Positions 1 to 39,715 of a stretch of 39,715 nucleotides of DNA are shown here, one piece after another. Every line of letters begins with the position of its first letter. Position 1 is the stretch's first letter. Both the position numbers and the translations under genes were made by a program. The DNA comes from Gallionellales bacterium GWA2_55_18 (GTDB lineage: Bacteria > Pseudomonadota > Gammaproteobacteria > Burkholderiales > Gallionellaceae), in the NCBI GenBank assembly GCA_001801055.1, contig MGWP01000047.1, positions 1-39,715 of the forward strand, given 5' to 3'. The notes below the pieces were generated by a model that was not told the DNA's origin, did no database searches, and worked only from the letters and a program-made list of their open reading frames with translations.

Positions 1-65
1 AAACCGCGCCTAACCCAACCTACACATCCGCAGCGCATGTTTCGTAATTAATGGTTTCAAATACT

Positions 66-100
66 AGCCTTTGACAAGCTCAGGCCGAGCGGTTTGAGGT
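66..100. repeat. Partial REP-like repeat downstream of fabG
   Basis: The stretch contains TTTGACAAGCTCAGGCCGAG, a degenerate half of the palindromic repeat seen complete at 21463-21532, where the matching half reads TTCGACAAGCTCACCACGAA. It lies in the 133-bp leader of the window, beyond the fabG stop. No gene is visible in 1-133; in related bacteria acpP often follows fabG, so acpP may start just outside the window. Confidence 0.5.
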
Positions 101-133
101 ATAAATTAACGGCGTTTCTATCTGTAATTGGAA

Positions 134-877
134 TTACTCCATATACATCCCGCCGTTCACATGCAGCGTGACACCGGTGATGTAGGCCGCTCCGGGACTG
201 GCGAGGAAGGCCACGGCGGTGGCGACATCGGCAGGCTGGCCGAGGCGCTTCAGCGGCACGTGTTCGACCAGTTTGGCGCGCTGTTCTTCGCCCAGACCCT
301 GGGTCATGTCGGTGTCAATGAAGCCGGGGGCGACACAATTCACGGTGATGTTGCGGCTGCCGATTTCCTGCGCGAGGGATTTGGTGAAGCCGATTATGCC
401 CGCCTTGGAGGCGGCATAGTTGGACTGGCCGGGGTTGCCCATGCTGCCGACCACCGAGCCGATGCTGATGATGCGCCCGCCTCTCGCCTTCATCATCGCG
501 CGCAGCACCGCGCGGCTCAGACGAAACACCGACTTGAGGTTGGTCGCCAGCACGTCGTCCCATTCTTCGTCGCTCATGCGCGCCAGCAGGTTGTCCTTGG
601 TGATCCCGGCGTTGTTCACCAGTATCGAGGCTTCGCCGAATTGTTTGCGCAATTCGCCCAGCATGTGTTCGGTTTGCGCCGCGTCGTTGACATTCAGCAC
701 CATGCCCGCACCCTTGATTTCCGCCGCATCCAGATAGGCGCTGATGGCCTGTGCGCCGTTGTCACTGGTGGCGGTGCCGATCACCGTTGCACCCTGTTTG
801 CCGAGTTCCAGCGCGATGGCCTGACCGATGCCTCGGCTGGCTCCGGTCACCAGTGCGATTTGTCCTTGTAGTGTCAT
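134..877 (-). CDS. fabG: 3-oxoacyl-[acyl-carrier-protein] reductase FabG
   Basis: FabG reduces 3-oxoacyl-ACP to 3-hydroxyacyl-ACP with NADPH in the fatty acid elongation cycle in the cytosol. The 247-residue protein is a complete short-chain dehydrogenase. It has the cofactor motif TGASRGIG at residues 11-18, NNAG at 88-91, and the catalytic Ser141, Tyr154 and Lys158 (YAASK). Length matches the family. The ATG has a strong Shine-Dalgarno (TAAGGAG) a few bases upstream. Its usual upstream neighbour fabD is absent: a palindromic repeat and then the end of pgl lie upstream instead, so this is the edge of the fatty acid cluster or a relocated copy. Other SDR enzymes look similar, but the closeness to FabG throughout makes this call firm. 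Confidence 0.95.
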   Translation of the reverse strand: MTLQGQIALVTGASRGIGQAIALELGKQGATVIGTATSDNGAQAISAYLDAAEIKGAGMVLNVNDAAQTEHMLGELRKQFGEASILVNNAGITKDNLLARMSDEEWDDVLATNLKSVFRLSRAVLRAMMKARGGRIISIGSVVGSMGNPGQSNYAASKAGIIGFTKSLAQEIGSRNITVNCVAPGFIDTDMTQGLGEEQRAKLVEHVPLKRLGQPADVATAVAFLASPGAAYITGVTLHVNGGMYME

Positions 878-915
878 GTGTTACTCCTTATGCAGATGTA
901 ATAAAAATCGGTACC

Positions 916-964
916 TAGGGTGCGCTATGCGCACCAATGCTAATGGTGCGTGGAACGCACCCTA
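916..964. repeat. TAGGGTGCG palindromic repeat, copy 1
   Basis: Two 21-bp arms, TAGGGTGCGCTATGCGCACC at 916-935 and its imperfect complement at 944-964, form a hairpin between pgl and fabG. A second copy of the same repeat lies between asd and leuB (27225-27278). On the minus strand the hairpin is followed by a short T run, so it could end transcription of the gnd-zwf-glk-pgl operon. Confidence 0.8.
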
Positions 965-984
965 CAAAATTGTTGTTATTTTTG

Positions 985-1803
985 TTAAGTCGGTGGCAAT
1001 GTCGCAGCACGATCTATATGCCACTCGGCATCCGCAACGCGTGCTGCGGGCAGCAATACCCCATGCGACATCTGCTCCAATGCGCTACGCTTTCCCGCGC
1101 CCGCTACTAAAAATATTTTCTGCCGTACTTTACTCAACGTGTTTATACCAAGCGAAACCCGCTCTGGCGGCGGTTTGGGCGAGTTGAATACCGGCACGAC
1201 CAGCGCCGCGCTTTCGGTGGCCGGATTATCGGGGAACAGGCTGGCAGTATGCCCGTCTTCGCCCATGCCCAACAACACCATGTCCAGTGTCGCAATCTGC
1301 TCCAGCATAGCCGCATAAGCGGCAGCGGCAGCATGTGCCCCCAACTCGGACGGAATGAAATGGATGTTACCGGGCGGAATGGCGATATGCTCCAGCAGGG
1401 TAACGCGGACCATCGTGTCGTTGCGCTGGGCATCGCCCCTCGGCAGGCAGCGCTCGTCGCCGAGATATAGCTGGACATGAGCCCAATCAATGGCGAGATC
1501 ACGCAGCTTTTCGTAGCAGCGGCGCGGTGTTTCGCCGCCTGCCAATACAAGATAAAACATGCCGCGTGCGGCGATTGCCTGCACTGCCGATTCTGCGATG
1601 CGCTGCGCGACCGCAAAGCTCAGGTCGTCAAGATTGTCGTGGATAAAAACGGCATTGGCGTTAATGTGAAACCCGCGTAGCGATTCGTTCGCCCCCTCGC
1701 CCGCTTGCGGGAGAGGGTTGGGGAGAGGTAAACGGGCAGGGCGAGTTTCATTATCAGGAGCGGCATTTTTGCCATGCTCGTTCGGCAAGATATAAGTGTT
1801 CAT
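985..1803 (-). CDS. pgl: 6-phosphogluconolactonase, with repeat-derived N-terminal insertion
   Basis: Pgl hydrolyses 6-phosphogluconolactone to 6-phosphogluconate, the second step of the oxidative pentose phosphate pathway. The motif GMGEDGHTASLFP and the LGDERCLP segment are typical of the family. The frame is open further upstream, but I take the ATG at 1803 because it overlaps the glk stop as ATGA, the usual sign of coupled translation. This gives 272 residues, about 30-40 longer than common Pgl proteins. The surplus lies near the N-terminus: residues about 16-38 (LPLPNPLPQAGEG and flanks) are encoded by a C-rich palindromic repeat found elsewhere in the window. The enzyme fold proper seems to begin near residue 42. 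It is the last gene of the gnd-zwf-glk-pgl operon. Confidence 0.9.
   Translation of the reverse strand: MNTYILPNEHGKNAAPDNETRPARLPLPNPLPQAGEGANESLRGFHINANAVFIHDNLDDLSFAVAQRIAESAVQAIAARGMFYLVLAGGETPRRCYEKLRDLAIDWAHVQLYLGDERCLPRGDAQRNDTMVRVTLLEHIAIPPGNIHFIPSELGAHAAAAAYAAMLEQIATLDMVLLGMGEDGHTASLFPDNPATESAALVVPVFNSPKPPPERVSLGINTLSKVRQKIFLVAGAGKRSALEQMSHGVLLPAARVADAEWHIDRAATLPPT
1690..1758. repeat. C-rich palindromic repeat inside pgl
   Basis: On the minus strand this reads as an ATAATGAAACTCGCC arm, then CTCTCCCCAACCCTCTCCCG and its complement. The same arm plus C-rich core recurs, cut short, at about 39545-39608. Related C-rich hairpins occur at 16738-16963, 17316-17356 and 28420-28585. Here the repeat stays in frame and adds about 23 residues to Pgl. 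Confidence 0.75.
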
Positions 1804-2792
1804 GTTGCCCCTTCGGCAAGTTGTGCGGCGCGCAGCGCCGGGCCGAACAGCGCGGCGCGGTCGTTCATAATCACCCTGACCGGCATGGCTTCGAGCAGCG
1901 GACGCATCCTGCCCTTGTTCAGAAACGCTTCGAGAAACGCACCAGCCTGCAACAGCGGCAAAATTTTTGGCGCGATGCCGCCGCCCAGATACAACCCGCC
2001 ACGGCTCATCACCTTGAGCGCGAGGTTGCCCGCTTCCGCGCCGTACAGGCGCACGAATCTGTTCAGCGTCTCGACGCATATCTCATCACGCCCGGATAAT
2101 GCGGCAGCGGAGATGGCTGCCGCCGCATCGCCACTGCGCATTTCTTCCGCCAGCCATTGCGGTACTGCGACATTGTGGCGAATGCACAGGAACTCATGCA
2201 GGCTCACCAGCCCCATGCCGGATACGACGCGCTCCCAACTGACATGCCGATACTGTTGCTGTAAATGATGCAGAAAGGCAATCTCAAGTTCATCGCCGGG
2301 ACTGAAGCTGGTGTGTCCGCCTTCGGTGGCGAACGGCTGATGGCGTTGCCCGTTCCATAACAGACCGGCCTCACCCAGCCCCGTACCGGCGGCAATCACG
2401 GCGGCATTGCCGCAAGCGCCCGGCGCACCGGCTTGCAAGATCAGCAGGTCTTCCGCACCCAAGGCAGGCAGGCCATAAGCGGTTGCTTCCAGATCGTTGA
2501 GCAAGGTGCAGCGCGCAAAACCGAACTGCCGCTGCAATGCATCGGCATCAATGCACCAGGGCAGATTAGTGGTTTGCACCACCCTGCCCTGCACCGGGCC
2601 GGCGATGCCCAAGGCAATATCAGCGGGAGCTTCGACGCCGGAAAGAAAATCGCCGAGCAATGATTCAAATGCGGCGTAATCGCGGCTCGGGTAACTGGCT
2701 TCGCGCACAACATGAACCCGCGTGCCGCTGACCTCGATGACAGCAAGACGCGTCTTGGTTCCGCCGATATCGCCCGAAAGAAATTGTTTCAA
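1800..2792 (-). CDS. glk: Glucokinase
   Basis: Glucokinase phosphorylates glucose with ATP to glucose 6-phosphate, feeding the zwf product of the same operon. The N-terminus carries the ATP-binding motif GDIGGTKTRLAV of the bacterial Glk family, followed by LNDLEA and AGTGLGEAG. I chose a TTG start at 2792, just after the zwf stop, with GGAAG upstream: this puts the DxGGT motif near residue 8, as in E. coli Glk, and gives 330 residues. An ATG at 2822 is also in frame and would overlap zwf by 26 bases, but it has no visible ribosome binding site. The stop overlaps the pgl start (ATGA). The presence of glk suggests that free glucose or glycogen-derived sugar enters this pathway. Confidence 0.88.
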   Translation of the reverse strand: MKQFLSGDIGGTKTRLAVIEVSGTRVHVVREASYPSRDYAAFESLLGDFLSGVEAPADIALGIAGPVQGRVVQTTNLPWCIDADALQRQFGFARCTLLNDLEATAYGLPALGAEDLLILQAGAPGACGNAAVIAAGTGLGEAGLLWNGQRHQPFATEGGHTSFSPGDELEIAFLHHLQQQYRHVSWERVVSGMGLVSLHEFLCIRHNVAVPQWLAEEMRSGDAAAAISAAALSGRDEICVETLNRFVRLYGAEAGNLALKVMSRGGLYLGGGIAPKILPLLQAGAFLEAFLNKGRMRPLLEAMPVRVIMNDRAALFGPALRAAQLAEGAT

Positions 2793-2796
2793 GATA

Positions 2797-4302
2797 TCAA
2801 TACGCTTCCAGCTTTGCACCATCCAGATTCAACGAATGGCGCCAGAATTGGTCATCGCGGTCGAACAGCCGGTATGTGCCGCGCGGCCCCCAACTGCCAG
2901 CCTGGTAAGTATTGATGAAGTCGCGCTCCATCGCCCATACCTTGAGGATCGGATCCACCACGCGCCATGCCGCTTCAACTTCGTCGATGCGCAGGAACAG
3001 CGAAGGATCGCCCTGCATCACGTCCAGCAACAGGCCGGCGTAAGCGTCGAAATCCTCGTCGCTGTCCTTGCGGTAGGTGGCATCCAGGCTGAGAGACCTA
3101 GTGTGCAAGTCCAGCCCCGGCACCTTGACCTGCATCTCGATTTTCATGCAATCGTCGGGCTGAATACCCAGCATGATCCAGTTCGGCTGTGGCGGCCCCT
3201 GGCGTGTTTTGCGCAGCAGATCCTGCGGCGGGTTCTTGAAGCGGATGCAGATTGCCGAACTGCCTTCCGCCATGCGCTTGCCGGTGCGCAGGTAAAACGG
3301 CACACCTGCCCAACGCCAGTTGTCGATGAACAATTTCAGCGCCGCATAAGTTTCCGTGGTGCTGTCCGGCGCCACACCAGGCTCTTCCAGATAACCGGGA
3401 ACCGTCTGTCCATTGATGGTGCCACTGGTGTACTGGCCGCGAAATGCATGGGCATGCACCGAGTTCTGCGTGATCGGCCGTATCGCCTTCAGCACTTTCA
3501 CCTTTTCATCGCGCAAATGCTCGGCGGAGATGGTCAATGGCGGCTCCATCGCCACCAGCGCCAGCAACTGCAACAAGTGGCTCTGGATCATGTCGCGCAG
3601 CGCACCGGCCCCTTCGTAGTAACCGGCGCGCCCTCCGATGCCCAGGGTCTCGGATTGGGTGATTTGCACATGGTCGATGTAATGGTGATTCCACAGCGGC
3701 TCCAGCAGCAGGTTGGCGAAGCGGAACACCATCACGTTCTGCACCGTGCCCTTGCCGAGGTAATGGTCGATACGATAAATCTGCGGTTCGTTCAGATGCT
3801 TGTATAAGCTTCCTTGCAGGGTCTGCGCGCTCAATAAATCGTAGCCAAACGGCTTCTCGATCACCACACGACGCCAGCCATGTTTTTCCTTGAGCAAATC
3901 AACCTTGCCCAATTTATCAACGATATCCGGAAACGCTGCGGGACTAACCGACATGTAGAACACCATATTGGGAGGGAAACCCGCCCCCCCTTCCAGCAAC
4001 TGCTGCAAACGCTGATAGGCCGCGTCATCGCCGGGCGGAATGGCATGATAGTGCATGCGCGCACAAAAGCGTTCCAACGCCGTTTGGTCTATCCCTTTCG
4101 GATAGATCGGCTGCAACATTTTGACAATTTCATCGATCCATTCCTCGCGCTGCCGCAGCTCGATGCTGCAACCGAGTATGACCACATGCTCCGGCAAGCG
4201 CTTGGCCAGCTCAAGGCGAAACAGCGACGGGATCAGTTTGAGCCGACTGAGATTGCCGGCTGCGCCGAATATCACCAGTGTGCAGGGTTCCATGGTTTTC
4301 AT
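2797..4302 (-). CDS. zwf: Glucose-6-phosphate 1-dehydrogenase
   Basis: Zwf oxidises glucose 6-phosphate to 6-phosphogluconolactone with NADP and opens the oxidative pentose phosphate pathway. The 501-residue product has the N-terminal nucleotide fold (GAAGNLSRLKLIPSL, residues 13-27), EKPFGYD at 149-155 and the substrate signature RIDHYLGKG at 177-185, all in the expected order and spacing. The signature usually ends KE; here it ends KG, and the usual GDL of the cofactor loop is GNL. These are changes in otherwise conserved places, although the catalytic Asp-His pair is kept. It lies 15 bases after gnd and 4 before the preferred glk start. Confidence 0.93.
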   Translation of the reverse strand: MKTMEPCTLVIFGAAGNLSRLKLIPSLFRLELAKRLPEHVVILGCSIELRQREEWIDEIVKMLQPIYPKGIDQTALERFCARMHYHAIPPGDDAAYQRLQQLLEGGAGFPPNMVFYMSVSPAAFPDIVDKLGKVDLLKEKHGWRRVVIEKPFGYDLLSAQTLQGSLYKHLNEPQIYRIDHYLGKGTVQNVMVFRFANLLLEPLWNHHYIDHVQITQSETLGIGGRAGYYEGAGALRDMIQSHLLQLLALVAMEPPLTISAEHLRDEKVKVLKAIRPITQNSVHAHAFRGQYTSGTINGQTVPGYLEEPGVAPDSTTETYAALKLFIDNWRWAGVPFYLRTGKRMAEGSSAICIRFKNPPQDLLRKTRQGPPQPNWIMLGIQPDDCMKIEMQVKVPGLDLHTRSLSLDATYRKDSDEDFDAYAGLLLDVMQGDPSLFLRIDEVEAAWRVVDPILKVWAMERDFINTYQAGSWGPRGTYRLFDRDDQFWRHSLNLDGAKLEAY

Positions 4303-4317
4303 GTTCGGGGCGCCCTG

Positions 4318-5229
4318 TCAGTTCGTTTGCTTGACTGCGTGGCCGCCGAACGCATTGCGCATGGTGGACAGCAGGCGATATCCGTAGCCGGTTCCGTCCT
4401 GGCTGGTAAAGCGCATCTGCAACGCCAGCGTCAACACCGGAGCGGCGACGCCCTGATCGATTGCCTCCACTACCGTCCAGCGCCCTTCGCCGGAGTCCGG
4501 CACAAAGGGCGCAATATTCGTCAATTCCTGGTCATGCTTCAGCGCTTCAGCGGTGAGATCGAGCAGCCAGCTGCGCACCACCGAACTATGCCGCCACAAC
4601 TCGGTGACCTGCGCCAGATCGAGGGAAAATTCCTTCTTGCCGCGCAGCAGTTCCAGCCCTTCGGCAAACGACTGCATCATGCCGTACTCAATACCGTTGT
4701 GGATCATCTTGGTGAAGTGCCCCGCGCCGACCGGCCCGACATGCGCCCAGCCGCGATCCGCAGCGGGTGCCAGCGCCTGTAGGATGGGCGTCATTATTTT
4801 GGCCACTTCGGGGGTCGCTCCGACCATCAGACAATAGCCGTTCTCCAACCCCCAGATACCGCCGGAGGTGCCGGAATCCATGAAGCCGATGCCCTGCTCC
4901 GCCAGCCATGCGCCGCGCCGCTGGCTGTCGTGGTAATTCGAATTCCCGCCGTCCACAATGATGTCCCCTTTTGAGAGCAGCGGCACCAGCGCGCGAACCT
5001 GTTGCTCGGTCGGCTCGCCGCTCGGGAGCATCAGCCAGACGATGCGCGGGCCGGACAGTTTCGCCACCGCGTCGGCCACCGAGGTTGCGGCGACCATACC
5101 CTCCTCCGAGGCAAGCTGCGCAACCACATCTGTCGTGCGGTCGTAACCCACCACTTCGACACCGCCACGGCGCAGCCTGCGCACCATGTTGCCACCCATC
5201 TTGCCCAGCCCTATCATCGCCATTCGCAT
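4318..5229 (-). CDS. gnd: 6-phosphogluconate dehydrogenase, short decarboxylating type
   Basis: This enzyme converts 6-phosphogluconate to ribulose 5-phosphate and CO2. The 303-residue length, with the GLGKMG cofactor loop at residues 7-12, the NSNYHDSQRR segment, SGTSGG and the KMIHNGIEYG catalytic helix, fits the short bacterial type (GndA/YqeC-like) rather than the 470-residue E. coli form. The ATG at 5229 has AGGGAG at a good distance; an upstream in-frame start adds ten unconserved residues. As the first gene of gnd-zwf-glk-pgl it sits next to the likely operon promoter. Whether it prefers NAD or NADP cannot be read here. Confidence 0.92.
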   Translation of the reverse strand: MRMAMIGLGKMGGNMVRRLRRGGVEVVGYDRTTDVVAQLASEEGMVAATSVADAVAKLSGPRIVWLMLPSGEPTEQQVRALVPLLSKGDIIVDGGNSNYHDSQRRGAWLAEQGIGFMDSGTSGGIWGLENGYCLMVGATPEVAKIMTPILQALAPAADRGWAHVGPVGAGHFTKMIHNGIEYGMMQSFAEGLELLRGKKEFSLDLAQVTELWRHSSVVRSWLLDLTAEALKHDQELTNIAPFVPDSGEGRWTVVEAIDQGVAAPVLTLALQMRFTSQDGTGYGYRLLSTMRNAFGGHAVKQTN

Positions 5230-5609
5230 AAGATTCTCCCTGAGAAAACAATCAGCCAAAAATAATCAGGTTACACAATCGACCCATGCCGCCCGTAAAA
5301 CCTGCCATAAAACATTACCATACATGTGGATTATATGCCTTAATTCACAATTTCATGTATGCGCAGGCGAAGCTGGCAGGGCAATCGCATCAAATTTTCC
5401 TAAGTCCAAACAATGTTTTGCGGTAGTAAGCCAGAAGTGGCGAAGAGGATGCTGCGGGTGTGTATCCCGCCCTTGCACTTTGATGTATCGGGGGAAGGTC
5501 AGGTTAAGTTTGATGCGATTGCCCTGCCAACATAAGATCATAAGCAAGCTGCTTTACCGCCAGTATCTAAACAGCTATATTTCGGCCACTTGGATTTCGG
5601 GAGCAAATC
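5230..5609. other. Divergent intergenic region between gnd and the next plus-strand gene
   Basis: This 380-bp stretch holds the promoter region of the gnd operon on the minus strand. A perfect minus-strand -10 hexamer TATAAT is seen at 5330-5335 but without a good -35 box. A 64-codon frame at 5353-5547 has no supporting signals. No repeat or RNA structure was recognised. Confidence 0.4.
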
Positions 5610-6101
5610 GTGAGTGACAATACGCCACAACACATCAGGCTGGACGGCATTGCGGACTATACAGCGGCTCTGGACACGTTGTGTGATCTGGCGCAACACA
5701 GTCTGTATTTATTTGATAATGACCTTGATGGATCGGGTTTTAACGCGGAAAACCGCTATGAAATATTGCGTAAACTTTTGCTTGCCAGCCCCATGTCTCG
5801 ACTGCTCGTGCTAGTTCATGATACGCGTTACTTATCCACGCTATGCCCGCGCATGATGCTGTTGCTGCACCAATTCGGTAGCAGCATGTTCATTTACCAG
5901 ACGCCCAAGAATTTACGGCAAATCACCGAACCGTTTGCCGTCGCAGACGAATCGCATTATGTGCGCCGCTTTCATTTTGACGATCCGCGCGGCATCCTGG
6001 CACAGCACGATCCTGAAAATGCGCGCGCCTTGAAATCACGTTTTATGGAAATGTGGGCAAGCTCCCATCCGGGAATATCATCCACGAGGCTCGGGCTATA
6101 G
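5610..6101 (+). CDS. Conserved protein of DUF7931 type
   Basis: A 163-residue soluble protein of a kind common in Betaproteobacteria and annotated DUF7931. Its function is not known. Visible features are the early segment LFDNDLDGSGFN and a later SHYVRRFHFDDPRG, a pattern that loosely recalls the phospholipase D-like fold, but no full HKD motif is seen. The start is GTG, with GGGAGC eight bases upstream. It stands alone on the plus strand, back to back with the gnd operon and upstream of a lipoprotein gene. The family name is recalled, not checked. Confidence 0.65.
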   Translation: MSDNTPQHIRLDGIADYTAALDTLCDLAQHSLYLFDNDLDGSGFNAENRYEILRKLLLASPMSRLLVLVHDTRYLSTLCPRMMLLLHQFGSSMFIYQTPKNLRQITEPFAVADESHYVRRFHFDDPRGILAQHDPENARALKSRFMEMWASSHPGISSTRLGL

Positions 6102-6129
6102 TAAAAAATTGCAAAATTTGCAAAATTGC

Positions 6130-6157
6130 TGGATTTTCCGCGCTCAGATGATAGAAT
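6130..6157 (+). promoter_or_regulatory. Possible promoter of the Ala/Pro lipoprotein gene
   Basis: TGGATT at 6130-6135 and TAGAAT at 6152-6157 are spaced by 16 bases, about 100 bases before the lipoprotein start. An A/T-rich tract with repeated TTGCAAAA lies just upstream and could act as an UP-like element. The -35 match is weak. Confidence 0.35.
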
Positions 6158-6258
6158 GTGCGGCCTTTGGTTTTGGGCGCGTTTTTGTTTTTTAAATGCG
6201 CTTGGATCCAGGTGAAATTTTTATGATTTTTTTTAACCAACACTCCCGAGGAAAAAAT

Positions 6259-6519
6259 ATGAAACTATCTGCTCTTGTTGCTGCTCTGTTGGCTCTTGCT
6301 TTGACCGCATGTGGCGGTGGCGCTCCAGCTCCTGCTGCTGCCCCAGCTGCACCAGCTCCTGCTGCTGCACCAGCTCCTGCTGCTGCTCCGGCTGCTGCTG
6401 CTCCGGCTGCTGATGCTGCCGCCGCTCCTGCTGCTGCCGCTCCGGCTGCTGCCGCTCCTGCTGCTGCTGCCGCTCCGGCTGCTGCTGCTCCTGCTGCTGA
6501 CGCTGCAAAGAAACACTAA
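6259..6519 (+). CDS. Small Ala/Pro-rich lipoprotein
   Basis: The 86-residue product starts with a lipoprotein signal: a hydrophobic stretch ending in the lipobox LTAC with Cys18 as the predicted lipidated residue. The mature part is almost wholly Ala and Pro in repeats such as APAAAP, ending in DAAKKH. Such sequence would give an extended periplasmic stalk or tether; no enzyme is implied. The start is fixed by GAGGA six bases upstream of the ATG. The Ala codons are nearly all GCT or GCC, making a long triplet-like tract prone to slippage, so length probably varies between strains. A strong terminator follows 21 bases after the stop. Confidence 0.8.
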   Translation: MKLSALVAALLALALTACGGGAPAPAAAPAAPAPAAAPAPAAAPAAAAPAADAAAAPAAAAPAAAAPAAAAAPAAAAPAADAAKKH

Positions 6520-6540
6520 GTATTCAGCGCTTCACAGCAA

Positions 6541-6570
6541 CAAAAAAACCGACGCAAGTCGGTTTTTTTG
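6541..6570. terminator. Bidirectional intrinsic terminator
   Basis: Perfect 13-bp inverted repeat CAAAAAAACCGAC around a GCAA loop, with T runs on both strands. It lies between the ends of the lipoprotein gene (plus) and the MBL hydrolase gene (minus) and serves both. Confidence 0.92.
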
Positions 6571-6586
6571 TGCCTCGAAGCCAATT

Positions 6587-7351
6587 TTAAATAATTTCCC
6601 GCCAGGAAAATCCATTTTCCTGCATTGCCACACATACCCAATCCGCCTCACAGCCAAGTGCGCCGCATAAGGCTTGCGAAGCGAGTTCCGCCGTGTTGTT
6701 CTGACGGCTCAAATGAGCGGCAATCAAATGCTGTAATCGGCTCGTATCCAGCCGACTCAGTATACCGGCAGCATCCTGATTATTCAGATGCCCCAAACGC
6801 CCGCCCACGCGTTGCTTGATGCTATATGGGTATTCGCCATTCATCAGCATCCGGCTATCGTGGTTGCACTCCAATACCAGCGCATTGCAACCGCTCAGAG
6901 TGCGCTCTATATGCGCCGTGCTGCATCCCGCATCGGTCAATACGCCCAGCCGCCTTATTCCATCGTTGAAAATAAATTGCACCGGTTCGGCGGCATCATG
7001 CGGAACAGGGTAGGGAGTAATTTCAATATCTCCAATTACAAATGCTTGATGGGGGTCAATTTCATGGAGGTTAACACCGGTAAGGATTTTCGGCTGACTG
7101 TGCAATGTGCCATGGGTGAGCCAAACCGGCAGATTGAATTTGCGCGCCAGCCGCGCCACACCGCCGATATGGTCACCGTGCTCATGCGTGACGGCAATGC
7201 CGCTCAACTGCTCTGCGGATACGCCCAAACGCGCCAAACGCGAGAGTGTGTCTTGCAGCCCGAAACCACAATCCATCAGCACATGCGTCCGATTTGCTGC
7301 AACCAGCAGCGCATTGCCTTCGCTGCCGCTACCCAGTGAAGCAAATCGCAT
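6587..7351 (-). CDS. MBL-fold metallohydrolase (YycJ/WalJ-like)
   Basis: A 254-residue metallo-beta-lactamase-fold protein with the metal motif THEHGDH at residues 55-61 and the N-terminal GSGSEGNALLV typical of the YycJ/VicX group. Members of that group are predicted nucleases or phosphodiesterases with two metal ions; the substrate here is unknown. I place the start at the ATG at 7351, four bases after the bamC stop, because the conserved fold begins there. A start at 7387 would overlap bamC. It is the last gene of dapA-bamC-MBL, an order seen in other Betaproteobacteria, and ends at the shared terminator. Confidence 0.85.
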   Translation of the reverse strand: MRFASLGSGSEGNALLVAANRTHVLMDCGFGLQDTLSRLARLGVSAEQLSGIAVTHEHGDHIGGVARLARKFNLPVWLTHGTLHSQPKILTGVNLHEIDPHQAFVIGDIEITPYPVPHDAAEPVQFIFNDGIRRLGVLTDAGCSTAHIERTLSGCNALVLECNHDSRMLMNGEYPYSIKQRVGGRLGHLNNQDAAGILSRLDTSRLQHLIAAHLSRQNNTAELASQALCGALGCEADWVCVAMQENGFSWREII

Positions 7352-7355
7352 GGAA

Positions 7356-7680
7356 TTACTGGTTAATATTTTTGTAAATTGCCTCAATCATCTGCTTGGT
7401 GGCGTCCCCGCTAACGCCGTCCTGGCTGGTGACGGACACTTCACATGCCTTGCCGCCATCTTTGACATTCACACGGTAATGCGTGTTGGTAATCTCGCTA
7501 TTTTTCCAGAATTGCAAATTATCCAGCCAGCCGCTTTCTGCTTTGGCAGAGCGCAGGGAGTAAACACCCTTGGCACGGTCATTGGTCTCCACTGCCAAAC
7601 CGGCGCGCTCGATAGCAAGGCCCACCTTGCGCCATGACTTATCAAATGTATCATTCACCACGATGACGCTGCTGCCGTCA
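7356..7680 (-). repeat. bamC intragenic duplication, second copy
   Basis: This DNA is a diverged direct copy of 7782-8106 at an offset of 426 bp. Both copies share runs such as GTGACGGACACTTCACA on the plus strand. The high nucleotide match, not only the protein match, points to a fairly recent duplication or ongoing gene conversion. Confidence 0.85.
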
Positions 7681-8873
7681 AAAACCTCTTGCAGGCTTGC
7701 TGTCCCTACCGGTCCTGTTGTATTGATGGAAGATGCGGGTACATTAATGGAAGATGCGGAAACTGGCGTCGCGCCAATCTCGACCTGATCTATATTCTTG
7801 TAAATAGCCTCAACCATCTGCTTGCTTGCATGGTCGCTTACACCATCCAAGTCGGTGACGGACACTTCACACGCTGTGCCGTCATCTTTGACATTCACGC
7901 GGTAACGCGTGTTGGTATTTTGTCCGTTTTTCCAGAACTGCAGCTTATCCATCCAGCCGCTTTCTGCTTTGGGTGGACGCAGAAAGTAAATACCCTTTGT
8001 GCGATCCTTGTCTTCTACGGCAAAACCCGCACGCTCGATAGCGAGGCCTACCCTGCGCCAGGATCTGTCGAACGCATCATGCATCACAATGACGCTGTTG
8101 CCGTCAGAAGTCTCATACAGCCTGACTGCCCCCGCCGCCGAGCCGGGCACACCGCCCGCCACGCTGCTGGCCGTTTGAGCTTCGCTGCCGCCGAAACGCA
8201 CCATCAAGCGCTGCAACATGATGGTTTCCTTCTCGGAATCATTGGCTCGCACTTGCCACTGGGATATATTCTGGTCGGCAGACATGTCCACTTCCATGCC
8301 GCGATGGGAGATGTATACCTCAGTACTCACACCATCCTTGCCGCGCTCCAGACGCACACGATACTGGTCGCGCTCGCCGGATGAATTGACCCTATCAAGC
8401 ATTTTTTCAAACCAGTTGCGAGGGGTATTGGGGCGGTTCTCTGCCCAATCGGTTTCGATCACGCCTGCCGCCTGGTCTTCACTCTTGATAGTCAAGCCGC
8501 TTTCCTGCAAGAAAGCCTTGACCACCAGCCAGACATTGTCCGGTGTGTCTTTCACCGCCAGCCAGCGTTGTGCGCCATTGCGCTCCAAACTCACATTCTT
8601 CATCTGCGGCAATACTGTACCTGCGCGGCCTCGTGTTGCCGCTACGCCGCCCTTGCTGTAATCGGAAAAAGTCGCGACAGATCCGTCATCGCCCTGCGGC
8701 ACTCTATAGCGTTCATCCCTGCCGGGAGCCGTCAGGTCGGGCGGTATCTCCAGCGCCGGTGCTTGCTCCGCACCGGAGCGATAGTCGATACGCTTGTTGC
8801 CCAAGCCAAGCGTGTTGCATCCCGCCAGCATAACCAGCACAACGCTGAACATTCCAATATGTAAAACTTTCAT
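7356..8873 (-). CDS. bamC: Outer membrane assembly lipoprotein BamC with duplicated C-terminal domain
   Basis: BamC is a lipoprotein partner of the BAM complex that inserts beta-barrel proteins into the outer membrane. The start at 8873 has GGAGAG upstream and gives a signal with the lipobox LAGC (Cys19). An unstructured stretch IDYRSGAEQAPALEIPPDL, typical of BamC, follows. The protein is 505 residues against about 340 in E. coli. The surplus is a tandem duplication: residues 259-363 and 400-505 align without gaps at an offset of 142 residues, sharing SVIV-DFDxSWR, GLAIERAG, FWKN, YRVNVKD and AIYKNI. So it has one N-terminal and two C-terminal helix-grip domains. It follows dapA by 24 bases, as in E. 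coli dapA-nlpB. Confidence 0.9.
   Translation of the reverse strand: MKVLHIGMFSVVLVMLAGCNTLGLGNKRIDYRSGAEQAPALEIPPDLTAPGRDERYRVPQGDDGSVATFSDYSKGGVAATRGRAGTVLPQMKNVSLERNGAQRWLAVKDTPDNVWLVVKAFLQESGLTIKSEDQAAGVIETDWAENRPNTPRNWFEKMLDRVNSSGERDQYRVRLERGKDGVSTEVYISHRGMEVDMSADQNISQWQVRANDSEKETIMLQRLMVRFGGSEAQTASSVAGGVPGSAAGAVRLYETSDGNSVIVMHDAFDRSWRRVGLAIERAGFAVEDKDRTKGIYFLRPPKAESGWMDKLQFWKNGQNTNTRYRVNVKDDGTACEVSVTDLDGVSDHASKQMVEAIYKNIDQVEIGATPVSASSINVPASSINTTGPVGTASLQEVFDGSSVIVVNDTFDKSWRKVGLAIERAGLAVETNDRAKGVYSLRSAKAESGWLDNLQFWKNSEITNTHYRVNVKDGGKACEVSVTSQDGVSGDATKQMIEAIYKNINQ
7782..8106 (-). repeat. bamC intragenic duplication, first copy
   Basis: Partner of 7356-7680. The linker between the copies holds a small extra repeat encoding SASSIN and PASSIN, seen as two GGAAGATGCGG runs on the plus strand. 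Confidence 0.85.
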
Positions 8874-8897
8874 TGTTTCTCTCTCCGACTGCATTGC

Positions 8898-9779
8898 TTA
8901 ATGTATAAGTACACCGGCTTGGCGCATGGCCTGCTCGACAGAACCTTGCGCCCCTTGCGACAAAGGCGTGAGCGGCAAACGCAACGCGTTTTTTATTTTA
9001 CCCATGCGTGCCACCGCCCACTTCACCGGGATCGGGTTGGCTTCGACAAACAAATTCCGATGCAGCCCCAGCAGGCGAAAATTGATTTCGCGTGCCTTGG
9101 CAATCTCGCCGTTCAAGGCCGCCGCGCACATCTCGTGCATCAGCCTGGGCGCGACATTCGCCGTTACCGAAATCGTGCCGTGCGCGCCGAGCAGCATTAA
9201 CGCCAGCGTACTGGCATCGTCGCCGCTGTATACCGCAAAATCTTCCGGCACGCGTTGCAACAGGTCGCTGCCGCGCTCGATGTTGCCGGTCGCATCCTTG
9301 ATGCCGACGATATTGGGAATCTGCGCCAGACGCAACACGGTATCGTTGCTCATATCGGCAACGGTGCGTCCCGGCACGTTGTACAGGATATGCGGCATAT
9401 CCACCGCTCCGGCGATGGCCTTGAAATGCTGATACAAACCTTCCTGGGTCGGCTTGTTGTAATAGGGAACAACTGACAGCGAAGCGTCCGCACCAGCCTT
9501 TTTCGAGAACGCCGCCAGCTCGATAGCTTCTCTGGTCGAGTTCGCGCCGGTTCCGGCGATGACAGGAATACGCCCGGCGGTGTGCTCGACAGCAATCTGG
9601 ATCAACATCTCGTGTTCTTCCACATCCACCGTCGGCGACTCGCCGGTTGTGCCGACCACCACGATACCATCAGTACCCTGCCCGACATGGAAATCGATCA
9701 ACGCGCGGAATGCCGCCAAATCGAGGCTACCGTCCTCATGCATCGGGGTAACAATTGCAACAATACAGCCCTTGATCAT
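8898..9779 (-). CDS. dapA: 4-hydroxy-tetrahydrodipicolinate synthase
   Basis: DapA condenses pyruvate with aspartate semialdehyde in the lysine and diaminopimelate pathway; asd, found at 26 kb in this window, makes one substrate. The 293-residue protein has GTTGES at residues 43-48 (Thr44 and Thr45), Tyr133 in LYNVPGRT, and the Schiff-base Lys161 in VGIKDATG, all at the family positions. The ATG has GGGAG six bases upstream. It heads dapA-bamC-MBL hydrolase. Nothing unusual is seen. Confidence 0.96.
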
Positions 9780-9874
9780 TTGGCTCCCATTATCCTTGCC
9801 AACAAAAACGAAGCGGGCATTCTACCGTAATACGGCGATACCCCAAAGGTCAGGATGAAAAACTCAAGCAGGCG

Positions 9875-10366
9875 CTAAGTTTTTTCCGGCGGGCGCAATA
9901 CCTGAGAAATAACATCAAACCCAAAGCCGCGCGATTGCAGAAAGCGCATTTGTTTGGTTTTCTCCCTGGCTTCTTGCGGCAACACACCGAACTTTCTTTG
10001 CCACACTTCACGAGCGGCATCCAATTCGCTTTCCTTTAATGCGGGCAGCGCGGCATCGATCAACTCTTCCGCGATACCTTTTTGGCGCAACTCGTACGCG
10101 ATACGCTGAGTGCCGAAACGGCTGCGCCTGGTATGCAGCAATTGCGTGACGGCGCGCGCGTCGGACAGCCAACCGCGCGCCGTCAAATCATCCAGCAGCG
10201 CATCCAATTCTTCCGGTCGCGGGTTTTCCGGTTGCGACAGACTGAAATCACCATCCGTGCAGGTATGGGGAAGCAATTTGCCGCGCAGCTCGGCACGGCT
10301 AAATTCACGGCGCGCCAAGTATTGCAGGGCGCGCGTGCGCAGGCTTAACTCAGGCTTTTTCCTCAC
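9875..10366 (-). CDS. recX: Regulatory protein RecX
   Basis: RecX binds RecA filaments and limits recombinase activity. The 163-residue protein shows the family pattern of three-helix repeats ([19 protein letters not shown], then a second and third unit ending in FLQSRGF). It starts with GTG inside the last codons of recA, a 17-base overlap, so its translation depends on recA, as is usual for this pair. Size and position fit; no defect seen. Confidence 0.9.
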
Positions 10367-11456
10367 CCGTGTGCCCGGCTAATAGTTTTTCAGAGGATTT
10401 TGTGCTCGCTTTTGTACTGGCTTTTTCGCCCGCCTTGGCTTTGGTCTTTTCGCCCGCCTCAAGCAGCGCGACCCCCAATGCTCCGCGCACCTTGTTTTCG
10501 ATTTCGAAGGCGATTTCCGGATGTTCGCGCAAATATTCGCGCGCGTTGTCCTTGCCCTGGCCGATTTTCTCGCCCTTGTAGGCGTACCAGGCACCGGATT
10601 TTTCCACCAGCTTGTGCTGTACGCCCAGTTCGATAACTTCGCCCTCGCGTGAAATGCCTTCGCCGTACAGGATGTCGAACAATGCTTCGCGGAACGGCGG
10701 TGCAACCTTGTTCTTCACCACCTTTACGCGCGTCTCGTTGCCGATCACCTCATCGCCCTTCTTGATCGCGCCGATGCGGCGGATATCGAGGCGCACCGAG
10801 GCGTAAAACTTGAGCGCATTGCCGCCGGTGGTGGTTTCCGGGTTGCCGAACATCACGCCGATTTTCATGCGAATCTGGTTGATGAAGATCACCAGCGTAT
10901 TGGAACGCTTGATGTTGGCGGTCAGCTTGCGCAGCGCCTGCGACATCAGGCGCGCATGCAGACCCATTTGCGCATCACCCATTTCTCCCTCGATTTCGGC
11001 CTTGGGTGTCAGCGCGGCCACCGAGTCGATCACTACCACATCCACCGAGGCGGAACGCACCAGCATGTCGGTAATTTCCAGAGCCTGCTCACCATTGTCC
11101 GGCTGCGAGATCAGCAGGTCTTCGACTTTCACACCGAGCTTTTGCGCGTAACTTGGATCGAGTGCATGTTCCGCGTCGATAAACGCCGCCGTGCCGCCCA
11201 GTTTCTGCATCTCGGCGATGATTTGCAAGGTCAGCGTAGTCTTGCCGGATGATTCCGGCCCATAGATTTCCACCACCCGACCACGCGGCAAACCTCCCAC
11301 GCCGAGCGCAATATCCAGTCCCAGCGAACCGGTGGAAACAACTTCTATGTCTTTCACGACATCACTCTCGCCCAAACGCATGATCGAGCCTTTGCCGAAC
11401 TGCTTTTCAATCTGGCTCAATGCAGCTGCGAGCGCCTTGCTTTTATTCTCATCCAT
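10350..11456 (-). CDS. recA: Recombinase RecA
   Basis: RecA drives strand exchange and activates the SOS response. With the ATG at 11456 the protein has 368 residues. Walker A is GPESSGKT at residues 66-73, and the DNA-binding loop segments [15 protein letters not shown] and [17 protein letters not shown] are present. The C-terminal tail is long and rich in Lys, Ser and Thr ([15 protein letters not shown]), longer than in E. coli. GAGGGG lies ten bases before the ATG. A 55-bp gap separates it from pncC upstream, and recX overlaps its end. I saw no CTGT-N8-ACAG LexA box in the upstream stretch. Confidence 0.97.
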
Positions 11457-11488
11457 TATGTATATTCCCCTCAAAAAGTAGTGCGCGG

Positions 11489-11515
11489 ATTATGGCACAC
11501 CCTATGAAAAATCAA
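11489..11515 (-). promoter_or_regulatory. Possible recA promoter
   Basis: On the minus strand TTGATT (11515-11510) is followed after 15 bases by CATAAT (11494-11489), which carries an upstream TGC as an extended -10. It overlaps the pncC stop and lies about 33 bases before the recA start. The short spacer lowers confidence. Confidence 0.4.
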
Positions 11516-12003
11516 GCTAATTCTGTTCGCCGCCCAAGCAGATCAATCACTCCCTGCAATGCAATATGTACCGATTGGGCGCGCACTTCGGCACGATTAC
11601 CATTAATTTGATGGCGCTGCGCGTGAGCAGCGCCATGTTTGAGCCCCCAGGCGAACCATACCGTGCCAACCGGCTTATCCGGTGTGCCGCCATCCGGCCC
11701 GGCGATGCCGCTTACCGCCAATGCCACTTGCGCCGCGCTGTTGGCCAGCGCGCCTGCCACCATCTCGCGCACCACCGCCTCGGACACCGCACCATGCTGA
11801 ATGAGCGCCGCTTCGCTCACGCCCAACATCTGCTGCTTGGCAAGATTGGAATAAGTGATGAAGCCGCGCTCGAACCATGCCGAACTGCCCGCCACATCTG
11901 TGATGGCCTGCGCCACTCCGCCGCCGGTACAGGATTCCGCCGTCGCCAGCATCAGCCCGTGCGATTTCAGTGCCCCGCCAACTTGCGCTGCCAGAATATC
12001 CAT
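11512..12003 (-). CDS. pncC: Nicotinamide-nucleotide amidase PncC (CinA C-terminal domain)
   Basis: PncC deamidates nicotinamide mononucleotide to nicotinate mononucleotide for NAD recycling. The 163-residue single-domain protein has the family segments LATAESCTGGGVAQAIT, FITYSNLAK and SGIAGPDGGTPDKPVGTVW. The ATG at 12003 has CGGAG at seven bases; an in-frame GTG two codons upstream is too close to that site. It lies directly upstream of recA, the common cinA/pncC-recA order. Confidence 0.92.
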   Translation of the reverse strand: MDILAAQVGGALKSHGLMLATAESCTGGGVAQAITDVAGSSAWFERGFITYSNLAKQQMLGVSEAALIQHGAVSEAVVREMVAGALANSAAQVALAVSGIAGPDGGTPDKPVGTVWFAWGLKHGAAHAQRHQINGNRAEVRAQSVHIALQGVIDLLGRRTELA

Positions 12004-12019
12004 CGCCACTCCGAATTAC

Positions 12020-12087
12020 AGGGGCGAGATTCATCGCGCCCTGATCTACCCATGCGCCAAAAGAAGGGCGCGATAAATCTCGCCCCT
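12020..12087. repeat. GGGGCGAGAT palindromic repeat between metZ and pncC
   Basis: Two 22-bp arms (12020-12041, AGGGGCGAGATTCATCGCGC..., and 12066-12087) match with one mismatch around a 24-base loop. It fills the gap between metZ and pncC and could form a strong hairpin in the transcript. This is one of several unrelated palindromic repeat types in the window. Confidence 0.85.
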
Positions 12088-12092
12088 ACACG

Positions 12093-13271
12093 TTATTTGT
12101 TTAATCCGCGCGCCAAATCATTCTGGATATCGACCACCGCTTCCAGCCCCGTTGCGATACGGATCAGGCCATCCGTGATGCCTGCCGCCGCGCGCGCCTC
12201 CGGCGTGATGCGCCCGTGGGTGGTGCTGGCTGGATGGGTGATGGTACTCTTGGTGTCGCCCAGATTAGCGGTAATCGAGATCATCCGCGTGTTGTCGATC
12301 ACTCGCCATGCGGCCTCTTTACCGCCCTTGACTTCGAACGACACGATGCCGCCACCGGTCTTTTGCTGTTTCATCGCCAGCGCATGCTGCGGATGCGACG
12401 GCAGCCCCGGATAGAACACCCGCGCCACATTGGGCTGCGCTTCCAGCCAGCGCGCCAGCTCCAACGAATTGGCGCTGTGCGCGTCCATACGCAGCTTGAG
12501 CGTCTCCATGCCTTTCAATAATACCCAAGCGTTAAATGCGCTCAGCGTCGGCCCGGCGGTGCGCAGGAAACCGTACACGCCTTCCATATTCTTTCTGCTA
12601 CCCAACACCGCACCGCCCAGTACGCGCCCTTGCCCGTCGATATACTTGGTCGCTGACTGGATCACGATGTCCGCACCCAGTTCCAGTGGGCGTTGCAGGA
12701 TCGGCGTACAAAAGCAGTTGTCCACCGCCAGCAACGCACCGCATCCCTTCGCCACTGCGGCAATCGCAGCGATATCGGAAATCTCGGTGAGCGGGTTGGA
12801 CGGCGTTTCCAGAAAGAATAACTTTGTGTTGGGGCGCACTGCCGCTTGCCATTCGCTCGTATCTGTTGCAGAAACGTAAGTCGTTTCCACGCCGAATTTT
12901 TTGATGATGTTGTTGAACAGATTGATCGTCGCGCCGAAGATGCTGCGTGAAGCGATGATGTGGTCGCCCGCCTTCAGCAAGCCCATCACGCACGCCAGTA
13001 TCGCCGACATGCCCGATGCCGTGGCGACGCATTGCTCCGCGCCTTCCAGCGCGGCGAGCCGCTCTTCGAACATCGTCACGGTCGGGTTGGTGAAGCGCGA
13101 ATAGATGTTGCCGGGCTGTTCGCCGGTGAAACGCGCGGCGGCTTGTGCGGCATTTTCGAACACGAAGCTCGAAGTCAGGAACAACGCCTCGCTGTTTTCG
13201 CCGAACTGGCTGCGCACCGCGCCCGCGCGCACCGCGAGGGTTTCCGGTTGGTATTTTTGTTGCTCACTCAT
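12093..13271 (-). CDS. metZ: O-succinylhomoserine sulfhydrylase
   Basis: MetZ uses pyridoxal phosphate to turn O-succinylhomoserine and sulfide into homocysteine, bypassing cystathionine. The protein is a Cys/Met metabolism PLP enzyme with SRFTNPTV, the cofactor Asp (AVDNCF, about residue 184) and the Schiff-base lysine near residue 209 in SATKYIDGQGR. I use the second of two adjacent ATGs (13271), since AGAGGA lies six bases before it; this gives 392 residues. The gap to purF upstream is 38 bases. The purF-metZ order supports MetZ over MetB or MetY, but substrate choice is not proven by sequence. Confidence 0.9.
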   Translation of the reverse strand: MSEQQKYQPETLAVRAGAVRSQFGENSEALFLTSSFVFENAAQAAARFTGEQPGNIYSRFTNPTVTMFEERLAALEGAEQCVATASGMSAILACVMGLLKAGDHIIASRSIFGATINLFNNIIKKFGVETTYVSATDTSEWQAAVRPNTKLFFLETPSNPLTEISDIAAIAAVAKGCGALLAVDNCFCTPILQRPLELGADIVIQSATKYIDGQGRVLGGAVLGSRKNMEGVYGFLRTAGPTLSAFNAWVLLKGMETLKLRMDAHSANSLELARWLEAQPNVARVFYPGLPSHPQHALAMKQQKTGGGIVSFEVKGGKEAAWRVIDNTRMISITANLGDTKSTITHPASTTHGRITPEARAAAGITDGLIRIATGLEAVVDIQNDLARGLNK

Positions 13272-13309
13272 CATCTGTCCTCTGATTCCTGATTCCTGAT
13301 CCCCGAACC

Positions 13310-14836
13310 TCACATTGAAGCCGCATTTATCGCCAGATCCAGCTCCAACTGATCCTCGTCTATCGCCTTGTTGGCTTTCCCGCCGCCACGCCGAATTTCT
13401 ATCTCATCCAAATAGTGCGGCGTAATATCGCCGGTGATGTAGTTGCCGTCGAAGCAGGAAGCGTCGAGATTCGTAATGCCGGGGTTGACCTTGCGTATCG
13501 CCGCCTTGAGGTCATCCAAATCCTGGTAGATCAGCCGATCCGCGCCGATTTCGCGGCAAATTTCCTCATCGTTGCGCCCGGTCGCAATCAGTTCGTTGCG
13601 GCTCGGCATGTCGATGCCATACACATTCGGAAAGCGCACCGGCGGCGCGGCGGAGGCAAAGTACACTTTCAGCGCACCGGCGTCGCGCGCCATTTGCACG
13701 ATCTCGCGGCTGGTGGTGCCGCGCACGATGGAATCGTCCACCAGCAGCACGTTCTTGCCCTTGAATTCCACGCCGATAGCATTCAGCTTTTGGCGTACCG
13801 ATTTTTTACGCATCGCCTGCCCCGGCATGATGAAGGTGCGCCCGATATAGCGGTTTTTCACGAAGCCTTCCCGGAATGGCAGGTTGAGGCGGTTCGCCAG
13901 TTGCAGCGCGCTGGGTCGGCTGGAGTCGGGGATCGGGATGACCACGTCGATATCCACCTCGCCCCAGGTGCGCCTGAGTTTGTCGGCGAGGTATTCGCCC
14001 ATGTACAGGCGCGTCTCGTACACCGACACGCCATCGATCATAGAATCCGGTCGCGCCAAATAAACATATTCGAAAATACACGGGTTGAGGCTGGCTTTAT
14101 CGCTGCATTGCTGGCTGTGAAAATTGCCATCAAAATCGATGAACACCGCTTCGCCGGGCGCGACATCCCGCAAAAATCTGAAACCCAGCGTATCCAGCGC
14201 CACGCTTTCCGATGCGACCAGATATTCCGGCCCATGCTCGGTTTCATGCACACCCACCACCAGCGGGCGGATGCCGCAACTATCGCGGAACGCCAGCAAG
14301 CCATAGCCCGCAATCATCGCCACCACGGCATAAGCGCCCCGGCAACGCCGGTGTACGCCGGATACCGCAGCAAAAATGGCCGGTACAGTCAGGCGCAGCC
14401 CCTTGGAGCTGGCCTGCAACTCGTGCGCCAGCACATTCAGCAACACTTCAGAATCGGAATCGGTATTGACGTGGCGCAAGTCATCCGCAAACAACTGCTT
14501 CTTCAGCTCTTCGGCATTGGTCAGGTTGCCGTTATGTCCGAGCACGATGCCAAATGGCGAATTCACATAGAACGGCTGCGCCTCGTTGTGATCCACCGCG
14601 GAACCGGCGGTGGGATAGCGCACATGCGCGATACCCGCGTTGCCACGCAATGCCCGCATGTTGCGCGTGCGGAACACATCGCGCACCAGCCCATTATCCT
14701 TGTGCAAATGAAAGGTGCGCCCGTCCAGCGTAGCGATACCGGCAGCATCCTGGCCGCGATGTTGCAAGACTTGCAAACCGTCATACAGCAAATGGTTGGC
14801 TGGCGTTTGCGAAACTACACCGAGAATGCCGCACAT
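13310..14836 (-). CDS. purF: Amidophosphoribosyltransferase
   Basis: PurF makes phosphoribosylamine from PRPP and glutamine, the first step of purine synthesis. The ATG at 14836 is followed at once by Cys2 (MCGILG), which must become the N-terminal nucleophile of the glutaminase domain, so the start is secure. The glutaminase half shows HVRYPTAG and GHNGNLTN. The transferase half has the PRPP loop [14 protein letters not shown]. It is 508 residues, the usual size. It lies in cvpA-purF-metZ. Confidence 0.96.
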
Positions 14837-14911
14837 GATTTTATCCCAACAATTTAACTGCCAAAAAACCAACTGCACCCAATAATTAACTTCGGGAATC
14901 GATTCCAACGA

Positions 14912-15430
14912 TTAACTATGGGTACGATAATGTATGCGCGCCGCTATGTTGTCCGGCAACCACACTTTAGTAAACAACGCGACCCCCTCCGCCGCTTTGC
15001 TCGTCTGTGCGGTGCGCCAGAACGGCTGTTCTGGAATATGCGTCAACCCGGCCAGCCACACCAGAACGAGCACCACCAGCCCGCCGCGCAACAGCCCGAA
15101 CATCCCGCCCAACATCCTGTCCAACCAGCCCAGCCCGACTGCCTTCACCAGCTTGGAAACCAGCCAGGCCAGCACACCCCACACAACCAATGCCGCAACA
15201 AATACCGCAGCATAAGCCACCGCAATACGCGCAAGCGCTTGTGTCCCTTCGTCATTGCTCAGGACCGGCATCGGTATCAGCGGCGCAACATCACCGGCAA
15301 ACAACCGGCTCAATACAAATGCGACCGGCCAACCCAACAGCGACAACACCTCATAAACAAGGCCGCGCCACAAACCGAGCAACAACGAAACCAGCAATAT
15401 TCCCGCTACGGCAAAATCAAACCCGGTCAT
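14912..15430 (-). CDS. cvpA: Colicin V production family membrane protein CvpA
   Basis: A 172-residue inner membrane protein with about four hydrophobic segments (roughly residues 5-25, 28-45, 68-92 and 103-127), typical of CvpA. The family is linked to envelope homeostasis and colicin V export; the exact role is unclear. It starts within the dedD stop (ATGA overlap) and precedes purF, as in E. coli. The start is fixed by that overlap and the conserved MTGFDFAVAGILL beginning. Confidence 0.88.
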   Translation of the reverse strand: MTGFDFAVAGILLVSLLLGLWRGLVYEVLSLLGWPVAFVLSRLFAGDVAPLIPMPVLSNDEGTQALARIAVAYAAVFVAALVVWGVLAWLVSKLVKAVGLGWLDRMLGGMFGLLRGGLVVLVLVWLAGLTHIPEQPFWRTAQTSKAAEGVALFTKVWLPDNIAARIHYRTHS

Positions 15431-16140
15431 TTCTCATTCGTGACTACCGGATGCAAGCCATGTTTTTCCAACAACTGCCGCACTTTCTCCGCCTTATCCC
15501 GCTCCGTGTAGGGTCCGACACGCACACGAATCTTGTCGCCAATTTTTTCGGTATAGGCCTTACTGAAACCCCATTTTTTCAGCTTATCCAGTTCCTGTTT
15601 CGCGGTAGCAGCGTTGGCATAGGCACCAACCTGCGCGACATAACTGTCAACACTATCCGGTTTGGCTTGGCCTTTGGATTCCGGGCTTTTGGGTTCAGGT
15701 TTTTTGGGTTCCGGGCTTTCGGATTCCGGAGCATTGGCTTCCAGTAGCTTATTGGCAGCCGGTTGTATCTTGCCCTGCGCTTCGGTTCTGGGATTGCTTG
15801 CGGCTGGCGGTTGATTGTTTGGTGCAGCAACCGGTTTTGCAGCATCGGCTTGCGCCACAGCAGACGCGGCAACCGGTGGTGGCGAAGCATCCACGACTGT
15901 GGAAGCGGCTAACGGTAATATCCCTGCCACTTCCGAAGCCGCCACACCCGGCACAAACTCGCCGACCTTTTCTGGAGCCGGAATACGCAGGTCGATGTCT
16001 TCCCCGGTGGGCTTGGGTTCGCTATCCAGCACCATCGGCAGTACCACCACCACCGCCAGCGTGAGCGCGATTGCACCGATCAGGCGGCGGCGCGCTTTGC
16101 GCCTGAGATTCAGTTCATCGTCTGTCTGCTGCTTTGCCAT
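15427..16140 (-). CDS. dedD: SPOR-domain protein (DedD-like)
   Basis: A 237-residue bitopic protein: charged N-terminus, one membrane helix at about residues 20-38, a long Pro/Ala/Lys linker with repeats of the form ESPEPKKPEPKSPESK, and a C-terminal SPOR domain from about residue 162 (YVAQVGAYANAATAKQELDK). SPOR domains bind denuded peptidoglycan at the septum, so a role in cell constriction is likely. It lies 3 bases after folC and overlaps cvpA by 4, the standard folC-dedD-cvpA-purF order. Confidence 0.88.
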   Translation of the reverse strand: MAKQQTDDELNLRRKARRRLIGAIALTLAVVVVLPMVLDSEPKPTGEDIDLRIPAPEKVGEFVPGVAASEVAGILPLAASTVVDASPPPVAASAVAQADAAKPVAAPNNQPPAASNPRTEAQGKIQPAANKLLEANAPESESPEPKKPEPKSPESKGQAKPDSVDSYVAQVGAYANAATAKQELDKLKKWGFSKAYTEKIGDKIRVRVGPYTERDKAEKVRQLLEKHGLHPVVTNEK

Positions 16141-16143
16141 TCT

Positions 16144-17697
16144 TTAGTGAACCCCTAAATTTTTCCCCGCCATCACTTCGGCTACGGTGTAGAACGACCC
16201 GAAGGCCGCGATTCTATCATTTTCACCCGCCGCGTTACAGGCATAACGCAACGCTTCGCCGACGTTATGGAAGGCTTGAATTTCCCCGCGCACGCCGCGC
16301 TGCCGCAACACTTGCGCCAGCTCATCGGCGCTCGCGCCACGCGGTGCGGCGATACCCGCCACCAGCCAGGTATCGATATGCGGATCGAGCGCCGCCGCCA
16401 CCCCCGCCATGTCCTTGTCCCCAAGCATCGCAAACACCGCCCAGGTATGCGGACAGGGCGGCAAGCTGGCGAGATTTTGCGCCAGCGAGCGCGCCGCATG
16501 GGGGTTGTGCGCCACATCCAAGATCAGCGCCGGTTTGCCCGGTATAACCTGAAAACGCCCTGCCAATCGCACCTCGACCAGCCCGCGCCGCACCGCCTCC
16601 ATACTCACCGGCAAGCGCTCCTTCAGCGCATCCAGCGCCGCCAACACCGCGCAGGCGTTGTTAAGCTGAAATGCGCCGCGCAACGCCGGGTACGGCAAGG
16701 AATTGCGCGCGCCGATTGTGCTGCGGTAGTTCCACTGCATCGACCCCTTCCCCCTCCCCTCCCCCGGAGGGAGAGGGGCTTCTAGTTCCCTCTCCCTCCG
16801 GGGGAGGGCTAAGGAGGGGGAGTGTGAGATGACAATAGTGCGTGATACATCGCCACTTCCCTCTCTGATGGAACTACTAGCCATCTGACTAGGCTGTCCA
16901 ACAACGACAGCCAAGTCATTGGTTACCTCACTCCCTCTCCCGCCTGCGGGAGAGGGAAGTTGAAACCCAAATTCCCGCCCGATCCGCCAAAGTTGTGCGC
17001 CAACTTTTTCGGCATGGTCAATAATCGCCTGCGGCACATCCGCATCCGCACAAATAGCCACCTTGCCGCTGCGGAATATCCCCGCCTTCTCGAAAGCGAT
17101 CTGCTCGCGCGTCTCGCCGAGGTAATCGGTGTGGTCGATATCCACATTGGTCACCACCGCGCAGTCGTTATCGAACGCGTTAACCGCATCCAGCCTGCCG
17201 CCCAGCCCGACTTCGAGAATCGCGACATCCACCTTGTGTTCGATGAAGCACTGCATCGCCGCCAGCGTGCCAAATTCAAAATAGGTCAGGGGAATATCAA
17301 CCGGTGCTGACGGTTGCCCCCTCCCCTTCAAGGGGAGGGTTGGGGTGGGGATGGGTATCTCGTCATTCGCGCCTTGCCCTTTGCGCGCCCGCTCGATTTT
17401 TTCAAAGGAAGCGCACAACTCCGCATCGCTCGCCTGCCGCTTGCCGATGCGCACGCGCTCGTTGTAATGCAGCAGATGCGGCGAGGTGTAGCAGCCGACC
17501 CGGTATCCGGCGGCGTGCAGCATGCTTTCCAGCATCGCGCACACCGAACCCTTGCCGTTGGTGCCGCCGACCGTGATGATGGGAAAATCAGGCTGTAGAT
17601 TCAACCGCTGCTTGACCTGCGCCACGCGCTCCAGGCCGAGCGCGATGGTCTTGGGATGCAGGGATTCGAGGTAGCTTAGCCAGTCGTGTAAATTCAT
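16144..17697 (-). CDS. folC: Dihydrofolate/folylpolyglutamate synthase FolC with two repeat-derived insertions
   Basis: FolC adds glycine-pteroate coupling glutamate and then further glutamates to folates. The ATP loop TVGGTNGKGS (residues about 42-51), TSPHL, EVGLGGRLDAVN, DHTDYLG and the C-terminal LILDVAHNPHAA are intact. The protein is 517 residues against about 420 in E. coli. The surplus is two blocks encoded by C-rich palindromic repeats: residues about 112-136 (PIPTPTLPLKGRG) and about 245-320 (QLPSPAGGRG to PLPPGEGRGKG). Both keep the frame. The start ATG at 17697 lies in the terminal inverted repeat of a MITE-like element; a longer start at 17733 lies wholly inside that element. No clear ribosome site is seen for either. 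The protein is probably functional but this is not certain. Confidence 0.9.
   Translation of the reverse strand: MNLHDWLSYLESLHPKTIALGLERVAQVKQRLNLQPDFPIITVGGTNGKGSVCAMLESMLHAAGYRVGCYTSPHLLHYNERVRIGKRQASDAELCASFEKIERARKGQGANDEIPIPTPTLPLKGRGQPSAPVDIPLTYFEFGTLAAMQCFIEHKVDVAILEVGLGGRLDAVNAFDNDCAVVTNVDIDHTDYLGETREQIAFEKAGIFRSGKVAICADADVPQAIIDHAEKVGAQLWRIGREFGFQLPSPAGGRGSEVTNDLAVVVGQPSQMASSSIREGSGDVSRTIVISHSPSLALPRRERELEAPLPPGEGRGKGSMQWNYRSTIGARNSLPYPALRGAFQLNNACAVLAALDALKERLPVSMEAVRRGLVEVRLAGRFQVIPGKPALILDVAHNPHAARSLAQNLASLPPCPHTWAVFAMLGDKDMAGVAAALDPHIDTWLVAGIAAPRGASADELAQVLRQRGVRGEIQAFHNVGEALRYACNAAGENDRIAAFGSFYTVAEVMAGKNLGVH
16738..16963. repeat. Composite C-rich repeat inside folC
   Basis: The block begins with a CCCCTCCCCTCCCCCGGAGG hairpin and its second half CCCTCTCCCTCCGGGGGAGG, runs through a spacer, includes the 50-bp palindromic element (16876-16925), and ends in a CCCTCTCCCGCCTGCGGGAG hairpin. 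The same arrangement occurs at 28420-28585 between leuB and leuD. Here it is about 226 bp and translates without stops as part of FolC. Confidence 0.8.
16876..16925 (+). repeat. 50-bp palindromic element, copy A (in folC)
   Basis: Begins ACTAGCCATCTGACTAGG and ends CCAAGTCATTGGTTA. The tip stem is GGCTGTC paired with GACAGCC around a 7-base loop. Read in the minus direction it encodes NDLAVVVGQPSQMASS within FolC. Other copies lie at 23311-23360, 26012-26061 and 28507-28556. Confidence 0.85.
17316..17356. repeat. Short C-rich palindrome inside folC
   Basis: CCCCCTCCCCTTCAAGGGGA and the following GGGTTGGGGTGGGG form a hairpin that is almost the same as the arms of the composite element at 28420-28585. 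It encodes PTPTLPLKGRG in FolC and keeps the frame. Confidence 0.75.
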
Positions 17698-17807
17698 TTT
17701 CCGGGCGAATCGCGGTGTCGCGTGCTCGCTCATTCCTCGCCTACTATCAAGGTATGTCTCATCATTCGCTGCGCGGCTCCTTGCGCTTCATCCCGGAAAA
17801 TGAATTT
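17690..17807 (+). mobile_element. 118-bp MITE-like element at the folC start
   Basis: Perfect 16-bp terminal inverted repeats AAATTCATTTTCCGGG (17690-17705 and 17792-17807). The minus strand inside carries GGGATGAAGCGCAAGGAG and CGACACCGCGATTCGCCC, also present in the element at 29239-29374, where the matching core has the same 118-bp length. No target duplication was recognised. The left end contains the folC start codon. It encodes no protein, so it would need a transposase in trans. Confidence 0.8.
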
Positions 17808-17829
17808 CCAAAGTCTCGTTGAACATCCG

Positions 17830-17854
17830 GCGCAATGCCCGTTGGTTATTGCGC
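17830..17854. terminator. Hairpin after the orphan gene
   Basis: GCGCAAT at 17830-17836 pairs with ATTGCGC at 17848-17854 around an 11-base loop, just beyond the stop of the gene at 17865-18431. No clear T run follows, so it may be a weak or Rho-assisted end. Confidence 0.4.
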
Positions 17855-17864
17855 TCTACGCTCG

Positions 17865-18431
17865 TCAGGATTCGATGACCTCATCCGGAATTTCAAACTC
17901 GGCAATGCTGTATCCTGTTATCTCAGCTAATTTCCATGCCTGAAAATGTGCCCATTTAGGTGTCCATGTGTCGGATTCAAAGGAAACGATGGCATAGCGA
18001 TCTTCATCAAAATAACCAATGACTTTTGAATAATGCTCCACCCAAACAATGTTGTTTATTTTGCCTGTCTGCTCAAGCTGCCGTTCACGATACTCCAATG
18101 CGAGCTTTATTGATTCCAAAGTAAAAACAGTTAAGTTTTTTGAGTCTTTTAATCGACGAATAAGATCATCCAGTTTCTTTGTTAGTCGAGACGATTTTAT
18201 ATATCTCTGTATAGCTGCCGAAAGTGTTAAATTATTTTGACTTAAGTAACTTTTTATCTGCTGCGCAATGTCTTCAGCAGCATTAGTAACGGATGTTCCT
18301 GGATCCTTCGCCATTTGTGAACAGATGACAACTAGCGGTTTATCGGCATCATCAAGAATACGTACATGACATCGAGATGGGGTATCCCAAAAACCACCAA
18401 AATTGTGAATAAATTCCTCTTTTATCGCCAC
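17865..18431 (-). CDS. Unknown protein inserted between accD and folC
   Basis: I do not recognise this 188-residue protein. It looks soluble: no signal or membrane segment. Notable segments are NFGGFWDTPSRCHVRIL near the N-terminus, a Lys/Leu-rich middle (RLTKKLDDLIRRLKDSKN), and an aromatic C-terminal half with WVEHYSKVIGYFDEDRYAIV and TPKWAHFQAWKLAE. I place the start at GTG 18431, with GGGAG five bases upstream; a TTG at 18449 is also open. Base composition is clearly more AT-rich than the neighbouring accD and folC, which are normally adjacent. Together with the MITE beside it this suggests acquired DNA. The gene keeps the direction of the operon and begins 24 bases after accD ends. Confidence 0.7.
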   Translation of the reverse strand: MAIKEEFIHNFGGFWDTPSRCHVRILDDADKPLVVICSQMAKDPGTSVTNAAEDIAQQIKSYLSQNNLTLSAAIQRYIKSSRLTKKLDDLIRRLKDSKNLTVFTLESIKLALEYRERQLEQTGKINNIVWVEHYSKVIGYFDEDRYAIVSFESDTWTPKWAHFQAWKLAEITGYSIAEFEIPDEVIES

Positions 18432-18455
18432 CGCTGCTCCCGAATTCAACTAAAC

Positions 18456-19337
18456 CTAAGCCGCTTCAATCTCCGCCACCGCCGATTGCTTGGTCAGCAA
18501 CGTGATCAGCGTCGTCAGTTGATTCTTCATCTCGCGCCGGTCGATGATCATGTCCACCGCGCCGTGTTCGAGCAGAAACTCCGCGCGCTGGAAGCCTTCC
18601 GGCAGGGTTTCGCGCACTGTTTGCTGGATCACGCGCGCACCGGCAAAACCGATCAGCGCGCCGGGTTCGGCGATCACCACGTCGCCCATGAAGGCGAAGC
18701 TGGCGGATACGCCGCCCATGGTCGGGTCGGTCAGCACCGAGATGAACGGCAGTTTTTCCTGGCTGAGTTGCGTCAAGGCGGCGCAGGTCTTCGCCATCTG
18801 CATCAACGACAGCAGGCCTTCCTGCATACGCGCGCCGCCGCTGGCGGCGAAGCAGATGAACGGACATTTTTGTTCCAGCGCAACTTGCACGCCACGCACA
18901 AAACGCTCGCCGACTACCGAGCCCATCGAACCGCCCATGAAGTTGAATTCAAATGCCGCGACAACCACCGGAACCGCATGGACACTGCCCTGCATCACCA
19001 CCAGCGCGTCTTCCTCTTCGGTGCTTTTCTTAGCTGCGACGAGGCGCTCCGAATACTTCCGGCTATCCTTGAATTTGAGGGTGTCGATCGGCAACACTTC
19101 CGCACCGATCTCGAAGCGCCCTTCGCCGTCGAGCAGCAGATCCAGACGGGTACGCGCGGTGATGCGGTGATGGTGATGGCACTTCGGGCAGACGCTCTGG
19201 TTCTTTTCCAGATCGGAGTGATACAACACCGCCTGGCAGGATGGGCACTTATGCCACAAACCTTCCGGCACATTTTTCTTGGCATCGCCGTCGCGGCGCT
19301 TGATCTTGGGCGGCAATAATTTCTGGAACCAGCTCAT
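18456..19337 (-). CDS. accD: Acetyl-CoA carboxylase carboxyltransferase subunit beta
   Basis: AccD with AccA transfers the carboxyl group from biotin to acetyl-CoA, the committed step of fatty acid synthesis. The 293-residue protein has the N-terminal zinc ribbon with Cys31, Cys34, Cys50 and Cys53, then the carboxyltransferase fold with [10 protein letters not shown] and [18 protein letters not shown] lies before the ATG. A palindromic repeat separates it from trpA. In most relatives folC follows directly; here an extra gene intervenes. Confidence 0.95.
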
Positions 19338-19370
19338 GGTGTTTCCTTTTCCTTGTCTGCTTATTCATTT

Positions 19371-19428
19371 CTGGGAGCGCGGGCATCTTGCCCGCTTTAA
19401 TTATGCGGGCAAGATGCCCGCGCTCCAG
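19371..19428. repeat. GGAGCGCGGGCATCTTGCCCGC palindrome between trpA and accD
   Basis: Arms at 19371-19395 and 19405-19428 are complementary over 24 bases with one bulged G and a 9-base AT loop. It could form a very stable hairpin between trpA and accD. On the minus strand no long T run follows, so it need not block the operon. Confidence 0.85.
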
Positions 19429-19444
19429 TCATTTCACAAAAACA

Positions 19445-20245
19445 TTAGGCCTGATCCACCGCCAGCCTTAGTTCTTTGACCAGTTTGCCCACATTGGCGA
19501 CTACATTCTGTTCGGTCGAGTTTTCGATCTCCTGCACGATGCGGCTGCCCACCACCACGCCGTCGCACAGCTTCGCCACCGCCAGTGCGGTGGCCGCATC
19601 GCGGATACCGAAGCCGACGCCAATGGGCAGGCTGATATGCTTGCGCAGTTGCGGAATTTTTTGTGCGATGGCATCCAAATCCAGATGCCCTGCGCCGGTT
19701 ACACCTTTAAGCGAGACATAATACACATAACCGCGCGCCAGTTTGGCGACCTGCTGGATGCGCGCATCATTGGTGGTCGGTGCCAGTAGAAAGATCGGAT
19801 CGATACCGTGGGCCTGCAGATGCTCGAACGCATCGTGGCTCTCTTCCGGCGGGAAATCCACGGTCAGCACGCCATCCACGCCGACTTCTGCGCAACGCCT
19901 AGCGAATGTTTCCCAGCCCATCGCTTCGATCGGGTTGCCGTAGCCCATCAGTACCACCGGTGTGGTCGCATCCTGTTTGCGGAACTCCGCCACCATTTCC
20001 AACACGCCGCGCAACGACATGCCGTGTTTGAGCGCGCGCTCGGAAGCGCGCTGGATAGTAGGGCCATCCGCCATCGGGTCGGAGAACGGCACGCCCAGTT
20101 CGAGCACATCCGCGCCTGCTTCCACCAGCGCATGCAGCAGCGGTACGGTGAGTTGCTGCGATGGATCGCCTGCGGTGATGAACGGGATCAGTGCCTTGCG
20201 TCGTTGTTGCTTGAGTTTGGCGAAAGTTACTTGAATACGGCTCAT
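19445..20245 (-). CDS. trpA: Tryptophan synthase alpha chain
   Basis: TrpA splits indole-3-glycerol phosphate and passes indole to TrpB. The 266-residue barrel protein has the catalytic Glu49 ([10 protein letters not shown]) and Asp60 (MADGP) at the family positions, and the phosphate site GVGFGIRD near the C-terminus. Its start overlaps the trpB stop by four bases. A standard subunit. Confidence 0.96.
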
Positions 20246-21447
20246 AGCGTGATCCCCTTCAACTTCGCCACAGTATTCATATCCTTGTCACCGCGACCGG
20301 AAAGGTTCACCAGCAGTACTTTGTCTTTCGACATCGTCGGCGCGATCTTCATCGCATGCGCCAAAGCATGGCTGGATTCCAGCGCGGGGATAATGCCTTC
20401 AAAACGGCACAGCGCATCGAATGCGGCCAGCGCTTCATCGTCGTTGATCGCGACGTATTGCGCGCGCCCCATGTCTTTCAACAGGCAGTGTTCGGGGCCG
20501 ACGCCGGGGTAATCCAATCCGGCGGAGATGGAATGCGTCTCGATGATCTGACCGTTCTCATCCTGTATCAGATAGACCTTGTTGCCGTGCAACACGCCGA
20601 CCTTGGCATTCGCGGTGAGCGGTGCGGCATGTTTCCCGCTGGCGATACCGTGACCGCCCGCTTCCACGCCGATGATCTGTACGTTTTTTTCTTCGATGTA
20701 GGGATAGAACAGTCCAATCGCATTGGAGCCGCCGCCGACGCAGGCAATCACCGCATCCGGTTGCCGACCGATCATCTCCGGCATTTGCAGCTTGGCCTCG
20801 TTGCCGATCACGCATTGAAAATCGCGCACCATCATCGGGTAAGGATGCGGGCCCGCCGCGGTGCCGAAGATGTAAAAGGTGCTTTCGACGTTGGTGACCC
20901 AGTCGCGTATCGCTTCGTTGCACGCATCCTTGAGCGTTTTGGAACCGCTCTCAACAGGAACCACAGTCGCACCCAGCAATTTCATGCGGAACACGTTCGC
21001 TGCCTGACGCTGGATGTCTTCCGCGCCCATATACACCACACACTCCATGCCAAACCGCGCGGCCACCGTCGCGGTTGCCACGCCGTGCATACCCGCACCG
21101 GTCTCGGCGATGACGCGCTTCTTGCCCATGCGCTTGGCCAGCAAGGCCTGCCCGATGGCGTTGTTGATCTTGTGCGCGCCGGTGTGATTCAGGTCTTCGC
21201 GCTTCAGGTAGATTTGTGCGCCGCCCAAGTCGTCCGATAAACGCCTGGCGTGATAGACCGGGCTGGGGCGTCCGACATAGTGTTTCAATTCGTAGGCAAA
21301 CTCGGCTTTGAACTCGGGATCGTCGCGGTAGCGCAGATACTGGCGGCTCAGCTCCGCCACCGCCGGGATCAGTGTCTCGGCCATGTAGGTGCCGCCAAAG
21401 ATGCCGAAGTGGCCGGTGCTATCTGGATAGTTGTAAGTCAATGCCAT
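20242..21447 (-). CDS. trpB: Tryptophan synthase beta chain
   Basis: TrpB joins indole and serine to make tryptophan with pyridoxal phosphate. The 401-residue protein carries the Schiff-base Lys93 in [13 protein letters not shown] and the phosphate loop GGGSNAIG. It begins ten bases inside the end of trpF and overlaps trpA by four, so trpF-trpB-trpA are translated as a unit. No leader peptide or trp attenuator was seen nearby. Confidence 0.96.
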
Positions 21448-22148
21448 TCACCTAAATAAATACCGTTCGCCCTGAGCCTGTCGAAGGGCTTGAGTTGCGT
21501 AGCTGGTGGTTCGACAAGCTCACCACGAACGGTCATCAATTTTTTAACTTCTTTGATAAACGCGGCAATTTTCGCCGCATCCTTGATTCCTTTTGCCGCC
21601 TCTACGCCACTTGAAACATCCACCGCGTAAGGCCGTACATGTTTGATCGCCGCCGCGACATTTGCCGCATCCAGCCCGCCGGACAGAATCACCGGCAGCG
21701 GCAACTTTTCCGGAATCAATGTCCAGTCAAATGCGGTTCCAGTACCGCCCGGAATACCTTCCACATGCGCATCCAGCAGCAAGCCCTTGGCCGTCTGAAA
21801 ATCGGACGCGCATTGTAGCAAATCCACCCCCGCTTTGACGCGGATCGCCTTGAGATAGGGCTTGCCGAATTGCACGCAATACTCCGGGGTTTCGTCGCCA
21901 TGGAATTGCAGCACCTCCAGCGGCACAGCAGCCAAAACCTCGCGCACGAAAGCGGCATCGGCATTCACGAACAAGCCGACAGTAGTGACGAACGGCGGCA
22001 GCACGGCAACCAGTTGCGCGGCCTGCGCGATGCTCACATGGCGCGGGCTGCGCTCATAGAACACCAGCCCGACAGCATCCGTGCCGCTGTTGGCAGCTGC
22101 CAATGCATCTTCCGCGCGGGTGATACCGCAAATTTTTATTCGCGTCAC
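21438..22148 (-). CDS. trpF: Phosphoribosylanthranilate isomerase with repeat-derived C-terminal tail
   Basis: TrpF isomerises phosphoribosylanthranilate in tryptophan synthesis. The start is GTG at 22148, overlapping the truA stop as GTGA, with GGGAGAG upstream. It opens with KICGIT carrying the catalytic Cys7, and later has [14 protein letters not shown] and [10 protein letters not shown]. The barrel ends near residue 204. The last 32 or so residues (VRGELVEPP, then [10 protein letters not shown]) are a translated palindromic repeat and are not part of the family, giving 236 residues instead of about 205-210. The tail also covers the start of trpB. Confidence 0.92.
21463..21532. repeat. Complete REP-like palindrome in the end of trpF
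   Basis: CCGTTCGCCCTGAGCCTGTC at the left and GACAAGCTCACCACGAACGG at the right are complementary with few mismatches around a variable centre. A degenerate half copy lies at 66-100. The repeat has replaced the natural trpF end and supplies its stop region. Confidence 0.88.
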
Positions 22149-22933
22149 AACAGCTCTCCCAATCCACTCTGGTTTTCCATTTGCGGCAATCCCCACTTGG
22201 CTTCGTATTGAATCCGGCGCAAGTATAAGCCATCCGGTGCAAAGGTCGGAGCGGCAAGACCACGTTCGCGGCTGGCCAATACTTCCGCAAGCCATTTCGG
22301 CAGGTATTTCCCCTTGCCCACATACACCAGACAACCGACGATATTGCGCACCATGTGGTGCAGGAACGCATCGGCGCTCACATCGAAAACCAGCATCTCG
22401 CCGTGCCTGCGGATATCCAGACGGTGCAGTTTTTTGACCGGCGATTTGGCCTGGCATTGCGCCGCGCGGAATGCGCTGAAGTCGTGCTCGCCCACCAGAC
22501 ATTGCGCGGCGGCCTGCATCGCCACGACATCCAGCGGCGCGTGAAACCAGCCCACTTTTCCCGCATGTATCGCGCTACGTGTAGTGCGGTTTACCAGCAG
22601 ATAACGGTAGCTGCGCCCATGTGCGGAAAAGCGCGCATGAAATTCGTCCGGCACCGGGTGCGCCCAGCGCACCGCGATGCTGTCCGGCAGCAACGCATTC
22701 GCGCCGCGCACCCACGCGGTCAGCGGGCGTTCAACCCGTGTATCGAAATGCACCACCTGCTCCAGCGCATGCACCCCGGTATCGGTGCGCCCCGCCGCAA
22801 TCACTGAAATTGGCTCACCGGCAATTTGGCTCAGGGCGCGTTGCAGCGCGTCCTGTACGGTATACCCATCCGCCTGGCTCTGCCAGCCGCAATACGGGCG
22901 ACCATCATATTCGAGGCCCAATGCTATCCTCAT
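22145..22933 (-). CDS. truA: tRNA pseudouridine(38-40) synthase TruA
   Basis: TruA converts uridines 38-40 of tRNA anticodon arms to pseudouridine. The 262-residue protein has the catalytic Asp51 in [10 protein letters not shown] and the C-terminal HHMVRNIVG segment. The start region is odd: a 14-bp unit is repeated so that two extra ATGs precede the true one, each opening a five-codon frame (MRIAP) whose stop overlaps the next ATG as ATGA. The G-rich ribosome site lies before the first of the three. It heads truA-trpF-trpB-trpA, as in many Betaproteobacteria. Confidence 0.94.
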
Positions 22934-22964
22934 GGTGCTATTCTCATGGTGCTATTCTCATGGC
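22931..22964 (-). repeat. Tandem 14-bp repeat carrying triple start codons
   Basis: ATGAGAATAGCACC occurs twice, followed by ATGAGGATAGCA at the true truA start (ATGs at 22961, 22947 and 22933). Each upstream ATG gives a five-codon frame ending on the next ATG. Confidence 0.85.
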
Positions 22965-23283
22965 GCAATCCCCCACCAATAATGCATCACCAGCAACAAA
23001 ACGGCTCAATGGCAATTTCATTCTCCAGCTCTCTGTCTTTCCTGTCATCTGTTGCACCATGAGGCTACGCAAGGCATTCTGCCCGAATGGGGTTTCAACC
23101 TAAAAAAGCAGTTATCCACGAAAGTTACGAAAAATACGAAAAAATTCATGAATCTATATAATTTTCAACCACACCCATTGGGTGGTTCACCACATGATGG
23201 TAACCCATTGTTTTATTTCGTGCCTTTCGTGTTTTTCGTGGATGAATTGCCGTTTTTAGGTTCAATCCTTTCCTCAAAAAGAA
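22965..23283. other. Intergenic region between fimV and truA with inverted repeat
   Basis: About 320 bp without a supported gene. ATCCACGAAAGTTACGAAAA at 23114 and GTGTTTTTCGTGGAT ending at 23243 form a loose inverted repeat around an AT-rich centre; such ATCCACGAAA repeats are common between genes in environmental Proteobacteria. A long plus-strand frame here runs into the antisense of fimV and is not supported. The truA promoter is not obvious. Confidence 0.5.
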
Positions 23284-23311
23284 AACGGCGGCCCAATATT
23301 GAGCCGCCGTT
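23284..23311 (-). terminator. Intrinsic terminator of fimV
   Basis: AACGGCGGC and its complement GCCGCCGTT flank a short AT centre, and the minus strand continues with TTTTCTTTTT. It ends transcription about 60 bases after the fimV stop. The 50-bp palindromic element copy B abuts it directly on the fimV side. Confidence 0.85.
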
Positions 23312-23360
23312 AACCAATGACTTGGTTGGCGTGGTTTGCCAACTTAGTCAGATGGCTATA
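23311..23360 (-). repeat. 50-bp palindromic element, copy B (after fimV)
   Basis: On the minus strand it begins TATAGCCATCTGACTAAG and ends CCAAGTCATTGGTTA. The tip stem is GTTGGC paired with GCCAAC around a 7-base loop, different from the other copies but still paired. Confidence 0.82.
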
Positions 23361-23372
23361 CAAAGCATCAAA

Positions 23373-26084
23373 TTAACCGATTTGATCGAGCAGGGATTGC
23401 GCGGTTTCACGCTGCCCCTCGTCACCCTCGCGCAGAACTTCCTCAAGAATTTCTCGCGCACCGACGGCATCGCCCATTTCCTGATAGGCCTTGGCCAAAT
23501 CGAGTTTTGTCGCAACCTCGTGCCAATGTTCATCTTTGGCATCTGGTGCCGGTTCGCTCGGCATTGCCGTGTCATCCATATTCAGGCTGATATCCGCCAA
23601 GTCGATTTCGGCGGGTTGTACTTTTGGTGCTGGCTTCGCGGCCATATCTGCCACCGGAAAATCCAGCGTAAACTCCATTCCGTCTTCATCAACCGGCGCT
23701 TCCTCTACATGCTCAGCTTCCGGCTGCGCCGCAGGCATGGGCGAATGGGTTGACGTGACATCAAAAACCAAATCGTTCAGATCCGACGATTCCGCTTCGG
23801 CCTGCCCACCGGTTTCCGGTATTGGAGAGTCGGTTGAAGTAATATCAAAATCCATCCCTTCCGGCGCGCTGAGTGATGTACTGTCGGATGATGTTATATC
23901 GAAACCCGTCTCGACCGGCGCAGCCAGCGAAGATTTAGTCGATGTCACATCAAAATCCATGGATTCTTCCTGAACTGCAACCATGTCCTCAGGCGACACA
24001 ATCGCGGTCTTGTCCGCATCGCCCAAATCGAAATCCACATCGGCAGCCAGTGCCTCCTGCGCCGTTGATGTATCGTCCAAAACAAAGTCCGGGCTGAATG
24101 TGCTCATTTGTTTGGCCATGCTACCCACATCTTCATTTGCATCGATCGCGGCTATCTGCATGGTCGCGCTATCCGCATCCTCAATGGTTCCACCGCCATA
24201 CATCGGGTTATTCGGTTCCAGCTTGCGCCCCATTGTGGCGGCCTGCTGCCACGCCTCTTCATCACCGGAGTCCTGCAACTGGCGCGCGATTGCAGAGAAA
24301 GAATTTGTATCTTTGCGGTTGAGGTAAATGCCCAGCAATTTCAGATGGATCCGATGATCGTCCGGCATTCTATGCAAAGCATCCTTCAGTATCTCTTCCG
24401 CCTGCACATCACGCCCGAAATTCAGGAATAAATCCGCCTCGTTAATCGGATCGACATCATCCGGTTTGGCGCCTTCTTCAACTACTGGCGCCGCTGCCAC
24501 GCTGGTAAAATCACCGGTTTCCGGAGATGGTGCAACTGGTGCGGTGATACGCCCGGTCTGCACACCGTCATCCTTGCTGTCGGCAGCAGTGAAGGCGCGT
24601 TTGCGGCGGTTCAACATAAAGCCGATACCACCCAAGCCAAGCAGGATCGCCACCACACCGATGAGATAAAGCGGCTCACCAAGAATCGTATCTACCAGGG
24701 AAGGTTCCGGTGCAACCACTTTAGGTTTCGGCTTTGGAGCTGGTGCCGGTTTGACCGCACTGGCGGCAGCTATTTCGCTGGCTGCAATAACCGGTGAAGC
24801 TGCGGCCACATCGGATGCTGCGCCTGGAGATTTCAACAATGCCGCAGCCTCGGCTTTCAGTTCGGCGAGGCGCTGCATATCCTTGAGGTTCTTTTCCAGC
24901 AATGCGGTACGCGTTTGCTCCTCTTTCAAGGTCTTGGCCTTCGCAATCGCATTTTCCTGCTCGGCATTCTTCCTGTCTTGCGCAGTCTGGGTTTTTCCTG
25001 CCGCACCAGTGTCAGCCTTGTCTCCGGGTGCTTCGCCCTTGGACAATCTCAGCACTTCTCTGGCGGATTCTTTGGCAATTGGCGCCTTATCTGCAACCGA
25101 ACTGGCAATCTTGCCGGTGGCGACTTGCTGTGCATCTTGAGGCTGGCTACTGGTTGTAGCAGCGCTGGCCAGTTTTTGCCGGTAGGCATTCCAGTCTGCC
25201 GTCTGGGCGCGAATCTCCTTTGCCGCATCGGACTGCCCCACACCCATCAACTCACTCTGATCCGGCAAACGCAAAATTTTGCCAGCCCTGATGCGATTCA
25301 TGTTCTTGCCGTCGAATTGATCGGCATTGGCACGATATAACGCGACCAGCATGCGCTCCAGACTTACTTCAGCCGGCTTGTTCTGCGCGGCAATTTTGTT
25401 CAATGTGTCGCCGCTACGAACGATGATATCGCCTGTGGCTATACTCTTTTCCCGTGATTCAGCGGCAGCTCGCTTTGCCGGTGCAACCATTGTCTGTCTT
25501 TCGTCAGGTTGGCTCTCAGCGGCTTCCGGGGCGACCTGCTCTGCGGGCTTGGCTACCATTTTCGGTGGAGCGGATTGCACTGCCGGCGCTACGGTTTGCA
25601 CTTCCGCTTGCTTGGGCTGTTCGACAGCATAACCTGGCGGATCCAGCAGAAAAGTATATTCGCGCAACAGCCTGCCGGATGCCCAGGACAATTCGACCAG
25701 AACGCTTACGAAGGGATCGTTGACCGGTTGCTCGCTGCGTACTTTGAGATATGACTCGCCATTCGCGCGGCTTTCGATCTGGAACTTGAATTTATTGCCG
25801 TAAGGGTATTCCAGCCCAGCGCCCTTATAGGCATCGGGTGAGGCAAGGCGTGCAACCAAGCTGGCTTTGTCGGCCTTGCCGACCGCCACCAATTCGATAT
25901 CGGCTTTCAGCGGTTGACCCAAAGCGGAAGCCACATTTATTCCACCCATGCCAACGGCAGAAACATATGTGGACAGTGTCAAAGCAGCAACGAACCCGAG
26001 CAGCTTCAGTGTAACCAGCGACTTGGCTGTGGTCTTATGACAGCCTAGTCGAATGGCTAGTAGTTTTAACAGTGACTTTCGCAC
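23373..26084 (-). CDS. fimV: FimV/HubP-family polar peptidoglycan-binding protein
   Basis: FimV proteins organise the cell pole and support type IV pili and chemosensory clusters. The 903-residue protein has a signal or anchor helix at about residues 22-43, the conserved GGINVASALGQPLKADIELV start of the mature domain, a LysM motif at about 217-274 (VRSGDTLNKIA), a coiled coil near 370-415, a membrane helix at about 471-491, a long acidic cytoplasmic part, and a C-terminal TPR-like cap (DLAKAYQEMGDAVGAREILE). The acidic part repeats DFDVTST or DFDITST four times. The start is GTG with AAGGTG upstream. Residues 8-24 are encoded by the 50-bp palindromic element, so the signal peptide N-terminus is repeat-derived. 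Confidence 0.9.
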   Translation of the reverse strand: MRKSLLKLLAIRLGCHKTTAKSLVTLKLLGFVAALTLSTYVSAVGMGGINVASALGQPLKADIELVAVGKADKASLVARLASPDAYKGAGLEYPYGNKFKFQIESRANGESYLKVRSEQPVNDPFVSVLVELSWASGRLLREYTFLLDPPGYAVEQPKQAEVQTVAPAVQSAPPKMVAKPAEQVAPEAAESQPDERQTMVAPAKRAAAESREKSIATGDIIVRSGDTLNKIAAQNKPAEVSLERMLVALYRANADQFDGKNMNRIRAGKILRLPDQSELMGVGQSDAAKEIRAQTADWNAYRQKLASAATTSSQPQDAQQVATGKIASSVADKAPIAKESAREVLRLSKGEAPGDKADTGAAGKTQTAQDRKNAEQENAIAKAKTLKEEQTRTALLEKNLKDMQRLAELKAEAAALLKSPGAASDVAAASPVIAASEIAAASAVKPAPAPKPKPKVVAPEPSLVDTILGEPLYLIGVVAILLGLGGIGFMLNRRKRAFTAADSKDDGVQTGRITAPVAPSPETGDFTSVAAAPVVEEGAKPDDVDPINEADLFLNFGRDVQAEEILKDALHRMPDDHRIHLKLLGIYLNRKDTNSFSAIARQLQDSGDEEAWQQAATMGRKLEPNNPMYGGGTIEDADSATMQIAAIDANEDVGSMAKQMSTFSPDFVLDDTSTAQEALAADVDFDLGDADKTAIVSPEDMVAVQEESMDFDVTSTKSSLAAPVETGFDITSSDSTSLSAPEGMDFDITSTDSPIPETGGQAEAESSDLNDLVFDVTSTHSPMPAAQPEAEHVEEAPVDEDGMEFTLDFPVADMAAKPAPKVQPAEIDLADISLNMDDTAMPSEPAPDAKDEHWHEVATKLDLAKAYQEMGDAVGAREILEEVLREGDEGQRETAQSLLDQIG
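26012..26061 (-). repeat. 50-bp palindromic element, copy C (in fimV)
   Basis: On the minus strand it begins ACTAGCCATTCGACTAGG and ends CCAAGTCGCTGGTTA, with tip arms GGCTGT and ACAGCC. It lies in the fimV coding sequence and encodes LLAIRLGCHKTTAKSLV, the residues before the hydrophobic signal core. Confidence 0.85.
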
Positions 26085-26171
26085 GCTATCACCTTATGGT
26101 TGTTTATTTAACAAATAAAATAACATCATGGAGTTATAAGCACAAGCTCATAATATTCTTCGCATTATGTC

Positions 26172-27194
26172 TTAATTAAGGTATTTCGCAATCAAAATTT
26201 CTGCAATCTGTACGCTATTCAATGCCGCGCCCTTGCGTACATTATCGCTTACGACCCACAGATTCAAGCCTAGCGGATGCGAAATATCCTCGCGAATGCG
26301 CCCGACGTAGGCCGCATCATTGCCAGCCGCTTCGATCGGGGTGGGGTAGCCGCCCGGTTCGCGTTTGTCCATCACGATCACGCCCGGAGCCTTTTCCAGC
26401 AAGGCGCGCGCCTCGGCAGCAGTGATCTTTTTACGGGTCTCGATATGCACCGCCTCGGAGTGCCCGTAGAACACTGGCACGCGCACCGCAGTCGCATTCA
26501 CCATGATGCTTTCGTCTTCCATGATCTTGCGGGTTTCCCACACCATTTTCATTTCTTCCTTGGTGTAGCCGTTTTCCATGAATACGTCGATTTGCGGCAG
26601 CACGTTAAAGGCGATGCGTTTCGGGTACACCTCGACTTCAACATCCTGCGAATTGAACAGCGCGCGGGTTTGTGCGGAAAGCTCGTCGATCGCCTCCTTG
26701 CCGGTACCGGACACCGCCTGATAAGTCGCCACATTGATGCGCGCGATGCCCACCGCATCCTTGATCGGCTTGAGCGCCACCACCATCTGGATAGTTGAGC
26801 AATTCGGGTTGGCGATGATGCCGCGATTCTTGTATTGCGCGATGGCATGCGGGTTCACTTCCGGCACCACCAGTGGAATGTCCTTGTCATAACGGAAGTG
26901 CGCGGTGTTGTCGATCACCACGCAACCGGCTGCGGCAGCAAGCGGCGCGTATTTTTCCGACACACTGCCACCTGCCGAGAACAGGCCGATTTGCGCTTTA
27001 GAGAAATCGAAGCCTTCCACGTCGATAACGGTGAGTTCCTTGCCATGAAAAGTCACCGTCGAGCCAGCCGAGCGGCTGGAAGCCAACGGGTAAAGATTGC
27101 ACACCGGAAACTTGCGCTGCTCCAGAATAGCCAGCATCGCCTCGCCCACCGCGCCGGTCGCGCCCAATATGCATACATCGTATTGCTTGGTCAT
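26172..27194 (-). CDS. asd: Aspartate-semialdehyde dehydrogenase
   Basis: Asd reduces aspartyl phosphate to the semialdehyde, which feeds lysine (through dapA in this window), threonine and methionine (through metZ). The 340-residue protein has the cofactor loop GATGAVGEAM at residues 11-20 and the catalytic Cys132 in NPNCSTIQ. Between asd and fimV lie 87 AT-rich bases that may hold the fimV promoter. The order leuB-asd-fimV-truA is usual in Betaproteobacteria. Confidence 0.96.
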   Translation of the reverse strand: MTKQYDVCILGATGAVGEAMLAILEQRKFPVCNLYPLASSRSAGSTVTFHGKELTVIDVEGFDFSKAQIGLFSAGGSVSEKYAPLAAAAGCVVIDNTAHFRYDKDIPLVVPEVNPHAIAQYKNRGIIANPNCSTIQMVVALKPIKDAVGIARINVATYQAVSGTGKEAIDELSAQTRALFNSQDVEVEVYPKRIAFNVLPQIDVFMENGYTKEEMKMVWETRKIMEDESIMVNATAVRVPVFYGHSEAVHIETRKKITAAEARALLEKAPGVIVMDKREPGGYPTPIEAAGNDAAYVGRIREDISHPLGLNLWVVSDNVRKGAALNSVQIAEILIAKYLN

Positions 27195-27224
27195 TTATTA
27201 ATCTCCACAACTTAACTTACTTTG

Positions 27225-27278
27225 TAGGGTGCGCTATGCGCACCATTGTCAAAAGGCTGGTGCATGGAATGCACCCTA
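27225..27278. repeat. TAGGGTGCG palindromic repeat, copy 2
   Basis: Arms at 27225-27245 (TAGGGTGCGCTATGCGCACC...) and 27258-27278. The left arm is identical to that at 916-936. It fills the gap between leuB and asd. Confidence 0.85.
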
Positions 27279-27307
27279 CCTTTAGCAGTACGAGCGTAAG
27301 CCCGCCC

Positions 27308-28372
27308 CTACAGACTCTTTACCACCGCATCGCCCATCGCCACCGTGCCGATCTTCTGCATTCCGGCCTCGTAAATATCGCCGGTACGCAGCCCCTGCTG
27401 CAACACCTTGCGCACCGCCGCTTCGATGCGCTGCGCAATGTCTTCGCGCGCAAAAGTGTAGCGCATCATCATCGCTACCGACAGGATAGTCGCCAGCGGA
27501 TTGGCGATGTCCTTGCCCGCGATGTCCGGCGCCGAGCCGTGACACGGCTCATACAGCCCTTTGTTGTTCGCATCCAGCGACGCGGACGGCAACATGCCGA
27601 TCGAGCCGGTCAGCATTGATGCCTCATCGGAAAGAATGTCGCCGAAAATATTGCCGGTCAGGATCACGTCGAACTGCTTGGGTGCGCGCACCAGTTGCAT
27701 CGCCGCATTGTCCACGTACATATGCGACAACTCAACCTGCGGATACTCTTTCGCCACATCCGTCACGATCTCGCGCCAGAACATGCTGGTGTCCAGCACA
27801 TTGGCCTTGTCCACCGAACACATTCTCTTATTTCGTTTCAGCGCGATCTGAAAACCGACATGCGCCACGCGGCGGATTTCTGACTCGCTGTAGTGCATGG
27901 TATCGAAGCCTTGGCGTTCGCCGTTATCCAGCGTGCGGATGCCGCGCGGCTGGCCGAAATAAATGTCGCCGGTCAGTTCGCGCAGGATCATGATATCCAA
28001 ACCAGATACCAACTCCGGCTTCAAGCTGGACGCATTGACCAGCTCGGGGTACACCAGCGCCGGGCGCAGGTTGGCGAATAACCCAAGTCCCTTGCGGATG
28101 CGCAGCAAGCCTTGCTCCGGGCGCAGCGGGCGCGGCAATGCGTCGTATTGATACCCACCCACCGCGCCGAGCAGCACCGCATCGGCTGCCAGCGCCAGCT
28201 TTTCGGTCGCAGGCGGAAACGGATCACCCGCCGCGTCATACCCCGCACCGCCGAGATGCGCATATTCCAGCTCGATCTTTATGCCGTCGCCGCGCAATGC
28301 CTCCAGCACTTTCACCGCCTGCGCGACAATCTCCGGGCCGATGCCGTCACCGGGCAATACTGCGATCTTCAT
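27308..28372 (-). CDS. leuB: 3-isopropylmalate dehydrogenase
   Basis: LeuB oxidises and decarboxylates 3-isopropylmalate in leucine synthesis with NAD. The 354-residue protein starts with the family motif [10 protein letters not shown] and carries the substrate arginines in [14 protein letters not shown], plus the metal site [11 protein letters not shown] and [10 protein letters not shown]. It is separated from leuD by a composite repeat, which is unusual: leuD and leuB are normally close. Otherwise standard. Confidence 0.96.
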
Positions 28373-28419
28373 TATTATTTCCTGTTCGTTAATATCGTCT
28401 TGTTCGTTAAATCACAAAT

Positions 28420-28585
28420 CCCCCCTCCCCCTTCAAGGGGGAGGTTGGGAGGGGGATGGGGATAAAACACGCATCCAGAAAATCACCCCCATCCCCTGAT
28501 GAAACCACTAGCCATTCGACTAGGCCGCTAAAAGACAGCGGCCAAATCGCTGGTTAACCCTAACCCTCCCCTTGAAGGGGAGGGA
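28420..28585. repeat. Composite C-rich repeat between leuB and leuD
   Basis: It starts with a CCCCCTCCCCCTTCAAGGGG hairpin, then a GAGGGGGATGGGG/CCCCCATCCCC inverted pair, the 50-bp element (28507-28556), and a closing CCCTCCCCTTGAAGGGGAGG hairpin. The order matches the copy inside folC at 16738-16963. It occupies most of the 221-bp gap between leuB and leuD and could attenuate leuB expression. Confidence 0.82.
28507..28556 (+). repeat. 50-bp palindromic element, copy D (leuB-leuD)
   Basis: Begins ACTAGCCATTCGACTAGG and ends CCAAATCGCTGGTTA. The tip stem is GGCCGCT paired with AGCGGCC around a 7-base loop. Confidence 0.85.
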
Positions 28586-28593
28586 ATGATTTT

Positions 28594-29232
28594 TCACGCA
28601 TACAGCCACGGCTGTGCCGCGCGATGCTTCGCCTCAAATGCCGCAATCTCGCCCACATGCTGCAAGGTCAGGCCGATGTCGTCCAGCCCGTTCATCAGGC
28701 AGTGCTTGCGGAATGCCTCCACCTCAAACTTGTACACCGTGCCGTCCGGCGCGGTGATAGTCTGCTGCTCCAGATCAACCTTCAGCTTATAGCCGACGCT
28801 GGCCTCCACCGCCTTGAACAGCGCATCCACTTTTTCTGCATCAAGGCGAATCGGCAGCAGGCCATTCTTGAAGCAGTTATTGAAAAAGATGTCGGCGAAA
28901 CTCGGCGCGATGATGGCGCGGAAACCGTAGTCTTCCAGCGCCCAAGGCGCATGTTCGCGCGAACTACCGCAGCCGAAGTTTTCGCGCGCCAGCAAAACCT
29001 GCGCACCCTGATAACGCGGCTGATTCAGCACAAAATCCGGATTGATTTTCCTCTTGCTGTTGTCCATGCCCGGCTCACCGTGATCCAGATAACGCCATTC
29101 GTCGAACGCATTCGGGCCGAAGCCGGAGCGTTTGATCGACTTCAGGAATTGCTTGGGGATGATCGCATCGGTATCCACGTTGGCGCGATCCAGCGGTACG
29201 ACCAAGCCATCGAGTAAGGTAAATTTCTGCAT
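28594..29232 (-). CDS. leuD: 3-isopropylmalate dehydratase small subunit
   Basis: LeuD is the swivel-domain subunit that pairs with LeuC to isomerise isopropylmalate. The 212-residue protein shows the family start [20 protein letters not shown] and the conserved [16 protein letters not shown]. The ribosome site TAGAGGCA lies nine bases before the ATG and coincides with the outer arm of a MITE-like element, so its translation signal appears to be element-derived. Confidence 0.96.
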
Positions 29233-29238
29233 TTATGG

Positions 29239-29374
29239 TGCCTCTAGAAATTCATTTTGCGGGATGAAGCGCAAGGAGTCGCGCAGTGAGTGACGAGGCA
29301 TATCATTCAGATAGACGAGGAGCGAACGAGCACACGACACCGCGATTCGCCCGCAAAATGGATTTATAGAGGCA
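29239..29374 (+). mobile_element. MITE-like element between leuD and the entericidin gene
   Basis: Outer arms TGCCTCTA and TAGAGGCA extend the inner 16-bp arms (29248-29263 and 29350-29365) to a 25-bp inverted repeat with two mismatches. The inner 118 bp align along their length with the element at 17690-17807 (inverted). No coding sequence inside. It lies in the leucine operon between ecn and leuD without stopping either gene. Confidence 0.82.
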
Positions 29375-29378
29375 GCCA

Positions 29379-29498
29379 TTACTTGGTCGCAGCCTTCTCG
29401 ATCTTCTCGCCGCCCTTTTTAAGATCCTTGCCGATACCTTCCACGGTATTACAACCCGCCAGAAACAACACTGCCAATAGCAAAGAAAATACTTTCAT
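29379..29498 (-). CDS. Entericidin-like small lipoprotein
   Basis: A 39-residue lipoprotein. The sequence opens MKVFSLLLAVLFLAGC, with lipobox LAGC and Cys16 as lipid site, then NTVEGIGKDLKKGGEKIEKA, the typical amphipathic tail of EcnA/EcnB entericidins. In E. coli these form an antidote and toxin pair of membrane lipoproteins; in Betaproteobacteria a single copy is often found between leuC and leuD. The second of two adjacent ATGs (29498) is best placed, five bases after AAGGAGG. The gene lies ten bases after leuC. Only one member is present, so a toxin-antidote role should not be assumed. Confidence 0.88.
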   Translation of the reverse strand: MKVFSLLLAVLFLAGCNTVEGIGKDLKKGGEKIEKAATK

Positions 29499-29508
29499 CA
29501 TCGCCTCC

Positions 29509-30912
29509 TTAAATTGTGCTCACATCAACAAAATGCCCGGCAATCGCCGCAGCAGCAGCCATTTCCGGGCTGACCAAATGGGTGCGTCCACCCTGCCCCT
29601 GCCGCCCCTCGAAGTTGCGGTTGGAAGTGGCAGCGCAGCGCTCGCCCGGCGCGAGCCGGTCGTCGTTCATCGCCAAACACATCGAGCAACCCGGATCGCG
29701 CCATTCGAAACCCGCCGCGACAAATATCCTGTCCAAGCCTTCCTGCTCGGCCTGCTGTTTCACCAGGCCGGAACCGGGCACCACCATCGCCAGCTTCACG
29801 TTCGGCGCGACATGCTTGCCCTTCGCGACCGCCGCCGCAGCGCGCATATCCTCGATGCGCGCGTTGGTGCAGGAACCGATAAACACCTTATCGATGTTAA
29901 TCTCGGTGATCGGCGTATTCGCTTTCAGCCCCATGTATTGCAAGGCGCGTTCCGCACCCTCGCGCTTTACCGCATCGCTCATCGTTGCCGGATCGGGCAC
30001 GCGCCCATCCACCGCCACCACCATTTCCGGCGACGTGCCCCAGGTCACTTGCGGCCTGATCTGCGCTGCATCCAGCTTGATGGTCGCATCGAACTGCGCG
30101 CCGCCATCGCTGTGCAAGGTGCGCCAGTAAGCCACGGCCTTGTCCCACAATTCGCCCTGCGGCGCGAACGGGCGATCCTTCAGGTAATCAATCGTCGTGT
30201 CATCCGCCGCGATCATGCCGGCGCGCGCGCCCGCTTCGATCGCCATGTTGCACAGCGTCATGCGCCCTTCCATCGAAAGTGCGCATATCGCGCTGCCGGC
30301 AAACTCGATCGCGCAGCCGGTGCCGCCCGCCGTGCCGATCTTGCCGATCACCGCCAGCGCCACATCCTTGGCGGTCACGCCACGGCCCAATACGCCATCC
30401 ACCAGCACCAGCATGGCCTTGGATTTTTTCATCAGCAAACATTGCGTCGCCATTACATGCTCGACTTCGGAAGTGCCAATGCCGAACGCCAGCGCAGCGA
30501 ATGCGCCATGCGTGCTGGTATGCGAATCGCCGCATACCACCGTCATGCCCGGCAGGGTCGCGCCCTGCTCCGGCCCGATCACATGCACGATGCCCTGACG
30601 CACATCGTTCATCTTGAATTCGTTCACGCCATACTCGGCGCAATTGCTGTCCAGCGTCTCCACCTGCAAGCGCGCTATCGGATCGGCGATACCCTGCGCC
30701 CGCCCTTTGGTCGGCACATTGTGATCGGCCACCGCCAGTATCGACGCACTGCGCCACAGCTTGCGCCCGGCCAGTTTCAGTCCCTCGAACGCCTGCGGGC
30801 TGGTCACCTCATGCACCAGATGGCGGTCGATATAAATCAGCGCGGTGCCGTCGGCTTCCTGCCGCACCACGTGAGCATTCCAGAGTTTGTCGTAAAGAGT
30901 TTGCACGCCCAT
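29509..30912 (-). CDS. leuC: 3-isopropylmalate dehydratase large subunit
   Basis: LeuC carries the 4Fe-4S cluster of isopropylmalate isomerase. The 467-residue protein shows the aconitase-family cluster cysteines in [12 protein letters not shown] and in GCSMCLAMN, along with [13 protein letters not shown]-type sequence ([17 protein letters not shown]). It is the first gene of leuC-ecn-leuD-leuB. Length and motifs are standard. Confidence 0.96.
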
Positions 30913-30990
30913 GTTGTTCCACTTTTTTAGAGCGCGCGATTATGCCACAACAGTGGCGGCTTGGCACTCTGAATCCAATACCGGCAACCG

Positions 30991-31019
30991 TTTCCAGCCA
31001 AATCTATTTTGGGTAGAAT
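30991..31019 (+). promoter_or_regulatory. Promoter of the DUF2799 lipoprotein gene
   Basis: TTTCCA at 30991-30996 and TAGAAT at 31014-31019 with a 17-base spacer, 36 bases before the start codon. Confidence 0.5.
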
Positions 31020-31054
31020 CTGGCATCACTGTAAATCGCCAAGGAACACCAACA

Positions 31055-31624
31055 ATGAAAATCAGCTCCTCTGTCATTTTGGCGTGCCTCGCGCTGCTCT
31101 CCGCTTGCTCGACACTCAACGAGCAGGAATGCCGTTCTGCCGACTGGCACCAGCTCGGCATCAAGGATGGCCAACAGGGTGAACCGGCGAATTTACTGGA
31201 TGAACACAAGGAATCCTGCACGCGCTACAACGTCCGCCCGGACGAAAGCCGCTATCTGGCGGGGCGCGAGGCTGGGTTAAAACAATACTGCCAGCCTGGC
31301 AATGCCTTCCGCCTCGGCATGAACGGCGAAGCATACAAGGGTGTTTGCCCGCTGGATGTGGATGCGGCATTCCGCCGCAACAATGCGGCGGCCTTGGAAG
31401 TTTACAACTCAAAAAAGAAAATCGAAGATACCGACCGCCAGCTATCCAGAAAAGAACATGAGCTGACCGAGAAGGATACTTCTGACAAGGAGAGAATCCG
31501 CCTGCGGGAAGAAATCCGGGAACTGGATCGCAAACGCGACCGGCTGCGTAGCGACTTGCACTATCAGGAGCGCGAACTGGATCACCTGATGGATGAAGCG
31601 AGGTATCGCGGCGAGCCGCGCTGA
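31055..31624 (+). CDS. DUF2799-type lipoprotein
   Basis: A 189-residue predicted lipoprotein: signal with lipobox LSAC (Cys18), then the DUF2799 pattern (ADWHQLGIKDGQQG, GREAGLKQYC, GVCP). The C-terminal third is strongly charged and heptad-like (RQLSRKEHELTEKDTSDK, RLREEIRELDRKRDRL), a likely coiled coil. It probably sits in the outer membrane facing the periplasm; function unknown. I use the ATG at 31055 because the signal peptide begins there. The longer upstream frame is not conserved. It is transcribed divergently from leuC. Confidence 0.82.
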   Translation: MKISSSVILACLALLSACSTLNEQECRSADWHQLGIKDGQQGEPANLLDEHKESCTRYNVRPDESRYLAGREAGLKQYCQPGNAFRLGMNGEAYKGVCPLDVDAAFRRNNAAALEVYNSKKKIEDTDRQLSRKEHELTEKDTSDKERIRLREEIRELDRKRDRLRSDLHYQERELDHLMDEARYRGEPR

Positions 31625-31642
31625 TGCTCTGGCTGCGGGGTG

Positions 31643-31670
31643 CAAATTTAATCCGAACACGACCCCTTTA
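31643..31670 (+). repeat. 28-bp direct repeat, left copy
   Basis: CAAATTTAATCCGAACACGA followed by CCCCTTTA, identical to 32405-32432. The two copies enclose the vapB-vapC pair. Confidence 0.9.
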
Positions 31671-31776
31671 GTTGGTTGCTTTAGTTGAGTTGGTTGCGCC
31701 GTTTTTGCTCTTGCTGCCAACAACATTGCCTTCTATACTCTTACCATTCGCGTATCGATACAAAAGAGGTGAGACG

Positions 31777-31989
31777 ATGGCCGCCACTGCAACACTATCC
31801 AGCAAATATCAGATTTCTGTCCCCAAAGCCATCCGTGACGACCTGCATTGGAAAGCGGGGCAGGAATTTGTTTTCATCCCCAAGGGCAAGGGTGTACTAC
31901 TTATGCCCGTTCCCGAGTTGAAGCAACTCGCCGGCATGGCCAAGGGCGCACAGACTAAGGGCTATCGCGACCGGCAAGATCGCTTCTAA
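31777..31989 (+). CDS. vapB: AbrB/SpoVT-type antitoxin (VapB-like)
   Basis: A 70-residue protein with the swapped-hairpin AbrB fold: TLSSKYQISVPKAIRDDLHW followed by AGQEFVFIPKGKGVLLMP. In toxin-antitoxin pairs this domain binds the shared promoter and the C-terminal tail wraps the toxin. The ATG at 31777 has GAGG seven bases upstream; upstream in-frame codons are not conserved. The stop and the vapC start share one base (TAATG), so the two are co-translated. The pair lies between identical direct repeats. Confidence 0.85.
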   Translation: MAATATLSSKYQISVPKAIRDDLHWKAGQEFVFIPKGKGVLLMPVPELKQLAGMAKGAQTKGYRDRQDRF

Positions 31990-32366
31990 TGCGCGTCGTC
32001 GACACCTCGGCTTGGATCGAGTGGCTGGTTGGCAGCCCGCTGGGCAAGCGGCTAGCGCGGGAAATCCCCGAAAAAACCCAATGCGTTGTACCTACCATCG
32101 TGCAGTTGGAGCTGGTGAAATGGCTCACGAAGGAAATCGGTGAAGACCAGGCTGACCAGATGATCGCCTATACGCAGAAATGCGTGGTGGCACCGCTCGA
32201 CACGCGCATTGCGCTACACGCCGCCGACTTTCATCGCCAATACAAACTGGCGACTGCAGATGCCGTGGTGTATGCGACAGCTCGCGAATTCGATGCCGAA
32301 TTGCTGACGTGTGATGCCCACTTCGAAAATCTGCCGGGCGTGGTTTTCGTCAAGAAGAATAGGTAG
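31989..32366 (+). CDS. vapC: PIN-domain ribonuclease toxin (VapC-like)
   Basis: A 125-residue PIN-domain protein. The acidic residues expected to hold magnesium are all present: Asp5 (VVDTSAWIEW), Glu41, Asp91 (TADAVVYATA) and Asp109 (TCDAHF). VapC toxins cut tRNA or rRNA when freed from VapB. Length is normal and no inactivating change is seen, so the toxin is probably active and kept in check by the upstream antitoxin. Target RNA cannot be inferred. Confidence 0.9.
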   Translation: MRVVDTSAWIEWLVGSPLGKRLAREIPEKTQCVVPTIVQLELVKWLTKEIGEDQADQMIAYTQKCVVAPLDTRIALHAADFHRQYKLATADAVVYATAREFDAELLTCDAHFENLPGVVFVKKNR

Positions 32367-32404
32367 CCCGGAAAAAACTGAAAACCGTGGCATCTCCTGT
32401 TGTT

Positions 32405-32432
32405 CAAATTTAATCCGAACACGACCCCTTTA
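32405..32432 (+). repeat. 28-bp direct repeat, right copy
   Basis: Exact copy of 31643-31670 at a distance of 762 bp. Confidence 0.9.
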
Positions 32433-32462
32433 ATTCGAGAGATTAAAAGCTCAAATAAAAAT

Positions 32463-32723
32463 TCACTTCAACAACGGATGATCCTTGGGCAGTTGTTTGG
32501 AATACCAGATGGCCAGTTTGTGCCGCATGGTTTTTTCGGCGACCTGGTCTTCCGGCAGGGGCTGAATGACTTTGTCATGAACCAGCAGCCGGTAGAGGTA
32601 TAGCAGTTTCTCGCTCGCCGAATCGGTCGGCTCAAACTCGACCACGCCCCGCCCTTCCGCATATTTCACGCCTGCAAGCAGCGCTTCCTTGAACAATGCG
32701 TTTTCATTTTTCAGTTTTTTCAT
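32463..32723 (-). CDS. Small DUF5062-like protein
   Basis: An 86-residue soluble protein starting MKKLKNENALFKEALLAGVK, with SASEKLLYLYRLLV and a conserved-looking end HKLAIWYSKQLPKDHPLL. I recall this as the DUF5062 family of small gammaproteobacterial proteins; no function is known. The ATG at 32723 has GGAG at seven bases and is preferred to the longer frame. Its transcript is convergent with vapC. Confidence 0.68.
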   Translation of the reverse strand: MKKLKNENALFKEALLAGVKYAEGRGVVEFEPTDSASEKLLYLYRLLVHDKVIQPLPEDQVAEKTMRHKLAIWYSKQLPKDHPLLK

Positions 32724-32914
32724 GGCAATCTCCGTTGGTGACGCACTCAAGCACTGCTTGCATGAAGCAGCACAGGTCGGGCGCTACATGGCTGTATCCC
32801 GCGTGGCTTGAATGCAGTTTTCAAGTTCTTGCGGCGCATCTTGCCAGACAACATATGGCACTACAAGCTGCACAGCGGAACAGTTTTCGGCAAAAACTGC
32901 CACGCTGTTTCACC

Positions 32915-34066
32915 CTATTTCGCCCTGCCCATCTTCCACACCATCAGCAGCAAACCCAGCAGCGCCATGGCCGCGCTGCATGAATACAGCACGCTGGCTC
33001 CGTAGTGCACCCAGATTGGGCCGCTCGCCAGCCCGCCCAGCACATTGCCCGCGCCATAGGTGAAACTGCCGAACAGCGCCTGGCCTTTCGATTGGTGCCG
33101 CCCCTGAAAAAACTCGTGTATCAGCCCGACCGAGGCGGCGTGATATGCGCCGAAGGTGGCGGCATGTAGCACTTGAGCAATAAGCAGCAGCAACAGAAAA
33201 TCCACGCCCCAGCCGATCAGCATGAAGCGCAGCACGGCCAGACCAAAACTGCCGATCAGGATGCGCGTGAACCCATAGCGCCGCACCAGCCACGGCATCA
33301 GGAAAAACACGCCGATCTCACAAATCACGCCGAGCGCCCATAGCCCGCCCACCGCGCTCTTGGCGTATCCGTGCTCGACCAGATAAATCGAAAAGAAGGT
33401 GTAATAAGGCCCATGCGCAACGGACATCAGCAAACAGGCGCCGAACAGCGCCAGCACGCGCGGCTGCAACAGGATGTTCCGGATCGGCTGACTGTCCGTA
33501 TGATGCGCCAGCACTTCGGTGGGCGGAATCTGGCGCGAAAACAGCAAAATGCCTAGCTCACAGACCAATCCTGCCCACAGCAACCAGGCGATGGCGATAT
33601 GGTCGAAGGCGTAACCCAGCCCGATCACCGCGACGATGAACCCTATGGAGCCCCATGAACGGATGCGCCCGTAATGGGCGGTGTTCTTGCCGAGATAAGT
33701 GAGCGTGGTCGCCTCCACCAATGGCATCGACGCGCTCCAGAAAAAACTCATCAGCCCCAGCACCAGCAACATCCCCCAGAAGCTGGTAGTGGCAAACACG
33801 CCGAGATAGCACACCGCGCTCAACGTCGCCGCGACCTGCACCACCAGCAGGCGTTTTCCCGTCCGGTCCGCGAGCACGCCCCAGATGTTCGGCGCGATCA
33901 TGCGCATCACCGGCTGCACCGACATCAGGATGGCGATTTCGATGGCATCGAAACCGATGGATTGGAGATACAGGCTCCAGTAGGGCGCGAACGTCCCCAC
34001 GAAGGCGTAATAGAAAAAATAGAAACCGGCGATGCGCCAGTGGTAGTTCTTGCGGTCAGGATTCAT
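32915..34066 (-). CDS. Major facilitator superfamily transporter (HcaT/LacY-like)
   Basis: A 383-residue inner membrane protein with about twelve hydrophobic segments and the early pattern FYFFYYAFVGTFAPYW followed by LYLQSIGFDAIEIAIL and RPVMRM-like loop (VQPVMRMIAPNIWGVLADRTG), typical of the MFS group that holds HcaT and LacY-like proton symporters. The substrate cannot be told. The ATG at 34066 follows a TTG; no strong ribosome site is visible. It lies alone between a small DUF5062 gene and rhuM. No break was seen. Confidence 0.82.
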   Translation of the reverse strand: MNPDRKNYHWRIAGFYFFYYAFVGTFAPYWSLYLQSIGFDAIEIAILMSVQPVMRMIAPNIWGVLADRTGKRLLVVQVAATLSAVCYLGVFATTSFWGMLLVLGLMSFFWSASMPLVEATTLTYLGKNTAHYGRIRSWGSIGFIVAVIGLGYAFDHIAIAWLLWAGLVCELGILLFSRQIPPTEVLAHHTDSQPIRNILLQPRVLALFGACLLMSVAHGPYYTFFSIYLVEHGYAKSAVGGLWALGVICEIGVFFLMPWLVRRYGFTRILIGSFGLAVLRFMLIGWGVDFLLLLLIAQVLHAATFGAYHAASVGLIHEFFQGRHQSKGQALFGSFTYGAGNVLGGLASGPIWVHYGASVLYSCSAAMALLGLLLMVWKMGRAK

Positions 34067-34117
34067 CAAGACAAAACCGCGTAAATTTGGCTCGAATTGC
34101 GCTTCATCGCGGCTTGC

Positions 34118-35209
34118 TCATTGATTCTCATTCTTGTTGCGTGGGCGGATTAGCTTGGTTGCGGCTTCGAGCTGCTTTATCAATTCGGCCTCCCCCAGCG
34201 ATTCCTTCGCTTCACGTCGCTGTGCCGCAAACTGTTCAAATTCAGCCTGCGCTTTTTCATCAGCCATTTTTTTACTTACCTTACCCGCATCCGGCAACAC
34301 ATCACGGTCGTTAAAGCGCAAAAACTCATCCAGCTTGCTTTGCCAATCCCGCATAAATACCTGTTTGCGTCGCATCGCTTGGTCTTCTGCAAAGTCCAGC
34401 CACATGGAAACAATACGGTTCAATACGCTTATTTCATCCACGCCCAGATAATTCTTGGCTATCGTCACATCGGTTTTGCGCACCTCATCGCGCGCCCAAT
34501 TGGTCAAGCCCATATTCGGCAATGCATGATCTGCGCGCTGAATAATCAACTCGGCAGCGGTGTGCCCCGTCGCGGCAAAGTGCAACTTGTTTTGAATGAT
34601 GCTGAAAAATTGATTGGTTTCCGGCAAAGACGGTTCATAGTCGGTCGCCATTGAAAAAATCTCGCGCACCCGCAGATACATGCGCCGCTCGCTGGCGCGA
34701 ATATCGCGAATTCGCGCCAACAAATCGGCGAAGTGGTCAGGCACAGATGAACCGGCAACGGGAGGATTTTTCAGGCGTTCGTCATCCATGACAAAGCCCT
34801 TAACGATGTACTCCCTGAGTTGCTGAGTCGCCCAGATGCGGAAGCGGGTGGCGATCCGGCTTTTCACGCGATAACCGACCGAAATCACCATGTCCAGATT
34901 AAAACTGTCCAGCTCGCGCTGCACTTGCCGATTGCCCTCCTGGCGAACCCACAAGCTTTTCTTGTGAGTTGCCTCATCCTCCAGCTCACCCTCGGCATAG
35001 ATGTTCTGAATATGCAGGCTAATATTTTGCTGCGTGGTTTGAAACAGTTCCGCCATTTGCTGCTGCGTCAGCCACAATGTGCCATCTGTTAACCGCACCT
35101 GAATACGTGTTTGCGCATCCTCGGTTTGGTACAGCAGGAATTCGCCGTTGCTTGGCGAGCCGACTGCAGCAGATGTCGCCAGATGGGAAGGTTTCTTCTT
35201 GCCGCTCAT
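34118..35209 (-). CDS. rhuM: RhuM family protein
   Basis: A 363-residue protein of the RhuM family, named from a Salmonella pathogenicity island and common in restriction-modification and defence loci. The N-terminal part has the family segment TLWLTQQQMAELFQTTQQNIS, a likely helix-turn-helix, followed by SFNLDMVISVGYRVKS and RFRIWATQQLREYIVKG. The C-terminal part is helical and charged. Molecular function is not established. It begins inside the stop of an upstream 49-codon fragment (ATGA), which shows it was translated with a DNA methyltransferase gene or its remnant. Confidence 0.85.
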   Translation of the reverse strand: MSGKKKPSHLATSAAVGSPSNGEFLLYQTEDAQTRIQVRLTDGTLWLTQQQMAELFQTTQQNISLHIQNIYAEGELEDEATHKKSLWVRQEGNRQVQRELDSFNLDMVISVGYRVKSRIATRFRIWATQQLREYIVKGFVMDDERLKNPPVAGSSVPDHFADLLARIRDIRASERRMYLRVREIFSMATDYEPSLPETNQFFSIIQNKLHFAATGHTAAELIIQRADHALPNMGLTNWARDEVRKTDVTIAKNYLGVDEISVLNRIVSMWLDFAEDQAMRRKQVFMRDWQSKLDEFLRFNDRDVLPDAGKVSKKMADEKAQAEFEQFAAQRREAKESLGEAELIKQLEAATKLIRPRNKNENQ

Positions 35210-35355
35210 ACTTCGGCCTTATCAAAGAGATCGTTGTCCGCGACCCAATGCTCCGCGTGATAAAGCTTCGCAGTACCTACCAGCAAAATGCGCGGTGCCA
35301 GCTTGGATCGGTTCCCCTTGCCGACCCAAGTGGGTTCGAATTTTTGTTTGAACAT
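35206..35355 (-). pseudogene. N-terminal remnant of an adenine-specific DNA methyltransferase (Mod)
   Basis: A 49-codon frame with ATG at 35355 and GAAAGAG upstream. The product (FEPTWVGKGNRSKLAPRILL, then YHAEHWVADNDLFDKAEV) resembles the first 45-50 residues of Mod-type DNA methyltransferases, which go on to a NRLIFGDNLLALKAL-like segment and the catalytic DPPY motif. Here the frame stops at the rhuM start. No methyltransferase body was found nearby. It may be the stub of a lost mod gene or a reused leader for rhuM. Similarity is from memory of the family. Confidence 0.6.
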
Positions 35356-35445
35356 GGCACTCTTTCCATCATGGTTGAGGTGCTAACGTAGAAGGCATTT
35401 GGCAACCTACTGTCGGCGGCTATGATTTTCACTTCCAAAAACAGG

Positions 35446-35483
35446 CCATTCGCCAAATTCTGCTATCGACACATAGCGAATGG
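35446..35483. repeat. Short inverted repeat after the ankyrin gene
   Basis: CCATTCGC and GCGAATGG, 8 bp each, 22-base loop, in the 167-bp gap between the ankyrin gene and the methyltransferase remnant. Flanks do not match an integron attC site. Meaning unknown. Confidence 0.4.
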
Positions 35484-35522
35484 TCAAAACATAAAAAGAA
35501 TGTGGTGTTCCGGATTGTTATC

Positions 35523-36629
35523 TTAATACCTGCCAACGCGGAACATTACAAGAGACAAGACAGTAAATTTGGCGATTAGATTTTCAAGTATCCGCGAATA
35601 TGGCAAGAAGGCCTCAGAATTGTATACATCCTTAATATCTGTAATTATCTCATCACAATTCCGAGAACCGCACATCGTCGGCTTTTCTTTACTCAGCTCT
35701 CGTAGCGTAAATATAATTTGACTTTTAGAGTAATTCTTACACACAAGCACTTCTGCAAATTGTTCAAAGAATGAATATACAAATTTCGGGTCATCTTCCA
35801 GCCAGTTATCATATGGCAGATGAGGGAGCTCAAGCATTATGGTATATCTCACATCATCACGAGCCTTTTCTGCGGCAGCCACTCTAGTGGCAACCACTCT
35901 ATACGGAACATTGATTGCTTCGTATAAAGCATCAAGATGTATTTCATCATCAAATTCTGCATGCGGAGAAGGGTACTCATTCTCGCTCGCAATTTTGAAC
36001 AGCTTATTGTCTTGGGAAAGGTTGTAATCAACAGTATTTCCATTTTCTAGGGGAAGCCTAATCATTTTTACTGCTTTTACTGCTGTTTTTAGTGCCAAAA
36101 ATCCACCTCTTATGCCGACTTCTTCAGTAAATGGAGAATAACTGAACCCTAAGCCCGAGCAATAGACTTTTGCCATTTCTCCGAATACAACATCAATCTG
36201 CTTACTACGCCCTTGAATGCCATAAAGAACAAGTGCCAGCTCGTATTCAGTCAGCCCGAATCCATTTCGCCTGAGCCTATCTGGGTGTACATGGTAATAA
36301 AGATTTTGCTGCATCGCTGAAGCGAATGCCCAATTCTCATTTTCTACAGCAATATGCATGCAGGTATCTAATGACTTATTTTGAACAACAGCCAAATCGG
36401 CTATAGTGATATTTCTGGATGTAGCACATATCCAATCGTAGGGACTTTCGATCTTGGATGAAAACATTGAGGTGATTGAATGAGTGATACTGTCGCTTAT
36501 TTTATTTTTTGCAATCAAATGGAGGGCTGTATTTCCATACTCGTCGGTTTGATACACATCTTCCCCGGATTTGATTAGCGAATTGAATAAATCAAAATCG
36601 CGGGTGATGACTGAATTGTGTAGCCTCAT
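35523..36629 (-). CDS. Ankyrin-repeat-type protein of unknown function
   Basis: A 368-residue protein with one clear ankyrin-like unit near the N-terminus (about residues 16-42, DEYGNTALHLIAKN) and perhaps a second, degenerate one near residue 87 (DTCMHIAVENENWAFASAM). The remaining 250 residues match nothing I recognise; they hold YEAINVPYRVVATRVAAAEK and a C-terminal helical region. No signal or membrane segment. It starts 12 bases after a 23-codon frame, with GGGAGTAGGAA upstream. Base composition is AT-rich compared with the core genes, which suggests transfer. It could be a partner or sensor in a defence module, but that is a guess from location. Confidence 0.75.
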   Translation of the reverse strand: MRLHNSVITRDFDLFNSLIKSGEDVYQTDEYGNTALHLIAKNKISDSITHSITSMFSSKIESPYDWICATSRNITIADLAVVQNKSLDTCMHIAVENENWAFASAMQQNLYYHVHPDRLRRNGFGLTEYELALVLYGIQGRSKQIDVVFGEMAKVYCSGLGFSYSPFTEEVGIRGGFLALKTAVKAVKMIRLPLENGNTVDYNLSQDNKLFKIASENEYPSPHAEFDDEIHLDALYEAINVPYRVVATRVAAAEKARDDVRYTIMLELPHLPYDNWLEDDPKFVYSFFEQFAEVLVCKNYSKSQIIFTLRELSKEKPTMCGSRNCDEIITDIKDVYNSEAFLPYSRILENLIAKFTVLSLVMFRVGRY

Positions 36630-36641
36630 TTCCTACTCCCA

Positions 36642-36713
36642 TTAATTCCAGATTTCACCTGCTGGTACAACACCGAAGAAAACACCTGAAACGACGGCAT
36701 ACTTGCTTGGCAT
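36642..36713 (-). CDS. Possible 23-residue small protein upstream of the ankyrin gene
   Basis: The frame starts at ATG 36713 with the strongest ribosome site in this region (AGGAGG, six bases upstream) and encodes MPSKYAVVSGVFFGVVPAGE plus three residues. It is mostly hydrophobic. It ends 12 bases before the ankyrin gene, so it may be a coupled leader. It could also be a truncated remnant of a small membrane protein. Confidence 0.5.
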   Translation of the reverse strand: MPSKYAVVSGVFFGVVPAGEIWN

Positions 36714-36739
36714 TTTGATCCTCCTATTCAGTTAGTGAT

Positions 36740-36823
36740 GCCCAGCGTAAAGCTAAGATACCGTCTTGTCTGTCAAGCATGATTCGTAGTCCCGCTTGAG
36801 CGTAGGGTTCAGATCGTTAGAGG
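36740..36823 (-). other. attC-like integron recombination site after the HEPN-like gene
   Basis: Read on the minus strand: R'' CTCTAAC (holding the gene's stop codon), then CTACGCTCAAGCGGGAC, a short central hairpin CTTG/CAAG, then CTTAGCTTTACG and R' GCTGGGC. GCTCAAG pairs with CTTAGC with one bulged base, as in attC sites. The length of 84 bp is in range. R'' is the exact complement of the TTAGAGG that begins the cassette at 37293, the arrangement expected of an integron cassette. R' deviates from GTTRRRY at one base. Confidence 0.62.
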
Positions 36824-37293
36824 TGTAGTTCAAGGATGCACCAGTTTTCAAAATCTATTTCGTTGGAAATGGGAATGCCGAGATTAGAGGCGTTTGAAAG
36901 GGCACGTTTAATCATCCAGTATGCTTCATCAAAGAAGTTGATCGTTACGATACATTCTTCGTTTTTGTCGTGATGCTTGATGGCATTTCGGGCGGTATTC
37001 CACTGCTTGTAAATTCTATTCGCGGGCAAATTTTCCATCGCCTCTAGACCGGTCGCTTCGCGAAGTTTTTCTATCGCTTCTACAGAACGCTCGACAATTG
37101 CTTTTTCACCATGAGCATTCAGCACCCCTGCAAATATACCTTCTGCCGCGCCAGCGAGAGTAACTGCACACAGGAATTTTTGTTGTAGGAAAAGTGTAAT
37201 TGCCTCAGTCAACTGTTCGCACGCAATTTCACTCTTTGAAATTTCTGTGTCATCCTCATAACCAAGCGTAGGAGAGCGCATAAAAACCTCTAA
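36746..37293 (-). mobile_element. Putative integron gene cassette carrying the HEPN-like gene
   Basis: The 548-bp unit runs from TTAGAGG after an attC-like end (TTTAACTCCACG) to the G before CTGGGC. It holds one gene whose ATG lies 12 bases after the left boundary and whose stop lies inside its own attC, the compact plan of integron cassettes. No integrase gene or attI is visible, so this would be a cassette outside a full integron or an array whose integrase lies beyond the window. Confidence 0.55.
36817..37281 (-). CDS. HEPN-like domain protein
   Basis: A 154-residue all-alpha protein. FLCAVTLAGAAEGIFAGVL (residues 37-55) and the later ARNAIKHHDK, with Arg98 and His103 in the RX4H spacing of the HEPN nuclease active site, suggest a HEPN-superfamily protein. 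Many such proteins are RNA-cutting toxins or defence effectors; some have no activity. No MNT antitoxin partner is visible. AGAGG precedes the ATG, and the same bases form the start of a likely integron cassette. The residues fit, but the family is recognised by pattern only. Confidence 0.62.
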   Translation of the reverse strand: MRSPTLGYEDDTEISKSEIACEQLTEAITLFLQQKFLCAVTLAGAAEGIFAGVLNAHGEKAIVERSVEAIEKLREATGLEAMENLPANRIYKQWNTARNAIKHHDKNEECIVTINFFDEAYWMIKRALSNASNLGIPISNEIDFENWCILELHL

Positions 37294-37307
37294 CGTGGAG
37301 TTAAACC
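37287..37307 (-). other. attC-like 3' end before the HEPN-like gene
   Basis: On the minus strand GGTTTAACTCCACGTTAGAG resembles the L'-R' end of attC sites (TTAACTC then CGTTAGA). The left half of this site, in 37310-37474, is not convincing: a CATAACCC at about 37450 is possible but would make a long site of 165 bp. Confidence 0.5.
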
Positions 37308-37474
37308 AAAAAGCAATATTTGTTTCATGGTGATGGTACTTGCTGCTGCATCCGATTTTTTGAATGCTAATTTGCTGAGATTTTAAATCAAAGTTGCTGC
37401 GTTTAAGTTTTATATTGACTACGTTTCCCTGTTTGATCGCAGGGTTATGATGAGCCTTTTTATTGCGATGTGCA

Positions 37475-37867
37475 TCAGTAGTCCAAATATGTGTACTCGC
37501 GCTCGCTCAGCATTCCGTGTGTGGAGAAAGTAATACTAAATCGTTTGAAGAGACCGAAAAACTCGGTAAGTGACATACTGACCTTTACTCGCCTCACCAT
37601 CACGGGACCATTGCTTGCATTGAGCATGGCAAGAACGGAGTCATGATCGCCGGATGTAGCGAGAAGGAACTCAGCGCATACAGGATCTCTGTGTTTCCCG
37701 TTGTTTTCTCCGGCGCACATGGAGATACCAAGAAGGAACTCATCTTTTTGTTTGTGGCCGTTTGCCACTAACCATGCATCTGCATCATTTTTGTCAGCAC
37801 GATCTGCGGCCGATGTTCCCTTTAAATCGCCGTATTGAACTGAAGCAATGAATCGTTCTGTTTGCAT
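37475..37867 (-). CDS. Unknown 130-residue protein
   Basis: I do not recognise the family with certainty, though proteins with the pattern RFIASVQYGDLKGTSAADRAD at the start and SLTEFFGLFKRFSITF near the end occur in several Proteobacteria. It is soluble and acidic in the first half. The ATG at 37867 has GGAG eight bases upstream. It begins 43 bases after the glycine-repeat gene and is followed by a 193-bp gap before the HEPN-like gene in the transcript direction. No signal peptide. Confidence 0.65.
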   Translation of the reverse strand: MQTERFIASVQYGDLKGTSAADRADKNDADAWLVANGHKQKDEFLLGISMCAGENNGKHRDPVCAEFLLATSGDHDSVLAMLNASNGPVMVRRVKVSMSLTEFFGLFKRFSITFSTHGMLSEREYTYLDY

Positions 37868-37910
37868 ATCTGAACTCCAAGAGTTAATAAATGAATTGTA
37901 GTGCCATCGC

Positions 37911-38705
37911 TCAATCCAATGGCACGCGCCGCCAATTATTACCAGGGCCTATTGAAAGACCGCCACCAGGGCCAATTGATTGCCCACCCCCGGGACCTAT
38001 TGAAAGGCCACCACCAGGGCCAATTGATTGCCCGCCTCCGGGGCCTATTGAAAGACCACCACCAGGGCCAATTGATTGCCCGCCCCCAGGACCTATTGAA
38101 AGTCCGCCCCCAGGGCCAATTGAAAGCCCACCTCCGGGACCTATAGAAAGTCCGCCTCCAGGGCCAATTGAAAGCCCACCTCCGGGGCCTATAGAGCAAG
38201 GCCCGCCGGGACCGATGGAGCCAATGCACTCGCCACCTTCTCCAGATGCTCTCGCCCTCCATTTAATCTGTTCACGATTGGCGGGGTTTTCATAATCCCC
38301 TTCATCGTTAGAAGAATAGGAGCTGCCTTGAGTAGCCAAGGTTGAATCCGCTGATTTATTCAGTGGCCGAGCAACAACCGTCACCTTTTTAGGAAATGGC
38401 AAGATCGAAACTCTGTCGTTACGAACTTCAGAAAAACCTTGAGATTGCAGTTGAATCCGTCTATTCACAAAGACCTCGTTGCTTTTATTACTTCGCAGAT
38501 AACAAGACGATCTCTCACTGGTTTGAATCAAATAACCTCCAGGATATTTTGATTTTATGCCTTCGCTAATTGGAATCGACAAATCAAAAGGTGGCTCTGA
38601 GGATTTGTAAACTGGTTTATCAGATTTGTCATACACGGTGTAACATGCTGCTAATGACGTGGAACCGAAAGTTAGCATCAGCACAATAAGAATAAGCATT
38701 CGCAT
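37911..38705 (-). CDS. Exported protein with twelve GPGGG octapeptide repeats
   Basis: A 264-residue exported protein. The N-terminus is a signal peptide ending LAAC, which fits either signal peptidase I or a lipobox with Cys21. A Cys/Lys-containing domain follows (residues 20-115). The C-terminal third is twelve octapeptides of the form SIGPGGGL or SIGPGGGQ, residues 163-258. In the later units L and Q alternate, which makes a 48-bp higher-order DNA repeat. I start at ATG 38705, after GGGGG; ATG 38720 is also open. Such glycine repeats usually form flexible or polyproline-II-like surface segments. Function unknown. The repeat makes an antisense Pro-rich frame, which I do not accept as a gene. 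Confidence 0.75.
   Translation of the reverse strand: MRMLILIVLMLTFGSTSLAACYTVYDKSDKPVYKSSEPPFDLSIPISEGIKSKYPGGYLIQTSERSSCYLRSNKSNEVFVNRRIQLQSQGFSEVRNDRVSILPFPKKVTVVARPLNKSADSTLATQGSSYSSNDEGDYENPANREQIKWRARASGEGGECIGSIGPGGPCSIGPGGGLSIGPGGGLSIGPGGGLSIGPGGGLSIGPGGGQSIGPGGGLSIGPGGGQSIGPGGGLSIGPGGGQSIGPGGGLSIGPGNNWRRVPLD
37932..38219 (-). repeat. Tandem 24-bp coding repeat, 12 units
   Basis: Twelve 24-bp units; the first and last are degenerate, the ten inner ones encode SIGPGGG plus L or Q. There are no unique spacers, so this is a coding satellite and not a CRISPR array. Confidence 0.92.
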
Positions 38706-38741
38706 CACACCCCCATCCATTGAGCCGCAATAACAGTAAGC

Positions 38742-38825
38742 TCAGGCTACGGTTTTTTCAAAATATAGACGTATGCCGAAGTTGCCCTGAATTTCTACAC
38801 TCCAATATGAAATGATGTAACTCAT
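38742..38825 (-). CDS. Possible 27-residue small protein upstream of the glycine-repeat gene
   Basis: ATG at 38825 with TAGGAGAG five bases upstream; the frame encodes MSYIISYWSVEIQGNFGIRL and seven more residues. A good promoter lies 40-70 bases upstream, so this is the first frame of the transcript. It ends 36 bases before the glycine-repeat gene. It may be a leader or a true small protein. Confidence 0.45.
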   Translation of the reverse strand: MSYIISYWSVEIQGNFGIRLYFEKTVA

Positions 38826-38866
38826 TTTTCTCTCCTAAGAGCGAACAGCATGAATTCATGATTCAA

Positions 38867-38895
38867 ACTTTAGGCGCAAAGCAGAATTGCGTCAA
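38867..38895 (-). promoter_or_regulatory. Promoter for the small frame and the glycine-repeat gene
   Basis: On the minus strand TTGACG (38895-38890), 17 bases, TAAAGT (38872-38867). It is the best -35 and spacing in the accessory region. Confidence 0.6.
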
Positions 38896-39164
38896 TGCGA
38901 ATTTCCTGATTTTTTAATGCGATAACAGGCTGCCTTATGTACTACATAGAATCTCTTTGTAAGTGACAGAAGGTGTTCAGAGTAATAGAATGACGATGAG
39001 GCAAGGAATGTAAGAGAGCCACAATAACTGCAACCCTCGTTGAGGGCCACGCATATTAGCGAATAGCAACTCCTGGCACACTGCTGCCAGTCAACTTTGC
39101 TATCACACTGCCCGACATCCAACACTCGCAACACGAAACTTACTGTCGTGTTCCAGGATGTTGA
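38896..39164. other. Gene-free stretch with several hairpins
   Basis: Inverted repeats are seen at 39072-39089 (CTGGCA/TGCCAG), around 39032-39046 (CCCTC/GAGGG) and at 39115-39161 (ACATCC with GGATGT and inner AACACGA with TCGTGTT). The last follows the XRE gene end and may terminate it. An 80-codon minus frame at 38892-39134 has no ribosome site and is not accepted. Confidence 0.45.
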
Positions 39165-39492
39165 TTAGCCCGCCACCCTCCAATTCGCCGTAAACGCCGC
39201 CTGAATATCGCGCGTTGTTGCGCCGCTTGCGATGAGCGCACGCACGATCAAATCCAGCGAGACTGAAGGATCGCCCGCTTCAATTTTTGCAATGCGCGGC
39301 TGGCTCGATTTCATGCGTTGCGCCAGATCAATTTGCGAGAGATTGTGTTTGATGCGCAATTTTTTCCGCGCTGACAAGCGAGAGCTTGAGTGCGACGAGC
39401 CGCGCTTCTTCTTCGCTTAATTGCAGAAAATCCTCCGCGCTTCCGACTTTCCAGCCTGCGGCCTGGAGGCGCTCTAATTTGTCAGTCTTCAT
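39165..39492 (-). pseudogene. Frameshifted XRE-family antitoxin-like regulator
   Basis: Two overlapping frames together make one HigA/XRE-type protein of about 108 residues. The N-terminal frame (ATG 39492 after AGGAGG) encodes MKTDKLERLQAAGWKVG, then FLQLSEEEARLVALKLSL, and stops at 39328. The C-terminal frame (39165-39377) holds the helix-turn-helix ARKKLRIKHNLSQIDLAQRM, QPRIAKIEAGDPSVSLDLI. One extra base in TCGCTTGTC, about 39376-39381, separates them. The usual RelE/HigB toxin gene is not found upstream; an interrupted repeat and an IS-like end are there instead. A TTG could restart the HTH part, but the conserved N-terminus would be lost. Confidence 0.75.
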
Positions 39493-39544
39493 GGAATTCA
39501 CCCTCCTGCCAAATTGATTTAGCTCATTCTAACGGGTATGGCGA

Positions 39545-39608
39545 GATGCCCCCTAATAACGAAACTCTCCACGCCCGTCTCCCCCTCCCTAACCCTCCCC
39601 CGGTGGGA
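39545..39608. repeat. Truncated C-rich repeat next to the IS-like end
   Basis: ATAACGAAACTCTCCACGCC then CCCTCCCTAACCCTCCCCCG matches the arm and core of the repeat inside pgl (1690-1758). Its closing arm is missing after GGTGGGA, where the IS21-like end begins. Confidence 0.65.
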
Positions 39609-39715
39609 TGCGAATTCCGGTTCAAACTGGACACGCATTCCACGGCAAACTGGACAGCCATTCCAGAGCAAACTGGACACTGATTCCACGGCAAACTGGA
39701 CAGTAAAATAGAGAT
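39609..39715 (+). mobile_element. Probable terminus of an IS21-like element
   Basis: Beginning at TGCGAATTCCGG there are four copies of CAAACTGGACA spaced about 21-23 bp, most preceded by ATTCC. Multiple terminal repeats of this kind (complement TGTCCAGTTTG) are typical of IS21-family ends, where the IstA transposase binds. The element would extend beyond the window; no istA or istB is included here. Confidence 0.6.

Follow-up and report, generated by a model that had tools for sequence, protein, structure and literature searches.

Recurrent in-frame insertion of palindromic repeats at the same FolC loops in Gallionellaceae, probably as tolerated passengers

It has long been asked to what extent selfish DNA really lengthens working proteins, and Rickettsia is the best-known case of palindromic repeats inserted in-frame. 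The question is raised by the folC gene of the window (the whole 39,715-nucleotide stretch of DNA that was analysed), which an earlier note had described as enlarged by about 100 residues through in-frame repeats that leave the ATP and metal motifs unbroken. Both points were borne out, as the frame is open, the net gain from the two inserts is 97 residues compared with sister species L068, which is without both, and the two motifs are invariant. The sizes proposed at that time (76 and 25 residues) were nearly right. The features of the gene are as follows.

16144..17697, minus strand: folC, dihydrofolate/folylpolyglutamate synthase of 517 aa with two in-frame inserts (NCBIfam and PDB matches, core dN/dS)
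17545..17568, minus strand: P-loop GGTNGKGS, intact (invariant in 27 FolC)
16495..16518, minus strand: DVAHNPHA motif, intact (invariant in 27 FolC)
17299..17382, minus strand: loop 1 insert (core column 118), 28 codons where sister L068 has 1 (alignment with relatives)
17317..17339, no strand assigned: C-rich palindrome CCCTCCCCTTCAAGGGGAGGG in the loop 1 insert (inverted repeat with 28557-28584, 96%; direct copy at 28422-28463)
16738..16962, minus strand: loop 2 insert (core column 230), 75 codons where sister L068 has 5 (alignment with 48 relatives)
16744..16821, no strand assigned: C-rich palindrome block, older insert, inverted pair (self-complementary match 16749-16821; similar blocks at the same site in L063 and L018)
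16859..16956, no strand assigned: second C-rich palindrome, older insert, CCCTCTC[60-bp element]CCTCACTCCCTCTCCCGCCTGCGGGAGAGGG (split by the 60-bp element; unsplit in L002, L061 and L065)
16866..16925, plus strand: 60-bp hairpin element, about 20 codons, nested in the older C-rich palindromes, VTNDLAVVVGQPSQMASSSIR (empty site, family copies, covariation)

The folC ORF (16144-17733, minus strand) was found to be stop-free, encoding 529 aa from an upstream ATG or 517 aa from position 17697, the start position used by most relatives. The upstream ATG (MSEHATPRFARK) is provided by a copy, at 17689-17813, of a 125-bp repeat which overlaps the folC start and forms an inverted pair with 29242-29366 (82% identical). 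NCBIfam equivalog and subfamily models identify the product as FolC, with a score of 417 bits against a curated cut-off of 360 for NF008101 and the curated cut-off of TIGR01499 also exceeded; the equivalog match is full-length and the catalytic motifs are kept. The PDB matches were 3n2a and 1w78, and the PDB FolC sequences align with that of the window in three pieces, with both reported insert stretches unaligned. The nearest relatives by FolC are named Gallionella, Gallionellales or Nitrosomonadales. Core dN/dS between the window FolC and six relatives is 0.16–0.23 (approximately 0.18), uninserted relatives give similar values among themselves, and the range over all FolC comparisons is 0.09–0.23. 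The FolC core is under purifying selection. Judged by this constraint and by domain integrity, the window FolC is very probably a working enzyme, and its enlarged form is presumably made full-length.

With regard to loop 2, the earlier note had read 16738-16963 as one composite repeat. It is indeed repeat DNA, but it consists of an inverted C-rich pair with a nested 60-bp hairpin rather than a single repeat. The older insert, as seen in L002, L061 and L065, comprises two inverted C-rich palindromes and a short spacer, and these three species present the exact empty site, between GAGG and GAGAGGG. Compared with them, the window is longer by exactly 60 bp, and no target duplication is present. 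In this layered insert, an older C-rich palindrome pair has been split by a younger 60-bp element. An insert like that of loop 1 is found in the near relatives L004 and L067. Both folC inserts are repeat DNA and not chance sequence, since many copies of the 60-bp element are present in the genome, the palindrome at 17317-17339 recurs, and matches to repeat DNA at other places in the fetched loci were obtained for 26 of the 35 FolC inserts across the family (E < 1e-4). In the alignment of relatives, the residues and the repeat DNA are either both present or both missing. An Rfam search of the window matched nothing.

Several other repeats were observed in the window. The 6-phosphogluconolactonase ORF (985-2079) contains a C-rich palindrome peptide (LPLPNPLPQAGEG) directly before its domain, and this peptide may represent an insert at the N terminus or sequence that precedes the true start. 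An alanine/proline-rich repeat tract of the GCTGCTCCGGCT type lies at 6283-6513, two 300-nt copies (78%) at 7359-8084 form an internal duplication within one ORF (7356-8894) for a lipoprotein-like protein, and ten 24-bp tandem repeats at 37894-38243 read SIGPGGGL on one strand with a proline-rich frame on the other.

The 60-bp hairpin element (consensus TGATGNAACTACTAGCC...GCTGGTTA, from 37 copies) is mostly of one length, with 91 of 107 distinct sampled copies being 60 bp and eight being 54 bp. In the alignment of 37 copies its 18-pair hairpin is formed in 94% of cells, and nine pairs have changed on both sides (55 cells; the mean after shuffling is 16.5, and none of 500 shuffles reached the observed level). 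A covariance model identified at least 86 copies in the window's genome; such copy counts are lower bounds, as approximately 90 candidates were scored per genome. The element was matched in 35 of 37 genomes of the window's genus and, at a strict cut-off, in 8 of 15 genera of the family, and in none of 24 genomes from other families of the order. It was also absent from 298 sampled Pseudomonadota genomes besides the window's, a sample which may hold few or no Rickettsia. Within the genomes sampled the element is restricted to the family. Its target preference is for a C|T junction and for C-rich palindromes. By consensus three of its six frames are stop-free, and in the 40 sampled copies with a spanning ORF the frame is always one of the same three; these copies were sampled from fetched loci and are not an exhaustive count. 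A length of, in most cases, exactly 20 codons and the absence of stops from three of the six frames make the element well suited to in-frame insertion.

Further copies in the window lie at 23311-23358, 26012-26071 and 28497-28556. The large LysM/FimV-like ORF (23373-26084) has copies right after its stop and at its start, which may need revision, and one window copy lies between leu genes. A Y1 transposase was considered as the mover of the element and rejected, as only one was found in the window's (incomplete) genome and no 60-bp copy lies within 1.5 kb of it; its gene is flanked by GTAG-type palindromes instead. No transposase could be linked to the 60-bp element. A Y1 transposase gene (REP-associated type) was observed at L145 (G000:C55:46357-46683), between queA-like and tgt-like genes and with GTAG-tagged palindromes on its flanks.

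The same loops were found to be used repeatedly across the Gallionellaceae. In a first set of 48 full or nearly full FolC relatives (core of approximately 432 columns, inserts of at least 6 aa counted), inserts are present at loop 1 (column 118) in 23 species, at loop 2 (column 230) in 10 and at loop 3 (column 409) in two, the sole other internal insert being one of 6 aa near the N terminus. Of 22 FolC in a second set, mostly from other genera of the family, nine have inserts at loop 1 and seven at loop 2, with none outside these two loops; at least two of the 22 (L182 and L186) repeat inserts seen in L071 and L066. On a core-column tree, with 17 of 45 inner branches well supported, these patterns need an approximate 18 changes at loop 1, eight at loop 2 and one at loop 3. 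Among the match pieces listed for FolC of the order's other families, none has room for a loop 1 insert. In the nearby control genes for AccD, TrpA, TrpB and PurF, an internal length change of at least 5 aa was seen in none of 85 comparisons; CvpA and a SPOR-domain protein were left out as controls because nearly all relatives differ in the length of these proteins, within variable or low-complexity regions.

The inserts vary among species in sequence, length and reading frame and are missing in about half of them. At least four unrelated repeat families use loop 1, namely the C-rich palindrome, the GTAG-tagged REP, the RLRGND-type palindrome and the 17689/29242 repeat, of which L075 carries an in-frame copy (E 7.5e-18 with window 29271-29338). 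GTAG-tagged palindromes are found among the FolC inserts in L062, L073, L074 and L011. All three loops host copies of the 60-bp element: in L018 and L078 it sits inside a C-rich palindrome of loop 1, and it occupies loop 3 in L076, and lies at loop 2 in another frame in L192 and as two copies of opposite orientation in L193. The repetition at the same loops across species, the nesting and the presence of the element in other genes were out of sight for the earlier note.

The earlier note had also suggested that the inserts probably lie in surface loops, and this is supported by structure prediction. AF2 pLDDT of the window FolC is below 50 over residues 110–128 (loop 1) and 241–342 (loop 2). 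In the model of the uninserted sister (TM 0.85 with E. coli FolC 1w78), loop 1 is predicted between helices 90–104 and 111–125, loop 2 at the turn between strands 215–220 and 223–228 (a beta-hairpin), and loop 3 between helix 381–391 and strand 397–402, an assignment drawn from modest models built on 26–27 sequences.

FolC is one of many hosts of the 60-bp element. For about half of the 40 copies with a spanning ORF, Pfam backs a real host protein; four of the sampled copies are FolC copies, fetched for that reason. These hosts include TilS, MutS, CobQ, CysS, TsaD, a BioD-like protein, an IspE-like GHMP kinase, an RlmI-like methyltransferase, a short-chain dehydrogenase, an NAD-dependent sugar-nucleotide dehydratase (RmlB-like), MurE-like and MurF-like ligases, a transporter, HsdM, a UvrD-type helicase and a PAS histidine kinase. 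Several spanning ORFs (e.g., L050, L112, L115, L122, L131, and L141) have no Pfam match and were left out of the gene count. CobQ behaves like FolC, with one loop holding C-rich palindromes in some species and a nested 60-bp element in others. In genome G032, adjoining murE-like and murF-like genes (L118:3-2206) each contain an in-frame 60-bp element; FolC and the Mur ligases belong to the same superfamily.

These observations are very probably best explained by small selfish palindromic repeats having enlarged FolC loops as tolerated, near-neutral passengers of an enzyme that still works. Several unrelated repeat families would have spread through Gallionellaceae genomes, and insertions breaking an essential gene would be lost, while insertions that are a multiple of three long, keep the frame open and lie in a dispensable loop would persist as near-neutral. 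FolC would offer two often-used loops of this kind and a rarely used third, their high use presumably reflecting tolerance. A palindrome once in place would itself be a further harmless target, and for this reason later elements would nest there, as the 60-bp hairpin element has done in the window, where it split an older C-rich palindrome.

It could be argued instead that the enlarged loops are useful to the cell, in FolC regulation, partner binding or mRNA folding, and are kept by selection. The return of inserts to the same loops in many species would be in keeping with this, as would a dN/dS near 0.5 for some inserts and the exclusively synonymous change in the very short insert pair of L073 and L074. 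However, most inserts have dN/dS values of 0.5–1.35, they are predicted at very low confidence, as disordered stretches are, their sequence, length and frame differ between species, about half of which do without them, and the same elements occur in unrelated proteins, so that a selected role is considered improbable. Integration at specific sites, by which the elements would recognise folC DNA at these points irrespective of loop tolerance, would account for the very precise recurrence and fits the preference of the 60-bp element noted above, but several unrelated repeat families share one site, uninserted folC sites have no C-rich palindrome and the recurrent CobQ loop differs in sequence from the FolC sites. 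This explanation is regarded as highly improbable. That folC is decaying, perhaps beside a second functional copy, as the earlier note had considered, or that the inserts arose through misassembly of a metagenome bin, is hardly credible. The window's genome is indeed a 1.69 Mb bin, 71.5% complete and in 78 contigs, within which a single folC and no second one was found; however, the frame is open, the motifs are intact, the core is constrained, and dozens of independent assemblies are alike, including a single-contig, 100% complete genome with an inserted FolC (L191, genome G401).

Exchange of alleles bears on the history of the inserts and is compatible with the passenger explanation. Recombination between lineages may explain part of their patchiness, as L068 lacks both inserts, the next relative has one, and L004 and L067 share the other, that of loop 1, and segment distances vary along folC. 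It may also lower the number of independent insertion events. That the patchiness is mostly due to interspecies recombination of inserted and uninserted alleles, after few original insertions, is rather unlikely, and one original insertion per loop is impossible, because different repeat families and frames are found at the same loop.

Within the passenger explanation, a further suggestion is offered tentatively, and with some doubt, that the 60-bp element is still mobile: a family-specific, palindrome-preferring hairpin which some transposase would move without target duplication and by which tolerant protein loops in Gallionellaceae would grow through serial nesting of 20-codon modules. If this were true, FolC would be a natural archive of protein elongation that selfish DNA is still bringing about. 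As it stands, one free-living family provides numerous parallel cases of insertion into the same loops of a single essential enzyme, and the empty, single, nested and double insert states in related species make tolerance, mobility and possible recruitment directly testable. For annotators this is a warning not to take such residues, which are repeat DNA, for domains.

A prior description of the Gallionellaceae 60-bp element was not found among open-licence papers. The recurrence of unrelated families at fixed loops, the nesting and the passage of a usually 20-codon element through the housekeeping genes of one family are new. Small non-autonomous elements such as MITEs are likewise short, palindromic, many-copy and non-coding, but usually measure 70–300 bp (PMC3733652); the 60-bp element is below this size and has no target duplication at its resolved empty site. 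Intragenic GTAG- and CGTC-tagged REPs are small palindromes in ORFs of several species, amounting to approximately 20 to 82 residues in clusters, and have been found at different sites except for two Xanthomonas recB genes with about the same site (PMC3733652). The FolC inserts include GTAG-tagged palindromes, the type which flanks the Y1 transposase gene of the window's own genome. However, FolC inserts return at the same loops in tens of species, and the 37-copy consensus of the 60-bp element lacks a GTAG or CGTC tetranucleotide at the palindrome end. The Rickettsia palindromic elements, with which the earlier note aptly drew a parallel, are described in PMC3733652 as in-frame palindromic repeats in ORFs probably encoding functional proteins. 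The 60-bp element is similarly a palindrome lying in-frame in genes which appear functional by constraint and domain integrity, a likeness offered as an analogy. The lineage and setting differ, the hosts here being free-living betaproteobacterial iron oxidisers, and compared with the Rickettsia elements as described there, the main element has in most copies a length of exactly 60 bp and nests in other palindromes, and one and the same loop is used by several repeat families.
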